DNA from: Porphyridium purpureum
Lineage: Eukaryota; Rhodophyta; Bangiophyceae; Porphyridiales; Porphyridiaceae
Direction of reading: 5' to 3'
Assembly: GCA_008690995.1 (NCBI GenBank)
Contig: VRMN01000002.1
Coordinates: forward strand, 1,116,001 to 1,180,000
DNA: 64,000 nucleotides
The position numbers were made by a program, and so were the translations under genes. Under the pieces are notes generated by a model. It had not been told where the DNA came from and made no database searches. It saw nothing but the letters and a program-made list of their open reading frames with translations. Shown in pieces: positions 1 to 64,000 of this stretch. Each line of letters begins with the position of its first letter. The stretch's first letter is position 1.

Positions 1-1583
1 CAGTGATCACGTGCCGAGTCTCGCCCAAGCAAAAGGCCGACCTGGTGCGGTTAGTGCGCAAATATGACCCTTTGAAGGTATCACTAGCGATCGGCGACGG
101 CGCGAACGACGTGGGAATGATCCAGGCGGCACACGTCGGTATCGGATTGTACGGCAAGGAAGGCGTGGAGGCTGTGCTGGCGTCAGACTTTGCTATTGGT
201 CGCTTCCACTATCTGACGCGGCTCATTCTGGTGCATGGTCGCTGGTCCTTCAAACGCATGTCCAAAATGTCCATGGCCGTCATCTACAAGTCGATCTTCT
301 GGGTGATGCAGGACTTTTGGATGGGTTGGTTTTTGCAGTTTTCGTCGCAGCCTTTAGTGGACCCACTGCTCGCGGGCCTGTATAATGTGTTTCTTAGCTT
401 TCTGCCGGCATTCATGCTCGGTGTGTGGGACTACGATGTGCCACAAGACTATGCTCTCATGTTCCCGGAGATCTATCGAAAGGGCCATGCACGAACAGCG
501 TCCCGCTACGGCGTTTTTGTTTCGTGGTTTATTGCGGCGATTTGGCACTCTGCGCTTGTGTTCTTCTCGGTTCGCGCGACATTTGCCCTGCCGGCAAGTG
601 CTTCCATGAACCAGGGGCTCGATACCGGGCTGTTCGGTATGGGCTTTGTCATCGTGGGAGCAGTCATCTTTGTTCAACATTGCTACTTTGCGCTATTCGT
701 GGGCGCGTGGACGTGGTTCTTTTTGGCGTTGTATCTGGTTTCGTTCACAGCTTACTTTTACGCGGGTATTATCTTCTGTCTTCCGAGCGTGTCGGCGGCT
801 ATTTCGCCTGATGCCGACGGCATTGCGCAGTTTTTGTGGCAGCAGCCAAAACTTTATCTAGTCTGGTTTATTTTGCCCGTCATTGCATGTTTGCCATACT
901 TCACGTACCGGTTTCTCAAGAAGAACTTTAATCCGAGTCTCAAGCACTACGTGAACGAGTTGGCGCGTCGCGGCATCCGACTGCAGGATATCTTGCCAGA
1001 TGAAGAGACCGAACGCCAGCTCTCCAGGAAGCCGGAGAAGTCCAAGAAGCCCAACATTACGCGTCGCGGCTTGGATTTTGCATACTCCGGGTACAACTTC
1101 GAGGCGGACGATACGGGTGCAATGCTTCGCACGGCGTTCAGACCAGACTATCGCAGGATCCAGATGCGTCATCTCAAGCGCTCAGGCTCGGATACTGAGT
1201 TGGACGTGATGGGTGTGAAGAGCAAGGGCATGGTAAGCATGGAAACTAAGCACCGCCGTGCGAGATCGGACGCGGCGACGCTTCGCAATGCGCGCTACGG
1301 TGGTGCGCAGGAGCCCGCGGAGGTGGTAACAGATGCGCAGATCAAAGCCGCAATAATGGCAGTGGAAGCTGGATACAGACCGGATTTTGGCGGCGGAACA
1401 GGGGGTAATGCAGTAGGCGTGGATCAGGCTGGCGGCCGGGGAGAACTGCGTTTCAACGTGGGAGGCGAAAATGCGGACAATAACTTAGTCGCTGGCTTGA
1501 AGGATACTAACAACCGCCGGCGGCGCGCTCCGCCACCTGGTGAGCGCAAGGTGCAGTTCGGCGGCAGTGCCGAAGCGCCTTGA
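1..1583 (+). CDS. P4-type ATPase (phospholipid flippase), C-terminal part, 5' end outside window
   Basis: P4-ATPases move aminophospholipids from the outer to the cytosolic leaflet of Golgi, endosomal or plasma membranes. The first complete codon is at base 3 and the frame is open into the left edge, so only the C-terminal 527 codons are present. The fragment opens with the end of the P domain (CRVSPKQKA) and the hinge motif GDGANDVGM near residue 33, then VGIGLYGKEG and ASDFAIGRF. Six hydrophobic segments follow (about residues 95-310), matching M5-M10 of the family. The last 200 residues are a polar, Arg-rich cytosolic tail that looks disordered. The A domain and the phosphorylated DKTG motif would lie upstream. 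The flippase assignment is secure; the subclass cannot be read from this part. Confidence 0.93.
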   Translation, partial: VITCRVSPKQKADLVRLVRKYDPLKVSLAIGDGANDVGMIQAAHVGIGLYGKEGVEAVLASDFAIGRFHYLTRLILVHGRWSFKRMSKMSMAVIYKSIFWVMQDFWMGWFLQFSSQPLVDPLLAGLYNVFLSFLPAFMLGVWDYDVPQDYALMFPEIYRKGHARTASRYGVFVSWFIAAIWHSALVFFSVRATFALPASASMNQGLDTGLFGMGFVIVGAVIFVQHCYFALFVGAWTWFFLALYLVSFTAYFYAGIIFCLPSVSAAISPDADGIAQFLWQQPKLYLVWFILPVIACLPYFTYRFLKKNFNPSLKHYVNELARRGIRLQDILPDEETERQLSRKPEKSKKPNITRRGLDFAYSGYNFEADDTGAMLRTAFRPDYRRIQMRHLKRSGSDTELDVMGVKSKGMVSMETKHRRARSDAATLRNARYGGAQEPAEVVTDAQIKAAIMAVEAGYRPDFGGGTGGNAVGVDQAGGRGELRFNVGGENADNNLVAGLKDTNNRRRRAPPPGERKVQFGGSAEAP

Positions 1584-2671
1584 GAACATTTGGGAGCAGG
1601 AACGGAGCATGGCTGGCCAAGCAATGTCATTCAGGGTTCGTTGACACCTGTGTAGATCAGATAATAAGTGATGCATTTTATACTTATAATGTAAATCTTC
1701 TTCTTGCGGTCCGCTTCTGGAGCCGCGCCCGCCTTCGCCGCGCTGCGACTTGGACAATGCAATCCCGTCAGCTAGGTCACATCCTCGTTCGACCTGTGTA
1801 CCGCGGACTCTGTCATTTGCAACTGTGATGGACCGGCTCAACGCAAGAAAGGAAGGGCGTTTTCAGATGCCGATATCTTTGAGGCCCTTTTGAAGCAGTG
1901 ATGGACTTCAGCAACGTGATTAACTTTCCCCAGAAGAACCAAAACGTCTGCTGCTACGGAGCCGAGCAGTATGAGAAAGACTGTGAAGAAAAATAGAAAT
2001 GAAAAACTACTCAATGTGCTCAAAGCTCGGATGACAACGGGCTGCATGCACAACTATCGCGCGCTATTGTTTCGTCGGCGTGACCCGGCGCAGCATTGTG
2101 GAACGGAGCTGTCGTGGCTAAAAAAGATACCAAGAGCCGGAACGCGCGAGTGAGCTGCTGAGTCGCCGAAATTTACAAAGATGAGCGTCTTGAGAAGCGC
2201 ATTTTCCCCCAATAAAGCGTCATCTGGAAATCGAGATGCTTCCTCGTCGACTCGGCGTGACTCGACTATTTGTGTGTCGCCAGCATCGGGCAACGGATGT
2301 CAGATGAGCCTCCCGCGGTTGATGGTAAACTAAGCGTCTGCAGGCTTCTCTGGCAAGTGACCAGCAAAAGGGAGACAGGGTCATGAAATAAGGAAAGGCG
2401 AGGCAAATTCGCCCACGAGCGCGCTGCTTCGTTGCATGAACTCGCAGACGGAACAAGGCAGTCGCGGTCGTACAAGCGCGGGCTACATGCATCTGTATTC
2501 CCGCACCAGTTCCGATGAAGTTCCGTTTAGGGTTTCAAATTAGGGTAACATAGGGTTTCTCAATTTTGTCGCGGGCGAAACGCTTGCGTGCGGAAGAAGG
2601 CGGCGGCGGTGCGCGAACGGGAGCAGGGCTGGCTTTACGGTGCGGTCGTTTCGGAAGTGGCGCGCCGAGAC
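1584..2671. other. Intergenic region, 1.1 kb
   Basis: Holds the 3' flank of the flippase gene and the promoter of SmB. No frame longer than about 90 codons looks like protein. The only recognisable elements are telomere-repeat-like boxes at 2528-2558. Confidence 0.6.
2528..2558 (-). promoter_or_regulatory. Telo-box-like cluster upstream of SmB
   Basis: Two copies of TAGGGTTT (2528-2535, 2551-2558) flank a TAGGGTAA (2541-2548), 114 bp before the SmB start codon. In land plants AAACCCTA boxes mark promoters of translation and RNA-processing genes. A similar box occurs at 9240 near the prenyl synthase gene. That this acts as a regulatory site here is inference. Confidence 0.45.
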
Positions 2672-3577
2672 ATGGCGTCCGGCGCGACGCGGTCAAACCG
2701 CATGTTGCAGTATGTGAACTACCGCATGAAAGTGGGTGTGGATGACGGGCGTGTGCTCGTGGGACGGTTTGTGGCGTTCGACAAGCATATGAACCTCGTG
2801 CTGGCAGACGTGGAGGAGATCCGCGTGGTCAAGCGGAAGCGGCGCGCTGGAAAGAGTGTACATGATCGTCCGAATGATGATACAGACGATCAAGAGACAG
2901 ATCAGAATGGCCAGAAGATCGAGCGACGTGCGCTTGGCCTGGTGCTGCTTCGCGGCGAGTGCGTGGTGTCACTGACGGTTGAATCGCCGCCACCAAAGAT
3001 CGACGCGCGGAAGTCGGCATCGGCAAAATCTGCGGCGAGTGCTGCGACAGCAGCGGGCTCCCGAGCATCTGATCTCCCGGGCACCGCAGCCACGATAGGA
3101 AGGGGTAAAGCGCCGCTTGTCGGCAGTGCTGGCAATTTGTCGGGTGCTCCCGTGCGCGGCGTGGTGCCAGCGGTACCACAAGTCAGTGTCCCACCGCAGA
3201 TGTATCCGGGCATGCCCCGGCCGCCACCCGGGAGCGCAACGTTTGCACCTGGAATGCCGATGCCGATGTCGATGCCATTTCCTGGCCCCATGTCATTACC
3301 AATGGGGATGCCCATGCTTCCGCCAGGAGTCCCGCCGCCGCAAATGGGTTTACCTGGGCACATGCCACAGTCATTCATGTTCCCAAGCGGCATGCCGTTG
3401 CCGCTTCATCCACCAGGTGTCCAACCTGGTGTTCCCGGAATGCAAATACCTGGCGTTTCGCCGCCTGGCCGACCGCTTGCTCCCTCTGCTTCCGGGCCAC
3501 AAGACGGTAGCGCTTCAGTTCAGGGTAGCGGCAAGCCGCAGTCGCGGCCGCCGCCGCCACCGCCGCCGTCCTCGTAG
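2672..3577 (+). CDS. SNRPB: Small nuclear ribonucleoprotein SmB/B'
   Basis: SmB is one of the seven Sm proteins forming the heteroheptameric ring on U1, U2, U4 and U5 snRNAs. Sm motif 1 spans about residues 13-55 (MLQYVNYRMKVGVDDGR, then VGRFVAFDKHMNLVLADVEE). Sm motif 2 follows near residues 88-105 (LGLVLLRGECVVSLTVE). An acidic insert separates them. The last 130 residues are the Pro/Gly/Met-rich tail usual in SmB, ending in polyproline. The open frame extends upstream only through a GTG codon, so the first ATG at 2672 is taken, giving 301 residues. The G-rich leader and telo-boxes lie just upstream. Confidence 0.93.
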   Translation: MASGATRSNRMLQYVNYRMKVGVDDGRVLVGRFVAFDKHMNLVLADVEEIRVVKRKRRAGKSVHDRPNDDTDDQETDQNGQKIERRALGLVLLRGECVVSLTVESPPPKIDARKSASAKSAASAATAAGSRASDLPGTAATIGRGKAPLVGSAGNLSGAPVRGVVPAVPQVSVPPQMYPGMPRPPPGSATFAPGMPMPMSMPFPGPMSLPMGMPMLPPGVPPPQMGLPGHMPQSFMFPSGMPLPLHPPGVQPGVPGMQIPGVSPPGRPLAPSASGPQDGSASVQGSGKPQSRPPPPPPPSS

Positions 3578-3692
3578 GGCTAGGTAGAAGGGTCAGTGTA
3601 TGTACTAATCGCCTTCTAGCGCGAAGGTCTCGACCGACTAACATGAAAGAACATCACATGTAAGACTTTATTGGCTCACACGCGTTTCTTTC

Positions 3693-5099
3693 TCAAGTGG
3701 CGACATCCTTTAACCGGTTTAGAGCCCATTGGGCGTGCTCTTGAACAAGCGGACGCGCGTCATCTGCCGCAAGCTCGGACAGCGCTGACACAACTTCCTC
3801 GACGGATTCTTTCATTTCCTGTGTCCTGGACATCTTTGTTATATTACCAGCCGCTACGCACGCGTTGCGTTGCAGCCGCTCGCGCCCAATCCTCTTAATT
3901 GCTGTGCCTGCAAATCGTTCCTCAAATTCCGCATCCGTCCTACACTTCAAAATGGATACCAAACTCGGCGCCGTTACCTCATCTCTGACCTGTCCGAATA
4001 GCGGGCTCGCACTTGCTTCCTTCTGCTCCTTTGGCTGCCAATCAAATGCATTGTAGGGACATACTTGTTGACAAATGTCGCAACCGTAGATGCGATTTCC
4101 CATCAACCCTCTCAACGGTTCGGGAATACTTCCTTTCAACTCAATGGTCAAGTAACTGATGCAGCGCCGTGCGTCGAGCACGTACGGCTCGCTAAAAGCG
4201 TTTGTGGGACACTTTGTCTGGCACAACGTACATCTCCCGCACGGCGACTTCTTCTTCACTGTCTCCGTAGAAGTGTGTTCGGTCTCTGCGCTACCATTCT
4301 TTCTGGAAGGAAACAGATACTGTGTGCTTTCGTCCGGCGGAATGGGCAGCGTGGACAAAATCTCGCCGAGAAAGAAACCCGAGCCATGCTTTCGATCAAT
4401 CAGCATGGTGTTCTTTCCCGTAAATCCGAGTCCAGCGCGCTCGGCTAGATCTCGCTCTAACACTGCGCCAGTGTCCACGTAGTACTTGCCTGTGCCCCCG
4501 CCGGCCTTGGTGTGCGCATACAGAGCCAACGCCTCTAGTTTACCGTTGAGAATGTCATGGTAATCAGGGCCCCACGCATAGCACGACACCGCGCCGTGCA
4601 ATTCACTCTGCTGCGGCTTGAAAGCACTTCGGCCAGGCCAGTACCACAGCCCGACCGAAATGATGCTCTGCACATGCGGCAGAACGCGTTCCAAGTGCTC
4701 GCGTCGCTCGACTCGGTCTGCCCGTGCAAGGTACGCCATTTCGCCGTGCATCCCGGCTTCAATCCAGCGTTTGTAGCGGTCAATTCGCGAACCGTGCGCG
4801 TGCGCGTGCGCACTGCTGACGCCCACGCGAGTCACTCCCAACTCAGTGCTCGCGTACGACCTGACATCATCTTTGAACGCATTCCATGCCTCCAGACCCC
4901 ATGTCTCGCTCGCAGAGCCAGGAGCATCATTCTCTCGAGATCTCGCAGACGCCTCTACGCGCACGACGTTCGCATCGCGCTTGAATTTCTTCTTCGCACC
5001 GTCGTGCTTGCGGGAAACTTTTTCAGTATTCGGGCGCTCAGCGACTGCGCAGTGGCCGCGCGCACAGACACGCGTCATCCATGCGCGAGTGCTCATCAT
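3693..5099 (-). CDS. queG: Epoxyqueuosine reductase QueG, probably organelle-targeted
   Basis: QueG is a cobalamin-dependent iron-sulfur enzyme that reduces epoxyqueuosine to queuosine in tRNA, the last step of bacterial queuosine synthesis. The family pattern is clear: AGMHGEMAYL (residues 116-124), VDTGAVLERDLAERAGLG with the conserved Asp near 209, GKNTML, then two ferredoxin-like cysteine groups, CGRCTLCQTKCP (287-298) and CDICQQVCPYN (340-350), and a helical HEAT-like tail. The protein has 468 residues; bacterial enzymes are usually about 350-390. The excess is an Arg-rich N-terminus of about 95 residues poor in acidic residues at its very start, which suggests a transit peptide. The start must be Met1, 2 or 8 because the next Met lies inside the conserved core. 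The start codon is 12 bp from that of the divergent PRP2 gene. Confidence 0.93.
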   Translation of the reverse strand: MMSTRAWMTRVCARGHCAVAERPNTEKVSRKHDGAKKKFKRDANVVRVEASARSRENDAPGSASETWGLEAWNAFKDDVRSYASTELGVTRVGVSSAHAHAHGSRIDRYKRWIEAGMHGEMAYLARADRVERREHLERVLPHVQSIISVGLWYWPGRSAFKPQQSELHGAVSCYAWGPDYHDILNGKLEALALYAHTKAGGGTGKYYVDTGAVLERDLAERAGLGFTGKNTMLIDRKHGSGFFLGEILSTLPIPPDESTQYLFPSRKNGSAETEHTSTETVKKKSPCGRCTLCQTKCPTNAFSEPYVLDARRCISYLTIELKGSIPEPLRGLMGNRIYGCDICQQVCPYNAFDWQPKEQKEASASPLFGQVRDEVTAPSLVSILKCRTDAEFEERFAGTAIKRIGRERLQRNACVAAGNITKMSRTQEMKESVEEVVSALSELAADDARPLVQEHAQWALNRLKDVAT

Positions 5100-5111
5100 T
5101 TACGAATTTTC

Positions 5112-7532
5112 ATGCAAGACTCTTCCATTGACGCGCCGCCGGGCAAGCGAGCGCGCACTGGACACGCAGAGACAGCCCGGACGCCGACGGACAAGGAGCC
5201 GCCAGTGGCCACGACCTCAGCAAGTGCATCCAGCCTGCGTGACGTCCAGTATGGAACGAAGAAAGATTACGGATTCGTGCACGAAGTTGTTCGTCAGGGC
5301 GTGAGCGGTATGAATGTGCCGTCGGTGCTGCCTTCGGCGAAACCGCAGGAGACATTGCAGGAACGAAAAGGTCTCTCTCAGAATGACGCGGCGCTCGCGT
5401 TCGACGTGAAGAGTGAGTTGGACCAAATACCAGGGTGCCAGGATGGGACGCTGTTTTCTGAGCAGTCGGCGCAGCGGACGGCACTACTTTCGGACGCAGC
5501 TTCGCTGCCAATCGCTGCGTACCGCTCGGAGCTCATGTCACTGATTGAAGCGAACCCCGTAGTGATTGTCGTCGGCGAGACCGGGTCGGGAAAATCAACC
5601 CAAATTCCGCAGTTTTTGCTGGACTCCGGACGATACAAGAGAGTTGCTGTGACACAGCCGCGACGCGTCGCTGCCATGTCCCTGGCGGCACGAGTAGCGC
5701 TTGAGCGTGGCGTCCGTCTCGGGGCCGAGGTTGGGTTCGCAGTTCGCTTTGAGAGCAAGTGTCGAGCCGATACGTGCTTGAAGTTCATGACCGACGGTGT
5801 CCTCTTCCGCGAAATCGTTGGAGATGCAGAGCTGGGAGCGTATGATGTGGTCATTGTGGATGAAGCGCACGAACGGTCGCTGGCGACCGACCTGTTGCTC
5901 GCATTAATCAAGGACTTGGTCAAGTTCCGCTGGGACGCGCGGCGAAATGGCGAATCCCGCGCGACCAAGTTACGACTCGTCGTGAGCTCGGCTACGCTGA
6001 ATGCCGAGCTGTTTCAGCGATACTTTGACAATGCACCATTGGTGCAAATTCCAGGGCGGCGTTTCCCCGTGGATGTTTTGTACGCTAAGGAACCGCAGCC
6101 GGATTATGTTGCTGCGGCCGTGCGCACTGCCTTGCACATACATGCCTCCATGCCGTTGCCCGGCGATGTCCTGATATTTTTGAGTGGTCAGAACGAGATC
6201 GAAGCCGCGGCGGCTGAGCTCAAGGAGGTGCAGCGCGCAGCTGGAACGGCACTGCGTGAGATGATTATCACGCCAGTGTACTCTGCGCTTCCCTCGGAGC
6301 AGCAGGCGCTAATTTTTGCGCGCACACCGCCGAATGCGCGCAAGATCGTGATCGCCACGAACATAGCAGAGACAAGTGTAACCATTGACGGGATTGTGTA
6401 CGTCATTGACTGCGGGTTGACCAAAGTCAAGACCTTTCAGCCAAAAACACGAGTCGAAAGCCTGCAAGTGGCGGTCGCGAGCCAGGCGGCTGCAACGCAG
6501 CGTGCCGGACGTGCCGGAAGGACGCAGGCAGGTGTGTGTTTCCGACTGTACACAAAGTGGAGCTTTGAGAACGAAATGCCTCCACAGTCATTGTCAGAGA
6601 TGTCGCGCAGTGAACTCAGCGCCATGGTGCTGATGCTCAAAACGCTCGGCATAGACGATCTCGTGCATTTTGATTTTCTCGAGCCGCCTCCTACCGATGC
6701 TCTTGTCGCTGCCCTCGAACTCTTGTTCTCGCTTCGGGCGCTCAACGCCACTGGCGAGCTCACGGAGAAGGGCACAAAACTGGCAGAGCTTCCGATCGAC
6801 GTGCGCTTAGGTAGCGCTGTACTTGCGTCAGACCGGTTGGGCTGCTCTTTGGACATGTGCAAGTTGGCGGCTGTGTTGACTGTGAGCAGCTCGGGCTCGT
6901 CCGGGAGCGGCACTTTCTTCGTCGTGCCTCACCGAGACAGCGATGCAGAGCAGGGAAGAAAAAAAATGGCCGTGGCAAGCTCGATGAAACGCGCATTTGA
7001 AGCGGGTGGCCGCATAGGGTTTGGTGGTGATCCGATCGCGCTGCTTAACGTTTACAGCCAGTGGGAAGCCTCTGGATACTCGTCGCAGTGGTGTTTTGAT
7101 CATTTCGTGCACGCGCGCTCACTTCGCCGTGCTCGGGACGTTTTCAAGCAGCTGCACGAGATTGTTTCTAAGAAATTGCAGATTCAAAGCGAAACGGGGA
7201 TCGAATCTAATAGTCCACCGTCTTCAGTGGTGCTGCGAAAGGCGCTGTGCTGCGGTTACTTCCCGCATGCGTGTAGATTGCAGCGTAATGGCGAGTATCA
7301 AACGCTAGGTGGAGCAAAGCGAACGGTGCATATCCATCCGTCCAGTGCATTGTACAAAGCAGAGCAGCCGCCAACCTGGATTTGTTACTACGAACTTCTC
7401 CATACGACCAAACTTTTCGTGCGAGGCGTCTTTCAGGTCGAGGTAAAATGGCTGCAGACAGTGGCCCCGCATGTCTTTGCGGAAGCTCTTATGCAGGACA
7501 CGCCAAAGCGGCACTTGTCAAGCCGGCCGTGA
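5112..7532 (+). CDS. PRP2: DEAH-box RNA helicase, PRP2/DHX16 type (spliceosome activation)
   Basis: PRP2 remodels the activated spliceosome before the first splicing step. Helicase motifs read in order: GETGSGKST (about residue 154), TQPRRVAA, DEAH (about 250), SAT (about 293), the ATNIAETSVTIDGI block and QRAGRAGR (about 463). The C-terminal half has the winged-helix/ratchet and OB regions. The stretches LLNVYSQWEASGYSSQWC and SLRRARDV, then RKALCCGYF, IHPSSALY and ELLHTTK, fit PRP2/DHX16 better than PRP16, PRP22, PRP43 or DHX35. The protein has 806 residues, shorter than human DHX16 because the N-terminal extension is short. The frame is open upstream to 4557, but that part overlaps queG and has no good start; ATG 5112 is preferred. 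Confidence 0.88.
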   Translation: MQDSSIDAPPGKRARTGHAETARTPTDKEPPVATTSASASSLRDVQYGTKKDYGFVHEVVRQGVSGMNVPSVLPSAKPQETLQERKGLSQNDAALAFDVKSELDQIPGCQDGTLFSEQSAQRTALLSDAASLPIAAYRSELMSLIEANPVVIVVGETGSGKSTQIPQFLLDSGRYKRVAVTQPRRVAAMSLAARVALERGVRLGAEVGFAVRFESKCRADTCLKFMTDGVLFREIVGDAELGAYDVVIVDEAHERSLATDLLLALIKDLVKFRWDARRNGESRATKLRLVVSSATLNAELFQRYFDNAPLVQIPGRRFPVDVLYAKEPQPDYVAAAVRTALHIHASMPLPGDVLIFLSGQNEIEAAAAELKEVQRAAGTALREMIITPVYSALPSEQQALIFARTPPNARKIVIATNIAETSVTIDGIVYVIDCGLTKVKTFQPKTRVESLQVAVASQAAATQRAGRAGRTQAGVCFRLYTKWSFENEMPPQSLSEMSRSELSAMVLMLKTLGIDDLVHFDFLEPPPTDALVAALELLFSLRALNATGELTEKGTKLAELPIDVRLGSAVLASDRLGCSLDMCKLAAVLTVSSSGSSGSGTFFVVPHRDSDAEQGRKKMAVASSMKRAFEAGGRIGFGGDPIALLNVYSQWEASGYSSQWCFDHFVHARSLRRARDVFKQLHEIVSKKLQIQSETGIESNSPPSSVVLRKALCCGYFPHACRLQRNGEYQTLGGAKRTVHIHPSSALYKAEQPPTWICYYELLHTTKLFVRGVFQVEVKWLQTVAPHVFAEALMQDTPKRHLSSRP

Positions 7533-7678
7533 GTGTGGCTTATCGGCATGCAGAAACCTGCGGAGTTCGGACGGAACATGTGACGAGCTGATTTGGTGAC
7601 AAGAATGACATCGGTTTTCAGAACACATGTTCGTGCTAGAGATCTCTGTCCAGAAGGGCGATCTAGAGCTACATTTCT

Positions 7679-9061
7679 TTAGTGCGATCTCTGCAAGACG
7701 TGGTTGGCCAGGTTGACAAGTCCGGATCGATATTCGGAAGGCGGAAACGCTTCGCACAGAGCGACAACAGCGTCCGTCGCATAAGCATGCGCAAGTTGCA
7801 TTGTCTTTGGCACGCCGTCAAACTGCAGCACAGCGTCAAATGCTGCATTCACATCGCCTTCACCGCGGTACTTTCTTTGCATCGCCTGCCGGATGAACGG
7901 CGCGCGCTCCATGGCAAACAGCACGGGCGCTGTGGTCAGTCCCGCTCGCAAGTCCGCACCTGCGGATGGTTTGCCGAAAACTGTGCTCGAAGAGGCAAAG
8001 TCTAGTGCGTCATCAACGAGTTGGAACGCCATTCCGAGCTTCTCTCCGTACAAATAAGCCGCCTCGCGCAGTTTTGGGAAACGGTTGCTTCCTTGTTCAT
8101 CAAGCAGCATGATGCTCGCTTTGCACGAGTGAGCCATGAGCGAGGCTGTCTTGAAGTAGGTCTTGGATAAGTATGCCTGCATGAGTGCGTCAGCCGAAGC
8201 CTGCTCAGACTGCTGTGCGGCATGGTGCATTTGAAGCACTTCGCCGCATACGAGGTGCTCGATCACACTGGACAAGGTTTCAACAACATCGCAGTCTCTT
8301 AATCTGGCGAGCGCCATGGATGCGCGAGCAAGTAAAAAGTCCCCCGCAAGCACGGCGAGCTGGTTACCGAACGCAACATTAGCACTCGCTGCGCCGCGCC
8401 GTGTGTCTGCCACGTCGATGACGTCGTCGTGAAGCACCGAGGCAACATGAATCATCTCTGTGATCTCGGCCAGCTTCAGCTGCCTTGCGAATAAAGCGCT
8501 ATCGCGATGCTCTGCTCCAGTCGCTTCACTACATTGACGCATCTGTGATGCGTCCGAGTGCGGGGCGGCGCCAGAGTCCATGATACCCGTTGCAGGAGAC
8601 CCTGGCGCGGCTGCAGCGTGGGCCAGGAGTAACACCATAGTGGGTCGCATGCGCTTCCCTTGTTTCGCAAAGAAGTACGAGGCCGCGGCATTCAGAACCG
8701 GGTGGTCCGCGCCAAGACTCACAGAGTGCCTGACGGAGTCAGCCATGCGCTGCAGATCCGGCTGGACCAACTCGAACGGTTGCGCCGAGGTATCAAACTC
8801 AAACTCTCGTGGCAGGGTTGATCCGACTCGGAACTGGCTAGCTTCTCTTAACCTTTCATCCGGAACCGCTCGCAGCGCGGACGGCGAGCTGACGGACTCG
8901 GCGCCGGCCGCGGCGGCAGCTGCGGCATCCCATGTCATCGCAGCCAGCGCGCGCTGCATCGGCCACGACGAGCTCCATGACGACACGCTCCTGCGCAGCT
9001 GCTTGTGCCGCTGCTGCCGCAGCACGCGCATCAGCAGCGTGCCACTGCCACCGCTTGACAT
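7679..9061 (-). CDS. Long-chain polyprenyl diphosphate synthase, probably mitochondrial
   Basis: This trans-prenyltransferase makes the isoprenoid tail of ubiquinone or plastoquinone from IPP. Both Asp-rich motifs are present: HDDVIDVADTRRG near residue 210 and LVDDALDFA near 349. Also visible are KRMRPTMVLL and the DLRAGLTTAPVLFA region, as in COQ1/solanesyl synthases. The chosen ATG (9061) gives 460 residues and begins MSSGGSGTLLMRVLRQQRHK, a typical mitochondrial presequence. An in-frame ATG at 9220 would add 53 residues but leaves only 28 bp after the upstream gene's stop and yields no better targeting signal. A plastid solanesyl synthase is the alternative. No gene symbol is given because chain length cannot be read from sequence. 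Confidence 0.9.
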   Translation of the reverse strand: MSSGGSGTLLMRVLRQQRHKQLRRSVSSWSSSWPMQRALAAMTWDAAAAAAAGAESVSSPSALRAVPDERLREASQFRVGSTLPREFEFDTSAQPFELVQPDLQRMADSVRHSVSLGADHPVLNAAASYFFAKQGKRMRPTMVLLLAHAAAAPGSPATGIMDSGAAPHSDASQMRQCSEATGAEHRDSALFARQLKLAEITEMIHVASVLHDDVIDVADTRRGAASANVAFGNQLAVLAGDFLLARASMALARLRDCDVVETLSSVIEHLVCGEVLQMHHAAQQSEQASADALMQAYLSKTYFKTASLMAHSCKASIMLLDEQGSNRFPKLREAAYLYGEKLGMAFQLVDDALDFASSSTVFGKPSAGADLRAGLTTAPVLFAMERAPFIRQAMQRKYRGEGDVNAAFDAVLQFDGVPKTMQLAHAYATDAVVALCEAFPPSEYRSGLVNLANHVLQRSH

Positions 9062-9239
9062 ACCTAAACGACCCGCTCGCTTCCGCAACTCTGGTAGGCG
9101 CTGGAGGCGACGGAGACTTGCGCTTGTGCCTCCGCATACGATGGGCTCGCAACCATGGAAAGGAGTGGTGGAGTTCGAGTCGTTAAACCGGATCCACGGC
9201 GTTCCTAATAAAAACCACATCGTTTTATATGAACCATAC

Positions 9240-9247
9240 TAGGGTTT
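9240..9247 (-). promoter_or_regulatory. Telo-box-like element
   Basis: TAGGGTTT on the plus strand reads AAACCCTA on the strand of the prenyl synthase gene. It sits about 180 bp before that gene's preferred start and immediately after the stop of the Hog protein gene. Same core as the cluster upstream of SmB. Function is inferred from plant telo-boxes only. Confidence 0.35.
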
Positions 9248-9248
9248 C

Positions 9249-10361
9249 TCAGACCCGTACGACAAGCTTGTTGGCCAACGCCAGCGCGTGGTGGAGCCAC
9301 AGCGGCGTGTGTTTGTGAAGCAGCGGGCCTAGTAGAGAAAGCTTGACCCAAGGAACAGAGAACAGCCAGCGCTCGACGGCTAGCAGCGCATGCGCCGCGC
9401 GCGGAAGCACCACGGCATTGTACGTGGAAACGTGCACGCCATTCACCACAATATCTCCCGACGCCGTGTGCGGGTTGAACAACCCCTTTGCAGTCACACT
9501 GTGCGTAACCTTGACCACGTGAGCGCGAAGCGCCGAGCGGTCAGAGCCGCTGTCTGACATGACGGTCATCTCGTCTCCCACGCGAATGTGATGCGCTGCC
9601 ACGAGGCTGCCGCCATTCACGTACGCCAGATGATTCCGACTCAATGTGATTTCAGCCCCAGACGATAAGTCAATGCGCACGTACCGGTCCGACACAGCCA
9701 GCGGATCCTTATGACCCCAAAACACAACCGGGGAGAATACCTGCTCAATCGCTTCCTCATCGGTGCTTTGCTGGGCGCCGTTGGCGACAGCGCGCACGAG
9801 GACGCGGTCTCCCACCGCAAGTTCGGCCATGCTCTTGATCTGACCGCTCTCCAACTGCACTCGTGCTGAACCCGGAAAGCAATCCTCGGCCGCCGCTGGC
9901 GGGTCTGTCTCGAGAACGCAATTCACTTCGGTGAACTTGACGGACTCTGCCTGGTTCACTGGGGACCTGCTATCCTCCAGATTATAGCACGTATCGGAGC
10001 TAACCTCAGTCTCACCTGTAAGGATGAAGCCCGTGAGTTCGGGATCACCGTCACAATCCGTGTTTCTCCACACTGTGAAGTACAAACGGAGGCGATTCAT
10101 ACTTGCAGAGGTTCCCGAGCACGATACATCCCACTCATACGACTTGCTGATATTCTCGTCGAACAAACACGTCATCGATTTCGGCGTCTCACAAAGCTCG
10201 GCGCCCGTGCAGTTCTCGCCACTGTACAAACACCACGAAAACGTGGTTCCCTGCGCATGCACCGGACTTCCCACCAACGCCACCATCGACAGCAGCAGCA
10301 GCGTCAGCAACAGCGGTGGCAGCGGCGAGACCGCCGGACCGTAACCTGTACGCGCTCCCAT
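9249..10361 (-). CDS. Secreted cysteine-rich protein with C-terminal Hog (Hedgehog-type Hint) autoprocessing domain
   Basis: The 370-residue protein starts with a signal peptide (hydrophobic run PPLLLTLLLLSMVALVG, likely cleavage after VHA). A domain of about 120 residues with eight cysteines (44-148) follows. Cys161 opens a Hint domain. CFPGSARVQLESG at 161-173 is almost the opening of the Hedgehog C-terminal domain. GDRVLV, LSRNHLAYV (equivalent of the TxxH block, with Ser for Thr) and GLFNPHTASGDIVVNGVHVSTY follow in Hedgehog order. A hydrophobic tail of about 55 residues ends the protein. In Hedgehog this domain cleaves itself off and transfers sterol to the N-terminal part. The residue before Cys is Asp here rather than Gly. 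The N-terminal domain is not one I recognise. Autoprocessing is inferred from the family. Confidence 0.9.
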   Translation of the reverse strand: MGARTGYGPAVSPLPPLLLTLLLLSMVALVGSPVHAQGTTFSWCLYSGENCTGAELCETPKSMTCLFDENISKSYEWDVSCSGTSASMNRLRLYFTVWRNTDCDGDPELTGFILTGETEVSSDTCYNLEDSRSPVNQAESVKFTEVNCVLETDPPAAAEDCFPGSARVQLESGQIKSMAELAVGDRVLVRAVANGAQQSTDEEAIEQVFSPVVFWGHKDPLAVSDRYVRIDLSSGAEITLSRNHLAYVNGGSLVAAHHIRVGDEMTVMSDSGSDRSALRAHVVKVTHSVTAKGLFNPHTASGDIVVNGVHVSTYNAVVLPRAAHALLAVERWLFSVPWVKLSLLGPLLHKHTPLWLHHALALANKLVVRV

Positions 10362-10385
10362 CCTTCACCGCCAATAAATAATCTG

Positions 10386-10419
10386 CTCTCTCTCTCTCTC
10401 TCTCTCTTTCTCTCGCTCG
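10386..10419. repeat. CT/TCTC microsatellite
   Basis: About 22 bp of uninterrupted CT followed by an imperfect continuation. It lies 25 bp upstream of the Hog gene start, so on the sense strand it is a GA-rich leader. Confidence 0.9.
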
Positions 10420-12496
10420 TCCTCCGCCTTTCCAGCTCCTCAATCGATTCACAAAGAAAGAAGAGACGAGCACTGTACCTCTTCTTCACAGATTTCCATG
10501 CACGGTGTACCTCCATGATTGTGAGGGCAAGCTCAGCGCGCACGCCAAATTTGTTGAGCTGAGACGAACGCTGGACGACCAGCTGCGGCGCGCGTGTCGG
10601 TCGCGACACGCAGCCTCCACTTTTACCTCCCTCGGCGATGACGGGCGTTAGTTGCCGCTATCGGCGACGTTACAGCGTGGGTATCTAAGCACGAACTCGG
10701 GGTCCATAATGCATCTGATACTTCAGCGTTTTCGGAAATGAGATTGTGTGTGTCTGACGCAACTGGGGAGTTCAAAGCAAATCTCCGTCATTGGTCTTTG
10801 TCTCTTCAGTACTTGACTCTAGCATACTCGTTATCACTTAGCTAGCGCTGATACATGTGCATACAATTGTCGTCTCGTTCTGCTTCACGGTGTCCGCTGC
10901 AGTGAAGGCGCTGCGAAGCAACTTTGGCGCCAAGTGGAGACGAATTTAGAGGTGATGCCAAGGCTGTGGGCTCGTGGAAGAAAAGTGACCGGTCAAGGAG
11001 AGACGACTGGGGACGGGGATGTGACTGGTGGCTGGGCGGCCACGTACGCGGGCGCAGGGATGTGAAATTGCGGCGGCTGCCGAACGGCAGTGAATTTAAA
11101 GATGGGACCTGTTGACGGAATACTGGCGGCCGTGCCGTTGTGCAAGGGGAGAGCGGTGTGCTTGATGCTGGACAACTTGTTTCGTGCGTTAGATTTGAGC
11201 GCCAGGGCACGTCACAATGGACATTTATCTTTTGGTCGACCAGAAAACTGCGTCTGGGTGCCCGCAAGCAGGCGGACGCCAAATGGAGGTGCAAGTTGGA
11301 CAGCTCGTAGCCATCCTTTGCACCGGTAGAGTTTCCGAGGAAAATGTCTTTCCCTTGAACCGTGGGTCTGTGAAATCTTCAATGACGAATTCGAGGGGAT
11401 AGAGGAGCTCTGGGAGAAACGCTCCACCGCCTAGTCGTTTCGGCTGAGCTCTGAGCAGGTATCTTCAATCTGCTGTGTGTTTTCATACCTGATGTGGAGT
11501 GTGCACCCTCTCTGATTCTTTGGGGCGAAGACGGACGAATGCCTGAAGAGATGTCGAGAATTAAGTGCTTTGGGCGTACGCCACACGCAAGCATAAGATG
11601 AGCTGATGCGAAGCAGTATCGGAGTTGGTGGGTCGGCGCGAGAGAATGAGTTTAATGACTTTGCGGAAAAACGTGTGAGGCATTGAAATGTCAGGTCTAC
11701 GTCGTCACGTGGCGAGGTATCACAGCGCGGAATAAGTAGAAGGTGCACGCCACAGACTCACAGGCAACTCGCGGGAAGGAAAGGCTGCATGCAGTCGCGT
11801 CAGGATAAGGTCCAAAGCGATGGGTGTCTTCACTGAAGAATGTCGAATAGAGGCCTTGCGGTGTTCAATCTTCTCGGATCAGTGGCAAACTCCCCGCACC
11901 AGCACTGCACACAAAAAGAAGAGGTACATAAAGTTGGCCGATCAACCGACCCGGATAAGAGTTTGGTGCTCGGCGAGACGGTCTGTTGGATGCGTGTTCG
12001 CGTTCCGAAGGAAGTGGGCAGGTCAGCGGCCTGAATAAAGTCGGTATCGCATGGCTCGACGAGGGCTGTGGCTTGCTCCCCGAACACCTGACGAAGTCTA
12101 TATGGCGCATGACTGAATGCGGACGTTCCTTTACGTGGCCGTCACTGCTTAATTCGCAGTCGAGGTCGTGCGCGGCTACTCGCCAGCTCGTATCGGTTTC
12201 GCACCTTCAACCCGGTTTCATCTAGCGGCTACACTAAAACAAGGTTAACTTGGCATGACGCCTCTGTCCCATAGCGCCACAGCCTGTGATTCGCGGATGC
12301 ACCAAGCTGCCTATCAAAACCACCGCGTTTGTGCGAGGTACAGTTACTAGTACAGCGAAACTTGGGCACGCTTCTGGTCCTGGTTGCGCGTGCCAGTCCG
12401 AACGCAACCGCTCACAGCCACAAACGACGCGGCGCGCCGTACCTGGTTTCTACTAAAACGCGGCTGTTTTACTAATGACTGAGACTCTGTTCGCTC

Positions 12497-12512
12497 GTGT
12501 GTGTGTGTGTGT
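12497..12512. repeat. GT microsatellite
   Basis: Eight GT units, followed at 12551-12590 by GGTT and GGGT tandem words. All lie in the G-rich leader of the phosphate carrier gene. Confidence 0.85.
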
Positions 12513-12722
12513 CCAGTTTCGGTCCATCAATAAACAACCGATAATCGGTTGGTTGGTTGGGTGTAGGTGGGTGGGTGGGTTCGGTAGGTTTATGAAGAGG
12601 TTTGTGCGGGTGAAAGTGGGTGAGGTTTGGTTGGGGTGGGGAGGAGGAGGGCTTGGGGAGTCGGTGGGAGAGAAGAGAGATCGCGCGATGGTGGGGGTGA
12701 ATCTGGTGCGCGCGGCGTGGGG

Positions 12723-13850
12723 ATGGACGGGCGTGCCTGGCGCGCACGGCGCGGAATCGGGATCGGGGGCGGAGCACCGCGCGCCAGACGCGGCGAGCGG
12801 CGTGCGGCAGCCGCTGCCGTGGACCGCGGCGAGCTTGTGGGCGGAAAGAGGCAGCTGGTGGATGCGGCGCGCGCCGACCTTGACGCGCCGGCTCAGATGC
12901 GGGCCGGATCGGCCGTCGAGGCGCCGGCCAAGTGGGACTCGAGGTACTCGCACGCCATCCCGCACACCAATGAGTACTATTTGAAGTGCATGGTCGGCGG
13001 CATTCTGTCGTGCGGGCTCACCCACGCGGGTGTTACACCCTTGGATGTGACCAAGTGCAACATGCAGGTGTTCCCAGGTAAATACAAGGGACTCCTCAGC
13101 GGACTGCGCACCATCATGGCAGAGGAAGGCACCGGCGCTCTGTTCAAGGGGATCACGCCAACGCTCATCGGGTACTCTTTGCAAGGTCTGTTCAAATTCG
13201 GGCTGTACGAGTTCTTCAAGGATTACTACTCCACGCTTGCCGGTGAGGAGAACGCCAAGAAGTATCGCGGCGTGATCTGGCTCGCCGGGTCGGCCAGCGC
13301 AGAGTTTTTCGCAGATATTGCGCTGTGTCCTATGGAGATGGTCAAAGTTAAGATTCAGACTTCACCACCAGGCACTTTCCCGACGGCGACGGGAGCGGCG
13401 ATCGCCAAAATGAGCGAAATGAAGGCCGAAACCCGTTTTCCCTTTGGGTCTCTTGTTCCGCTGTGGAGCCGCCAGATTCCGTACACCATGGCCAAATTCT
13501 TCTTCTTCGAGAAGATTGTGTCGGCATTCTACACACACGTTTTTACGGAGCCAAAGGAGACCTACTCCAAGAACACGCAGCTTGGCGTGACGTTTGCTAG
13601 TGGGTACTTGGCCGGAATCGTCTGCGCGATTGTGTCCCACCCGGCGGATACGCTCGTGTCTCTGTTGGGCAAGGCTGAGAACAAGGGCAAGAGCGTCGGT
13701 ACCATCGCCAGCGAGTTCGGGACAATGAATCTCTTCACAAAGGGCATCGGGGTCCGTATCATCATGATTGGTACGCTCACTGGACTGCAGTGGTGGATTT
13801 ATGATACTTACAAGTCTACTTTCGGCCTCGGCACGACTGGTGGTAAATAA
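12723..13850 (+). CDS. SLC25A3: Mitochondrial phosphate carrier (PiC)
   Basis: An inner-membrane carrier importing phosphate with protons for ATP synthesis. Three repeats of the mitochondrial carrier fold are visible, each with its signature: PLDVTKCNMQ, PMEMVKVKIQ and HPADTLVSLL. The last form, PADTLV, is typical of phosphate carriers. The FKFGLYEFFKD segment and the run RQIPYTMAKFFFFEK also fit. The core begins near YSHAIPHTNEYYLKCM. The open frame has no ATG before 12723; that start gives 375 residues with an Arg/Ala-rich presequence of about 75 residues. A second in-frame Met lies shortly before the core. The N-terminus is the weak point of the model. The stop codon overlaps an AATAAA. 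Confidence 0.92.
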   Translation: MDGRAWRARRGIGIGGGAPRARRGERRAAAAAVDRGELVGGKRQLVDAARADLDAPAQMRAGSAVEAPAKWDSRYSHAIPHTNEYYLKCMVGGILSCGLTHAGVTPLDVTKCNMQVFPGKYKGLLSGLRTIMAEEGTGALFKGITPTLIGYSLQGLFKFGLYEFFKDYYSTLAGEENAKKYRGVIWLAGSASAEFFADIALCPMEMVKVKIQTSPPGTFPTATGAAIAKMSEMKAETRFPFGSLVPLWSRQIPYTMAKFFFFEKIVSAFYTHVFTEPKETYSKNTQLGVTFASGYLAGIVCAIVSHPADTLVSLLGKAENKGKSVGTIASEFGTMNLFTKGIGVRIIMIGTLTGLQWWIYDTYKSTFGLGTTGGK

Positions 13851-15293
13851 AGTAGCTCAAGTGGGACGGCGAAGAAGTGCGTTGACAATTGCAGCGTAAT
13901 TTTTTTTATTTTTAAAATTCGAGTGCGCGAGGTGCGGCTTCGCTGCGCATTTTCCTCTGCTCTTTCCAACGTGAACCCCTTTCAACTCCTCACACCGCCG
14001 AGTAAGGCTGCCACCTGCCGAGGGATACAGGCTCGCGAGTCTGTGCGAGCATCAGGGTCGGTGACTCTGATTTAAGCCTCTTGTTTCGAGACTGCGCCTT
14101 TGGCGTCCCGCCCGAGTGGGACGTATGCACCTGCTCGCATAATGACTTCCCTTGCGGCGAGGGAAAACCGCCCAACATCAATTTGTGTGAGAGCGGTCCG
14201 CGTGCCGTCCGAGCGACCATGTGGTTGGACATGACGCGTTCTCACGCGCTCGAGAGGGCAGACGTCAAGCATGAGGAGGACGAGACTCATTCATGACTCT
14301 AGCGCTACGTTGCCGCGTACCCTACCCTCCCTCCGTTCTTGCTCGCCCGGCGAGGGCGCTTTGCGGAGAGTGCAGCGCAGGGTTGGAAGAGAGGAACGAG
14401 AAAAATGAAACGGGAGGTGCAGGTGGGTATCTTTAGTGCTTATGCTGCAGCGAAACGCGGCGGACTCGAATGCTGCTTGTACAGGCACACCGGTACGTGG
14501 CGACCTCGAATGGTGGCATCGTGGCGGCCACGTGGGGAGCCTTTCTGCGCGTACTAACTTGAATGCAGCATCAAGCTATGCTCGCGTCCGGACGCGAGTC
14601 TGGAGTGATTTGGAAACACAATGAGATGCTGGGCAGGACAACGTTATGCATTTAGGCCATTTTGGGCATGGATAGCCAAGCCGGCGCCGTGCCGCCACGG
14701 CGTGGAAGAGCTTGACACTGAAGACGGAGCGAAAAGATGAAGCTAGCCCTCGCTTCGAATCGCGTCTCGTTCTGAATTCGAAGTTGGTGACTGTTTTCAT
14801 GATGGCTTCTTGCGCACATAGTACATCACACGGTCTCTAGATGGACCACTCGCGCATGTCCTCTTTCTGTTTTGGCAGGATGAATCTGCAGACTTCATCA
14901 CTTTCGACCGTACGGCTCCCCCGTTGAAGTTGACGGCCTACGTCCGTGCCGGTGACTACTGGAAGGTGTTTGGTTTGTTCCTGTTCCGTACGCCGTCTTT
15001 TTGGTTTCCAAAACTGTTTTGGATGAATCTGTTCGTACCGTCCAGGTGTGACTGCGAACGAGGTGAATCCATGCCCGGATTCGAAACCATGCGAACCTAT
15101 CTGTCTTCGTGGCTCCCTTCTTTGCCGCTCTGCGCGCGGAAGACGCAAAGTCGGCTGTTCGAGCTGTATATAGGGGGGATGTTGCAGCTGCCCTGCAGTC
15201 AGTCGGAGCCGGCAGACCTGGGGCATGTGTGGAAAAGCTTCGGTACGTATGGGGAAGCAGTGGCATCTAGGACTCACTTCTTCTGAGAAGAAC
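13851..15293. other. Intergenic region, 1.4 kb
   Basis: Contains the 3' flank of the phosphate carrier gene with an AT-rich run near 13900 and the promoter of the first 14-Cys paralogue, with a TATA-like box at 15167. Short frames on both strands look non-coding. No RNA gene recognised. Confidence 0.55.
15167..15172 (+). promoter_or_regulatory. TATA-like box
   Basis: TATATA followed by a G run, 122 bp upstream of the start codon of the first 14-Cys secreted paralogue. The second paralogue has no equally good TATA at the same place, so the two promoters seem to differ. Confidence 0.4.
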
Positions 15294-16553
15294 ATGGCGA
15301 AGATGACCAAAACGACTAAGATGTCTACCGTGTGCTTCGTCGCTGTAGTGATCGCACTGTACGCACGAGCATCGAGTGCGGTGCCGGACGCAGGCTTCCA
15401 TATCTCGGATGCCGACTTTCGATTTCGCGAAGACGGCTTACCTGAACTACATGAAGGCATGAAGCTCTTTTCCATGCGTGTTGAGGAGCTGCCAGTTCTC
15501 AGTTCTGTGCGGGCCGAACATGAGTGTGACGCTGTGATGGAGCATGGGCAGTATGCTGACATTCTTGCCATTAAGGTGAGAACGGTCGCTCCTCAGGCCG
15601 GAAAAGAAGTATTGCTCGATATGTTTTCGCAGGCTTCACGCGTTCTGGGACGCGAGGACCTTGTGTGTGTGGAAGCGAGCCTGATGCACAAGCACGTTGA
15701 CGAGCTTGCGTTTCCAGGACTGAAGATGATGAGTGAGGAGGAGCAGTACGCCGAGTTGGTGCGCGTACTGGATGAGATGCGCCCCGACGTAAAGCAATTT
15801 CAGACCGAGCGCATGGAGCTGCCTGAGAGTGATGTATCCGAGCGTCTTGCGTGGTGGTCTTACGTTCCGACGGGAGAGACGTGGAACCCGAGTCCGTCGG
15901 TGAAGGCGCAGAAACCGATTGGATGGCCGGCATCGTTCAAGAAGTACTACGACGAGGGAGACGTCCTGAAGAAATGTCCGTGGGTTTGGGACAGGATCCT
16001 GCGCGACAACTGGTACCGCACGTCAAGCCCGGTCAAGTGCCCCGGAGAGTATGCAAGCCTTTCCGGATACGAGAATTTGAAGGGCTGTCGCATTCCACTC
16101 TCAAGGCCGTTTGGCTCTACAGATGAGAAGCATCGCTTCTCGAAGACTGGTATTCGGTGTGACGTATGGCAGTATGCACACGTGAAGTGCAGCATTACTT
16201 CTTTGCAGAGCTTCAACAAGGGGTGTCAAACTGTCGAGCAATACCACGAGTATGCCCTCTTCTATATCAAGAACCATATGATTGGTTCGTGGCAGAACTA
16301 CGGGTACGACCCCGAGGGCATTTGGTGGGGCGTGGTGTCCCAGCACTGCAACACCAGGAGCAAGTATTACGGGGGCCTGGATATGTGCGACTACTGGGTC
16401 AGCAACCGCGGCGCATGGCACGTTTACTGCGACTGGGCGCACGATCTGGTGGGCGGAGAGGTATCGCTCGGCGATGACTGCCTGATGACGAATGGCATTT
16501 CGTGCTGGAGGCAGCAGCAGTGCTCGCTCAACTACCTCAAGGGCGCCTACTAA
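15294..16553 (+). CDS. Secreted 14-cysteine protein of unknown family, paralogue A
   Basis: The protein has 419 residues with a clear signal peptide (MSTVCFVAVVIALYARASSA, cleavage before VPDAG). The mature protein has an N-terminal half of mixed helical character (DADFRFRED, MFSQASRVLGREDLVC) with two cysteines. The C-terminal half holds twelve more and is rich in Trp and Tyr (WYRTSSPVKCPGEY, SWQNYGYDPEGIWWG, SNRGAWHVYCDWAHD). I do not recognise the family and propose no enzymatic role. The in-frame ATG at 15294 is chosen because it directly precedes the signal peptide. Paralogue B lies 3.2 kb downstream in the same orientation; all 14 mature cysteines are conserved between them. An extracellular or cell-wall location is inferred from the signal peptide. 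An AATAAA lies near 16704. Confidence 0.88.
   Translation: MAKMTKTTKMSTVCFVAVVIALYARASSAVPDAGFHISDADFRFREDGLPELHEGMKLFSMRVEELPVLSSVRAEHECDAVMEHGQYADILAIKVRTVAPQAGKEVLLDMFSQASRVLGREDLVCVEASLMHKHVDELAFPGLKMMSEEEQYAELVRVLDEMRPDVKQFQTERMELPESDVSERLAWWSYVPTGETWNPSPSVKAQKPIGWPASFKKYYDEGDVLKKCPWVWDRILRDNWYRTSSPVKCPGEYASLSGYENLKGCRIPLSRPFGSTDEKHRFSKTGIRCDVWQYAHVKCSITSLQSFNKGCQTVEQYHEYALFYIKNHMIGSWQNYGYDPEGIWWGVVSQHCNTRSKYYGGLDMCDYWVSNRGAWHVYCDWAHDLVGGEVSLGDDCLMTNGISCWRQQQCSLNYLKGAY
15852..15998 (+). repeat. Identical tract shared with paralogue B (copy 1)
   Basis: These 147 bp are identical, third codon positions included, to 19053-19199 in paralogue B, while the sequence on both sides differs at many synonymous sites. 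This is the signature expected of recent gene conversion. Confidence 0.9.
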
Positions 16554-18509
16554 GGCGAGTGACTTGTCATCGAGGCATCCTATTTTCCGGGATGCTATCG
16601 GGTGAAATTGTCTGTCAGGTGATGTGTTTTTGTCTGTTGTTCTCTCCGTCGCATTCTCTTCATCTCTTCATCTCTTCTTCTCTTCTTCTATCATTCACCT
16701 GAAAAATAAATGAAATTGTTGGCCACAGGTCCTAGACGTTGAACATGGGCAAAGTCTGCCGACCATCTGTGGAGCTCTCAGTTGTGATGAGTGCTGTATT
16801 CATGACGCGGTTCTCCGGGCGTCTTGGGCGTTATCGCTCTGATGAGCTCGGCGATGATGAATGGCCCAGGACGAAGACATGTCCGAGCGTGAGTTTGTGC
16901 GTATCGAGCTGGGTTGAGCTCTGTCTGTGACAAACACGAAGTAATTTCCTGTTCTTTGTTTAGTGCCTGGCCGTCGTACCAGTCCACGATATGTGATATG
17001 TGCGAAACGCGCCTTGGTGAGCATACAAAGAAGAATGCGCTCCGCCTCAATCGCCTCTGGCTTGTTCCTGAGGCGATGAAAAACAGCGCCAGATCACATG
17101 TCGCGAAGCAGAGATCTGGGTGTCCAACGTGATAGCATGAAACGAGTACGGGACTGCGCGTCTTTTCTTGTGCTCGTCCCATATCGTTCAGCGACGAAAG
17201 ATGATTTAACACAAGGCTGGGCGTCTGGCGAAGGGCGCCAACTTTACTTTTTCGGGGACGCTCTCTGATGTGGTCGGGTCTCCTCGTGGCCGGGCAACGT
17301 CTAGAGCACTTTGCTTTGGTGAACCATTGGCCGCGTGCGTGCGGCGCTTTCACCCGGAGTGGCGGGATAAGTCTTGTCTGGGGTGATTGGCTTTCTGCAG
17401 TTGTTTTGCAAAGTTGAGACGCTGTCGTTGGCCCTGTTGCCGAACAGCTGCGGCGGGTGGTGATGTCGGCATCAGAACCTTACTGTGCCATTCGAGATGC
17501 GGGAAAAAAGCCCTGGCTCGCAGTTGGCACTCGAAGAGAACGGCCCACAGAGGAAGAAGTCGTATAAGCAACAGGGCGCGCTTGGAATCTGGACGTCGGT
17601 TGGGACGCGACTCGACAACCTCTGCACAAGGCAAGATTGCCTTCTAACGAACGGGTCGTATAGAATAACGTAGATGATGCCCTCTTGGTGCGCATTGAGC
17701 GTTAGATTTCCCCATTGCGCCTGGTCGTGTTGTGTCATGAAGGTGTGAATTCGAGACGCGCTTGCGTCCGTTCCGAAGGTTTGGATCATCTCTGAGTAGG
17801 ACTGCGTGCTGAATGGGGTGTTGCCCGTGATGAGGTCGCCGTGGTGACTCGTCTGATTCCACATATCGTAGGTCTGTTGGGCTCGCCGCATCTGTCAACC
17901 TTCTGGCGGAGGTGCTCGATCTCACGTTTGAGTCCCCGACCGGTCGCAATCAAGTTGGCGACCGACACATGGCTTCAGGCTGATAGGGAGGAAGGACGCG
18001 TGGAAAAGCAAGGAGATGACCGTGCATCCAATTCCGGTCGCGACCACAGCTACAAAGCCACGCGCTCCGTGTGCATGAATTTTGTGAGAGCCCGCCTCTA
18101 AGCTCACACCGGACGTGTTGATGTGGTCGCGACCGGTTGGCGTTGCAGCCTGTAGACTGCAAAAACTATTTTTGGGGGCGTAAGAATTCGCAAGGCCGCC
18201 AAGGCACGCGCGAAGACGGTCGCAAACGGCATCAACGCGACAAAATTCCGCTTTTTGTGAAGAGTACAAGCTTGCTGCCAATGCGGGTTGCGAGCGGAAG
18301 CCTCGCGCATGCGATCTTCCATGAAGACTTACGTGGCGCTACTCGCCGAGAAAGGGGCGCGGTGAAGGGCCCGGCATGCTCTACATAAGCGCCGCCGCGA
18401 TGAGCGTGACCGAGGCGAACACAACGTCGGTGTATGACCAACTGCAGAAGGCGCCAGGCAGGGGGAAAGAAAGAAACTAGACGTTTGCACGAGGTGGACA
18501 CAAGACAGA
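16554..18509. other. Intergenic region between the tandem paralogues, 2 kb
   Basis: Contains a pyrimidine-rich 3' flank, polyadenylation-like AATAAA words and one possible decayed gene on the minus strand (17472-18281, listed separately). The rest holds only short frames. It does not look like a third copy of the paralogues. Confidence 0.5.
17472..18281 (-). pseudogene. Possible decayed or multi-exon membrane protein gene, unidentified
   Basis: Reading the minus strand, three successive stretches in different frames look protein-like. First is a membrane-like segment (GFVAVVATGIGCTVISLLF, about 18060-18005). Next is a charged helix (GLKREIEHLRQKV, about 17945-17907). Last is a 139-residue frame from 17891 with even composition (HHGDLITGNTPFSTQ, LNAHQEGIIYVILYDPF). 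The order membrane segment, coil, globular part is sensible for one protein. Frame changes within 150 bp would mean a relic or small introns. No family is recognised, and the pattern could be chance. Confidence 0.25.
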
Positions 18510-19751
18510 ATGTTAGTGAAGGTGTTGGCGGTGTGCATCGCCGTCGTAGCGATCGCGCTGCGCGCCCACGTGGCAAGTGCGGTGCCGGACGCAGGCTTCC
18601 GTGTCTCGGATGCCGACTTTCGATTTCGCGAGAACGGCTTTCCTGAACTGCATGAAGGTATGAAGCTCTTCTCCATGCGCGTGGAGGAGCTGCCAACTCT
18701 TGGCTCCGAGCTCCATGAAGATGAGTGTGATGCTCAAATGGACCATGGGCAGTATGCCGATGCCCTTGCCATCAAGGTCAAGACTCTTGCTCCTGAAGCC
18801 GGGAAAGACGTTTTGCTGGACATGTTTTCACAGGCTTCGCGAGTACTGGGACGCGAAGACCTAATTTGCGTGAAGTCGAGCCTGCTGCACAAGCACATTG
18901 ACGAGCTGGCCTTTCCAGGACTGAAGATGATGAGCGAGGAAGAGCGACGCGCTGAGATGCTGCGCGTGCTGGATGAGATCCGTCCCGACGTGAAGCATTT
19001 TAAGACCGAGCGCATGGAGCTGCCTGAGAGTGCTACATCCGAGCGTCTTGCATGGTGGTCTTACGTTCCGACGGGAGAGACGTGGAACCCGAGTCCGTCG
19101 GTGAAGGCGCAGAAACCGATTGGATGGCCGGCATCGTTCAAGAAGTACTACGACGAGGGAGACGTCCTGAAGAAATGTCCGTGGGTTTGGGACAGGATCT
19201 TACACGACAACTGGTACCGCACGTCAAGCCCGGTCAAGTGCCCGGGAGAGTATGGAAGTCTCTCTGGCTATGGGAATCTGAAGGGTTGCCGCATTCCATT
19301 TACGATGCCGTTTGGCTCTACAAATGATCACCACCGCTTCTCGAAGACTGGCATCCGTTGCGACCTTTGGCAGTTTGCGCATATGAAGTGCCAGGCGGAT
19401 GCTCCTTACAGCAACAATGGCTGCCAGACGGTCCAAGACTACCACGAACACAGCCTGTACTACATTATGAACCACATGATTGGATCGTGGCAGAACTACG
19501 GGTACGACCCCGAGGGCATCTGGTGGGGCGTGGTTTCGCAACACTGCAACGCTGCGAGCCAGTATTACAGGGGCCTGGATATGTGCGATTACTGGGTCAG
19601 CAACCGCGGCGCATGGCACGTGTACTGCGACTGGGCGCACGATCTGGTGGGCGGAGAGGTGTCGCTCGGCGATGACTGCCTTATGACGACTGGCATTTCG
19701 TGCTGGAGGCAGCAGCAGTGCTCGTTCAACTACCTCGTAGCTGCCTATTAA
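18510..19751 (+). CDS. Secreted 14-cysteine protein of unknown family, paralogue B
   Basis: The protein has 413 residues and is closely related to paralogue A over its whole length. The signal peptide differs (MLVKVLAVCIAVVAIALRAHVASA) but cleavage is again before VPDAGF. All 14 mature cysteines, the Trp/Tyr-rich C-terminal half and the terminal tyrosine are kept. The most variable part is the stretch around residues 280-310, where A has SITSLQSFNKGC and B has QADAPYSNNGC. The protein lacks the extra N-terminal Met region of A. Paralogue B arose by tandem duplication in the same orientation; a 147-bp tract has since been homogenised. Function unknown; secreted by its signal peptide. Confidence 0.88.
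   Translation: MLVKVLAVCIAVVAIALRAHVASAVPDAGFRVSDADFRFRENGFPELHEGMKLFSMRVEELPTLGSELHEDECDAQMDHGQYADALAIKVKTLAPEAGKDVLLDMFSQASRVLGREDLICVKSSLLHKHIDELAFPGLKMMSEEERRAEMLRVLDEIRPDVKHFKTERMELPESATSERLAWWSYVPTGETWNPSPSVKAQKPIGWPASFKKYYDEGDVLKKCPWVWDRILHDNWYRTSSPVKCPGEYGSLSGYGNLKGCRIPFTMPFGSTNDHHRFSKTGIRCDLWQFAHMKCQADAPYSNNGCQTVQDYHEHSLYYIMNHMIGSWQNYGYDPEGIWWGVVSQHCNAASQYYRGLDMCDYWVSNRGAWHVYCDWAHDLVGGEVSLGDDCLMTTGISCWRQQQCSFNYLVAAY
19053..19199 (+). repeat. Identical tract shared with paralogue A (copy 2)
   Basis: Partner of 15852-15998, offset 3201 bp. It ends where A reads CTGCGCGAC and B TTACACGAC, four differences in nine bases. Identity then resumes for about 35 bp. Confidence 0.9.
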
Positions 19752-20725
19752 GTGAGAGTGTTTTTGGTGTCGAAGTGATTCAATTTGTGAGCGATGGCTG
19801 TCGATCTCGGGAGCATGGTTTCTTCTCCTTCAGAAACATCTGCCCATGCTTCTGCTTTTCCTCATTTTCTCCTTTCTCTCTCTTCTCTGAATGAACTTGA
19901 ATTCGAATGAGCTATTTTCTGCATGAACGTGTTTCAACCTTGCGACGCAGCGTGGAACGAACGCTGTGTTCTTCGTCTTGAAAAGCAAGCCACTCCAGTT
20001 GACGCGATTTCGTTCAGACATCGCACAACACGTCGCGAGCATTTTTCAGAGCGCAGGTGATTCCTGCGGCGCTCTGTTCACGGTCCAGACGCAAGCGTTG
20101 TTGCAGCGCGTGACCACATGCCTCAGGGCCTGCTCCTCCGCCACGCACCCCACCACTGCCCCCCTCCTGTCCCCGAAACAAACGCGCACGCATGGAGCGA
20201 GCACCATGCACAGACTGCAGGTGTACCCAGACGTACAGAAAGTGAAGAGGTACAGTGGGTCTCAATCAAGGTACACTCTAATGAACACCTTTGCCTTTTC
20301 TCTTTCTGTGCCTTCCGCCTTGGCTTCCTATGAAACGGGTGCCATTCTGTGATGAGTTTGTAGAAGCGCGCTTGCGCGAACGCGCACGCACCCAGATTGA
20401 AGCCGACAGCGCTGTCCCGACCGCGAAACAGGTGGATGCGGCCGCACAGTGGGAGAGGGTGAAGAAGGGCGAAGCGAGGCATAGTGACGGACCGGTGAAC
20501 TCGACAGCGGACGCTCGCGCCTGCGCGCGACCCGAGTGAGTGCCCGGCGGCGCGGTGTGACACGCCTGCGCCAAGGCCGATTGAAGGTGTGGGAAAGGAG
20601 CAACGGGTCTGTGTGGGTTGAGGCTCCGCGTGGAAGATCGTGACACGCGTCCAGTGCGGCCCGTTGCTGGCGTGCCAGTGCATGGCCATCGCGCCGCTCG
20701 GAGCTAGGGCTCTCTCAAGTGGAAC
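19752..20725. other. Intergenic region, 1 kb
   Basis: Contains the 3' flank of paralogue B and the promoter of the AGC kinase. A GAGGTACA octamer is at 20247-20254, with a related AAGGTACAC 15 bp further on. No coding frame is convincing. Confidence 0.5.
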
Positions 20726-22420
20726 ATGAGCGCCGCGGAGCCTGCGGAACCGGCGTCGACCGCGGGCTCGAGCTCCGCGGCCGCGAAAATCGCAAAGGCG
20801 GCGGCCTTCGTCCCGTCGCCGCTCTCGCACGTAATGCCACATGTCGGTGCTCCGTCGACGATCGACTCTGAAACGGAGAAGGACGGAATGGAGGCCTCCG
20901 AGAATGCGTACAAGACTCCGTCTCCTCGGCTCGCTCTGCAAAAGCCGCTGCAGGGTAGTATGTCCTCAAAGGCCGGCGCGGAGCATTACGATCCCATGCT
21001 GAATGAGAAGGTGGTCCATTCAACGGTGCCCGAAGAGCTGACAGAAGAATTCCCGATTCTGCCCGGGGAACTTCACCCGAAGAAGTTTGAAAAACTCAAG
21101 CTGCTGGGCCAGGGCGCGGTGGGCAAAGTCTATCTGGTTTATCTCAAGGAGCATAACAAGCTCTACGCCATGAAAGTTCTTACCAAGGAGGAAATGATCA
21201 AAAAGCGTCGCGTAAAGCACGTCATGACAGAGCGAGAGATTCTCGCCACCGTCAATCATCCGTTTATTATCAGCATGTACGCGAGCTTCCAGACCAGTAC
21301 CCGCCTGTGTATCATCATGGAATACGCGCAAGGCGGTGAGTTTTTCCGCATTTTGCAGACTCTTCCGAAAAAGCGGCTTCCGGAGGCAGCCACCATGTTC
21401 TACGCGGCCGAAGTTATCCTTGCGTTGGAGTACTTGCACCATTTGGGTTTCATTTACCGCGACTTGAAACCTGAAAACATTCTGATGCGGAAATCGGGTC
21501 ACATTGCCCTCACGGACTTTGATCTCTCGTTGCAGGGTGAAGCGATGGCACCTCTTTGCGTGGTGCGTCCAAATAGGCTAATTGACCGCGTCAAAGCCGG
21601 ATCCTTCTCGTTGAAGCGCGCGGGCAGCGGGAGCAAACTTTCTACTATGGATATTGTGGACCAGGAGCCTCGCATGCTCGTGCAGAGCCGGAGCTTTGTT
21701 GGCACGGAGGAATACCTTGCGCCTGAGGTGGTCAAGCATCAGGTGCAGTCGAGCGCCGTCGACTGGTGGACGCTCGGCATTCTGATATACGAAATGATGA
21801 CGGGAAGTACGCCGTTTAAAGGGCGCAGCTCGAATCAGACGCTGAAAAATATCACAGGAACAGACATACACTGGCCCTCGGATGTTCGCGCGAGTAACCA
21901 CGTCAAGGACCTCGTACGAAAGCTGCTTCAGCGCGACCCGGAGCGGCGGCTGGGACGGAGAGAGGGCGCGTCGGAGATTAAGCGAGAAAAATGGTTTGTG
22001 CATCACAAGATGAACTTTGACCTCATTCGCAACCAGCTCCCGCCCATCCTACCCAAAATGCGCGACCCTTACGACATGACGCAGTATAATCTGGATTCGA
22101 TGAAGTTTGACGATGACGACGACGACAGTGACGAGGACAGCTTTCGCGGCCCACATAATCTTCAAAGGTCGAACAGCGATCCTTCGCGGCCGTCGCAGCT
22201 CCTGGATGACCACGGGCAGTACACGTCTGCTCTGGTTGAGGACATTGAGGCAATGATGAACAGTGAGCACCCAGTGGAGAAGATCGAGACGCCTACGCAT
22301 GCCAGCGCAACACGTTCCAAGTCCAAGAGCCATGAGCCAGGCGGGAAAAGCCATGCGTATGATCCATTCGAGGCGTTCTCACTCACCAAGCTGCAAAGTG
22401 ACCTCGGCCGGAAATACTAG
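20726..22420 (+). CDS. AGC-family protein kinase of the AGCVIII / flippase-kinase (Fpk1) type
   Basis: The Ser/Thr kinase has 564 residues. Its kinase domain spans about 119-430, with the glycine loop GQGAVGKVYLV (about 127), lysine in YAMKVL (147), FIYRDLKPEN (about 244) and the metal motif DFD, not DFG, at about 264. About 65 residues are inserted before GTEEYLAPE (about 328). DFD plus an enlarged activation segment is the mark of plant AGCVIII kinases, phototropin kinase domains and yeast Fpk1/Kin82. The domain is followed by RDPERRLGRREGASEIK and an acidic tail. No LOV domain is present, so it is not a phototropin. The N-terminal 110 residues are low complexity. Yeast Fpk1 phosphorylates P4 flippases, and a flippase gene lies 19 kb away; any link here is inference. 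Confidence 0.92.
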   Translation: MSAAEPAEPASTAGSSSAAAKIAKAAAFVPSPLSHVMPHVGAPSTIDSETEKDGMEASENAYKTPSPRLALQKPLQGSMSSKAGAEHYDPMLNEKVVHSTVPEELTEEFPILPGELHPKKFEKLKLLGQGAVGKVYLVYLKEHNKLYAMKVLTKEEMIKKRRVKHVMTEREILATVNHPFIISMYASFQTSTRLCIIMEYAQGGEFFRILQTLPKKRLPEAATMFYAAEVILALEYLHHLGFIYRDLKPENILMRKSGHIALTDFDLSLQGEAMAPLCVVRPNRLIDRVKAGSFSLKRAGSGSKLSTMDIVDQEPRMLVQSRSFVGTEEYLAPEVVKHQVQSSAVDWWTLGILIYEMMTGSTPFKGRSSNQTLKNITGTDIHWPSDVRASNHVKDLVRKLLQRDPERRLGRREGASEIKREKWFVHHKMNFDLIRNQLPPILPKMRDPYDMTQYNLDSMKFDDDDDDSDEDSFRGPHNLQRSNSDPSRPSQLLDDHGQYTSALVEDIEAMMNSEHPVEKIETPTHASATRSKSKSHEPGGKSHAYDPFEAFSLTKLQSDLGRKY

Positions 22421-22869
22421 ACTAACCTTATCATTTGTCCTGCCTCGTTGCTTTTCTTGTTCACCTCCTGAACAGATGATCACAGGAATCAAAAGAGAAG
22501 GCAGAAAAAGATACGAGAATCCTTTATGGCCATCCTCTTTACGTTCCCGAACAATCCTATACATCACCGAGTTCAATGCCATGCCTGAGACTTTCTAAAG
22601 CGCAGCTCTACGCTCTGTGAGCAGCCCACTTTCGTTCGGCGCTGGCTCGGTTTCTTATATTTTAGCCCCACTGACGCATTGTTCCTCAAGCTGGTTAAAC
22701 GGTTCATTCACACTGAACCGAATGGCCGCACAGTTTTTCATTTTCGACCGCGTTTGACCTGGACAAGCCCGGAAGCAGGAAGAGACGACTTCTCGGAACG
22801 GGTGCGCCGCGCGTGTGGCGGCACTGAGACGATACACAGAAAGCGTCGGTGAAACACGCGGTCGGCGCG
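22421..22869. other. Intergenic region, 450 bp
   Basis: 3' flank of the kinase gene and promoter of the following acidic protein. No gene or element recognised. Confidence 0.5.
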
Positions 22870-24435
22870 ATGGCGCAGCACAAGAAGCGTGCTCGCGACG
22901 TGGGCGCTGGCAATGGGTTGGAGACTGGGTGCGTGCGGGCGGCAAAAGGCGCGGCCGTTGCTGGGGCGCCGCATGACGGTTGCCTCATAGAAGCCGACGC
23001 GGAGACGCAGCCGATGACAATTTTGAGAGTGAAGCGACGGCGAACAGAATGCGCCGTACGAGCGTTGCACGTGCAGTATTTGACAACCTCAACGGACTCT
23101 TCGCCAACGACGGAGAGTCTTGCGAGCTCGAGCACGGACGTGGGCGAGCCCAAGACAAACGCCGATGCCGCGCGGTTGGACCCCTGGGCTTTCCGCAACG
23201 GGATGGCCGTGCCGTCAAAGCAGGCACGCGTGAAGCTGCAGCCACGACGGGGCACGCACGCGCACTCCGACACGCACACCCGGACAAACATATCCAAATC
23301 TAGACGCAAGCCATTTCACCACATGGCCACGCTGCCGCCGGAATTGTTACGCGCTCTTTTACAAAGCAGTAGCACTAGCGGAGCGGCCAGTGCTGGAAGC
23401 TCAGAGACACAGCAAGCAGCCGGCGCGCAAACGACTGAGAGCCTGGAAATCACGCAAAGTTCCCCTGACTCATCATTCTCATGCGTCCTCTCCTCCAGCC
23501 CGACCAATCCGCAACAGTCGTCTTCACCACGTATGAATGGAATGATCAGTGATCGCATCCGTATCATTGATGTGGTGCCAGTGAATCAGAGCGATGTTGC
23601 ATCGACTAAGCAGTTCGTCCCGAATATAGGGAACCAGGACAGCTGCACCTTTTTGCTGCCAGATGGCGACGCGGACATGGACTCAAGCCCGTTTGTTTAC
23701 GACTTGTACGTATCAAGGGAAAGTCGACAGCATGCGTCGCGAATTCTTCCGCTAGACTCGTATCCGACAGTGGAGATTCCACCGGAGCGCGAGCGCGCTG
23801 ATTCGCTGTCCGCAAAACACACGCACGGCGTAGTGCTGGCGGACTCGCGCCACGCACACGTGTTCGGCATGCCTGTACCGCAAGGCAACGAAAATACTAG
23901 TGAATCCAGTTTTGACACCACAGATGAAGATAGCAACATCAGTGACAAGACTGTGGATGGGAGTGTAGATTATCCGTCCACGCCATCGCCCAGTGATGCC
24001 GAAGCAGAGCACGAGATTGGGGTAGAGACCGGCGGATACACCGAAGACTGGGACGAGCACGAACAAGAGCTTGAGTTTGGACCGGACTTCAGCCAGCACG
24101 TGGACGAGTTGTATGATTTACAGAAAATGCGACTCGACATGAACGGTCCACAAGAGGACTCAATTCCAGTCGCTTTTCGCGCAAATGTTGCGTCGAAGCG
24201 GGATGCCGTTCACCGGAAAGTCGACTCGAGTACCGCATACGAGCCAACAGGTGCATGCGCTACGCAATCAAGCAGTAGCAACGGTTCTGCCACTGACACG
24301 GAGGATGAGGACGACGAGGAAGAGTGCCGAGAATTGGAGCGCTTGAAGGAACGATTTGCGTTAACTTTGTCGCGTGCAGCCGCTACGCCAACCGCCACGG
24401 CCACACGGGATCGCGAGCTCACCAGTTCGGAATAA
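22870..24435 (+). CDS. Hypothetical acidic, low-complexity protein
   Basis: A 521-residue protein that I do not recognise. It opens with a basic segment (MAQHKKRARDVG), has a Ser/Thr-rich middle (residues about 150-240), then an acidic stretch (SSFDTTDEDSNISD; GGYTEDWDEHEQELEFGPDF) and a C-terminal motif of seven acidic residues leading into a short amphipathic helix (ECRELERLKERFALTLSRA). It looks largely disordered; the C-terminal helix may be a binding motif. The frame is open from a GTG at 22849; the first ATG is at 22870. The stop codon overlaps AATAAA. The coding call rests on the length of the open frame and the presence of a signal at its end, not on homology. Confidence 0.7.
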   Translation: MAQHKKRARDVGAGNGLETGCVRAAKGAAVAGAPHDGCLIEADAETQPMTILRVKRRRTECAVRALHVQYLTTSTDSSPTTESLASSSTDVGEPKTNADAARLDPWAFRNGMAVPSKQARVKLQPRRGTHAHSDTHTRTNISKSRRKPFHHMATLPPELLRALLQSSSTSGAASAGSSETQQAAGAQTTESLEITQSSPDSSFSCVLSSSPTNPQQSSSPRMNGMISDRIRIIDVVPVNQSDVASTKQFVPNIGNQDSCTFLLPDGDADMDSSPFVYDLYVSRESRQHASRILPLDSYPTVEIPPERERADSLSAKHTHGVVLADSRHAHVFGMPVPQGNENTSESSFDTTDEDSNISDKTVDGSVDYPSTPSPSDAEAEHEIGVETGGYTEDWDEHEQELEFGPDFSQHVDELYDLQKMRLDMNGPQEDSIPVAFRANVASKRDAVHRKVDSSTAYEPTGACATQSSSSNGSATDTEDEDDEEECRELERLKERFALTLSRAAATPTATATRDRELTSSE

Positions 24436-24568
24436 ATCATCACAATGGAACACACATTGTATTTGTGTAGGCATTGCGTTCGCGTTGGACTCTGCGATTT
24501 GGCGGCGAACCAGAAAGGAGGAGAAAGTGAGAGAAAGGGAACAGGCTGGGCAAGACGAGGCGGTTGAG

Positions 24569-25675
24569 ATGAAGATGGCGGTCTCAGATAATCCGTCGCG
24601 GTGGCGATCTGCGCATCTGCCGTTTGGAATGCTCATGCTTCTTTCCGCCATGTTGATGGGAAGTGCGTTTGCCGCCAGTAAATCGGCACCACTGGACAAA
24701 TGGGAGAAACAGGCCAAACGCAGCGCCGGGATTTTGTCGCTGAAGTATTCGGAATACATTGAGTATTTTCACAACACGCATCCGCGCTCATTCGATGCCG
24801 TGGTCCTGCTGAGTCCCGCCGAATGCCGTACGTGCGATCAGGTACGTACGATCCTGCGTGAGGGCGCATGCAAGACGATCGCGAAGCGTCAGGCGGCGAA
24901 CGATCCCATGTGGAAAGACAAGTTCGTCGTTGATGTTACGGCGCCGAATCAAGAATTCTATGGACTACAGATGCAGTACAACATGCAGTTTTCACCGCAC
25001 GTCTTCTTTGCGAAGCGCGATGCCAGACTACCAGCCGAAGCAAAGAGTGACTCGGTGCTGCCTTTGGCCGACATTCGCGAGCTCTCAGAAATTGAGGAAT
25101 GGGTGATTTCTATGTTTCAAAGCTCGGCTGGACGAAAAGTCTCGGCCTTGTTCACACCCGCATTCTGGGGCGTGTCGCGAGCGCCAGGCTTGCAGGAGGT
25201 GCTTTTCCGCTTCCAGGGTGTCATCTTAATCTCGGCGCTTGTCCTCCTGGTTCTCACACTTGTCTTTCGATTGTACACGTACAAAACATTTTACTTTGCG
25301 ATCATGCTGGCGCTGTATATGGTTTCTGAGTCTGGCATTTTTCAAGTTATCTTGCGCGGTATTCCCGTCGCCGTGTATCGTGGTGATCACTGGGAGTGGA
25401 TGATGGGTGGCATGCGAAACCAGTATGCCCTAGAGGGGTGGTTGGCCGGGTTTTGCTACGTCGCAGTCGGCTCGCTGCTCATTTTGGCCATGGAAGGTCC
25501 TCCCATGGCGTTCATTTCCCATATTTTGTCTCTGTTCAAGATGAAGAGCGATGTGGAACTGTCCAGATTCATGCGAAGCAGTTTTTCCTTTGCTTGCCTA
25601 GGCATGGCCGCGCTGCTCTTTTTCAATTTGTTTGCAGTGTTTCGCGAAAAAATGGGGGGCGGCTATCCTCTTTAG
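24569..25675 (+). CDS. OST3: Oligosaccharyltransferase subunit OST3/OST6 (MagT1/TUSC3 type)
   Basis: OST3/OST6 subunits assist N-glycosylation by holding substrate cysteines through a lumenal thioredoxin-like domain. The 368-residue protein has a signal sequence (LPFGMLMLLSAMLMGSAFA), then the lumenal domain with ECRTCDQV, whose CxxC pair lies near residues 87-90. KDKFVVDVT and QFSPHVFFAKRD also fit. Four membrane segments follow from about 210 to the end, including FQGVILISALVLLVLTLVF and the family-typical YALEGWLAGFCYVAVGSLLI. Two adjacent ATGs (24569, 24575) open the frame; the first is used. The leader is purine-rich. Confidence 0.92.
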   Translation: MKMAVSDNPSRWRSAHLPFGMLMLLSAMLMGSAFAASKSAPLDKWEKQAKRSAGILSLKYSEYIEYFHNTHPRSFDAVVLLSPAECRTCDQVRTILREGACKTIAKRQAANDPMWKDKFVVDVTAPNQEFYGLQMQYNMQFSPHVFFAKRDARLPAEAKSDSVLPLADIRELSEIEEWVISMFQSSAGRKVSALFTPAFWGVSRAPGLQEVLFRFQGVILISALVLLVLTLVFRLYTYKTFYFAIMLALYMVSESGIFQVILRGIPVAVYRGDHWEWMMGGMRNQYALEGWLAGFCYVAVGSLLILAMEGPPMAFISHILSLFKMKSDVELSRFMRSSFSFACLGMAALLFFNLFAVFREKMGGGYPL

Positions 25676-25898
25676 TGTCGTCCATCAGACACAGCAGATT
25701 TCTCTCTACCATCGTCGAACTCTCGGTTAAGTCTAAACCCTGCAAAGCCAAGCCAGGACGCACAATATTGCACGCATTTGGAGATGGTTATGGCCAAAAA
25801 AGTTGCAATTCAACGGGCTTCCTTTTGCAGAGCGGCACCCTGGAAAATATCGATCTTTGCTCTTTCGCAATCGCAAGAGAATTGACTACCTTGGCATC

Positions 25899-26513
25899 CT
25901 AGCCCTTGATCATGGCGCGTGACTGCCAGTACCTGACCGATTCCATGTATTTTTCGCGATCAATGGGCACGCCCGAACCACCACACGAAATCAGCTCGTT
26001 CCGCATGATGGTGATGGGCGTCATGGGCAGTTCATGATCGACATCCTGCGCCTTGATACTGATTAGACCCCACGGTTCGAGCTGTTCAAAGCCTTCTTCT
26101 CCCATCGCTGAAGCTTCTTGGTACAGCTGATCGCGCGAGTAAAGAATGAGGTCGAGAAACTTGGCGACGGGTGCGCTGTCACCGATTTCATCTGCACGAA
26201 AGTAGCGCGTCAGCACAGGCAACTCCTTCTCAGTGCGCGCCTCGTAACCCGAGTGCAGCATCGCACGATTTTGCTCCGTGATCACCATGTCACCCACAGT
26301 CGCATCCGTGAAATTCGGCATGAAAATGTGCTTGCAGAACGGAGCGTAGCCGTCCACAAGTGCCGCCTGCTCTTCCACCAGATACCGATTCACCCGATCC
26401 TCAAACGCCTGTTTGTCCACGCCGCGAATCCGCGTACCGCTGTAAGACGCATCATCAAACTGCCGAAATGCAAACGAATGCAGCTTGATCTGCTTGCTAC
26501 CAGAACTAGCCAT
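25899..26513 (-). CDS. DUF3228 family protein
   Basis: The chosen ATG (26513) gives 204 residues beginning MASSGSKQIKLHSFAFRQFD. The sequence has the hallmarks I associate with DUF3228 proteins of plants, algae and bacteria: FRQFDDASYSGTRI, GYAPFCKHIFMPNFTDA, SGYEARTEKELPVLTRYF, KFLDLILYSRDQ and WGLISIKAQDVDHELPM. No biochemical function is known to me. The frame stays open upstream with further ATGs (26705 and earlier), which could encode a transit peptide beginning MGTERSALGFQQV. That region overlaps the promoter of the divergent HAD-like gene, so the short form is preferred with moderate confidence. Confidence 0.85.
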   Translation of the reverse strand: MASSGSKQIKLHSFAFRQFDDASYSGTRIRGVDKQAFEDRVNRYLVEEQAALVDGYAPFCKHIFMPNFTDATVGDMVITEQNRAMLHSGYEARTEKELPVLTRYFRADEIGDSAPVAKFLDLILYSRDQLYQEASAMGEEGFEQLEPWGLISIKAQDVDHELPMTPITIMRNELISCGGSGVPIDREKYMESVRYWQSRAMIKG

Positions 26514-26841
26514 GATCCAGGTCGTACAACCTCCGCGAGGCAATTCCTGACGCAGCTGCTTTGCGCGATGCCAAGGGTTCCAGGTCCCCGCTGATCGCAC
26601 CGAAGCCCCACCGAGACACGTGCGCGGCGCAGCGCGCGAAGCCAGATTAGACCAGGACACTGGTAGTACCTGCTGGAAACCTAGTGCGGACCTCTCAGTG
26701 CCCATGCCACGCCACACTCTCGACCTGTTCGCACGACAGATCCCGTCCTCACTGAGTGCGTCAGTTGATTTTCTTTGCAAGTGTGCATGGAAGTTGTGGA
26801 GGAATGCTGTCGCGATGAACGAGGCGGACCGGCCAGACACG
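26514..26841. other. Divergent promoter region, 330 bp
   Basis: Lies between the DUF3228 gene and the HAD-like gene. Both frames are open through parts of it, so either protein could be longer at its N-terminus. Confidence 0.45.
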
Positions 26842-28368
26842 ATGAGGTGGCTCTTCGTGAGTCCGCTCACCCGCGCGTCTCATGCAGGGGGAATGTGCGG
26901 TTACAGAAACGGCAGGAACGTTTGTGCGCCTAGCTCGAGTGGACCTTTGAAGCCGCGTGCCCGTTCAGACGTGTCGGCTGGTTGGAGGATGATGCAGGAT
27001 GACGTCAAGCGGCCTTCAGCGAAAGGTGTCATGAAGCTACGGAGGCAGCGCAGAGGACAAGGCCATGTGGTGAATAAACGTGGCACTGGTGATGAGGATG
27101 GTCATGCGCAGAAGGCGAAACAGCAGCCCAATTCGAGTCGCCGTAGCGATCAAGTGGTGGAAAAGCCGCGGAAAAGGCCGAAATCACAGGAAGAGAGAGG
27201 TGATAAACAGAACCAGCTGTCTCCGTCTCGCGCAGGGTCGCAGATATACACGAATGATGATGACTTTGTGAAAGAAATGTCCTTGCTCTACGGTATTGCA
27301 GAACGGCATATCGATGACTTGGACAAAGGCGAGAGCGATGATGAGTTTTTCAAATCGCTTGGAATTGGGGTTCACGCAGACGACGTGGACGACTACCTGG
27401 ATGAATCTGCATTTGATGCTGACTTGGGTGGAACCAAGAACAGCAGCAGTGCCGTCAAAAATGTACGAACGTCCGTCAAGGTGGAACCGTGCGAAGAGAC
27501 CCGACCGATTCCCGCAGTGACACCGGACGGAAATCTGGAGAAAAAGGCGGCCAGAAAGTCTTCGCGAAAAGAACTTGTGGGCGTGAATACGTTTCTGCAA
27601 AATGACAAGGCCCATTTGAATGGGTTTGACACCCTGTCAACGCGCAAGTCATCTGGACTGTCTAGCACAAACCGGCGAGTCGCGCTTTTTCCCCTCCAAG
27701 TGATCATCCCGACGTTCCGCTCTCTTGAGCATCAGTGCTGGCTACGTGCATGGAATCAATGCAATGTGCAAGCACAGGAAAAGGGACACGAGAGATTGCG
27801 CCTTAAGGCAGCAAGGAGTATCATGTTTGAGGATGTCGCGCGCGTTGAAGCCATGGACGAAGGCGCAGCCGTTCAGCATGTTTTTGGTCAGGTGCTTGAT
27901 CCTGCTCGCGCTCGCGAGTTTCGAGCGCTTCGTAGAGAGTATCTAAAAGAGGCGTTGATGGAAATGGCCGAGCTGAGGACTCTGACTATGGGAGTTGGAA
28001 TCCCCGACCTTCTTGAGAAATTGCGGCGCGCAGGATACGTGTGTTGGATATTGGCACCATCATACCATATTGTAGAGCTCCTACTCGTGCTGAAGTGTTT
28101 GAAGCTGGAAGAGTCCTTTGAAGGTAATGTAACGCTGGATGACTTGTGTCCAAATATGGACCAAGTGCTGGAAACCGCCGTCAGAAAGGCCGGAACGTCG
28201 ACGACTAATGTCGTTGTGATGTCAGACCACCCGGCTGTTCTGGACTGTGCACGTGTCGTTGGATGTCGTTCCGTGGGTTTGGTGACCTTGTATCCTGCGT
28301 ATGAGCTCGTAAGCGCCGACGTCACTTGCGCAGACGTTGCACAGCTTGATCTGACCAAGCTTTTGTAG
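26842..28368 (+). CDS. HAD-superfamily-like protein lacking the nucleophile motif, probable plastid protein
   Basis: A 508-residue protein. From ATG 26842 the N-terminus reads MRWLFVSPLTRASHAGG, with a Phe-Val element and few acidic residues, resembling a red-algal plastid transit peptide. A basic, low-complexity region follows to about 200, then an acidic one. The C-terminal 220 residues follow a haloacid-dehalogenase fold. They show the cap-entry pattern (SLEHQCWLRAWNQ), the motif II region (GIPDLLEKLRRAGYVCWILAPS), and the motif III/IV region (VVVMSDHPAVLDCARVVGCRSVGLV). Where the DxD nucleophile is expected the sequence is ALFPLQVIIPTF, with no Asp, so phosphatase chemistry is doubtful. 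Upstream in-frame ATGs at 26704 and 26620 exist but overlap the divergent neighbour. Confidence 0.72.
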   Translation: MRWLFVSPLTRASHAGGMCGYRNGRNVCAPSSSGPLKPRARSDVSAGWRMMQDDVKRPSAKGVMKLRRQRRGQGHVVNKRGTGDEDGHAQKAKQQPNSSRRSDQVVEKPRKRPKSQEERGDKQNQLSPSRAGSQIYTNDDDFVKEMSLLYGIAERHIDDLDKGESDDEFFKSLGIGVHADDVDDYLDESAFDADLGGTKNSSSAVKNVRTSVKVEPCEETRPIPAVTPDGNLEKKAARKSSRKELVGVNTFLQNDKAHLNGFDTLSTRKSSGLSSTNRRVALFPLQVIIPTFRSLEHQCWLRAWNQCNVQAQEKGHERLRLKAARSIMFEDVARVEAMDEGAAVQHVFGQVLDPARAREFRALRREYLKEALMEMAELRTLTMGVGIPDLLEKLRRAGYVCWILAPSYHIVELLLVLKCLKLEESFEGNVTLDDLCPNMDQVLETAVRKAGTSTTNVVVMSDHPAVLDCARVVGCRSVGLVTLYPAYELVSADVTCADVAQLDLTKLL

Positions 28369-28392
28369 ACCCCACCATGGCTCTTCCTTAAT

Positions 28393-29130
28393 TTATTGGA
28401 ATTCGGCGATCAACAGCTCCACCGCGCGCTCTACAGTCTTCTGGTTTGCAGCAACATTTGCCTGGAACTTTTCGCGAGTCAAAGGCTCACGCGCAATCCC
28501 GTTTGCGTAATTGTCCACCATGCAGATCATCGCATACGGTATATCTAGCTCCTTGCTGAGTGTCGCCTCGGATGCTGCTGTCATTCCTACCACATGCGCA
28601 CCGACCAAAGCGAGGAAGCGCGACTCGACAGGCGTCTCGAAGCGCGGGCCGGACGTTTGCATGTACACCCCGCCGTCGCGCACCGGATTGAATTCGTTCT
28701 TTCTGAGCACCTGTAACATGATCTGGCGCAACGAATCGTCCATTCCAGGCACAATATGAGCGCGCCCGTCGTCAAACATTGATACGGGCCCACCGAACAG
28801 GTTGAAAAAATCGTCCGGAATCACAATCATGCCGATGGTCACTTCTGGTGTCACGCTGCCCACGCAGCACACTGCGATTACGGCATCCACTTGCAAATCC
28901 TTGAGGGCCTGCATGTTCGCTTGGTGATTGATCAAATGCGGTGGGCGATACACCGCGCCCGCGGCGGCGTCGGCGTGGTGCCGCTGAAGAAACACCAGAT
29001 CTCCGCTTTCAGACACGTGTACGACCACTTTTCCATACTCCGTATCCTGCTCTTGCTTCCGCATGCCCGCGAAAAACTTGGACTGCAAGAGCGACGTACC
29101 GCCGATAATGCCGAGCTTTTTATTGCCCAT
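28393..29130 (-). CDS. MTAP/PNP family nucleoside phosphorylase (methylthioadenosine or methylthioinosine phosphorylase)
   Basis: These enzymes cleave methylthioadenosine, methylthioinosine or purine nucleosides by phosphate, feeding methionine salvage. The protein has 245 residues, with GIIGGTSL at the N-terminus, the phosphate/sugar site QRHHADAAAG, and AVCCVGSVTPEV. Further on are MQTSGPRFETPVESR and GMTAASEATLSKEL. The form GPRFETP and the length are closer to bacterial methylthioinosine phosphorylases than to human MTAP (283 residues), but residues deciding base preference are not certain to me. The start ATG at 29130 is the only plausible one. The 3' end is convergent with the HAD-like gene, 24 bp away. 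Confidence 0.88.
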   Translation of the reverse strand: MGNKKLGIIGGTSLLQSKFFAGMRKQEQDTEYGKVVVHVSESGDLVFLQRHHADAAAGAVYRPPHLINHQANMQALKDLQVDAVIAVCCVGSVTPEVTIGMIVIPDDFFNLFGGPVSMFDDGRAHIVPGMDDSLRQIMLQVLRKNEFNPVRDGGVYMQTSGPRFETPVESRFLALVGAHVVGMTAASEATLSKELDIPYAMICMVDNYANGIAREPLTREKFQANVAANQKTVERAVELLIAEFQ

Positions 29131-29435
29131 GACGTATACACGTGCTCCTTCCTCTGTCCCTTATCCTCCTCCTCCTCCACCTTCTTCCTCTTGACCTCAC
29201 TGCCGTACCAGATTACCTCCACCGGCTCGATCTCCGACACAGGAAGTCGAGTTATTCACCGGACTCAAACCTGCATCAGCTCAACGGAGCTGAGGAACAC
29301 CGACACAGGATGTATGCGGCATGGTGTCTTTTGCTGGCTGCTCCATCAGAAAGAGCTACCACGTTTCAACGACATCATGGTGTGCATGCGTCGCCGCGCT
29401 CGCGCTCGCGCCCTGGCTCGCGCGCGGTGATTGTC
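29131..29435. other. Divergent promoter region, 305 bp
   Basis: Between the phosphorylase and carbamoyltransferase starts. A pyrimidine-rich run (about 29151-29210) is the purine-rich leader of the minus-strand phosphorylase gene. The carbamoyltransferase frame is open here and contains an ATG at 29310. Confidence 0.45.
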
Positions 29436-31643
29436 ATGGCTGCGAGGGACAGAAAAGTGGTGCTGGGCTTGTGCAAATACAGTCATGATTCATCCGTGGC
29501 GGTCGTGGATGCTGAGACAGGGCAGCTGTTGTTTGCTGCAGCAAAGGAGAGGCTGACGCGCCGTAAGCACGATGGCGGGCCCGTTGGACAGTTGGTCGAG
29601 CATGCGTTGGATAGTCTTGGTCTGAGTCTCGATGCTGTAGAGCTTGTCGTGTCTAACAATCACCACTTTCGGATCTCAGACTATGAGAAGCGGCTGCCGT
29701 TCGCCGCGGCGATCGGTTATGTTGAGGAGGACGCGCTAGACAGCTGGAACACGCTTGCTTCATGCAAGGCCAGAAAAATGGAGATCTCTCATCACATCGC
29801 GCACCTTTTTTCGACCGCGCCGTATTCCGGGTTCAAAGACGAACATCTCGTGATCGTCATGGATGGCATGGGTGAGGCCTTTCGTGAATTTGCGAGATCG
29901 AGAGGAGATGGTGACACGGGAAGTTGTGATTACGCAACGGAACTTAATTCGATGCCGGACAGTGTGCAAGCACAGTGGATGCCACCCCTGGCCGTATTAA
30001 ACACGGCTGAGTACGGGCACCGTGAAGCAGAGTCAGTATATCGCGTAAAAAATGGGATGCGCGATGTTTCGCTGGAGTTCAAGCGCTTTGCGCGTGAGAA
30101 CTCACCGCCCGAATTGTACAATCACGGATTTGAGAACATGGATAGCCTCGGTGCGGTATACTCGCGAATTTCGTCGCACATTTTTGGCGACTGGAACGCA
30201 TGCGGCAAAGTACAAGGGCTTGCGTCGTACGCAGTGGAGAAAAGTGAGCGTCTTCGCCGCACAAACAAACCTTTCATGCGAGGTTCGCTTCTCGATGGCT
30301 CTTTCAGAGTCGAGTGGGAGCATCTGGCCAGCTTGGCAAACACTAATCGATGGAGCGAAAGCAAGAAGAACCCAGATTTATTCTCACAGTACGTGTGCGA
30401 CGCAGCTCAAGTGCAATTGGACCTCGAGACAGTAGTGCTGGATCTTCTCCACGGCATGCAGAAAAGGACGGGAATTAGGCATGTCGCTCTTGCAGGTGGT
30501 GTTGCGCTCAACTCGACAATGAATGGAAGGATCATTCGCGAGTGCGGCTTTGAGGAAGTTTACATTTCGCCCTTTCCAGGAGACGAAGGGATCGCCATTG
30601 GATGCGCCATGTACGGTTACTCATCAATACACACAAACTCAGCAGAATGTTTGACACAGGCAAGTATGAGTCCGTATCTGGGCCGCGAGTACGGCAAAGA
30701 AGAGATTGATGAAGCTGTCTCTCTTCACGCGGCATGGCTGGATCGAGTCAAAGTCAAAAAGGCCGAGCTTTTTTCTTGTGTTGCAGAAATGTTGGCCGAG
30801 GGGAAAGTTGTGGCGTGGTTTCAGGGACGTGCTGAGGTAGGTGCGCGCGCGCTCGGAAATCGATCTATCCTTGCTGATCCGCGCAATGCGTCCATGGTAG
30901 ATCGCATCAACGTGAACATCAAGCAGCGCGAAACATTCCGCCCGTTTGCACCGTCAGTTTTGTCCGAGCATGTCGCAGATTATTTTGAGGCAGATCAGCC
31001 TAACATATCCCCGTACATGAGTGTGACAGTTCCCGTGCTCAAGGAGAAGCGTGCCGTGGTGCCTGCCATCACTCACATTGACGGAACCGCGCGCTTGCAG
31101 ACAGTATCGCGTGTGCAAAATGAGCGTTTCTATAGACTAATTGAAGCTTTCATGGATTTGACCGGGGTGCCAATGCTGCTCAACACCAGTCTCAATATTG
31201 CTGGAGAGCCGATTGTTGAGACTCCGATCGATTGCATTCGCGCATTCCTGGCGTCCGCAATCGACGTGCTGGTTTTGGGCGACGACGTTTACACTAAACG
31301 AGCACCGACCCGTGCTCTTCGGGACAGCCTCGTTCGTGTTGTCGATCAGACATATTTCCGTGTGGAGCAGACTAGAAACATGGAAGGTGATGTCTCTTAT
31401 ACACACATGGTAGTGGATCGTGGGGACGGGTTAGAGACAAGAATCAAGTTTGACTGCGCAGAAGAGTACGAACTCTTCAACTTGTTGTTCACGGGTGAAT
31501 TTATGCATGGAAGCGCCACAGATGAGCCCACACCCGTTGATGTCATTATTGACAATTGTCTTGAGGACGAGGATGTGCTTGAAGAGCAGGTAATTCAACT
31601 TTTGGAGTCACTGTCGGAAAAGCGACTCATCGTGATAGAGTAG
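29436..31643 (+). CDS. NodU/CmcH-type carbamoyltransferase
   Basis: These enzymes transfer the carbamoyl group of carbamoyl phosphate through an adenylate to a hydroxyl of a sugar or antibiotic. The protein has 735 residues. The N-terminal ASKHA-like domain shows YSHDSSVAVVDAETG (about 15), SHHIAHLFS (about 115) and VIVMDGMGEA. LAGGVALNSTMNGR and FPGDEGIAIGCAMYGY follow. The C-terminal YrdC-like domain has GRAEVGARALGNRSIL and FRPFAPSVL. The final 110 residues are an extra acidic extension. ATG 29436 precedes the conserved core directly; ATG 29310 would add 42 residues that could form a targeting peptide. Family members are mainly bacterial, so this gene is a candidate for transfer. The acceptor is unknown. 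Confidence 0.9.
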   Translation: MAARDRKVVLGLCKYSHDSSVAVVDAETGQLLFAAAKERLTRRKHDGGPVGQLVEHALDSLGLSLDAVELVVSNNHHFRISDYEKRLPFAAAIGYVEEDALDSWNTLASCKARKMEISHHIAHLFSTAPYSGFKDEHLVIVMDGMGEAFREFARSRGDGDTGSCDYATELNSMPDSVQAQWMPPLAVLNTAEYGHREAESVYRVKNGMRDVSLEFKRFARENSPPELYNHGFENMDSLGAVYSRISSHIFGDWNACGKVQGLASYAVEKSERLRRTNKPFMRGSLLDGSFRVEWEHLASLANTNRWSESKKNPDLFSQYVCDAAQVQLDLETVVLDLLHGMQKRTGIRHVALAGGVALNSTMNGRIIRECGFEEVYISPFPGDEGIAIGCAMYGYSSIHTNSAECLTQASMSPYLGREYGKEEIDEAVSLHAAWLDRVKVKKAELFSCVAEMLAEGKVVAWFQGRAEVGARALGNRSILADPRNASMVDRINVNIKQRETFRPFAPSVLSEHVADYFEADQPNISPYMSVTVPVLKEKRAVVPAITHIDGTARLQTVSRVQNERFYRLIEAFMDLTGVPMLLNTSLNIAGEPIVETPIDCIRAFLASAIDVLVLGDDVYTKRAPTRALRDSLVRVVDQTYFRVEQTRNMEGDVSYTHMVVDRGDGLETRIKFDCAEEYELFNLLFTGEFMHGSATDEPTPVDVIIDNCLEDEDVLEEQVIQLLESLSEKRLIVIE

Positions 31644-31710
31644 AATAGGAGCCACATTTGCGTGATGTTGTGATTAATTCATCATCAGCTGAAGCCGATG
31701 CCGCTCTTGA

Positions 31711-32463
31711 CTATGCTTTATTTTTCTGATCCAGCGACCCTGTTCGTTTTGTTAGCACGCTGAGTTCGTGCAACAGCTTTATTCGTTCGCCCTGTAGTTC
31801 GGCAAGTCGCACCTTTGTAGCAACCAGCTCCTCGAGCTCGCGCACGCCGATGCTCCTGCTGGCGCGCCTGCGTAGCTCCTCAGTCTCGCGATCTTTCTCC
31901 TCCATGGCTGCGCGGAGCGCGCTCATCTCACCCTGCAGATGCTTCATCTTCTCCTGCTCCGCTTCGAGCTCCTTTTCCACCTCGTCCAACAAGGCGTGCA
32001 GATCCGTTTTGTCGCCTTCAAGCTTGACGATGTGTTGCTCCAGCTCCTGCAATCTCTTGCTCTGGTATTGCTTGTCTTCCTCATCTCCGTCCTCCACCGG
32101 CATCATCATATCTTCGTTGAGATCGTCGACGTCCACGTGCACCGCCTCAGTCTCCTGCTCTGCCTGCTTGGCGGCCTTTTCTTCGTCCCGCAGCTTCTGC
32201 TCGTTCTGCGCGCGCAGAGCGTCCAGCTCATTCTGAAGACCTGCGGTAGTTGCTTTTTCCGCAGCTAGCGCATTGCTCAGCTCCCCTTTCCTCTTGAGAG
32301 CGCTCGCATACTCGACTCGCAGCTTCTCGTACATGTCTGCAAGCTGCGTGTAGATGGTCTTGGTCTTCTCGTGGTGCGCCACCATCGCCTCGATTTTCAC
32401 ATTCGCCGCCGCTAATTGCGCCACAAGGTCTTCTGACCCACCGCTGGCGCCCGCATCGGCCAT
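31711..32463 (-). CDS. Coiled-coil protein, unidentified
   Basis: A 250-residue protein starting MADAGASGG. Nearly all of it is heptad-rich coiled coil, in two blocks: about 15-110 (LAAANVKIEAMVAHHEKT; LQNELDALRAQNEQKLRDEE) and 140-245 (LQELEQHIVKLEGDKTDL; LRAAMEEKDRETEELRRR). An acidic break between them reads DVDDLNEDMMMPVEDGDEED. No targeting signal or membrane segment. A structural or tethering role is possible, but coiled coils do not allow a family call. The frame is open upstream only to a TTG. The gene is convergent with the carbamoyltransferase, 67 bp apart. Confidence 0.8.
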   Translation of the reverse strand: MADAGASGGSEDLVAQLAAANVKIEAMVAHHEKTKTIYTQLADMYEKLRVEYASALKRKGELSNALAAEKATTAGLQNELDALRAQNEQKLRDEEKAAKQAEQETEAVHVDVDDLNEDMMMPVEDGDEEDKQYQSKRLQELEQHIVKLEGDKTDLHALLDEVEKELEAEQEKMKHLQGEMSALRAAMEEKDRETEELRRRASRSIGVRELEELVATKVRLAELQGERIKLLHELSVLTKRTGSLDQKNKA

Positions 32464-32628
32464 CGCAACGGAATCCGTTGGTTCGAACTCAATCTTCAAC
32501 GCCCACCGAGCCGCCTTGTTCCCATCCGACTTCGCCGCTCGAAGACAGCGCGACGAAAAACCGCGACCTGGCGACTAGTAGGAGAAATTGGTCGTGGCCA
32601 GTCCAAAGAGGTGTGGAGCAGAAGGACA

Positions 32629-34161
32629 ATGGAAGTGGCCAAGGCATCATCGATGCACGCAGGCGTGCACGCGATGCGAGATCCGAGCAACGGGGAGCTG
32701 CAGGCAGTGATTCTGGCGGGCGGCGGAGGATCGCGGATGCAACCGCTGGTGGCCGAGCAGGCCAAGGCAATGCTTGACGTCGGCAATCGTCCGCTGCTGT
32801 TCTTCCAACTGCTCATGGTGGAACGCAGTGGGCTCGGCTCGGCGCTTGTGGTCACCAGCAAGCAGGCGTTGAATGTGGTGTCCCAGTATGTGAACGAACT
32901 CTACCCGCTTGACTGGTGCGTGCAACAACTGCGCCGCGATGCGCGCTCAAAATCTGGCATGCACGCGCACAGAGAGTTTGTGGTCGAGATCGTGGCCGTT
33001 CCTGACGGCAGTGGTACCGCGGACGCGCTAAGGGACATTGCAGACAGGATCACAATGGACTTTGTCGTGATCAGTTCGGATCTGGTTTGTGACGTCGAAC
33101 TGTCGCCCTTAATCAGCCGGCACAGGGTATCGAATGCGTGTTTGACCATGCTTCTGAAACAGGCCTCCGGCTCTGGTGCAGAAGAGAAGGAAAAAGAAAT
33201 CAGTAGTGTAGATTACTTTGGACTTGACGAAGGAATACCCAACACACGAGCTCTGTTCATGCAGGCCGCGGCAGACATCGAGAACGATTCAATCCAAGTG
33301 AGCCGCTCCGTCATACGCTCAGCATCCAACTTTGTATTGCACCGGGATCTGATTGACGCGCATGTGTACGTCTTCTCATTGTGGGCGCTTTCGCTCTTGT
33401 GCCGCAAGAAATCGCATTCAAGCATCAAGAATGAGTTTGTCCCCTTTCTGATCGAGAAGCAGCACGTGCTTGGCAAGCTTCTGGAGCGCAGTGATGAGGA
33501 GCAGGAAGCTAACTCCTTGTCAGCGACAGATCTTTTTCTTTTTGCGAAGCGAATTTCGAATGCAGACAGAATGATGTGGGGCCAACACAGGAACAAGCAA
33601 GGCGGCGCATCTGCCTCAGACCGGGCATTTTGTGGGGCATTTTTGCTTCCTCCGACGGCGTACCTGTCTCGGGTGAATACCATCGAGATGTATCTCAAAG
33701 CCAACATCGACGTGGCTCAGGGTCGACTGGTGTCTGTGTTAGGGCAAGAAAGCACAGCTCAGTTCGACTTGGAGCCAGCAAGCGCCACGTCCGGCAACTC
33801 TAGCGTGGCAGGATCGTGTCCAACGCCTATGGATCTGAAGAAGAGGCCGAGATTAGGTCAAGATTGCATTGTGGGAGTGGACTTGAGTCTCGGTGAAAAG
33901 TCTTCTATCAAGAAGAGCGTGCTTGGGGACCACTGCAGCATAGGAAGCGGTGTCAAGATGGAGAATTGCGTAGTGATGGACCATGTGCAGATCGGCGACA
34001 GGTCCCGCCTTCAAAACAGCGTCATTTGCGGCAACTCAATCATCGAGGCTGGATGTGCCCTCAAGGACTGTCAAGTCGGGTACCGAACAGTCGTCCAAGA
34101 GGGCCGTGAAGCCAAGGGAGAGCGCATCACGGACGACGACGGCGACGACATCTTTTTCTAA
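32629..34161 (+). CDS. EIF2B3: Translation initiation factor eIF2B subunit gamma
   Basis: eIF2B is the guanine-nucleotide exchange factor for eIF2; gamma pairs with epsilon in the catalytic half. The 510-residue protein has an N-terminal nucleotidyltransferase-like domain (LQAVILAGGGGSRMQPL near 24; KAMLDVGNRPLLF; DFVVISSDLVCDV). Its C-terminus is a left-handed beta-helix of hexapeptide repeats from about 410 (KKSVLGDHCSIGSGVKMENC; VMDHVQIGDRSRLQNSVICG). It ends in an acidic tail. There is no eIF5C-type HEAT domain, which separates gamma from epsilon. The middle (160-390) has insertions relative to the animal protein. The first ATG in the open frame is 32629. Confidence 0.88.
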   Translation: MEVAKASSMHAGVHAMRDPSNGELQAVILAGGGGSRMQPLVAEQAKAMLDVGNRPLLFFQLLMVERSGLGSALVVTSKQALNVVSQYVNELYPLDWCVQQLRRDARSKSGMHAHREFVVEIVAVPDGSGTADALRDIADRITMDFVVISSDLVCDVELSPLISRHRVSNACLTMLLKQASGSGAEEKEKEISSVDYFGLDEGIPNTRALFMQAAADIENDSIQVSRSVIRSASNFVLHRDLIDAHVYVFSLWALSLLCRKKSHSSIKNEFVPFLIEKQHVLGKLLERSDEEQEANSLSATDLFLFAKRISNADRMMWGQHRNKQGGASASDRAFCGAFLLPPTAYLSRVNTIEMYLKANIDVAQGRLVSVLGQESTAQFDLEPASATSGNSSVAGSCPTPMDLKKRPRLGQDCIVGVDLSLGEKSSIKKSVLGDHCSIGSGVKMENCVVMDHVQIGDRSRLQNSVICGNSIIEAGCALKDCQVGYRTVVQEGREAKGERITDDDGDDIFF

Positions 34162-34295
34162 ACGAGACGTGTCGGTCTTTTACTTTAACTGTAAGATTTT
34201 CTTTCCTGTTGATATGCCAATTCTTACCTTCGCGCCTGTGCCTCGGTTGCGCTTTTCAAGCCATGCCTCCTCGCTAAACAACGCGACTCCTCACT

Positions 34296-36392
34296 CTACA
34301 GCTGCGCCATAACCACTGCTTCGCGGCGTGCATTATCAATCTGTTCCACGCTCCATCCCGTTGCGCCTAATCGCAGAATAGTATCGTGGTACCGAACCAA
34401 GCTCGGCCGGTGTCCCACGCTCACATATGTCACACCAGAACTGAACAAAAAGTCATATAACCGCTCCTCGGCCTTCAAGTCGAGCGCGGATGAAGCCTCG
34501 TCCAAAATTGCCATCTTTGGTTTGTTCAGAATAAGCCTTGCAAACGCTAGTCTCTGCTGCTCACCTAGCGACAAGATGTCAGACCAGTCACGCACCGAAT
34601 CCAGGCCGCCCATGCGCTCCGGTAATGACGCGAGGTCGACCAGTTTCAACGTCTCTAGCAAAATCGCGTCACTCTGTGAAGCTTTCTTTAAATCCACGGC
34701 CATCGGATAGAGAAGCTGCTCGCGCAGTGTGCCGAGCGTACAGTAAGGTTTCTGCGGAAGGAAAAAGGTTTGCTCGGTAGATGGCCGTATAATTTCGCCC
34801 TGCCCGGAGGTCCACAACCCAGCCACAGCGCGCAGCAGAGATGACTTCCCAGTCCCCGATGGACCGACAATCAGTAACCGCTTGCCCTGCTCAAGTGACA
34901 GCGATACATTATGTGAAAGCTTCCTGCGCGTTTCATCGGGAGTAACAAGTGTCACGTTGCGCAGCACCAATCCGCTAAAGTCGTCCAGAAAGGAAACCGA
35001 CAGACTGTCCTGACGGTCCTCTCCAACTTCTGTCGCTGCACGTTGCGAGTCTTCGTCTTCCCTCCCCGTGGAGGCAACGACGGTCTTGGTAGACTCTGTA
35101 ATTTCCAGTTCGAGTTCTTCCACAAACTCGCCAAGACGATCGATGCCAGCACCGAACCGACTGATTTGTTCGAACTTGTTCACAATAATGCTCAAATCAT
35201 TGAGAATATGGTTGAACGCGGAGAAGCTCTGATTGACCACCCCCAGCCCAACTTTACCCTCAAAAAACAGGGGTGCTGTCACTAGCGCCGGCAAAACCTG
35301 GATCAAGTATTTGTACCCGACTGTGAAGAACTCGAGGTTTCGTTGCTTTTTGATCACCAAACCAAAATTCTCCACCGCTGCTTGTAGGCGCGTGCGGATC
35401 AACCCCAGCTCGCGATCCTCACCGCCGTAAAAGGCAACGGACTCGGCGTTTTCACGCACTCGCACGAGCGCGTAGCGCAAATCGGCCTCCTTCTGCAACT
35501 GGCGGAAATTAATATTGACAAGATCCTTTCCGATCGATGCGGTTGTGATTGTTCCAAAGCCAGCATAGCCGATAATCACGGCAAAAAGCGGCGGGTAGAT
35601 CGACAGCAGGATGCCAGAAAAGCAAATCAGGTCCACGATCGATGTCAGCACGGTAAGGAAGAGCAGCAGCGAGGTTCGCGTGAAGGCATCCAGGTCCTCG
35701 GTAATGCGCTGATCTGGATTATCTACCGTGCTGTACGCCTCAATTTTGTAATAGTTGCGATCCTTGAAATAGTCCATAAGCGTCGATTCGGTCAGCCACT
35801 GTCGCCAGCTCAACGACAACATGTCGCGAGAGTACGCGTAGAGCACAGCGACAGGAGTTCCAATAACTAGAAGCCCGAAGAAAAGAGCCGCTTCCTGCTG
35901 AAACTGCTCCACATTTTTTGTCGATAGCGCGTTCCAAAAGTCCCTACCCACGTAACTGAACCCGACGGACACGCCAGCCTGCAAGGCAGCGAGCGCAACG
36001 ACTCGAGCCATCTGCCACTTCGCGGACGGATCTTGCTTCCAGTATGGCTTTGCCAGGGTTAGAAACAATCCACCCACGCGCCGAATATCGGTCCGCAGCT
36101 CGCTCAATTTTGTCGTTTCATCCTGGTCGCCTTCAACCACAACGTTTTCCACACGTCCATTCCCACTCCCGCCGGCGCTCATTAGCACCGCCTGGCGGCA
36201 GCGCCGACTGTGTGCATCCCACATACCGTGGCTGTGGCCCCACGAAGTGCATTTCCGGCCGCGTCCAACCGCGCCAAAGCGTTCAACCGTTCGACGGCGT
36301 TCCGTGCCCGCGTGGCCTCGCCATGCATGCAGCAACGTCCCGGAGCCACTAATGCCCGGCACGACAAATGCAACAGCCATGGCCGGTACCAT
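34296..36392 (-). CDS. ABC half-transporter, ABCD/SbmA-like, probably plastid envelope
   Basis: A fused permease-ATPase half-transporter of 698 residues. The membrane part spans about 80-370 and carries SRDMLSLSWRQWLTESTL and YYKIEAYSTVDNPDQRITED, typical of the ABC_membrane_2 group that contains peroxisomal ABCD transporters, bacterial YddA and plant plastid ABCD2. The ATPase has Walker A GPSGTGKSS near 507, the signature LSLGEQQRLAFAR near 606 and Walker B MAILDEASSALD near 625. From ATG 36392 the N-terminus reads MVPAMAVAFVVPGISG, with the AFV element of red-algal plastid transit peptides, so plastid location is inferred. The open frame extends 102 codons further but without a better start. 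The substrate is unknown; the group moves fatty acyl-CoAs, peptides or cobalamin. Confidence 0.88.
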   Translation of the reverse strand: MVPAMAVAFVVPGISGSGTLLHAWRGHAGTERRRTVERFGAVGRGRKCTSWGHSHGMWDAHSRRCRQAVLMSAGGSGNGRVENVVVEGDQDETTKLSELRTDIRRVGGLFLTLAKPYWKQDPSAKWQMARVVALAALQAGVSVGFSYVGRDFWNALSTKNVEQFQQEAALFFGLLVIGTPVAVLYAYSRDMLSLSWRQWLTESTLMDYFKDRNYYKIEAYSTVDNPDQRITEDLDAFTRTSLLLFLTVLTSIVDLICFSGILLSIYPPLFAVIIGYAGFGTITTASIGKDLVNINFRQLQKEADLRYALVRVRENAESVAFYGGEDRELGLIRTRLQAAVENFGLVIKKQRNLEFFTVGYKYLIQVLPALVTAPLFFEGKVGLGVVNQSFSAFNHILNDLSIIVNKFEQISRFGAGIDRLGEFVEELELEITESTKTVVASTGREDEDSQRAATEVGEDRQDSLSVSFLDDFSGLVLRNVTLVTPDETRRKLSHNVSLSLEQGKRLLIVGPSGTGKSSLLRAVAGLWTSGQGEIIRPSTEQTFFLPQKPYCTLGTLREQLLYPMAVDLKKASQSDAILLETLKLVDLASLPERMGGLDSVRDWSDILSLGEQQRLAFARLILNKPKMAILDEASSALDLKAEERLYDFLFSSGVTYVSVGHRPSLVRYHDTILRLGATGWSVEQIDNARREAVVMAQL

Positions 36393-36991
36393 GATCCCGC
36401 GAATGAATGCGTTCCCACTACCCCTCAATCCATGCGCCGCCCTCTCTTCTATCAATCCTTCTGCCTCTCCTTCCGCACTTTCCTCCTTCCCCCACCCCTC
36501 ATACTCCAGCTGCATATCGCCAGCTCGCGGAATTAAAACTATAAAAAGCGTCACTGTAATGACACATTGCATTGCATTGTGAAATTGCCGCAGAATGTAC
36601 GTGAGTACATGGAGGTTCTGTGAGGACGGTACAGTGACGCTTCGTGTTCTGTAAGGGTCGATGTCGACGCTTCGATCCTGCAAGCGGCGCCAGTGCAACG
36701 AGGCCGCATGGACGGGATACGATCACAGTCAGACGACAGTGCTACGTGCGTGCGTTCTTGCTTACTTGTCCGCCGGTAGGCAGACGAGGTGATGGTTTGT
36801 GGTACCCGTGATATTGCTCGGCGATATGAGTGCGTGTGTGTGAGCACAAACAACCGCAAATGTGCGCGGCACTCCGGGCGTCCAAAAAAAATAAAAATAA
36901 AAAAATTAAAATTAAATCGGCAGTTCAAAATACATCCGCTCCTGTTTAGTCTTTCTTTCTTTCTTTCTTTTTCTGATGGTCAGTCGAAGCG
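36393..36991. other. Intergenic region, 600 bp
   Basis: Contains the purine-rich leader (minus strand) of the ABC transporter at 36430-36510, an A-rich run at 36880-36925 and a TTTC repeat at 36951-36974. No gene seen. Confidence 0.55.
36951..36974. repeat. CTTT microsatellite
   Basis: About six CTTT units directly after an A/T-rich stretch, in the 3' flank of the Ser/Gly-rich protein gene. Confidence 0.85.
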
Positions 36992-38692
36992 CTATGAGTC
37001 GTTTGCGGCGCGCGCGTCCTTCGAACCAGACCCGTGCATGCTCCGGAGGCTACTAGAGAAAAATAGATGAATTGATTCGCGGATCGACGATTTTCTGTGC
37101 GCCGGCCCTGTACTTGCGGCACCTGGCTCGGTTGTAGTTGCGTTGCCATTTCCAGGTCCTATTCCAGTTCCGTTTCCGTTTCTGTTTCCGTTTCCATTTC
37201 CATTTCCATTTCCAGTCCCAGTTCCGTTTCCAGGTCCAGTTCCATTTCCGCTGCCCACGCCAGACGAAGCCGATGCAATGGTTCTCAAAGCAGATGCACC
37301 GCCGCTACTTGAACCACCTCCAGTGGTGCCACTGCCCGATTTACCGAATGCACGCTGCGTACTAGGATTCACTGTGCGCCGGTCTTCTCCCCCGAGGCGT
37401 GGCTTTTCAGGAAGGCGGTTTGCGCTGCTGACCCTCGGCAGTGCTCGGCTGCTAAAGCTGAGACTCTTTTGAGACTTCCGCACTCGCGGCTCATTCACCC
37501 ACTCCACGCCGAGTACATGAAACTCATCAGGGCCGTTCAGGTCGCTGTAGTCGTCCATCACGAACGATTTTGGCGGCGAGCTGACGTGGCCGTCAACGTC
37601 GATGCCAAGAGAACCCAGCGAGGAGATACTCTTGAAGCTCAGTCGTCCTCTTGACTTTGTGTGCGGAAGAGAGTTTGCGGAGCGAGAGTAATGCTTTGGA
37701 CTCGACATTGAGACCCCGCTGCGCTCCCCACCCGACATTTGCTGCGCCGCCAACGCCGACAGGGAAGTCGTCGGCTGCTGTTGATGCGACGCGGCCGAGC
37801 CACCCATGCCCTGGTATCGCATCAATGAACTCGTGCGCTGCTTTGGTCGCAGACTTTGCGCACTGCTCGCCTGAGATCTCGCAGTGGCCGACAGCGTAAC
37901 AGCCTGTCTTTGCTTGGCAGATGTCAGCGATGTATGTAAATCCAGGTCGTCAATAGTACAACAAAGATCGTCGTCGTCTGCGTCGTCAATGACGCCTGAA
38001 GACGAAGCGTTCTGGTATGTATTCACGAGTGTGGGGTCAAACGCCTCGCGCGCGTCTCTGCCGCGCATCCAAGCCTTTGACGTCATGACGTCGTTTCCGC
38101 TCTTGCTCTTGATAAACGCACCGACTTTGTGACCGAAAAAGGGCGATTGCTTTTTGTCTCTGGGAGTGTGCAAGTCCAAAGCGCTGGACGCGATGGCTGC
38201 CCGATGCCCGCCGATTCCCACGGGGCCAGACTTTGGACGCGGCTCGAAGCGCGGACTCTGTGAAGCGAATGCATCTACAATCGGTCCAGTCAGCGCGCGT
38301 CCTGAAATTGACCGTCCAGAGACATTGAGTGAGGACAGCGACGCGCCGGACCCTTCGGAGCGCTCGAACTCCTCCGCGGCGCTCTCGACGTCTCCCGAGG
38401 TCGTGCCGTCACGCCCCGAACTCGTCCCTCCGGCCTGCTCATTCCTACCCCTACTCTTGGTCTTCTTATGACTCTTCTTCCCACTCCTGCTCGTTGTGAG
38501 CGGGACATACACAGCCGGGTACGAGGACAGCGGCGTCTCACCACTTCTCTGCATTTCCGCAGCGTGGCCCGACGGCTTTTCGTGCCTGGCGCTCCCGCTC
38601 CCGGTGCGCGGACCCAGCCCCGCGTTCATGTGAGCATGCCCAACCTGCAAGCTGCTTCCATGCTTCTGCCGCTCGCCACGGCGCGCGTCCAT
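36992..38692 (-). CDS. Hypothetical Ser/Gly-rich disordered protein with Gly-Asn repeats
   Basis: A 566-residue protein not assigned to a family. It is mostly low complexity: basic Ser-rich N-terminal half, an acidic patch (SGVIDDADDDDLCCTIDDLD), several SSLGSLG and RLSFKSISS motifs that look like phosphorylation sites, and near the C-terminus a run of about 40 residues made of Gly-Asn and Gly-Thr dipeptides. It ends with a short conserved-looking segment (HRKSSIRESIHLFFSSSLRSM). It may be a signalling or scaffold protein; this is only a guess from composition. The frame is open to a GTG at 38809; the first ATG is 38692. The coding call rests on an open frame of more than 560 codons. Confidence 0.68.
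   Translation of the reverse strand: MDARRGERQKHGSSLQVGHAHMNAGLGPRTGSGSARHEKPSGHAAEMQRSGETPLSSYPAVYVPLTTSRSGKKSHKKTKSRGRNEQAGGTSSGRDGTTSGDVESAAEEFERSEGSGASLSSLNVSGRSISGRALTGPIVDAFASQSPRFEPRPKSGPVGIGGHRAAIASSALDLHTPRDKKQSPFFGHKVGAFIKSKSGNDVMTSKAWMRGRDAREAFDPTLVNTYQNASSSGVIDDADDDDLCCTIDDLDLHTSLTSAKQRQAVTLSATARSQASSAQSLRPKQRTSSLMRYQGMGGSAASHQQQPTTSLSALAAQQMSGGERSGVSMSSPKHYSRSANSLPHTKSRGRLSFKSISSLGSLGIDVDGHVSSPPKSFVMDDYSDLNGPDEFHVLGVEWVNEPRVRKSQKSLSFSSRALPRVSSANRLPEKPRLGGEDRRTVNPSTQRAFGKSGSGTTGGGSSSGGASALRTIASASSGVGSGNGTGPGNGTGTGNGNGNGNGNRNGNGTGIGPGNGNATTTEPGAASTGPAHRKSSIRESIHLFFSSSLRSMHGSGSKDARAANDS
37141..37257 (-). repeat. Hexanucleotide tandem repeat coding for Gly-Asn/Gly-Thr
   Basis: Imperfect 6-bp units (plus-strand words such as TTTCCA, TTCCGT, TTTCCG) inside the Ser/Gly-rich protein gene. 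Because the unit is six bases the reading frame is kept when copies change, so the tract is likely variable in length. Confidence 0.9.
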
Positions 38693-39552
38693 GGCGTTCC
38701 GCACGAACGGAACGGAATACCACTCTCTAGCCCACACCGCCCCAGTCAATCTGCGCGCCCACCCCCATCGCTCCCACACTTCAAAACCAAGCTCTCCCGC
38801 CCTCGCCACATCCCATCACTGTACACCCCATTTCTACCACCACGGTACCTCCTTCGATCCGAAACGTTAAAAAACACCTTTCTGCGCGCGTTAAAATAAA
38901 CACCACCGCCCCGCGCTTGCCGCCTACCACCGTGGGCGCGTTTTGGTATGCAAGTCAGCAAACCGTCGCCACCAAGCTTGGGAACGGAGGAGCCACGGCG
39001 GTGTGTCCCACCTTTCTCACAAACCACACCGTCGAAGTTCTTTCCAAATCCTCCCATTTCAGTATAGAACCGATAGACCGATAGACTGATGGACACGCGC
39101 AGACGCAGAAGAGCTTGCATGCGCATGGAAGTACAGTGTGTGATATGGCGTTTGAGTGTACCTCCACGTTTCGAGTCTGTTTTGTGGTTTCGGTTCGTTT
39201 CAGTCTGGAACGGAACGTGCGATTCGGCGCGGCTGCTGCTGCTGCTGTTTTATATGGAAAAGAGCGTCGGGATGTCTAGTATGCATGCGGCGCAAAACAA
39301 AGGAGGAGCGGAAAGGCGGCATGGAAAAGTCCGTTTTTTAGGGAGCGAGCCGGTGCTGAGCGGTTTGGTGTTTGTGTTGATTTTGAGTAGGCAGTTCGAA
39401 CGCGGAGAAGGGTGGGTGGGGAAAAGGGGGGAGACGGATTGTGTCGCACGGGGGGGTCGGATGTGTAGATGCACGGTTGGATGGACGCCGCTTGGTAGAG
39501 AAAGGAACCGAGTAGTGCTGCTGATTCTGGGGAGGGAGAGGGAGGTGGAGTG
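38693..39552. other. Divergent promoter region, 860 bp
   Basis: Between the Ser/Gly-rich protein and aconitase. Pyrimidine-rich at 38750-38850 and purine-rich at 39380-39552, i.e. purine-rich on each gene's sense strand. A TGTACCTC octamer lies at 39157-39164 and a related GGTACCTCC near 38847. No gene. Confidence 0.55.
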
Positions 39553-41952
39553 ATGACGCTCGGGTTTGTGGCGTGTGGGCGGATGCCCGTGGCGATGTTG
39601 CGCGGAGCGGCGGGCGTGCGGGCGCACTCCATGCGGCTGAAGCATAACGCGGGACTGTCGTTGACCATGGGCCGCGCGGCGTTTGCCAGCACGCCCATGA
39701 GCCCGTGGGAGCCGCACACCGCGCTGGACAAGGTGTATGAGAAGATGGACGCCAACCTGAGCATCGTGCGCGCAAAGTTGAATCGCCCGCTCACGCTCGC
39801 GGAGAAAGTCGTGTACGGACATTTGGACGACGCACACGGCTCGCCGGCGCCAGTGCGCGGAAAGTCGTACCTCAAGCTGCGTCCGGATCGCGTCGCCATG
39901 CAGGACGCCACCGCGCAGATGGCAACCTTGCAGTTTATTTCTGCGGGGCTTCCAACAACAGCGGTCCCCACCACGATCCACTGTGACCACTTGATTGCGG
40001 CGCAGAATGGCGCCGTTGCCGATCTCGCCAAGGCCAACGTGGACAATAAGGAGGTGTTCGACTTTCTGGCTTCCGCGGGAGCGAAATACGGCATGGGATT
40101 CTGGAAACCGGGCTCAGGTATCATTCACCAAATCGTGCTCGAAAATTACGCGATTCCGGGTGGACTGATGATCGGTACCGACTCACACACGCCCAATGCT
40201 GGTGGGCTCGGGATGGTCGCGATCGGCGTTGGCGGTGCAGACGCGGTGGACGTCATGGCCGGACTGGCGTGGGAGCTCAAGGCGCCCAAGGTGATTGGTG
40301 TCAAGCTCACGGGCAAGCTGAACGAGTGGACATCGCCCAAGGACGTGATTTTGAAGGTGGCTGGAATTCTGACGGTGAAGGGAGGAACGGGCGCGATTGT
40401 TGAGTATCATGGTCCTGGTGTCGAGTCGCTTTCGTGCACTGGAATGGCCACGATTTGCAACATGGGTGCGGAAATCGGCGCCACCACCAGCATGTTCCCG
40501 TACAACCACCGCATGGCCGACTACTTAAACGCAACAAGTCGTTCGGCCATCGCGTCGCTGGCTAACGCGACAATGGGTAATCTGACACCCGACGAGGGGT
40601 GCGAATACGATCAGCTCATTGAGATTGACCTGAACACGCTGGAGCCTCACATCAACGGCCCCTTCACGCCAGATCTGGCGCATCCCTTGTCGAAGTTTGC
40701 AGAGGCAGTGGAAAAGAATGGCTGGCCTGCGGAGCTCAAAGTCGGTCTCATTGGTAGCTGCACCAACTCGTCATACGAGGACATGACGCGCTCAGCGTCA
40801 CTGGTACGCCAGGCGCTCGACAAGGGCGTGAAATTCCAGAGCGTGTTTGACTGCACCCCAGGCTCGGAGCAGGTGCGCGCGACGATTGAGCGTGATGGCA
40901 TCATCTCGACGTTTGCCGATGCTGGTGGTATTGTGCTTGCCAACGCGTGCGGCCCTTGCATCGGACAGTGGAATCGTGAGGACGTGCCCAAGGGTACTCC
41001 CAACTCTATCGTGACAAGCTTTAATCGCAACTTTACGTCGCGCAATGACGGAAACCCAAAGACACACGCATTTGTCGCGTCGCCGGAGCTTGTGACGGCG
41101 TTTGCGCTGGCCGGCTCGCTGAAATTCAACCCGGCCACTGACACACTGAAGGACAAGGACGGTAATGAGTTCAAGCTGAAAGCGCCGTATGGCGACGAGC
41201 TTCCGCAGAAGGGTTTCGACCCAGGCATGGACACATATCAGCCGCCAGCGGCCGAAGGCAGTGCTCTCAAGGTGCACGTCGCCGACGACTCGACGCGCTT
41301 GCAGTTGCTCACGCCATTCAAGCCATGGGATGGCAAGGACTATGAAGACTGCGCACTCCTCATCAAGGTGCTTGGCAAATGCACGACAGATCATATCAGT
41401 ATGGCAGGCCCCTGGCTCAAGTATCGTGGCCACCTGGACAACATCTCGAACAATATGTACATTGGCGCAATCAACGCAGAGAACAAAGAGGCAAACAAGG
41501 TGAAGAATCAGCTGACTGGCGAGTACGGCGGCGTACCGGATACCGCGCGCTACTACAAGGCGCACGGCGTCAAGTGGGTTGTTGTGGGCGACGATAACTA
41601 TGGCGAAGGCTCCAGTCGCGAACACGCTGCGCTGGAGCCACGACACCTTGGTGGTGTGGCCGTAATTGTCAAGTCGTTTGCGCGTATTGCGGAGACAAAT
41701 CTGAAGAAGCAGGGCATGCTGGCGCTCACCTTTGCGGACCCAATGGACTATGACAAGATCTCGCCATCGGACAAGATCAGCATTGTTGGGTTGAGTGAGT
41801 TTGCAGAAGGTAAACCACTCACAGCGCACGTGAAGAAGACAGATGGAACTGTGATTAGCATTCAGCTCACCCACTCGTACAACACAGAGCAGATCGGGTG
41901 GTTCAAGGCTGGCTCGGCATTGAATAAGATTCGATCGGATTTGGCAGCGTAA
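39553..41952 (+). CDS. ACO2: Aconitate hydratase, mitochondrial type
   Basis: Aconitase isomerises citrate to isocitrate in the TCA cycle through a [4Fe-4S] cluster. The protein has 799 residues, the usual length of the mitochondrial enzyme with presequence. Cluster ligands lie in [13 protein letters not shown] and [11 protein letters not shown]. Active-site stretches include [44 protein letters not shown] and [23 protein letters not shown]. The sequence follows the mitochondrial ACO2 form, not the cytosolic IRP1/AcnA form. The N-terminus ([21 protein letters not shown]) is Arg-containing and acid-free, fitting a presequence; it also has a Phe-Val element like the plastid proteins here. An in-frame GTG precedes the ATG directly. 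Confidence 0.96.
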
Positions 41953-42029
41953 TGATACAAAGCAGTGAGTCTAATGGATATTAGAGAAAGTCACATGATA
42001 AACAGTTACAAGTTGAACTCCTTCGCTAC

Positions 42030-43787
42030 TTACGGGTTTATGACTTTCCTTTTCGGCGCCCGAATGTTTACGATGCGACCTTCCAACTGTGGCGCAATTG
42101 TATACTTGTTCTGAGTCATTCTGCATGAGGAATACCGTTTCAGTTTGATCGATGTGCCATCGGTATCACTTTCGTCGTCACTGTCGTCGTCGTTGTCGAT
42201 ACCATTGCCTCCGCCGCCCTGCGCGCTTAGAGCAGCCTTGTCTCTCCATGCAAGGAGCGCATTCCTCACGTTGTCCCGCTTGTTCGCTCGCATCGACGCA
42301 ATGGCGTTCGCCACCTCAACCAGCTTGAAATAGTTGCGCATCAGGGTTGGCAGCATGGGTGCACATTCGCTGTCGACGAGGACTTTTGAGTGCTTGGAAA
42401 AAGAGTAACCGTCCTTGTTTTCCATCATGTACTGCTTGGTGATCACCCTGTACATGGCATCCTCGCGCAGCGGTTCGTCGCCGACAAAGACGCTTCCCGG
42501 AACCACGCGCGCGCCAGGCGGCTTTTCCGGGTCAAACTCAAATCGCATGCCGCTTACTTGCGCAAAGCGGCCTTCTAGGCTAGGATACTTGCTCACCGAG
42601 TTCTCCATCGCCTCGACTACGGCAAACCCAGGCATTTCCACGACAACCGTTTCGTCCAGCATGGGCAGCAGGCGCAGGAGATCTGTGATGCGGAACGGAC
42701 CGCGCGGGAACACAACGTCTGCACGCAGAGTGCCGGCATTTACAAAGGCAATGTCAGCGACCGGATACACACCAAAGCGCAGGATGTCCATTACAAAGTT
42801 ACCAGCGTTTGTCTCTGCCGTGCGGATTTCCGAGAAACGCGCGTCCATGTCAACATCGATAAAGCCGATTTCTTTCTGAACCTCGGCGCGAATCTTTGCC
42901 GAGTAGCTGTCCACAATCTGCTGCATGCTTCCGTCGACGGGAACATCCGACGTGATTTGCTCGTGTGCTGTTTCTACAACACAGACGCGGGCGTCCTCGC
43001 GCACCACTTTAATCGCGGTCAGGTCTCGAAAATCCGTCCCGCTTTTGCAGACATACACATCGTCCACCTTTCGTACAACGTAATGATGGTCATGTCCCCC
43101 GAGCACTAGATCCACAAGCCCTTCTGCGCTGGCCTGTTTCGCAAAGGCCACGTCATTGTTTTCGCGCATGTGCGTGAGTGCAATAACAAGATCGAGGCGA
43201 TGTGTCGCGCGCATTTCCGGCGCTAACCTACGCACACAAGCAATTGGATCTTCAAATGCTAAGTCCTCGACGTCGACCTGACCCAGCGTGCAGAGCCAAT
43301 CATTCTCGACAATGCCGAGCACACCGATTTCCCACGTGCCCCAATGCACAACGAGCGACTCGAGCCCGTTTGCGAGCGCACGCGCCTTCTTCTTTTCACG
43401 CACATTCGAAATCAGCCACGGAAATGAGCACTCGCGCATGAGGTCCTCAAGATGCGCCACGCCACGGTCGAGGTCGTGGTTCCCGATCACGGCCGCACGC
43501 ACGTTGAGCGCGTTCAAAACTGGCACCATTTGCTCTCCCCCCATCACAGTTGACATCATGGACGGATGGAAGCAATCGCCGCTGAACAACACAAGAGGCT
43601 GGGGCGCGCCGTCCTGCGCATGTACTTGGCAGCCTCTTTCGTACCGCCGAACGACACTCGCAAACCGCGCGGCGCCACCCACTGGCTCCTGCGCGCGCTC
43701 CTCAATCTCATACACATCGTTGAAGTGCAAAATCGTCAGCTCATCTTGAGTGCGAGCCGCCAAGCGTTCTGCCACGGCGGGATCCAT
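42030..43787 (-). CDS. 5'-nucleotidase/UshA-like metallophosphoesterase, cytosolic form
   Basis: The 585-residue protein has a two-domain plan: an N-terminal calcineurin-like metallophosphoesterase and a C-terminal 5'-nucleotidase domain. Metal motifs are LHFNDVYEI (about 19), SGDCFHPS (about 69), GNHDLDRG (about 97), ALTHMRENND and GGHDHHYV. The C-terminal domain shows NAGNFVMDILRFG, NAGTLRADVVFPRGPF and the RFAQVSGMRFEFDP region. Bacterial UshA and animal CD73 carry signal peptides, but here the protein starts directly with the catalytic domain, so it is probably cytosolic. The first motif has Tyr in place of the usual His, as in some protist and plant members. The last 80 residues are acidic and lack homology. 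The substrate cannot be named. Confidence 0.87.
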   Translation of the reverse strand: MDPAVAERLAARTQDELTILHFNDVYEIEERAQEPVGGAARFASVVRRYERGCQVHAQDGAPQPLVLFSGDCFHPSMMSTVMGGEQMVPVLNALNVRAAVIGNHDLDRGVAHLEDLMRECSFPWLISNVREKKKARALANGLESLVVHWGTWEIGVLGIVENDWLCTLGQVDVEDLAFEDPIACVRRLAPEMRATHRLDLVIALTHMRENNDVAFAKQASAEGLVDLVLGGHDHHYVVRKVDDVYVCKSGTDFRDLTAIKVVREDARVCVVETAHEQITSDVPVDGSMQQIVDSYSAKIRAEVQKEIGFIDVDMDARFSEIRTAETNAGNFVMDILRFGVYPVADIAFVNAGTLRADVVFPRGPFRITDLLRLLPMLDETVVVEMPGFAVVEAMENSVSKYPSLEGRFAQVSGMRFEFDPEKPPGARVVPGSVFVGDEPLREDAMYRVITKQYMMENKDGYSFSKHSKVLVDSECAPMLPTLMRNYFKLVEVANAIASMRANKRDNVRNALLAWRDKAALSAQGGGGNGIDNDDDSDDESDTDGTSIKLKRYSSCRMTQNKYTIAPQLEGRIVNIRAPKRKVINP

Positions 43788-44264
43788 CTAGCTCGGTCCC
43801 GCACCTGACCGCTCCTTTCCCTCCACGCACCACTCACATCCCGTCGCTGTTCCACTCCTCACGTTCCTCCATCACCACCACCAACACCACCACCACCACC
43901 ACTCGGGCCCTCAACCGATTTGCGGTACAGCTCCACACCGGAACTCGTTTGGACCGGACTGTACACCCAGCATGATGAACCGGCGACGTGTTTCGCATTG
44001 AATGGGCCAAACGGTTTGTCGGTTCAAGCCGATAAGTGTGGGGTTTTCTGGAAGACTGCGGGCGCGTGCGGTGCGCGTGTTTGCGTGCTAGGCGCTGCGT
44101 GAACGGTGATGGCGGTGACGAAGGGCGAAGGACGAAGGACGAGGGTACGCGTGGGAAAGGTCAAGGCTGTTTGCATAGGATCTCGGTTGTTGCGGTGGGC
44201 GTGAGTGTGTGTGTGTGGGTGCTTGCGTGGTAAGAGGCCGTGCGGAGCGGAACAGCTTGGAAGG
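43788..44264. other. Divergent promoter region, 480 bp
   Basis: Between the metallophosphoesterase and p23. Contains a CAC repeat near the minus-strand gene and a GAAGG/GACGA-rich leader (44100-44160) before p23. No gene. Confidence 0.5.
43871..43902. repeat. CAC/CCA trinucleotide repeat
   Basis: Ten CAC-type units with one interruption, upstream of the metallophosphoesterase gene; on that gene's strand it is a GTG-rich leader. Confidence 0.85.
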
Positions 44265-44768
44265 ATGGCGTCGCATCCAGATTATCTGTGGGCGCAGACA
44301 AAGGACGAGCTGTGGGTGACGATCGCGGTGCCCAACGTGTCGAAAGAGGGAGCCGTCGTGCAACTGTTTGATGAGGGGAGGATCGAGTTCCAAGGCACGG
44401 GCGGCGTGCAGGGCGAGGAGAAGGAGTATTGCTTGAAAATCGAGCTGCTGCATCCAATAGACGCCGCGGCGTCACGGTACAATGTCGGCGCAAGGAATAT
44501 CGAGCTCAAGGTGAAGAAGGCAAGCAGCGGCCCGTACTGGGATAAGCTCACGAAAGAAAAAGACATTCACTGCAAGGTCGATTGGGATCACTGGGTCGAC
44601 GAGGACGAAGAGAAGGCGCCCGATTTCGGCGCATCGTGGTCAGGCGCGGATGATCTTGCCGACCTTGACTTTGGCGCGGAACAGAAGGGCGACGCCGACG
44701 ACATCGCCGATGGTGACATGGACGAAGATGCGGACATGCCGGAAGTGGATAAGCCGGCAGATCAGTAA
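44265..44768 (+). CDS. SBA1: Hsp90 co-chaperone p23 (CS domain)
   Basis: p23 binds the ATP-closed state of Hsp90 and slows its ATPase. The 167-residue protein has an N-terminal CS beta-sandwich (YLWAQTKDELWVTIAVPNV to about 95). The p23 signature then reads YWDKLTKEKDIHCKVDWDHW with VDEDEE following it. An acidic C-terminal tail (DDIADGDMDEDADMPEVDK) completes the protein. Length and layout match p23 of plants and fungi. The chosen ATG is the first in frame; the leader is G-rich. Confidence 0.95.
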   Translation: MASHPDYLWAQTKDELWVTIAVPNVSKEGAVVQLFDEGRIEFQGTGGVQGEEKEYCLKIELLHPIDAAASRYNVGARNIELKVKKASSGPYWDKLTKEKDIHCKVDWDHWVDEDEEKAPDFGASWSGADDLADLDFGAEQKGDADDIADGDMDEDADMPEVDKPADQ

Positions 44769-45105
44769 AGAATCGCTGTGTGTAGTTCCTGCGAGCGCCG
44801 AACGCGATGCCCTTCCGCCCTCGTTCCGGAAGGGGGGTTAGGAAAGGGGTTTCGCCGACGACGGACTCTTGTAGACCAATCAAGTAAACTAGACAATGAC
44901 GATTCACGTCAGACCAAACAGTCGTGAGTAAAAGGAAGTCCAGCCAAGCTGCGCAGCGTTCAAGACGCAGGACCGGCAAAAGAAAAGCGACTTCCTGTGC
45001 TCCATGAGATTCTTACGCCTTTACAAGTGAAAATAAGGAAAAAAGCAAGAGCAGAGAGACCCAGTGGAGGGAATAACGATTCACAGTGCCACAGCCGTCT
45101 TCTAC
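44769..45105. other. Convergent 3' region, 340 bp
   Basis: Lies between the stops of p23 and IMP dehydrogenase. No gene or clear element. Confidence 0.5.
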
Positions 45106-47862
45106 CTACTGCTCCTTGGTCCAGTTCAAGAGCGAGTGCACATTCCCTTCCATTTGCGCCGCTGGAGTCCTCACCTGGAAACGCAGTCGCCCGTCGTACA
45201 AATATTCGTGCAGCTGAGAGATAGAGCGCACGCCCAGATCCTGGAAGCCGTGCCTCACGCCCGCCACCAGATACGGCATAAAGCGCTTGATGCTTCCACG
45301 GTCAGCCACAGCGCCACTGACGCCCTGCGCGACACGGACGCGCTCATCCTCACTGAAATACCGCGACGCGCTTCCCTTTTTCATCGCCTCAAGGCTCCCC
45401 ATGCCGCGGTACTTCTTCAGCCGTACGCCGTCTTTGTAGAAATACTCACCGGGCGATTCTTCCGTACCCGCGAGCATGCTGCCCATCATGACGGCCGATG
45501 CGCCTACACACAGCGCCTTGATGATATGCCCTGTGGACGAAATACCACCGTCTGCAATCACGGGCACGCCAAGCTCCCGCGCGTAGCTTGCAACCTGGTA
45601 CACGGCCGTGGCTTGTGGGCGCCCGCAGGCCATCACTTCCTGTGTGGTACAAATACTGTTGTGAACTATGTTGTTTGCGGCGATAAAGGAGTGTGTTGCA
45701 CAGCCAACCTCGATGTCCCACACTTCCATTGGCTCGGCTACAGGCTCGATGGAAAGAATCGTTCCGTACATAAAATCTTCCGTGCAACGGGTGTCAGACG
45801 CCGTTCTGACAGCGTATCCTTGAGCCAGCTTATCGAGCGATGCCCGTTTCAAATTCTCAACGCTTACCGGCACTTGTCGCACCCCGTACGACTTTTGCAG
45901 TGTCATGCAGCACCAGCTAAACAATTCAATGACTCCAGGAGCAGTGGACACTAACCAATCCCTGCCAGGGCGCTCCTTGATGCCGTCGGAATCGACCAAG
46001 CCATCGTAAATACCCTGAGCGTATTCTTTGTTTCTGCACCACATGTTTGCGGGTAAATGCTTTTCAGTCTTTTTCCCGAATGAGCCGAAGAGTTCGGCCG
46101 TACGCGAGCAGTAGAAGTGAACGCTCTTCACATTCTTGCCTTGCTCATCATCTTGAATGACCACAGGCTTCTCAAACACACTCTCAATGCAGTCTTTCAG
46201 CTTTTCAGCCACCACGTCTTCGTGTTTGGCAAAGTACCAGGACACGCGACCCTGGAAACTATTCTTATATTTCACAAGAGCGGCGCATCCACTTCCAAGG
46301 AACGTCCCAAAAATGTATCCCAAATCGTACCCACTGTGCAGGATTCGAGTCATGGCAAAGGTGTTATTCGCGGTCATGAGGAGGTCATCATCCTCGCATT
46401 GAGATACGTCAAGCGCCAGCTCAACTGAAAAGTCTTCAGGGAGATCAAACTCGATGTCACTTGGCATCAACGTAAACGTGCTCTTCGTGTCGCAAGTTCC
46501 GACGGCGGTCCAACCAATTTCCTCTTGCTTGTTCTGCATGATCGGGGCAACGCTAGTCTTCGAAGCGTTTGGCGCGTCAGCGCGGTTTGCCATCCAGAAC
46601 TTGTGATCACTCGTAACATAGATAGGATGAGGCCACTTGGAAAACGTGGCTTTGACCACTGCTTTCGTGCCACGGTTGACAACCGCTGTGACGCGCACGG
46701 CTTTGCCCTTCATGTTGATGACGCGCTCTCCAACTTCAATGCTGGAAATGGCGCGGTAACTTCCGTCGGCCATCAACACGGGAGTCTCCGGACCAAAACA
46801 CCCGCAGCCCATGCCAATGCGCAGCGCGTCGACGCCCATCTTAATCAAGTGGTGCGCCTGGTTGCGCGTGACAACATTCCCCCCAATAACTTCAAGCTCC
46901 GGATGCTTTTCCTTGATGTAGTGGATCATGTCAATCTGGTAAATTGAGTCGCCCTGCGACGAGTCGAGCACCACCACATCCAGCCCGGTCTCCACCAGCG
47001 CGTCCAATCGTTCGCGGTCCTCTGGGCGGGTACCAATTGCGGCACCGCACAGTAAGCGTTTCCCTGATGCATCCTTCGATGTGTTTGGATAAATCTTCTG
47101 CTTCTTTAGATCGGTGCGCGCGACCAGGCCGACAAGCTCGCCCTGCTTGTTGACAATGGGCAATTTGCCCTTCTTGGACTCCTTCAGAATCGCGTGTGCC
47201 TCCTCGAGTGTGAGGCCTTGCTGACCGGTCACAAGTTCAGAGGTCATGCACTCCGACACAAGCACATTGTCGATATTGCGCACAAACTCCACGTCGCGGT
47301 TGGTCACAATGCCGAGCAATTTGCTACCCATCTGCCCACTTGCGGTAATTGGGATACCGCTAAAGCCGTACTTTTTCTTGATCGCCAGGGCATCCGCCAC
47401 GGTCGAGTCGGGGCTGAGCGTCTTTGGGTCTGTGATGAAGCCGTTCTCGTACCGCTTCACCCGGTCGACCTCCTTTTGTTGTTCGCGAACGGAGCAGTTG
47501 TAATGAATAATGCCCAAGCCGCCCTGCAGTGCCATGTTAATAGCCATTTCACTTTCCGTGACCGTATCCATCGGTGAGGAAATCATTGGCGCGTTCAGCC
47601 AGAGCTTGCGCGTGACGCGGCATCGTGTGTCGACGTCGTCTGCGGCAAAGTAGATATGACCTGGCAGCAACACAAAGTCATTATACGCGTACCCAGACAC
47701 GCCTTGCGAGAAGAGGTCCTGCCCCGCCACGCCATCCTGCAGCTTGAACAGCTCGTCGTCAGCAAAGTAGGGCGCGAGATTCTTAAAGCCCGCGCGTATC
47801 GATCCGCCAGAGTACAACCCAGGCGCAGCCGACGCGCCGGTCTCCTTTCCGTTCATACTCAT
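45106..47862 (-). CDS. IMPDH: Inosine-5'-monophosphate dehydrogenase precursor containing an intein
   Basis: IMPDH converts IMP to XMP, the committed step of guanine nucleotide synthesis. The 918-residue precursor is the enzyme interrupted by an in-frame intein at residues 355-735; the joined exteins would be 537 residues, normal for a eukaryotic IMPDH. The N-extein has the barrel start ([37 protein letters not shown]), two CBS domains (about 115-235) and [11 protein letters not shown]. Extein sequence stops at ALRIGMGCG and resumes with [15 protein letters not shown], so the catalytic Cys is the third residue after the intein. The C-extein continues with [15 protein letters not shown] and [12 protein letters not shown]. 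Met 47862 precedes the conserved core by about 25 residues; the open frame goes on to 48144 without a better start. Activity would require protein splicing. Confidence 0.96.
45658..46800 (-). mobile_element. Intein (Hint splicing domain plus LAGLIDADG homing-endonuclease domain) in IMPDH
   Basis: The element spans 1143 bp, 381 residues. Splicing block A is [20 protein letters not shown] with the nucleophile Cys1. Block B is YVTSDHKFW (Thr63, His66 of the intein). Block F is MEVWDIEVG, and block G is [12 protein letters not shown] with the C-terminal Asn381 preceded by His; the +1 residue is Ser. All residues needed for class 1 splicing are seen. Between the blocks lies a two-motif LAGLIDADG domain: [12 protein letters not shown] (intein 160-171) and [11 protein letters not shown] ending at 273. 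The first motif has Ser where the metal-binding Asp is expected, so endonuclease activity is doubtful. It is inserted at the Gly-Ser bond of the IMPDH active-site loop. Codon use and GC look like those of the host gene, which suggests long residence. Confidence 0.95.
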
Positions 47863-48718
47863 CTTCACGCCGCACTCCGTTCGACCCCTCCCCTCGCTTC
47901 CAGCACCGCCACCACCACACCCGACCCAAACGCTGCGCGTTCCCCTTGTGCCTTGCGTCCAGACTTGCCCATGCTCCCGCACGCACGACTTGCCCCCCAC
48001 CCGCATTGAGCGCACGGCGGCGGTCCACGAAGCTAAAAACCAAACGAGAAAAGAGAAAAAGAAAACCCCTCCAAAATCATAAAACGCACACCTTTTAGTA
48101 CGAACCCCTTGTCGCACCGCAACGTGCCCGTCCGCACAAACCATTAACCCGATAAACCGCGACCGCGCGTCGTTAGGCTCAAAGGCGTAGCTGTACCTCC
48201 TCCCTTTCTGTTGCGCGCCCTGATTTTTTGGTGTGCTTTTAGTATGTTTTGCTCGTCGAGGTACTGTTTGTCCATAACTTTACGTTGCCAACAAAACGAC
48301 GACACAAACACACACACACACACGTGCTCACACGCACGTGCTCAACCACTTCACACGCACCAAACTCAAAAAAGAACACCAACAGTGAAAACGCCGCGTG
48401 CATCAAAGGGCGGTGCTTTTTTGTCGTTTTGGGCTCTATCTAACAAAACACACCCGATTTGGGATTCGTCACCGTACGTGTCCGATTTGGGTTACGGTCC
48501 TTGGTTGTGTTCCTTTCGGTCGCCTCATTTTTTGGGTTGAATGGAGAAAGGTTTTGATTTTCAAAGTTTTGGTAGTAGGCGCGTGCAGTGTGAAGATGAG
48601 CGTGTGCGTGTGCGGGGATGGTGCGAGGAGAGGAGAGACGAGAAGAGAGGGAGTGGGAGAGCAAGTGGGAGAGGGGCAGGGAGGGGAACGGCTTGGGTGG
48701 GTTAGAGCGCAGGGGAGG
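47863..48718. other. Divergent promoter region, 860 bp
   Basis: Between IMPDH and the pentapeptide/Hog gene. It is C-rich next to IMPDH and G-rich next to the Hog gene, and holds a TGTACCTC octamer at 48192-48199 and a CA repeat at 48308-48322. An in-frame ATG at 48596 could extend the Hog protein. Confidence 0.5.
48308..48322. repeat. CA microsatellite
   Basis: Seven CA units in the IMPDH/Hog divergent region. Confidence 0.85.
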
Positions 48719-51700
48719 ATGGTGGTGCGCGATGGCGCGCGGACGCGGGTGCTGCCCGCGATGGTGGTGGGCATCGTGGGGGTTGTGCTGCTGAGCATGC
48801 ACGGCGTGCGCGCGCAGTGCACGCCGGAGGATGAGTCGAACCCGTCGTTTGAATGCGAGGGGGTCATGTTTGCGCCGGGATTGCTGGTGGAGGACGCAGA
48901 CGCGACCGACGCGGATTTCCGAAACGCGTCGTTCTTGATTGCGCAGTTCATTCGCACCACGCTGGATGATGCGACGTTTGAGGACGCCACCATGATTGAC
49001 TTTGTGTTCAATGGTGAGACACCCGAGGGCGGCACCACGTCCGCGCAGCGCATTGATTTCTCCAAAGTTACCGCCCAGAGTGTGAATATCCTATCGTACG
49101 ATCTGCGAGGCATGTCGTTGGTGAACGCGTCCTCCACCACTTGGCGTATGAGCAACGTCGACGTGCGCAATGGCATGTTCCGCAACTACTCGGCGGTTGG
49201 AACAGGCATCGTCACAAATGCGGACTTCTCGGACAGTGATTGGGTTCTTGCAGAGATTGAGACGGTGCAGTACACGAATACAACGTGGACGGACGCCAAC
49301 TGTTTGGCGTCGACGTGGAGCATCGTAGAGTTTGTTGACACAGACCTTTCTGGCGTGCGCTACGGCAGCTCGCAGCACAAGCTCGGAAACTGGCGCAACG
49401 TCGTGTCCTCGGGCATGACGGGTCCCAGTATGCTCATTCAGAATATGCAGTTTGAGAATGTCGAACTGACGGACTTTCAGATCAACGGGGCGACTATCCA
49501 AAGTGGGAACGGCGGCTTTATTATGGACTCGCGCTTTTCAATGGGTACTTTCACGGGCACACTTTTCCAGAACATCGTTATTTCAAACTCGGACTTTATG
49601 AGCGTCGGCTTTTCGAACGCACGCTTCTTCGGAACTGATTGGATTAATTGCACATTCACGGATGGAAGCTGGGACGATCTGCTCATGAATAGTGGATCTT
49701 TTGATCCTGACTCCAGGATTGTGGACGTCACGGGCACGAACGTGCGGATACGGTTGCCTGCGAACCTGACCGGTGTGGAGTTTACTGGCGTGACATTTGA
49801 GCTCGAAACAGACGCGCTCTTTACCAGGGCCATATTTTCGGGCAGCGATTCAACGCTGTCTGGCTCGGATATGACCGGCGCGAATTTTGACCGCATCGAA
49901 ACCATGGGTGCCACCCGGCTTATCGTGAGGGACGCGGATCTGACCAACGCGACATTCCGTGGAGCGACATTGCGCGAGTCCGACTTTCGAGGTTCCACGG
50001 TTGACGGCGCCAGCTTTCGCGGGGTTGCAGCCAACGCTTCATCTTTCCGAGAAATCATGTCCTCGTCGAGGCGTGCCGACTTTTCGGCCTTGCCAACGGG
50101 CCCGAACATGGTTCGCGTGACTGATTTGCGGAACGCAGATTTCACAGATTCGTCGTTGAACGCCGCGCGATTTGTATCTGCTGACTTGCGATCTGCAAGC
50201 TTTGGAAATGCTGACTTAACATCTGCAGACTTCCGCTTTGCGCGACTTGATGGCACCAATTTTGGCGGTGCCATTTTGGAAGACGCCGACTTTTCGATGG
50301 CCACTGGCCTCGGCGAGCCATGTGAAGACTTCTGTAGCGGGCGGGGCTGCAAGTGCTCAACCATTCCGCAGTGTGCGAACGGTGAAGAACCTTCTCGCGG
50401 CTCAGATTGCTCCAATTCCAACCTGTCAAATTATACATATGTCGGTGATGACTTCACAGGCACTGACTTTTCGTCTACGGAGTTCGTCTTGATTGGAATG
50501 GATGCGGTACTGCTTGATAATGCCACCTTTGAGGGCGCCGTGTTGACGGATTCTTTCTGGCTCGGCGCGTCTGCGACAGATGTCGACATGCGATCGATCT
50601 CGGCGACAAACTTTGTTCTAGCGGAAACGGACGCGTCTCGGGCGCAAATGCAGAGAGCAACGTTCCAAGGTATGTCCGAGTTGGTCGACAGCAACTTGAC
50701 GAATGCGCAAATGAACGGAATGGTGCTTGCGGGGAATTTCACTGTACGCAACGCGGACATGACCAATGCGGATCTATCGCTGAGTGTACGATTCGGCTCG
50801 GCGAATATTTCTTTCGTGGACGTCATCGCATCAGGCGCCATCTTTGATCGTGTGTCCTTTTTTGACTCCTACTTTCTGCGCTGCGACTTTACGAACGGCG
50901 TGCTCACGTCGGCGTCGCTTGCTGGCTCGCTCTTTGAGGACGCCACGTTCGAAGAATGCTCGTTCGCTGGTGCTATCATGAACGACATTACAACGCTGCG
51001 GGTTAGCTTTAATGGCTCGCGAATGGACGGTATTGACTTTTCGGACTCGAATATTGTGGGAGCAGTCTTTCCGCGCAGCCAGGATTTCGTTTTCACATCG
51101 CTGCGGGGCGCGTCTTTCAATCGGGCTCAGCTTGACGCCGTCAACTTCAACGACGCCGATTTGTCTCTTGCAAGTTTTTCGGGTGCGAATATCACCGACA
51201 CGTGCACGTTCAATCGCGCCAACTGCACCGGAATCTCGGGTGTCGACGGCGGGTGTGAGGGTTTTTGTTTGCAGCGCGGTTGCTTCTGCGCACCACCGAC
51301 GCCTACGCCAACGCCATCACCGACGCCGGTTCCGACGAGGAACCCGTCGGACACGCCAACACCCTCGCCGACACCAACGCCAACGCCCACACCGACTCCG
51401 ACGCCTTCGGGACCTACGGCTTCGCCGTCGGTCATGCCATCAAGGACGCCGAGTCCCGCGCCTTCGCCAACCTCGGAACCCTGTTTCCCGGCGAGCGCGA
51501 TGGTGGAGCTGGAAGATGGCCGCACTCTACGCATGGACCAGTTAGAATATGGCGACCGCGTGCGAGTGAGCCCGGCGGGGACGAAGGATGCGTTCAGCTC
51601 GGTGTACTTTTTCGGGCATCGGGACGCCACACGAACGGCAGAGTATGTCCAGCTTGACTTGGAGGATGGCAGCACACTTCGCGTGTCGGCTCTGCACTTC

Positions 51701-52057
51701 GTTTATGTAGATGGCGGCGTGCGAAGAGTCCGTGCAGACGCCGTGCAGGTAGGCGCGAAAATGCTAGCGGCAGATGGCGCTCTGAAGCGCGTGGTGGCTC
51801 TTCCTGGGCGCGTACAGGAGCGCGGTGTGTTCAATCCGCACACAGAGCACGGCGATATATTCGTAGATGGTGTCAAAGCGTCTTCATACACGGCGCTAGT
51901 GCACCCGATGTTGGCGCACATGCTGTTGGCGCCAGTTCGATTGGCTTACCGCGTGTGTGAGCTGCGGCTCCTTGGAAACTTGTTCCACATGGATTTGCCG
52001 GAAGGGGTGCGCACGATTGCGGCGCCTTTGCTCAGCGCTTTGAAGGAAAGTTCGTAG
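48719..52057 (+). CDS. Secreted pentapeptide-repeat protein with Pro/Thr stalk and C-terminal Hog (Hedgehog-type Hint) domain
   Basis: A 1112-residue protein. A signal peptide ([21 protein letters not shown]) is followed by about 800 residues of pentapeptide-like repeats with the A(D/N)(L/F)xx rhythm, such as [20 protein letters not shown] and [20 protein letters not shown]. Such repeats form a right-handed quadrilateral beta-helix. Two matching cysteine knots interrupt and end the repeats: [12 protein letters not shown] (about 535) and [12 protein letters not shown] (846-857). A Pro/Thr stalk of about 65 residues leads to Cys922, the start of the Hint domain: [31 protein letters not shown] and [34 protein letters not shown] follows, like the end of the Hedgehog Hint domain. 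Pro precedes the Cys nucleophile and Ser replaces Thr of TxxH. An upstream in-frame ATG (48596) would put 41 residues before the signal peptide and is less likely. Confidence 0.92.
51290..51480 (+). repeat. Degenerate repeat coding for the Pro/Thr stalk
   Basis: ACGCC, ACNCC and related words code for alternating Thr-Pro and Ser-Pro between the repeat domain and the Hog domain. Probably an O-glycosylated extended linker. Confidence 0.85.
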
Positions 52058-52168
52058 ATTGTGTATGAGCGGCAAGTCGTTCATTTAAATCGTTTGTCTT
52101 GGATTGTGCGTGTTCTTTGTGCAGTAGTACACCATAGCTCCAGATCGCTTCGCCGCACAACTGCCGAA

Positions 52169-53044
52169 TCATCTGTCGCTCGTATCCATGGCGTTCTCAT
52201 TCTTCGCGGGCCCTGTTACGGCTGCTTCTGCTTTTGATCTGGCTGTGGTCTCTGCAGTTGGATTTGAAGCGGACGCGGTTGCTTGATCCGGTGCACGGGC
52301 GGGTACCCGAGCGGATGAGCCGCCTACAGGTGCGGACGTGCCACTTAGGACACCTTCCATAGGTGCGGCGCCATCCGCAAAGGCAGGTTGGCTGGCCACT
52401 GATGCAGAGGTGCTCATCTTGACTCCATCGGTTGTTGGAGCGACGGAAGGCGACGAGGTTCCAGGCATAGCTTGAGCTTCCGGGCCCACAGAGCTGTTCC
52501 CGGGCAATGGCGGGCGCGTGCTCGGCGTCTTCACCCCCGCCTTGCTTTTGGCGGGCGGCTTCCCGCTCCTGGTTCGTATTTGATAGTTGTGAGCGGTGAG
52601 CTGAAATTCTTGTTCCGGCAGTTGCACGCCCGCTCGCACAGTGTCCAGTACGGGCAGCGGGATCGCGTTCTGCTCTCGCGCCATCTGAGCCATCACTTCT
52701 CGTGATGGTACCTGCGTAAACGAGTAACTTGTGCGAGTCTGAATAGCGAGTTTCACATCATCCGCCGTGATGACATCTGGAGCCATGTTCGCTTGCACAT
52801 TTGCGTTCGCACTTGCCGCCGCGGTCGCGCCTCCCTTTCCTTGCACGGCGGCGCCTCGATTAGCAAACTCAGCGTACGACTTGGCGTCCTCCAATGTTTC
52901 GGACACATATCGATACATCAGCTCCAGCAGCATAGGCACCACACGGTCGTCGTACTCCCGCAAACCCATCGACTTGAGGATCTGCGTCAACACATATGCA
53001 TCACGAGGCGCCGGCTCTTCCCCTCCTTCTTCATTCGGCTCCAT
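52169..53044 (-). CDS. TAF9: Transcription initiation factor TFIID subunit 9
   Basis: TAF9 is a histone-fold subunit of TFIID and SAGA, pairing with TAF6. The 291-residue protein has the histone fold at about 14-115: PRDAYVLTQILKSMGL, DDRVVPMLLELMYRYVSETLEDA, then ITADDVKLAIQTR. A Gly/Ala-rich loop is inserted before the last helix. The TAF9-specific stretch SFTQVPSREVMAQMAREQN with the following PLP and LTAHNYQI segments is present. The C-terminal 120 residues are Ala/Pro/Ser-rich and disordered. ATG 53044 is the first; the frame upstream opens on a GTG. Confidence 0.92.
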   Translation of the reverse strand: MEPNEEGGEEPAPRDAYVLTQILKSMGLREYDDRVVPMLLELMYRYVSETLEDAKSYAEFANRGAAVQGKGGATAAASANANVQANMAPDVITADDVKLAIQTRTSYSFTQVPSREVMAQMAREQNAIPLPVLDTVRAGVQLPEQEFQLTAHNYQIRTRSGKPPAKSKAGVKTPSTRPPLPGNSSVGPEAQAMPGTSSPSVAPTTDGVKMSTSASVASQPAFADGAAPMEGVLSGTSAPVGGSSARVPARAPDQATASASNPTAETTARSKAEAAVTGPAKNENAMDTSDR

Positions 53045-53447
53045 TACTTGGACCAGGCCCTGCTTGCCGATCCGTCGCGCGCACACAGATCCTCCTCCCC
53101 AACGTTAACCCCCCTTTTCCTTCCCTTCACCTTGCTCCATCCAGCCTCTCCTCGTTCCTTGGCCTACACCAACACCTCAAACCACTTTCTTATCGGTTTA
53201 TCCACGGTCAAGTGGTTTCCGTCATGTCGCACCAAGCCGATTATCCGATTATCCGATAAACCGGCAAAACGTGGCACCTCAGTGCGCGCCGGTACGGCGA
53301 GCGTTATTTTGCGTACTGCGGAAACTGGGCTGGTTGATTAGAAACGGCTGCGGGAATACTGAGGACATTGAACGGCTAAGAGGAATGTGAGCGAACAGTG
53401 ATGAGCAGAGGCGCGGAGGAGGTTGGGGCGCTGCACATGGCGAGAAG
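53045..53447. other. Divergent promoter region, 400 bp
   Basis: Between TAF9 and the amino-acid transporter. A C-rich run next to TAF9 and G-rich sequence next to the transporter. Four CGGTTTATC or GATTATCC words lie at 53190-53270 (see findings). Confidence 0.5.
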
Positions 53448-54800
53448 ATGGGGTCTGTGTCGATGGAAGGAATGGATGTCGAGAGCGCGGCGGCAACGCC
53501 CGGCGGCGCTGGTAAGGCGTCTGCGGGAGGAGGAGCGCATGGCGTGAAGCTCGGCTTCAATTGGGCCGGCGAGGCGTTTGGTCCAGCTGACAGGGAGCCC
53601 ACGGGCGGGCTCGTGTCGTCGATCATGAATTTGTGCGCATGCGCTTTCGGAGCGTCCATGCTTTCGATTCCTTTCGCCATGGAACACGCCGGCGTGCTGC
53701 CCATTTTGGGGCTGCTTGTGCTGCTAGGAGCCATCGCCACCAAGGCCGCCGCAAGTATCATCCAGGCTGGGCGGCGGTGTGAGTGCTCGTCGTATAATGG
53801 CATCATGAGCGCGTATTTTGGCGCGTTTGCTGGCCACGTGTGCGAGTCCCTGCTCGCACTGTGCCTGGCACTGGCGGCCATGTCGTATATTGTAGGACTT
53901 GCAGATATGCTGCCAGATATGATTGCTGCCACGGGAAGCATCAGCAGATTGCCCCGCATCATCGTGATCATGTTGGCCGTGTTCCCGCTCACGCTGGTCC
54001 CGGATATGGCCGTGTTTGGACCGGCGTCCCTCGTAGCATGCCTCGGATGTTACGGACTCGCCATGGGTCTTTCGTTTGTGCTGGCCACAACGCCTCCTGT
54101 GCATGGTGCCAAGGCGTGGTCAACAGTGTTTCTCAAGTTTGATGTCATGGCAGCGTTCCAACAGTTGCCATTGGTGACGTTTTTGTACGCATTCCATTAT
54201 ATTCTCACGGACACACTAGGAGAGCTGGCCAATCCGTCCGCTTCACGCATGTCCAAAATGATAGGTGGAACCATTCTGGTCCAATTTCTTTGTTACGTGG
54301 TGGTGGGTGTGAGCGGGCTGCTCTTGGTGTTGACACTCGGAAAGTCCACACCAGATAACGTGTTACTTGCGCTCGGTAATGATTCGATTGTGGTGGTGTT
54401 TGCACGCTGGGTGCTCGGGTTCTTGCTCTTCGCAACCTACTCTCTGTTCATCCTACCATTGCGCAATCGCATTGAGCTGATATATTGGAAGCAAGTGCAA
54501 CCAGGTCTCACGGTCGCGCGGTTGCAGATTTGCGCGCTCCTGGCGGGCTTGATCGGCGTGTCTGCCATCACATTGCAGAACCTGTCGCTCGCAAACGATG
54601 TGGCTGGAGGATGCATCGCGGTCATCATGTTGCTCTTTCCGGGAATGCTGACCGTAAAGGACACTTTCGAAACACCTAGCATGCCCCTTGCACGTCGCGT
54701 ATCCCAACTGGTCGTGGGATTCTGCATGGCGGCTCTCGGTGTCCTAGTTTTTGCCATTGGCATTGGTGCCGCAGTGAGTGAACTCCTCAGCGACTTTTAA
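53448..54800 (+). CDS. Amino acid transporter, AAAP/SLC38 family
   Basis: The family carries amino acids with protons or sodium across plasma, vacuolar or lysosomal membranes. The 450-residue protein has a hydrophilic N-terminus of about 60 residues and about 11 hydrophobic segments. The first carries the family hallmark: SSIMNLCACAFGASMLSIPF then AMEHAGVLP. Later segments include YAFHYILTDTLGEL (typical loop of SLC38/AVT transporters) and SLFILPLRNRIE. Closest in feel to SLC38/AVT6-type transporters. Substrate not readable. The ATG at 53448 is followed by a second Met at residue 6. Confidence 0.9.
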   Translation: MGSVSMEGMDVESAAATPGGAGKASAGGGAHGVKLGFNWAGEAFGPADREPTGGLVSSIMNLCACAFGASMLSIPFAMEHAGVLPILGLLVLLGAIATKAAASIIQAGRRCECSSYNGIMSAYFGAFAGHVCESLLALCLALAAMSYIVGLADMLPDMIAATGSISRLPRIIVIMLAVFPLTLVPDMAVFGPASLVACLGCYGLAMGLSFVLATTPPVHGAKAWSTVFLKFDVMAAFQQLPLVTFLYAFHYILTDTLGELANPSASRMSKMIGGTILVQFLCYVVVGVSGLLLVLTLGKSTPDNVLLALGNDSIVVVFARWVLGFLLFATYSLFILPLRNRIELIYWKQVQPGLTVARLQICALLAGLIGVSAITLQNLSLANDVAGGCIAVIMLLFPGMLTVKDTFETPSMPLARRVSQLVVGFCMAALGVLVFAIGIGAAVSELLSDF

Positions 54801-55153
54801 GGGCAGTGCGTTAGAGCGCCGGCAGATGTAAATCATGTGTTATTCTTGTTGGTCTTTGCTGGGGTTCCAGCTTCACAGCCGTGTTCGCACAGGCTTGAGT
54901 GCCCATCTATGGAATCCGGTGGGTAATTCGGCTTTCTAGTACACACTGCTCCCCAGATGACAGGAGAGGGTCACACGCAATGAGGGACTTGTTTCGGTGC
55001 GTAGCTGCGCGCCCGCTTTTGTCTAATTTTACTTTACAACCTCATACCATCGAAACCGGAACGAGGAATAAGTGAGTCGCGATTGCCAGACAAGGCAACC
55101 ACAAATACCAAAATATGCGAACAACAGAGCAGGAAGGTGAAGACACAAGCCCG
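54801..55153. other. Convergent 3' region, 350 bp
   Basis: Lies between the stops of the transporter and the sterol oxidase. Nothing recognised. Confidence 0.5.
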
Positions 55154-55996
55154 TCATGTCGACCGCTTCGCTGCTGAGTCAGTGGGTGCGCAGTCTGCGC
55201 TGGCCAACTTCTTCTCGTCCGCTGCCATCTTGGACTTCCACTGCCTGTAGCTGGTATCGGTGCCATAAATGTAGTCGGTCCAGATGAAGACTGACGCATA
55301 GTTACCGGAGTACGACTTGTGATGGTGGTCATGAAAGTCGGCACCGCCATAAAAGGGTAGCCATCGATTTAGGCTCCACGGAAAGTCGTACCCAGAGTGA
55401 CATTCGACGGTCTGCAAGCATCGGAAGAAAAGATATACCCACAGCGTCAGCAGATGCGGCCTGCAAATGATAGGACCAAAGATCGTGGATAACCCAAGAA
55501 AGATCACTTCCAGCGGGTGCGCGTATTCTGCGGCGATCCCAAATGGAGCCGAGTACGTGTGGTGCACCGAGTGAATATGCCGGTACAAAAAGTCGGTATG
55601 CAGAGCGCGATGACCCCAGTAAAAGCAAAAGTCCTCAATCAAGAAGCACACAAAGACCTGGAAAGCAATGGTAATCAGCGAAGGAACTTCGTACCCCGCG
55701 TCCACGCCCAGAAATTCAAACAAGTGGGAAACCATGACAATCGGGAATACCACAAGCATGTGGTTGAGCATGACGGCCTTAAAGCACTGCCACTGACCGG
55801 GCAGATCGTTTTCCTTCTCGTCCTGGATCTTCCATTTGTGGAAGTAAGGCGTACGATCCATAACGAAAAACGGCAAGTACGAGCCCCAGTAGAACATCTC
55901 GTGCAGAACGAATGTCCCGAACGAACGAAGTTGCCACGCTGGCACGTTCTCAACAAGCGTGCCCCATGCTTCCTGCAAGCCGGGCACTTCCGCCAT
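55154..55996 (-). CDS. ERG25: Methylsterol monooxygenase (sterol C4-methyl oxidase)
   Basis: This ER-membrane di-iron enzyme oxidises the C4 methyl groups of sterol precursors. The protein has 280 residues. The three histidine boxes of the fatty acid hydroxylase superfamily are complete: HRALH, HSVHH and HDHHH. The surrounding sequence is the MSMO1/ERG25 form: APFGIAAEYAHPLEVIFLG, ECHSGYDFPWSL, and SGNYASVFIWTDYIYGTD. Three to four membrane segments flank the boxes. There is no ER-retrieval di-lysine at the very end. ATG 55996 is the first in-frame Met before the core; the longer frame opens on GTG. Confidence 0.92.
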   Translation of the reverse strand: MAEVPGLQEAWGTLVENVPAWQLRSFGTFVLHEMFYWGSYLPFFVMDRTPYFHKWKIQDEKENDLPGQWQCFKAVMLNHMLVVFPIVMVSHLFEFLGVDAGYEVPSLITIAFQVFVCFLIEDFCFYWGHRALHTDFLYRHIHSVHHTYSAPFGIAAEYAHPLEVIFLGLSTIFGPIICRPHLLTLWVYLFFRCLQTVECHSGYDFPWSLNRWLPFYGGADFHDHHHKSYSGNYASVFIWTDYIYGTDTSYRQWKSKMAADEKKLASADCAPTDSAAKRST

Positions 55997-57168
55997 CGCA
56001 CTCAAAATAAAAGGGAAGACGCTCGTGTTTGCGCACCCAATCTGCCGCCCGCAGAGCACCAAGTCCGGCACGCGTTTCGCTTCCTCTGCAAGATCCGCGT
56101 TTCGAGCGCGACAGCGACCGCCACGCGATCGTCCACGGCCTCTCTCCAATCGGGCGCCGCGAGTCGCAACAACCCGTCGAGCGTCGCCACCGCCACGTCT
56201 CTTCCTCCCCGCTTCAGAACAAGGCCTCCCGGCTACCACGGCTCACACACACGCAGCGATTTGGCGCGCTCTGCTAGAAGTCAACGCACACACAGCGTCA
56301 GTGTTGAGACCCACACCTCTACCTCGCACCTTTTCTTCCACTCGCGACTTTCTCCCCTACGTCGCACCGAATCCCAACTCCTCCTCCCTCCCAGCTCCTC
56401 ACTCTCCAGCACGCGTTGCTAGTAAGCGCGCCATCACGAGCCGGACTTTTCGTGCGGCCTGGTTTTCCGTTTCGGCGTCATTTCTTGGAGCTTGGCAGTT
56501 CGTGGCCGCAGGAATAAAACGACGCGCATTCCTTTGCAGTGCAACTCGAAAGTCCTATTAATTTGCACCGTTTCACCATATACTTCCGGGTGCATGGAAT
56601 GCGGGAATGCGGGAATGCGAGCAATATACCTGGCGCAGACACTCCCACCGCGTTTTGAAAAAGAGAGAAACGACGCGCGCCACCCGATCTTTTTATCTTC
56701 GCTCTTGGCGGCTCGCGCCGCGTAGATGTACAGCGCATTTCTCTCGTGTGTTTTGGAAAGCGGTTTCGGTTTGGAACCGTTTGGAACCGTTTGGGGTTTC
56801 GAGGTTCAAACTGGTGGGGTTGCGTGAACCGTTACAAAGTACAGCGACAAGGATTAAAAAACAGTTGATTTAAACAGTGAAAATTAAGTGGTGTGTGATT
56901 AAAATATCATTCGTGCGTGACGGTGTGTGTCTAGTGCGCCGCGCGAGAGCGGGGAGTAGACAGCGTGGGCGAGAACGTCGGAACAATATCGACGCGTGTG
57001 CGTTTGCTTCAGTGAGGAGCGACGCGTCCAGCATTGGGCGCAGAGTGCCGTGACTGTTGGGTCCCTGCACAGAGCTCGAGCGAGACGCGCGTCGTCTTGG
57101 TGAACGGCGGTCGGCTGATTCGTTGTTTCGTGAAGAGGACCTGCTGCGAAGAGTAGTGGATCTTTGCG
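55997..57168. other. Divergent promoter region, 1.2 kb
   Basis: Between the sterol oxidase and BAR genes. A pyrimidine-rich stretch lies at 56330-56420 and a short tandem repeat of GGAACCGTTT at 56770-56795. The frames seen here have Arg/Pro/Ser-rich composition and look non-coding. Confidence 0.5.
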
Positions 57169-58440
57169 ATGGAGGAGGATAGGTCCAAGGTGCCGGCCAC
57201 GACCAAGCTGGGTGGTGCGTATAGTAAGACAAAGCAGCGTGTTCTGAATAAGATGGGACGGCGAACGACTTTGACTAGGAACCATAGGGTGGATTACATT
57301 TCGAGGAAAGTGGACGAGCTGCGGGGAAATAAGAAAAAGGTGACCGCTCTGGCCAGCTCTCTGCGTTCACACATCGACAAGACTGTGGATCGCGCCATGG
57401 AGCTGAATGCATTGATGCTCGATGTGTGGAAGGAGGAACTTGGCGCGCGAGAGTGGGATGAAGGCGCGAGGGCGTACGTTCGGACTATGGGCAGCGACGA
57501 CCAGCAGACGCTGAGCAAACTGGAGGAGGCGTACGACTCTTTCCAGCAAGGCATAAAGACGGCATGCGACAGTTTTTATCGTTCGCTGCTGGATACGGAA
57601 AGTCAGCCGCTCACATTTTGCTCGGCAGAGGAAGAGATATGCGTGAGCAACATCAAGAAAATCAAGGAAAAGTACAAGGTCGCGCGCACTGAGTACTCGG
57701 ACGCGATGATTAATTTGGAAATGGAGCAGAGCACCGGAAATGAGCCACGCCAGAAGACCGTTCAGCGCGCCGAGGACAAGCAACGTATCTATGAGGAGCA
57801 GGGCGAAAAGTTCGCCGAGGAGGCCCTCAAGTTTGAGACCATGTACCGTGATGAGCTAGCACAGCGCGTGTCGGCACATTTCACGGCACAAATGCACTTT
57901 GCGCGAGCCGTCAGTAGCGTCGTGAAGGAAGTGCACCCATTTACGCGCTCGCTGACCCTCGACCTGGAGGTGCTCAAGGCGCAGCTTCGGAAGGATGCAG
58001 AGCAGGATCTCTCTGACGACGACATGGACGTGGATCTGCAGCAAGCGAAGAAGACTTTGCCTCCGGTGGACAGCATGGGAAAGAGGAGCACAAGCTCCAA
58101 GAAAGAGAAAAAGGAGAAAAGCAGTAGCTCGAAAAAGAGCAAGGAGAAAAAAGCAGACCTCACCGAGCCTGACGGTGATCACCGCAACGCAAGCACTTCG
58201 AGCGCTAAAGCGAGCAAAGCGAACCCGTTTTCGGACCGCGGGGATGCCGAATCGATGTCGACATCCAGCACGGCAGGAGTCCCAGCAGCCTCGAATCCCT
58301 TCCAGAATCCGTTCGAGCAGACGACGGTGAATCCGAGTTCCGACCATGCCGAGCCAGTCCATGTCTGGGGGTCTCAAGTTCCAGCCCCAACTCAGCCGCC
58401 GCCTGGCCACACGGACCCATTTGCGGGCTTTGACTTTTGA
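57169..58440 (+). CDS. BAR-domain endocytosis protein with NPF and DPF motifs
   Basis: A 423-residue protein. Residues about 30-285 are helical and follow the BAR fold of amphiphysin/RVS and related proteins, which dimerise and bend membranes (VDYISRKVDELRGNKKKVTALASSLRSHI; NIKKIKEKYKVARTEYSDAM; ALKFETMYRDELAQRVSAHF, read in order). The C-terminal 140 residues are disordered: a Lys/Ser stretch, then ANPFSD, SNPFQNPFEQ and the final TDPFAGFDF. NPF motifs bind EH-domain proteins and DPF/FxDxF motifs bind AP2 appendages, so a role at clathrin-coated sites is likely. There is no SH3 domain, unlike amphiphysin. The exact BAR subfamily is open. Confidence 0.82.
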   Translation: MEEDRSKVPATTKLGGAYSKTKQRVLNKMGRRTTLTRNHRVDYISRKVDELRGNKKKVTALASSLRSHIDKTVDRAMELNALMLDVWKEELGAREWDEGARAYVRTMGSDDQQTLSKLEEAYDSFQQGIKTACDSFYRSLLDTESQPLTFCSAEEEICVSNIKKIKEKYKVARTEYSDAMINLEMEQSTGNEPRQKTVQRAEDKQRIYEEQGEKFAEEALKFETMYRDELAQRVSAHFTAQMHFARAVSSVVKEVHPFTRSLTLDLEVLKAQLRKDAEQDLSDDDMDVDLQQAKKTLPPVDSMGKRSTSSKKEKKEKSSSSKKSKEKKADLTEPDGDHRNASTSSAKASKANPFSDRGDAESMSTSSTAGVPAASNPFQNPFEQTTVNPSSDHAEPVHVWGSQVPAPTQPPPGHTDPFAGFDF

Positions 58441-58521
58441 CGAACAAATACATCAGGACCAAAAGACAGCTTCGTGTACATACTTTGAGGCCTTTTTTCA
58501 TTTTGTTTTCTTTCTCTTTTC

Positions 58522-59778
58522 TTAATTTGGCAGGATAAACTGGAGGGCAGCAGTTATGGCATCAGCGAGGCGTCGCCAGTCCTGCTCCAAATCCTCGACG
58601 GACTCTCCATTTTGGGTGGTAAGCATAGGACGCACGGCCTTGCGCGCTGCCCCGCCAAACGCCACCCCGCCGAATTGGGCAGCGGTCAGAAGCTTGCTAC
58701 GCTGTTGTAAGAGCACGTGCGTATGTTCATTGGTTCCGCCGGCGAGCTGCACGAAGCCTGGAAGACCCAACGAGTGAACGCCGTCCAAAGCTTTCTCTGC
58801 CAGTCGGACGGATGCATGACTAGTCCCCTTACCCAAATCGCCGCTCATCGGTCGGCCATCTGTTTGCCATATCAGCTCCACATGAGACGCCGCGTCGTGT
58901 CCGAGAACCAAATGCATTTTCCGCATCTCGCCGGTCAGATCGGGCATGTCCGGAAACGAAATTGCAACCAATTTCAGCTCGCGAAGGAGCGTGTGAGTGG
59001 TATCGTTTTCTGTCATTGCCACGGCGCCTGCACGGTCCCAAAAGCGTGCGAATGCTGCCACGCCTTGAGGCCGCGTGTGAATTTCAATCGCGTCCACTTT
59101 CATTCGAGAAATCAGCTCGACCAGCTGCTCGATCGGCCGCGTGTAATGCACAGCATCAATGATTCCGAGAGGACAAACAGGAATGCAACGGCCACAACCA
59201 TAGCACTTCGCACGATCAACCCCCTGGAGCCCAATGGCATCGGCAGGACAACTGATTTCGCACGGCCGCGGGCAATCGGATGGACAGCGGTCCGGGTCGA
59301 ACACAGCCTTCCTAAAATGCGGGTCCTCGTCATCATTTACGGAAACCATGAGGATCGGCTGTCTTTGCGAGAGCTCGAACCGGTCCAGCACGCTATTTGC
59401 TGTATCTATTCCCTGTCGTACAGCCCGTACGACCGCCTCATCTGCGGCACAGTCAATGCAGTCCACCCCTGCAAGCGTGTACACGAGAGCGAGGTTGCGC
59501 ACCAGCGGAACATCCTCAGTTGATGCGCCGCATATGAGCTTGACCCAGTTCTGCCGCTTCAGTGACACCAAGCCAACTGATCCACGTGACGAAGCGCGTT
59601 GCAACACACATCGCAACGCGTCCTTATCTGCAGAAACGCGTGTGTCGAGTATCACTATGCTGTCCTCTCGCATATGGGGAAAGGAACGGGCTTTGCGAAC
59701 CGTACATCCCACTCTACTATCTACCACACGAGGCCGCTTCCACACCGCGAGATAGCCCGCATTCACAAACGCCAGCAT
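58522..59778 (-). CDS. ldpA: LdpA-like two-cluster ferredoxin protein, probably plastid
   Basis: LdpA of cyanobacteria is an iron-sulfur protein that senses quinone redox state and adjusts circadian period. The 418-residue protein matches this family: NWVKLICGASTEDVPLVRNL, YTLAGVDCIDCAADEAVVRA, MVSVNDDEDPHFRKA, then cysteine groups CPSDCPRPCEISCP (about 164-177) and CYGCGRCIPVCP (about 193-204), fit for two [4Fe-4S] clusters. The C-terminal half contains LGLPGFVQLAGGTNEHTH. The N-terminus MLAFVNAGYLAVWKRPR has the AFV element of red-algal plastid transit peptides, so plastid import is likely. A gene of cyanobacterial descent is inferred. The gene is convergent with the BAR gene, 81 bp apart. 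Confidence 0.88.
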   Translation of the reverse strand: MLAFVNAGYLAVWKRPRVVDSRVGCTVRKARSFPHMREDSIVILDTRVSADKDALRCVLQRASSRGSVGLVSLKRQNWVKLICGASTEDVPLVRNLALVYTLAGVDCIDCAADEAVVRAVRQGIDTANSVLDRFELSQRQPILMVSVNDDEDPHFRKAVFDPDRCPSDCPRPCEISCPADAIGLQGVDRAKCYGCGRCIPVCPLGIIDAVHYTRPIEQLVELISRMKVDAIEIHTRPQGVAAFARFWDRAGAVAMTENDTTHTLLRELKLVAISFPDMPDLTGEMRKMHLVLGHDAASHVELIWQTDGRPMSGDLGKGTSHASVRLAEKALDGVHSLGLPGFVQLAGGTNEHTHVLLQQRSKLLTAAQFGGVAFGGAARKAVRPMLTTQNGESVEDLEQDWRRLADAITAALQFILPN

Positions 59779-60110
59779 CGCACGCTGTGTGCTTGCCCTT
59801 GACAGCCTCTACCCGAAACAATGTGGTCTTTCCCAGCGAAAAAGGAAAACATTCCCCCGAGAAACGACATTCTGTTGCAGAAAGGTGGGATACATTCTAA
59901 GACGTGAGCAACTCTGATTTCGGTGGATTGCGCGTGGTCGCGGGTATATAATGGGCAACACTCATGTCGTCTGCTCTCGGATTGCGATGAGGGCAGAAAG
60001 AGAGGCAGAAGAGGTCGCGCTAGTCGTGAAAGCTGGCGAGAAAATTGACGACGGAAGTGAAAAACGCAGACAAGTAGAGTTGCCGTACCAGGTAAGAAGC
60101 CGGCAACGTG
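59779..60110. other. Divergent promoter region, 330 bp
   Basis: Between LdpA and the small protein. It contains a good TATA box at 59945 and a CAG/GTAAGA splice-donor-like word at 60090-60098. Confidence 0.5.
59945..59952 (+). promoter_or_regulatory. TATA box
   Basis: TATATAAT, 160 bp before the start codon of the small unknown protein, one of the best TATA matches in the window. Confidence 0.5.
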
Positions 60111-60437
60111 ATGGACGCTTTTCTGCAAAAAGTGATTGATTATCCGAAGGATGTTCAGAAGGCCATACAGACGGCACACACAGTGAACATCCGCTTCCAA
60201 AACGCGTCGCCAGACACTGTTTTTGTCAAGTGCCAGAGTAAGTCGATGGGGGAAGACAAATTCTTTAAGGTACCTCCGGGGCAAGACGAGTATTGGGTGC
60301 GCGAGTGGCACCAGGAGTTTGACTTTTGCGTTTTTTCCGAGGAGTCGGAAGATGCGTCAAAGCGTGTGGCACGCAAGCAGGTCAAGGTTTCCGATAAGGG
60401 CACCTGGCTCACTTTCGATGGTAAGAACTTGAAGTGA
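60111..60437 (+). CDS. Small conserved-looking protein of unknown function
   Basis: A 108-residue protein starting MDAFLQKVIDYPKDVQKAIQ. It has balanced composition with alternating hydrophobic residues (VNIRFQNASPDTVFVKCQSK; EWHQEFDFCVFSEE) and ends with TWLTFDGKNLK, suggesting a small beta-rich domain after an N-terminal helix. Two cysteines, no targeting signal, no membrane segment. I do not recognise the family. A TATA box 160 bp upstream and a clean open frame support expression. A perfect splice-donor-like word 13 bp before the start leaves open a 5' UTR or N-terminal intron. Confidence 0.68.
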   Translation: MDAFLQKVIDYPKDVQKAIQTAHTVNIRFQNASPDTVFVKCQSKSMGEDKFFKVPPGQDEYWVREWHQEFDFCVFSEESEDASKRVARKQVKVSDKGTWLTFDGKNLK

Positions 60438-61174
60438 GCCTTTGGTCACCGCATTCTGGTCCTCAGTCTTTGATCGGTCAGTAGGGCAGTAAAACCGATG
60501 ACCGATGCGTGACCTGCTGGCTTTCTCGGTGATTTACTGGTTGCCCGATGATGGGCTCGTATATCGGCAGTAGATACACACTAAACTAGCGTATCTCCGC
60601 CTTTGATAGCCTATCATTTTTCTTACTCGTGGCTGGGCTCAGCAAGTTCGATGCAGCAGCCCAAGCGTCAGGTGAGAAAAGCATGCAATCATTTGGCGTA
60701 CTTGAGGCTCATACGCGTATTACATAGCAATGGGTGAATTCTTCACCCAAAGAAAACAGACTCAAAATGTGCCATCCATGGCGTGCATGTCGGAAACGAG
60801 AAATGCGCCAACCTCGCTGGCATGTTTTAGGGACTTGAAGGTTCCTCGTTGGCCCTGAATGCAATATAAAGGGTTTGTCTGCGAGCACGACAGCGAAGGC
60901 TCAGCGAGCCTTCCCGTACGTGCAGATTCTTTCAAACAATCTGCAGAGGCGCCTCAGAGAAGTGCTTTCATGGCATATATCCCCAAAGTATTGCCAGAAA
61001 TAAAGTCGGGCCAAAGAACGGCACACACACGCTTTGGCTTGATGGGTGCGTCAACACCCAGATGAGCCGTTTCGATCCTCGACGCGCAGACGTGAGGTCG
61101 TGAATCTGCATGCTGAATTTACTCAGTCAACTTCGCCCCGCGACTTGAGCGCTAGAAGAAAGCTCAAACGGCTG
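60438..61174. other. Convergent 3' region, 740 bp
   Basis: No coding frame. Contains several CCGATGACCGAT-like words at 60470-60560 and a 5-bp stem hairpin GGGTGCGTCAACACCC at about 61045-61060 that is not part of a recognisable tRNA. Confidence 0.5.
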
Positions 61175-61693
61175 TTATTGCGCGTTGCGGCGCTTGATGC
61201 GGTCACGCTTTAAACGTTTGCGATGCTTGTGATGATTCATCTTGCGTTTGCGCTTCTTCTTGACGCTCACCAACTCCATGTCCACTGCCGATTCTGGCGC
61301 ACACGGTAGCTGTATCGACACATTCGGCATCTGCAACGGTAAATCTTGAAAGCTTGTACTGACTTGCCCCCTTTCTGAAACGGACAAGCTCCGCGTCTCA
61401 TCTCCTACAATCCACCCCAGCTCATGACGGCTTCCAGGCAAGCCCTCTCTAGCGCTTCTCTCCGCAGCAGGAGGCCATGCCCACCAGCCTCCCGCGTGGC
61501 CGGCATGACCATTTCCTGGTCCTGCCCTATTCAGAACCGACATCATCCTCCAACCACAGCTGCCGCCGCCTTGCGCAAGCCTCATCTCCCATGTCACCCC
61601 CAAATGACATGAAACGCCAATCTGCGCGCCCCAGGCCGAGCCGATCTTTCGCAGCGCTCCTATGCCCGAGCGAGCGGACACCGGCCCAGCCAT
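61175..61693 (-). CDS. Mitochondrial small ribosomal subunit protein mS38 (AURKAIP1/COX24 family)
   Basis: mS38 sits at the mRNA channel region of the mitochondrial small subunit; yeast Cox24/Qri5 affects COX1 expression. Only the C-terminal 35 residues are conserved in the family, and they are present here: ELVSVKKKRKRKMNHHKHRK followed by RLKRDRIKRR. KMNHHK matches the diagnostic core of human AURKAIP1. The rest (172 residues in all) is variable, with an N-terminus (MAGPVSARSGIGALRKIGSAW) that fits a mitochondrial presequence. The protein stops soon after the motif, without the longer tail of the animal protein. The gene is divergent from KNL2 with 194 bp between starts. Confidence 0.85.
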   Translation of the reverse strand: MAGPVSARSGIGALRKIGSAWGAQIGVSCHLGVTWEMRLAQGGGSCGWRMMSVLNRAGPGNGHAGHAGGWWAWPPAAERSAREGLPGSRHELGWIVGDETRSLSVSERGQVSTSFQDLPLQMPNVSIQLPCAPESAVDMELVSVKKKRKRKMNHHKHRKRLKRDRIKRRNAQ

Positions 61694-61887
61694 CGCGCCG
61701 GGATCTTGCCTACCGGGGTCGTCTTTCCGTTTCGGACTCCAATCGCTTCTCTTCCCTGCCCCCCTGTTCCATCATCTTTGTCAAAGGGGATGAAGGACGC
61801 GCACGCGTGTCGGAGGTGTGCTGAGTCAGGAGTGTGAGTGATGTGGTTAGCCGGATGGCTGGATTAAATTAGGAAGAGGAGGGAAGC

Positions 61888-64000
61888 ATGCTTTCGTCTG
61901 TGGACACGCGCGCGCCTGAGCTTGGCACTGGCGCGGGAATGGCCGGAGGAGGTGGAGTGGGAGACGGACAGGCAGCTCAGTCCGCTCGTGACGAGGGGCG
62001 TCCGCGCGACGTGGTCACGCTCGCAGATTGGTTTCCGCTCAAGTTTAACCCGACGACGCGCTCATTTGTACTGCACGGGTGCCGCGTCACGAGCGTAGAA
62101 ACAGACCCCGTGCAGACAGAAAACGTGCTGTGGCGGTCGAGCCGCGTCGCAGAGTCGTTTGTCGGCTACATGCCTAGTGGCGTGCTCGCCGACCCGACGC
62201 GTACGTTTATTACGGCGTCCGGCAAGCTGTACGTACTCTTTGGCAAAATGAATGTTGAACTAGCGCAGCAGCATAATCCGGGGATGCCTCTTCATATTTT
62301 AGCGCGCCTCGTTGACGGATTTCCTGTGCAGTGGTCACAACTCCTTTTCCCGCTCGAGAGCGCATCGGAAGCAGCTGATGCACAGGGTCTGCAGCCCTTA
62401 CCGACGTCGACGATGATTCCGGCCCAGCCGTATTCTTTGCAGCACTCGCCGCACCCTACTGCGGCAGGAGCCGTAGCTGACACGTCGAAGCCTCCGGAAA
62501 CGGTTGAGACAATTGAACAGCGCAAGGATGTTGCGGTGGAGAGGAAGTCTCTGATCGATGACAGAGCACATGATCACACTGAGCGTGCCAACTTGTCGAC
62601 CAACCGAAAGACGAAAGCGAGGGGAGTTCATGCTGTTGCACACTCCAGCACACCAGGTCATGCTGTGCTTTCAACAAGATTTCGGCGAACGTCTGAATCG
62701 TCGCCTGGGGATCCGGTTGAACCATCCGTTTTGCATGCGTCACCGGCACCAAAGCCGCAAGTTTCTTTACCGCGAAAACGGCACGATGCGTCGTCGGGAA
62801 TCAAAGCCCCCGACATGGTGAATCGCGGGACATTCACTCGTCCTCCCGGCGCTTCTAGTTCAACGCCTATGCCGCGGTCGTTGACCAAGAAGGAAGGTCC
62901 AGATCCTCGAAAGCCCGTATACGACCGAGAAGTGCCGCTCCGTACAGAAGCAGGTGGTGACAATACTTTGGACGTCGCTGCACGAGCTAATCTGGCGTCG
63001 TCCAAAATGCGTACGTCAACATCGCGCCAGAATCGAGAAGTGGCGTCTCTTAAAGAAGCGGAGGGTGTGGATGACTCCAGTGCTCTTCTGCCTTCGCCCC
63101 TGCAGCTGCAGTCCGTACCCGGCATGCGCGTTTCGCGCTCAGGTCGTGTTGTGATGCCCGTGCTCGAGTTCTGGCGAAACCAGACCGTGATTCGCGATCG
63201 GAGAGGCGTGGTTGGTATATTTGATCCGTCGGATGAGATTGAGAGGCAAGCCAAGCATGCGACCGAAGCGCAGCTGAAAAGGAAGAACATGAAAGAGAAT
63301 GATGCGGTCAGCCGAAGGGCGAAGCACGGACGACGTCTCGTGTTGTCCGAGCTGAAAGCTCCCAAAAAATCTTCCTCGCCGCGTCGAGAGAAGAAACACT
63401 ATTTAAGCCATCAGGGGCGAAAAGCTGACCAAATGCAAGCGGACAGCGGGAGCCAGGATGAGAGCGAAGGAGGCGGTACGGATCCGGAGCCAACATTTGT
63501 CCGGCGTCGGCTTCTGCAAGAGCTTGCAGAGGTGTCAGACAATGAAGAAGTTCAGCAAGAGCCGATGAGGCCGGAGTCAGCTGCAGGCGATGCTTTGCCG
63601 CCTAATCCTGAGGGGCGAAACGCGAAAGAGGATGATCTTGTGAAGGCGGGAATTGAGCTGTTCATGGACGTGATCGATGGGGTACCAGTGAGTGATTTGG
63701 AAGACTCCAAGCAACAGAATACGCGCTTGCACTCAAAATCTGCACAAGGGTCTCATCGTATCGGCCCGGATTCGGAGTCAGAGTCGAAAAGCTCCGCTGA
63801 GCGTGCGGAGATTCACTCGGCCTCGGAGATACTTTTTCGGGGTCGTCATCACACCAAACAGGGAGAAATGGAATTGAAGATGCAAGAGAGTCGTGAACAA
63901 GTCGAGGAGGGAGATGTGGAGAACACGGAGCGGACCGAGAACGGAGACAGCACAGGTGACGTCGGTGATGGCGCAGATGACGACGAAGAATCGGGCGACA
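61888..64000 (+). CDS. KNL2: KNL2/M18BP1-like centromere protein (SANTA domain plus CENPC-type motif), 3' end outside window
   Basis: KNL2 (M18BP1) helps deposit the centromeric histone CENP-A. The frame is open from ATG 61888 to the right edge, 704 codons so far. Residues about 43-154 look like a SANTA domain: LADWFPLKFNPTTRSFVLHG, VLWRSSRVAESF, ITASGKLYVLFGK and LVDGFPVQWSQLLF, with the GFPxxW ending typical of SANTA. Residues 414-446 read RVSRSGRVVMPVLEFWRNQ then RGVVGIFD, matching the CENP-C motif (basic, Arg-Ser-x-Arg, Pro, aromatic-Trp) that plant KNL2 carries as CENPC-k. The segments between and after are Ser/Glu-rich and disordered. No Myb/SANT domain is seen in the visible part. The family call comes from motif pattern, not from a search. 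Confidence 0.75.
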   Translation, partial: MLSSVDTRAPELGTGAGMAGGGGVGDGQAAQSARDEGRPRDVVTLADWFPLKFNPTTRSFVLHGCRVTSVETDPVQTENVLWRSSRVAESFVGYMPSGVLADPTRTFITASGKLYVLFGKMNVELAQQHNPGMPLHILARLVDGFPVQWSQLLFPLESASEAADAQGLQPLPTSTMIPAQPYSLQHSPHPTAAGAVADTSKPPETVETIEQRKDVAVERKSLIDDRAHDHTERANLSTNRKTKARGVHAVAHSSTPGHAVLSTRFRRTSESSPGDPVEPSVLHASPAPKPQVSLPRKRHDASSGIKAPDMVNRGTFTRPPGASSSTPMPRSLTKKEGPDPRKPVYDREVPLRTEAGGDNTLDVAARANLASSKMRTSTSRQNREVASLKEAEGVDDSSALLPSPLQLQSVPGMRVSRSGRVVMPVLEFWRNQTVIRDRRGVVGIFDPSDEIERQAKHATEAQLKRKNMKENDAVSRRAKHGRRLVLSELKAPKKSSSPRREKKHYLSHQGRKADQMQADSGSQDESEGGGTDPEPTFVRRRLLQELAEVSDNEEVQQEPMRPESAAGDALPPNPEGRNAKEDDLVKAGIELFMDVIDGVPVSDLEDSKQQNTRLHSKSAQGSHRIGPDSESESKSSAERAEIHSASEILFRGRHHTKQGEMELKMQESREQVEEGDVENTERTENGDSTGDVGDGADDDEESGD

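Follow-up and report, generated by a model that had tools for sequence, protein, structure and literature searches.

A putative intein in the active-site loop of the nuclear IMP dehydrogenase of the red alga Porphyridium purpureum

The gene for IMP dehydrogenase (IMPDH) in the red alga Porphyridium purpureum encodes 381 additional residues in the middle of the active-site loop. What is this insert, can the alga still make the enzyme, and where did the extra sequence come from? We analysed a window of 64,000 nucleotides containing the gene (C1:1116001-1180000) together with the complete 22.16 Mb genome (46 contigs) and the database relatives of host protein and insert. The explanation that we hold, taken as a whole, with high confidence is that of a spliced class-1 intein, horizontally acquired and probably fixed in the alga's IMPDH.

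An in-frame insertion in the active-site loop of IMPDH

The minus strand from 48144 to 45106 forms a single open frame of 1012 aa that is identified as IMPDH by TIGR01302 (IMP_dehydrog; 611 bits against a cut-off of 481.5, in two stretches) and is also matched by Pfam PF00478 and CBS domains. The N-extein, supported by TIGR01302 and PF00478, extends from the Met of MSMNGKETG to GMGCG (46801..47862, minus strand); the 918-aa database copy, P0003, begins at this same Met, and the open frame upstream of it reaches 48144. The insert follows at 46800-45658 (frame residues 449-829; its first 13 and last 10 letters are not printed here), and behind it the C-extein runs from Ser+1 (SICTTQEV) to the end of the protein (45109..45657, minus strand), with the stop codon at 45106-45108 (minus strand). 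The original prediction, a frame broken between GMGCG and SICTTQEV by 381 residues, is thus borne out in both frame and coordinates, and the exteins of this conserved protein are complete on either side. In an alignment with IMPDH1 (7rfh) the two halves join at a Gly|Ser bond whose Ser is residue 378 of the chain, while in the IMPDH2 row (1b3o) the first half ends at 329, which places the insertion at bond 328|329. The catalytic Cys, which we take to be residue 331 of human IMPDH2, hence stands at position +3 behind the insert. The location first proposed, in the active-site loop of a nuclear algal IMPDH, is supported.

The insert (45658..46800, minus strand) begins with Cys1, ends with Asn381 and contains splicing blocks A, B, F and G, as anticipated. 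Cys1 and Thr63-x-x-His66 fall in the N-terminal part of a HINT domain (approximately residues 1-120; 46441..46800, minus strand; from the alignment and the model strands), and the C-terminal splicing part (residues 330-381; 45658..45813, minus strand) comprises Asp362, Cys367, His370, His380 and Asn381. The combination of Cys1, a TxxH block B, a C-terminal HN and Ser at +1 is that of a class-1 intein, and Thr63 and His66 are present in all 110 inteins with defined boundaries, the algal one included, and likewise in every one of the 131 aligned inteins that carry a residue at these positions. The predicted structure model contains a HINT fold, with VMA inteins as the nearest full-length fold type. 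Pfam Hom_end_hint scores 33.1 bits on the insert alone against a cut-off of 32.1 (31.1 within the whole ORF); Intein_splicing (24.1 against 35.8) and the NCBI model intein_Nterm (17.6 against 24.5) stay below theirs. A chance match is excluded, because 253 database proteins, the alga's own copy counted, match the insert at E <= 1e-3. Sequence and predicted fold together support its assignment as an intein. A Hedgehog-type Hint domain, which shares the HINT fold, was rejected, since here a full C-extein follows and PF01079 reaches only 15.5 bits against a cut-off of 29.7. The gene is one open frame, with no split organisation into two gene pieces of the IMPDH-1 type.

Could the enzyme instead never contain the insert, the stretch being removed from the RNA or present only through misassembly or contamination? 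A search up to 15 bases from the junctions found three GT-AG pairs that keep the frame. One of them begins one base ahead of the first junction and reaches two bases past the second; it would delete the conserved Ser, the other two would add residues, and none restores the exact IMPDH sequence. Removal at the RNA level is therefore unlikely from the sequence, and conservation with intein relatives at the protein level argues against both versions. Against an artefact or contaminant also stand the eukaryotic flanking genes, the red algal exteins and, if it is the same genome, the published P. purpureum assembly, described in the source text as a hybrid of Illumina and Nanopore reads (PMC6811547). 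Overall we give this explanation almost no weight.

The intein reading leaves the question of whether splicing works. In the mechanism that we propose, the nuclear gene would yield a 101-kDa precursor with the class-1 intein between the active-site-loop Gly and Ser. Cys1 would attack the preceding Gly bond (N-to-S shift), the N-extein would then be transferred to Ser+1, and Asn381 would cyclise with the assistance of His380, so that the exteins are joined into a normal 58-kDa IMPDH and a 42-kDa intein is set free. The computed masses of precursor, intein and spliced enzyme are 100.7, 42.4 and 58.4 kDa, the latter two near the 41 and 57 kDa first estimated. At three of 30 conserved splicing columns the algal intein deviates (G71A, D72N and D366G; the median is 0), and splicing could consequently be slow. 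These unusual residues might also be read as a sign of inefficient splicing in a gene heading for loss, the alga then relying on salvage for its guanine nucleotides; yet all splicing nucleophiles are kept, as are the extein residues conserved across IMPDHs, and both would be expected to decay if unused, so that we regard this outcome as very improbable. The intein is, judging by its residues, very probably spliced. The genome search, which ignored introns and scored only the best candidates, detected no second IMPDH; the sole other match to the query covers residues 237-350 (30% identity, E 2.7e-4), which is the CBS region. Since only one copy was detected and the host protein falls inside the red algae, it is a fair inference that GTP supply depends on splicing.

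The endonuclease domain and the question of mobility

Between the splicing parts lies a LAGLIDADG homing-endonuclease domain (approximately residues 150-325, limits approximate; 45826..46353, minus strand) with both motifs present (IFGTFLGSG and YDGLVDSDG), and the I-DmoI chain matches model residues 154-344. The description of the insert as a full intein holds for this fold, which is complete, and fails for its active site, in which one of the two catalytic Asp residues is replaced. By alignment, Ser170 (46291..46293, minus strand) occupies the place of the expected first catalytic Asp; from the motif, we take this position to correspond to Asp218 of PI-SceI. Among aligned inteins with a letter at this residue, which precedes the last Gly of motif 1, it is Asp in 123 of 131, Asn in four, Gly in three and Ser in the alga only; Asp is still found in 76 of 81 once the set is thinned at 70% identity. 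The position does vary, as seven of the other 130 inteins lack Asp here too. The second catalytic Asp, Asp272 (45985..45987, minus strand), is retained, as in 130 of the 131 aligned inteins, and Lys247 is kept in all 131. The PI-SceI alignment pairs these two residues with 326 and 301, respectively, in a second stretch that is not significant alone.

Two readings of this domain have to be weighed. The endonuclease might still cut intein-free alleles and be selected for cutting: its frame is open, its predicted fold is confident, Lys247 and Asp272 remain, and only four of 37 conserved endonuclease columns are changed, so that the heavy decay at first expected is not seen (tied sixth to eighth of 81; the median is 1). 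The third-position GC content, lower in the intein (0.598) than in the two exteins (0.715 and 0.710), could likewise mean a recent arrival, but this contrast is weak, as ten other ORFs of the window span 0.587-0.712 and the intein value lies inside that range. Against continued mobility stands the Ser at the Asp218-equivalent position, which no other intein among the 130 has at that place. Cleavage by PI-SceI requires both catalytic Asp residues, Asp218 among them according to mutant work. Because one of the pair is replaced in the alga, homing has probably been lost; we set an active endonuclease aside on account of Ser170 and consider persistent mobility unlikely. The alga's intein is, as far as its residues indicate, probably fixed and immobile. 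What speaks for fixation is that the splicing nucleophiles are intact while one endonuclease Asp has been lost; the intein would then persist since it can rarely be lost precisely and failed splicing would remove the only IMPDH detected.

Relatives at the same site and the origin of the intein

The original prediction knew of no intein at this site, a view that did not survive comparison: bacterial IMPDHs and GMP reductases often carry related inteins at this very bond, and they are full-length homologous inteins, as expected of alleles of one Gly|Ser site. Boundaries could be set in 110 of 120 inteins (ten could not be bounded), with Gly at -1 in 109 and Ser at +1 in all 110; the insertion in P0008 is shifted by one residue. 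An IMPDH domain occurs in 118 of the 119 other proteins among the intein matches listed, the only host outside the IMPDH family among the relatives listed being an adenylosuccinate synthetase (P0080). Of 58 prokaryote loci, 34 match residues 1-381, two of them from archaeal MAGs, and in 34 of 34 the intein sits between Gly and Ser-x-Cys (33 by the stricter pattern, L043 by eye). These bacterial IMPDH inteins (from Ktedonobacterales, Gemmataceae, Chromatiaceae and Actinomarinicola, among others) share Cys1, HN, Ser+1 and a LAGLIDADG endonuclease with the algal intein; they are mostly 377 aa long but only 25-37% identical to it, and 12 of them form a separate clade.

The algal intein groups instead with inteins of GMP reductases and similar proteins without CBS domains from metagenomes and viral contigs, which occupy the same bond in a paralogous enzyme; the host enzyme differs, and the hosts lie partly on viral contigs with phage-type genes. 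All 12 viral-contig loci match residues 1-381, with Ser-x-Cys behind the intein in 11 and SGGLC in L029 (some are near-copies). The CBS-less hosts have about 730 aa, and of ten tested against GMP reductase models five pass the NF003470 cut-off, one passes that of NF003966 and four pass none. Each of ten ORFs taken from four of the viral loci has a PHROGs match at 1e-3; for two ORFs this match is weak. On one viral contig a phage-type DNA polymerase III gene (L018:108-3020, plus strand) lies near the intein-bearing CBS-less gene and is itself matched in part by Intein_splicing, below the cut-off (E 1.2e-5). Alignments A1 and A2 retrieved 12 loci and one locus from the viral contigs, the latter from a contig already in the A1 set, while scans of that collection with P0002, P0027, P0004, P0008 and the intein of eIF2-gamma found no relative, and phage records gave no match to the algal intein at 1e-5. 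Neither collection yielded a close viral counterpart of the algal intein.

The joined extein is nearest to the IMPDHs of Erythrolobus australicus (76.1%), P0243 (76.0%) and Timspurckia oligopyrenoides (75.3%) among 120 matches listed; the two named species are Porphyridiaceae. As the original prediction had proposed checking, the other 119 were inspected for the insertion and none has it: by the Pfam column only the window's own protein carries an intein domain, and the motif is uninterrupted in the remaining 119, as it is in all 230 proteins other than the window's when two sets of matches are combined. Seven named red algae are thus free of the intein, namely Erythrolobus, Timspurckia, Gracilaria, Rhodochaete, two Galdieria and Rhodosorus.

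Intein trees were built quickly from 82 sequences and carefully from 41, both unrooted. In both, the algal intein is sister to that of P0049, a mini-intein in an IMPDH on a 13.2 kb ENA contig and a natural small relative of the algal one, followed by P0004 (100/99 in the careful tree). The containing group has 18 members (100/99): these three, 13 inteins of CBS-less hosts and those of two full-length IMPDHs (P0008 and P0027). A 16-member comparison set used with the careful tree included P0008, P0027 and P0050, the last of which falls outside the group. Grouping the algal intein, P0004 and P0049 with the 12 bacterial IMPDH inteins was rejected (AU p 0.00016), for a group named after the quick tree had been seen. 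The extein tree, a quick one with a single support value, groups the algal enzyme with red algal and other sequences, 13 rows in all (99). P0004 and P0049 form a lineage of their own next to a group of eukaryotic and cyanobacterial-type IMPDHs, outside of which they branch; these two may be of viral or of bacterial origin. Its red algal and animal IMPDHs stand beside those of Vampirovibrio, Melainabacteria and cyanobacteria, with weak inner support.

Identities repeat this conflict between intein and host: the alga and P0049 are 66.3% identical across the intein but 46.4% across the extein, and between P0004 and P0049 it is the extein that is more similar (62.6%, against 51.9% for the intein). 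An ancestral red algal intein lost in the sampled relatives would be possible in principle, and the trees leave the direction of transfer unproven; it would have to be missing from all 119 other extein matches listed, the seven named red algae included, and the nearest intein sits in an IMPDH that is not red algal and is more similar than its host. We judge such vertical descent to be quite improbable. The mismatch of trees and identities, with the empty sites of red algal relatives, suggests horizontal entry into the algal line at the Gly|Ser site common to IMPDH and GMP reductase, from a source near that of P0049, as the simplest reading of the sequences.

A second algal intein, the genomic setting and significance

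Scanned with Hom_end_hint, the genome shows two matches that pass the cut-off (IMPDH and eIF2-gamma) and a third, on C14, that overlaps a Hint match. Intein_splicing found only the IMPDH intein, under its cut-off, and LAGLIDADG_3 and intein_Cterm found nothing in the same genome; these models are insensitive here, so further inteins are possible. The match on C44 (549057-549407) belongs to a nuclear intein of 411 aa (C44:549045-550277, plus strand; L015:3046-4278) in a 925-aa eIF2-gamma frame (eIF2_C, E 4e-33; eIF2 subunit 3 chains match both flanks). It lies between FVD and CPGHD, in the GTPase G3 box, ends in VVAHN|C and, by its motifs LWLGAG and LVDSHG, has both catalytic Asp residues replaced. 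Its best local match to the IMPDH intein has E 0.017, and it does not appear to be a copy of that intein. Our literature search found no report of this intein. Both inteins might be kept as a conditional maturation step that ties both the supply of GTP and the start of translation to the state of the cell, for example through redox control via Cys1 and the Cys at -2 of the IMPDH N-extein, which would account for lost endonuclease residues and kept splicing motifs in both; we rate this reading as improbable.

Ten ORFs around the IMPDH gene were scanned and nine have matches (flippase, DEAH-type helicase, Hint, protein kinase, ABC transporter, aconitase, CS domain, amino-acid transporter and LdpA). 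The LdpA-like protein, with an iron-sulphur domain, is encoded in the nuclear genome at window positions 58522-59778 (minus strand); the LdpA family is known from cyanobacterial circadian work. Two very similar genes lying close together (15225-16553 and 18510-19751, plus strand) encode proteins with, by eye, a signal-like start; Pfam at 1e-5 finds nothing in the second. Hedgehog-type Hint domains (PF01079) occur at 9249-10361 (minus strand) and 48398-52057 (plus strand), one of which follows pentapeptide repeats and directly neighbours the intein gene; genome-wide there are 33 such matches, 32 over the family cut-off, some being pieces of one gene.

How does this intein compare with known ones? 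Nuclear inteins are rare and mostly fungal according to a 2018 survey (PMC5784728), whose Table 1, restricted to the most common inteins, includes neither IMPDH nor a nuclear intein from a red alga, and whose text lacks the word "inosine". Fungal and other nuclear inteins (Prp8, VMA1, RNA polymerase, GLT, CHS, ThrRS, eIF5B) also reside in conserved proteins but differ in host gene, and the nuclear rows of that table name no Rhodophyta. IMPDH-1, a split intein of metagenomic origin (PMC7090010, PMC11766414) that belongs to the gp41-1 toolbox set, shares the IMPDH naming, Cys1 and Ser+1 with the algal intein but consists of two pieces of 106 and 42 residues (PMC11766414). A literature search over titles and abstract starts, largely outside subscription papers, found no report of an algal IMPDH intein. 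We conclude that the intein, very probably spliced and probably immobile, belongs to a known site family, in a red algal host lineage for which that search found no report.

A red algal nuclear intein in a host gene outside the survey's Table 1 would extend the known range, and, as its tree disagrees with that of the host, an intein of the IMPDH/GMP reductase site seems to have passed between distant hosts. At one site the algal intein and its two nearest relatives show three states of the endonuclease: intact at conserved columns in P0004 (no deviation in 37), a catalytic point change in the alga, and deletion in P0049, whose intein has 188 aa. P. purpureum can be cultured and, according to abstracts, transformed, and control of an essential pathway by a fixed intein would be directly testable in this alga.
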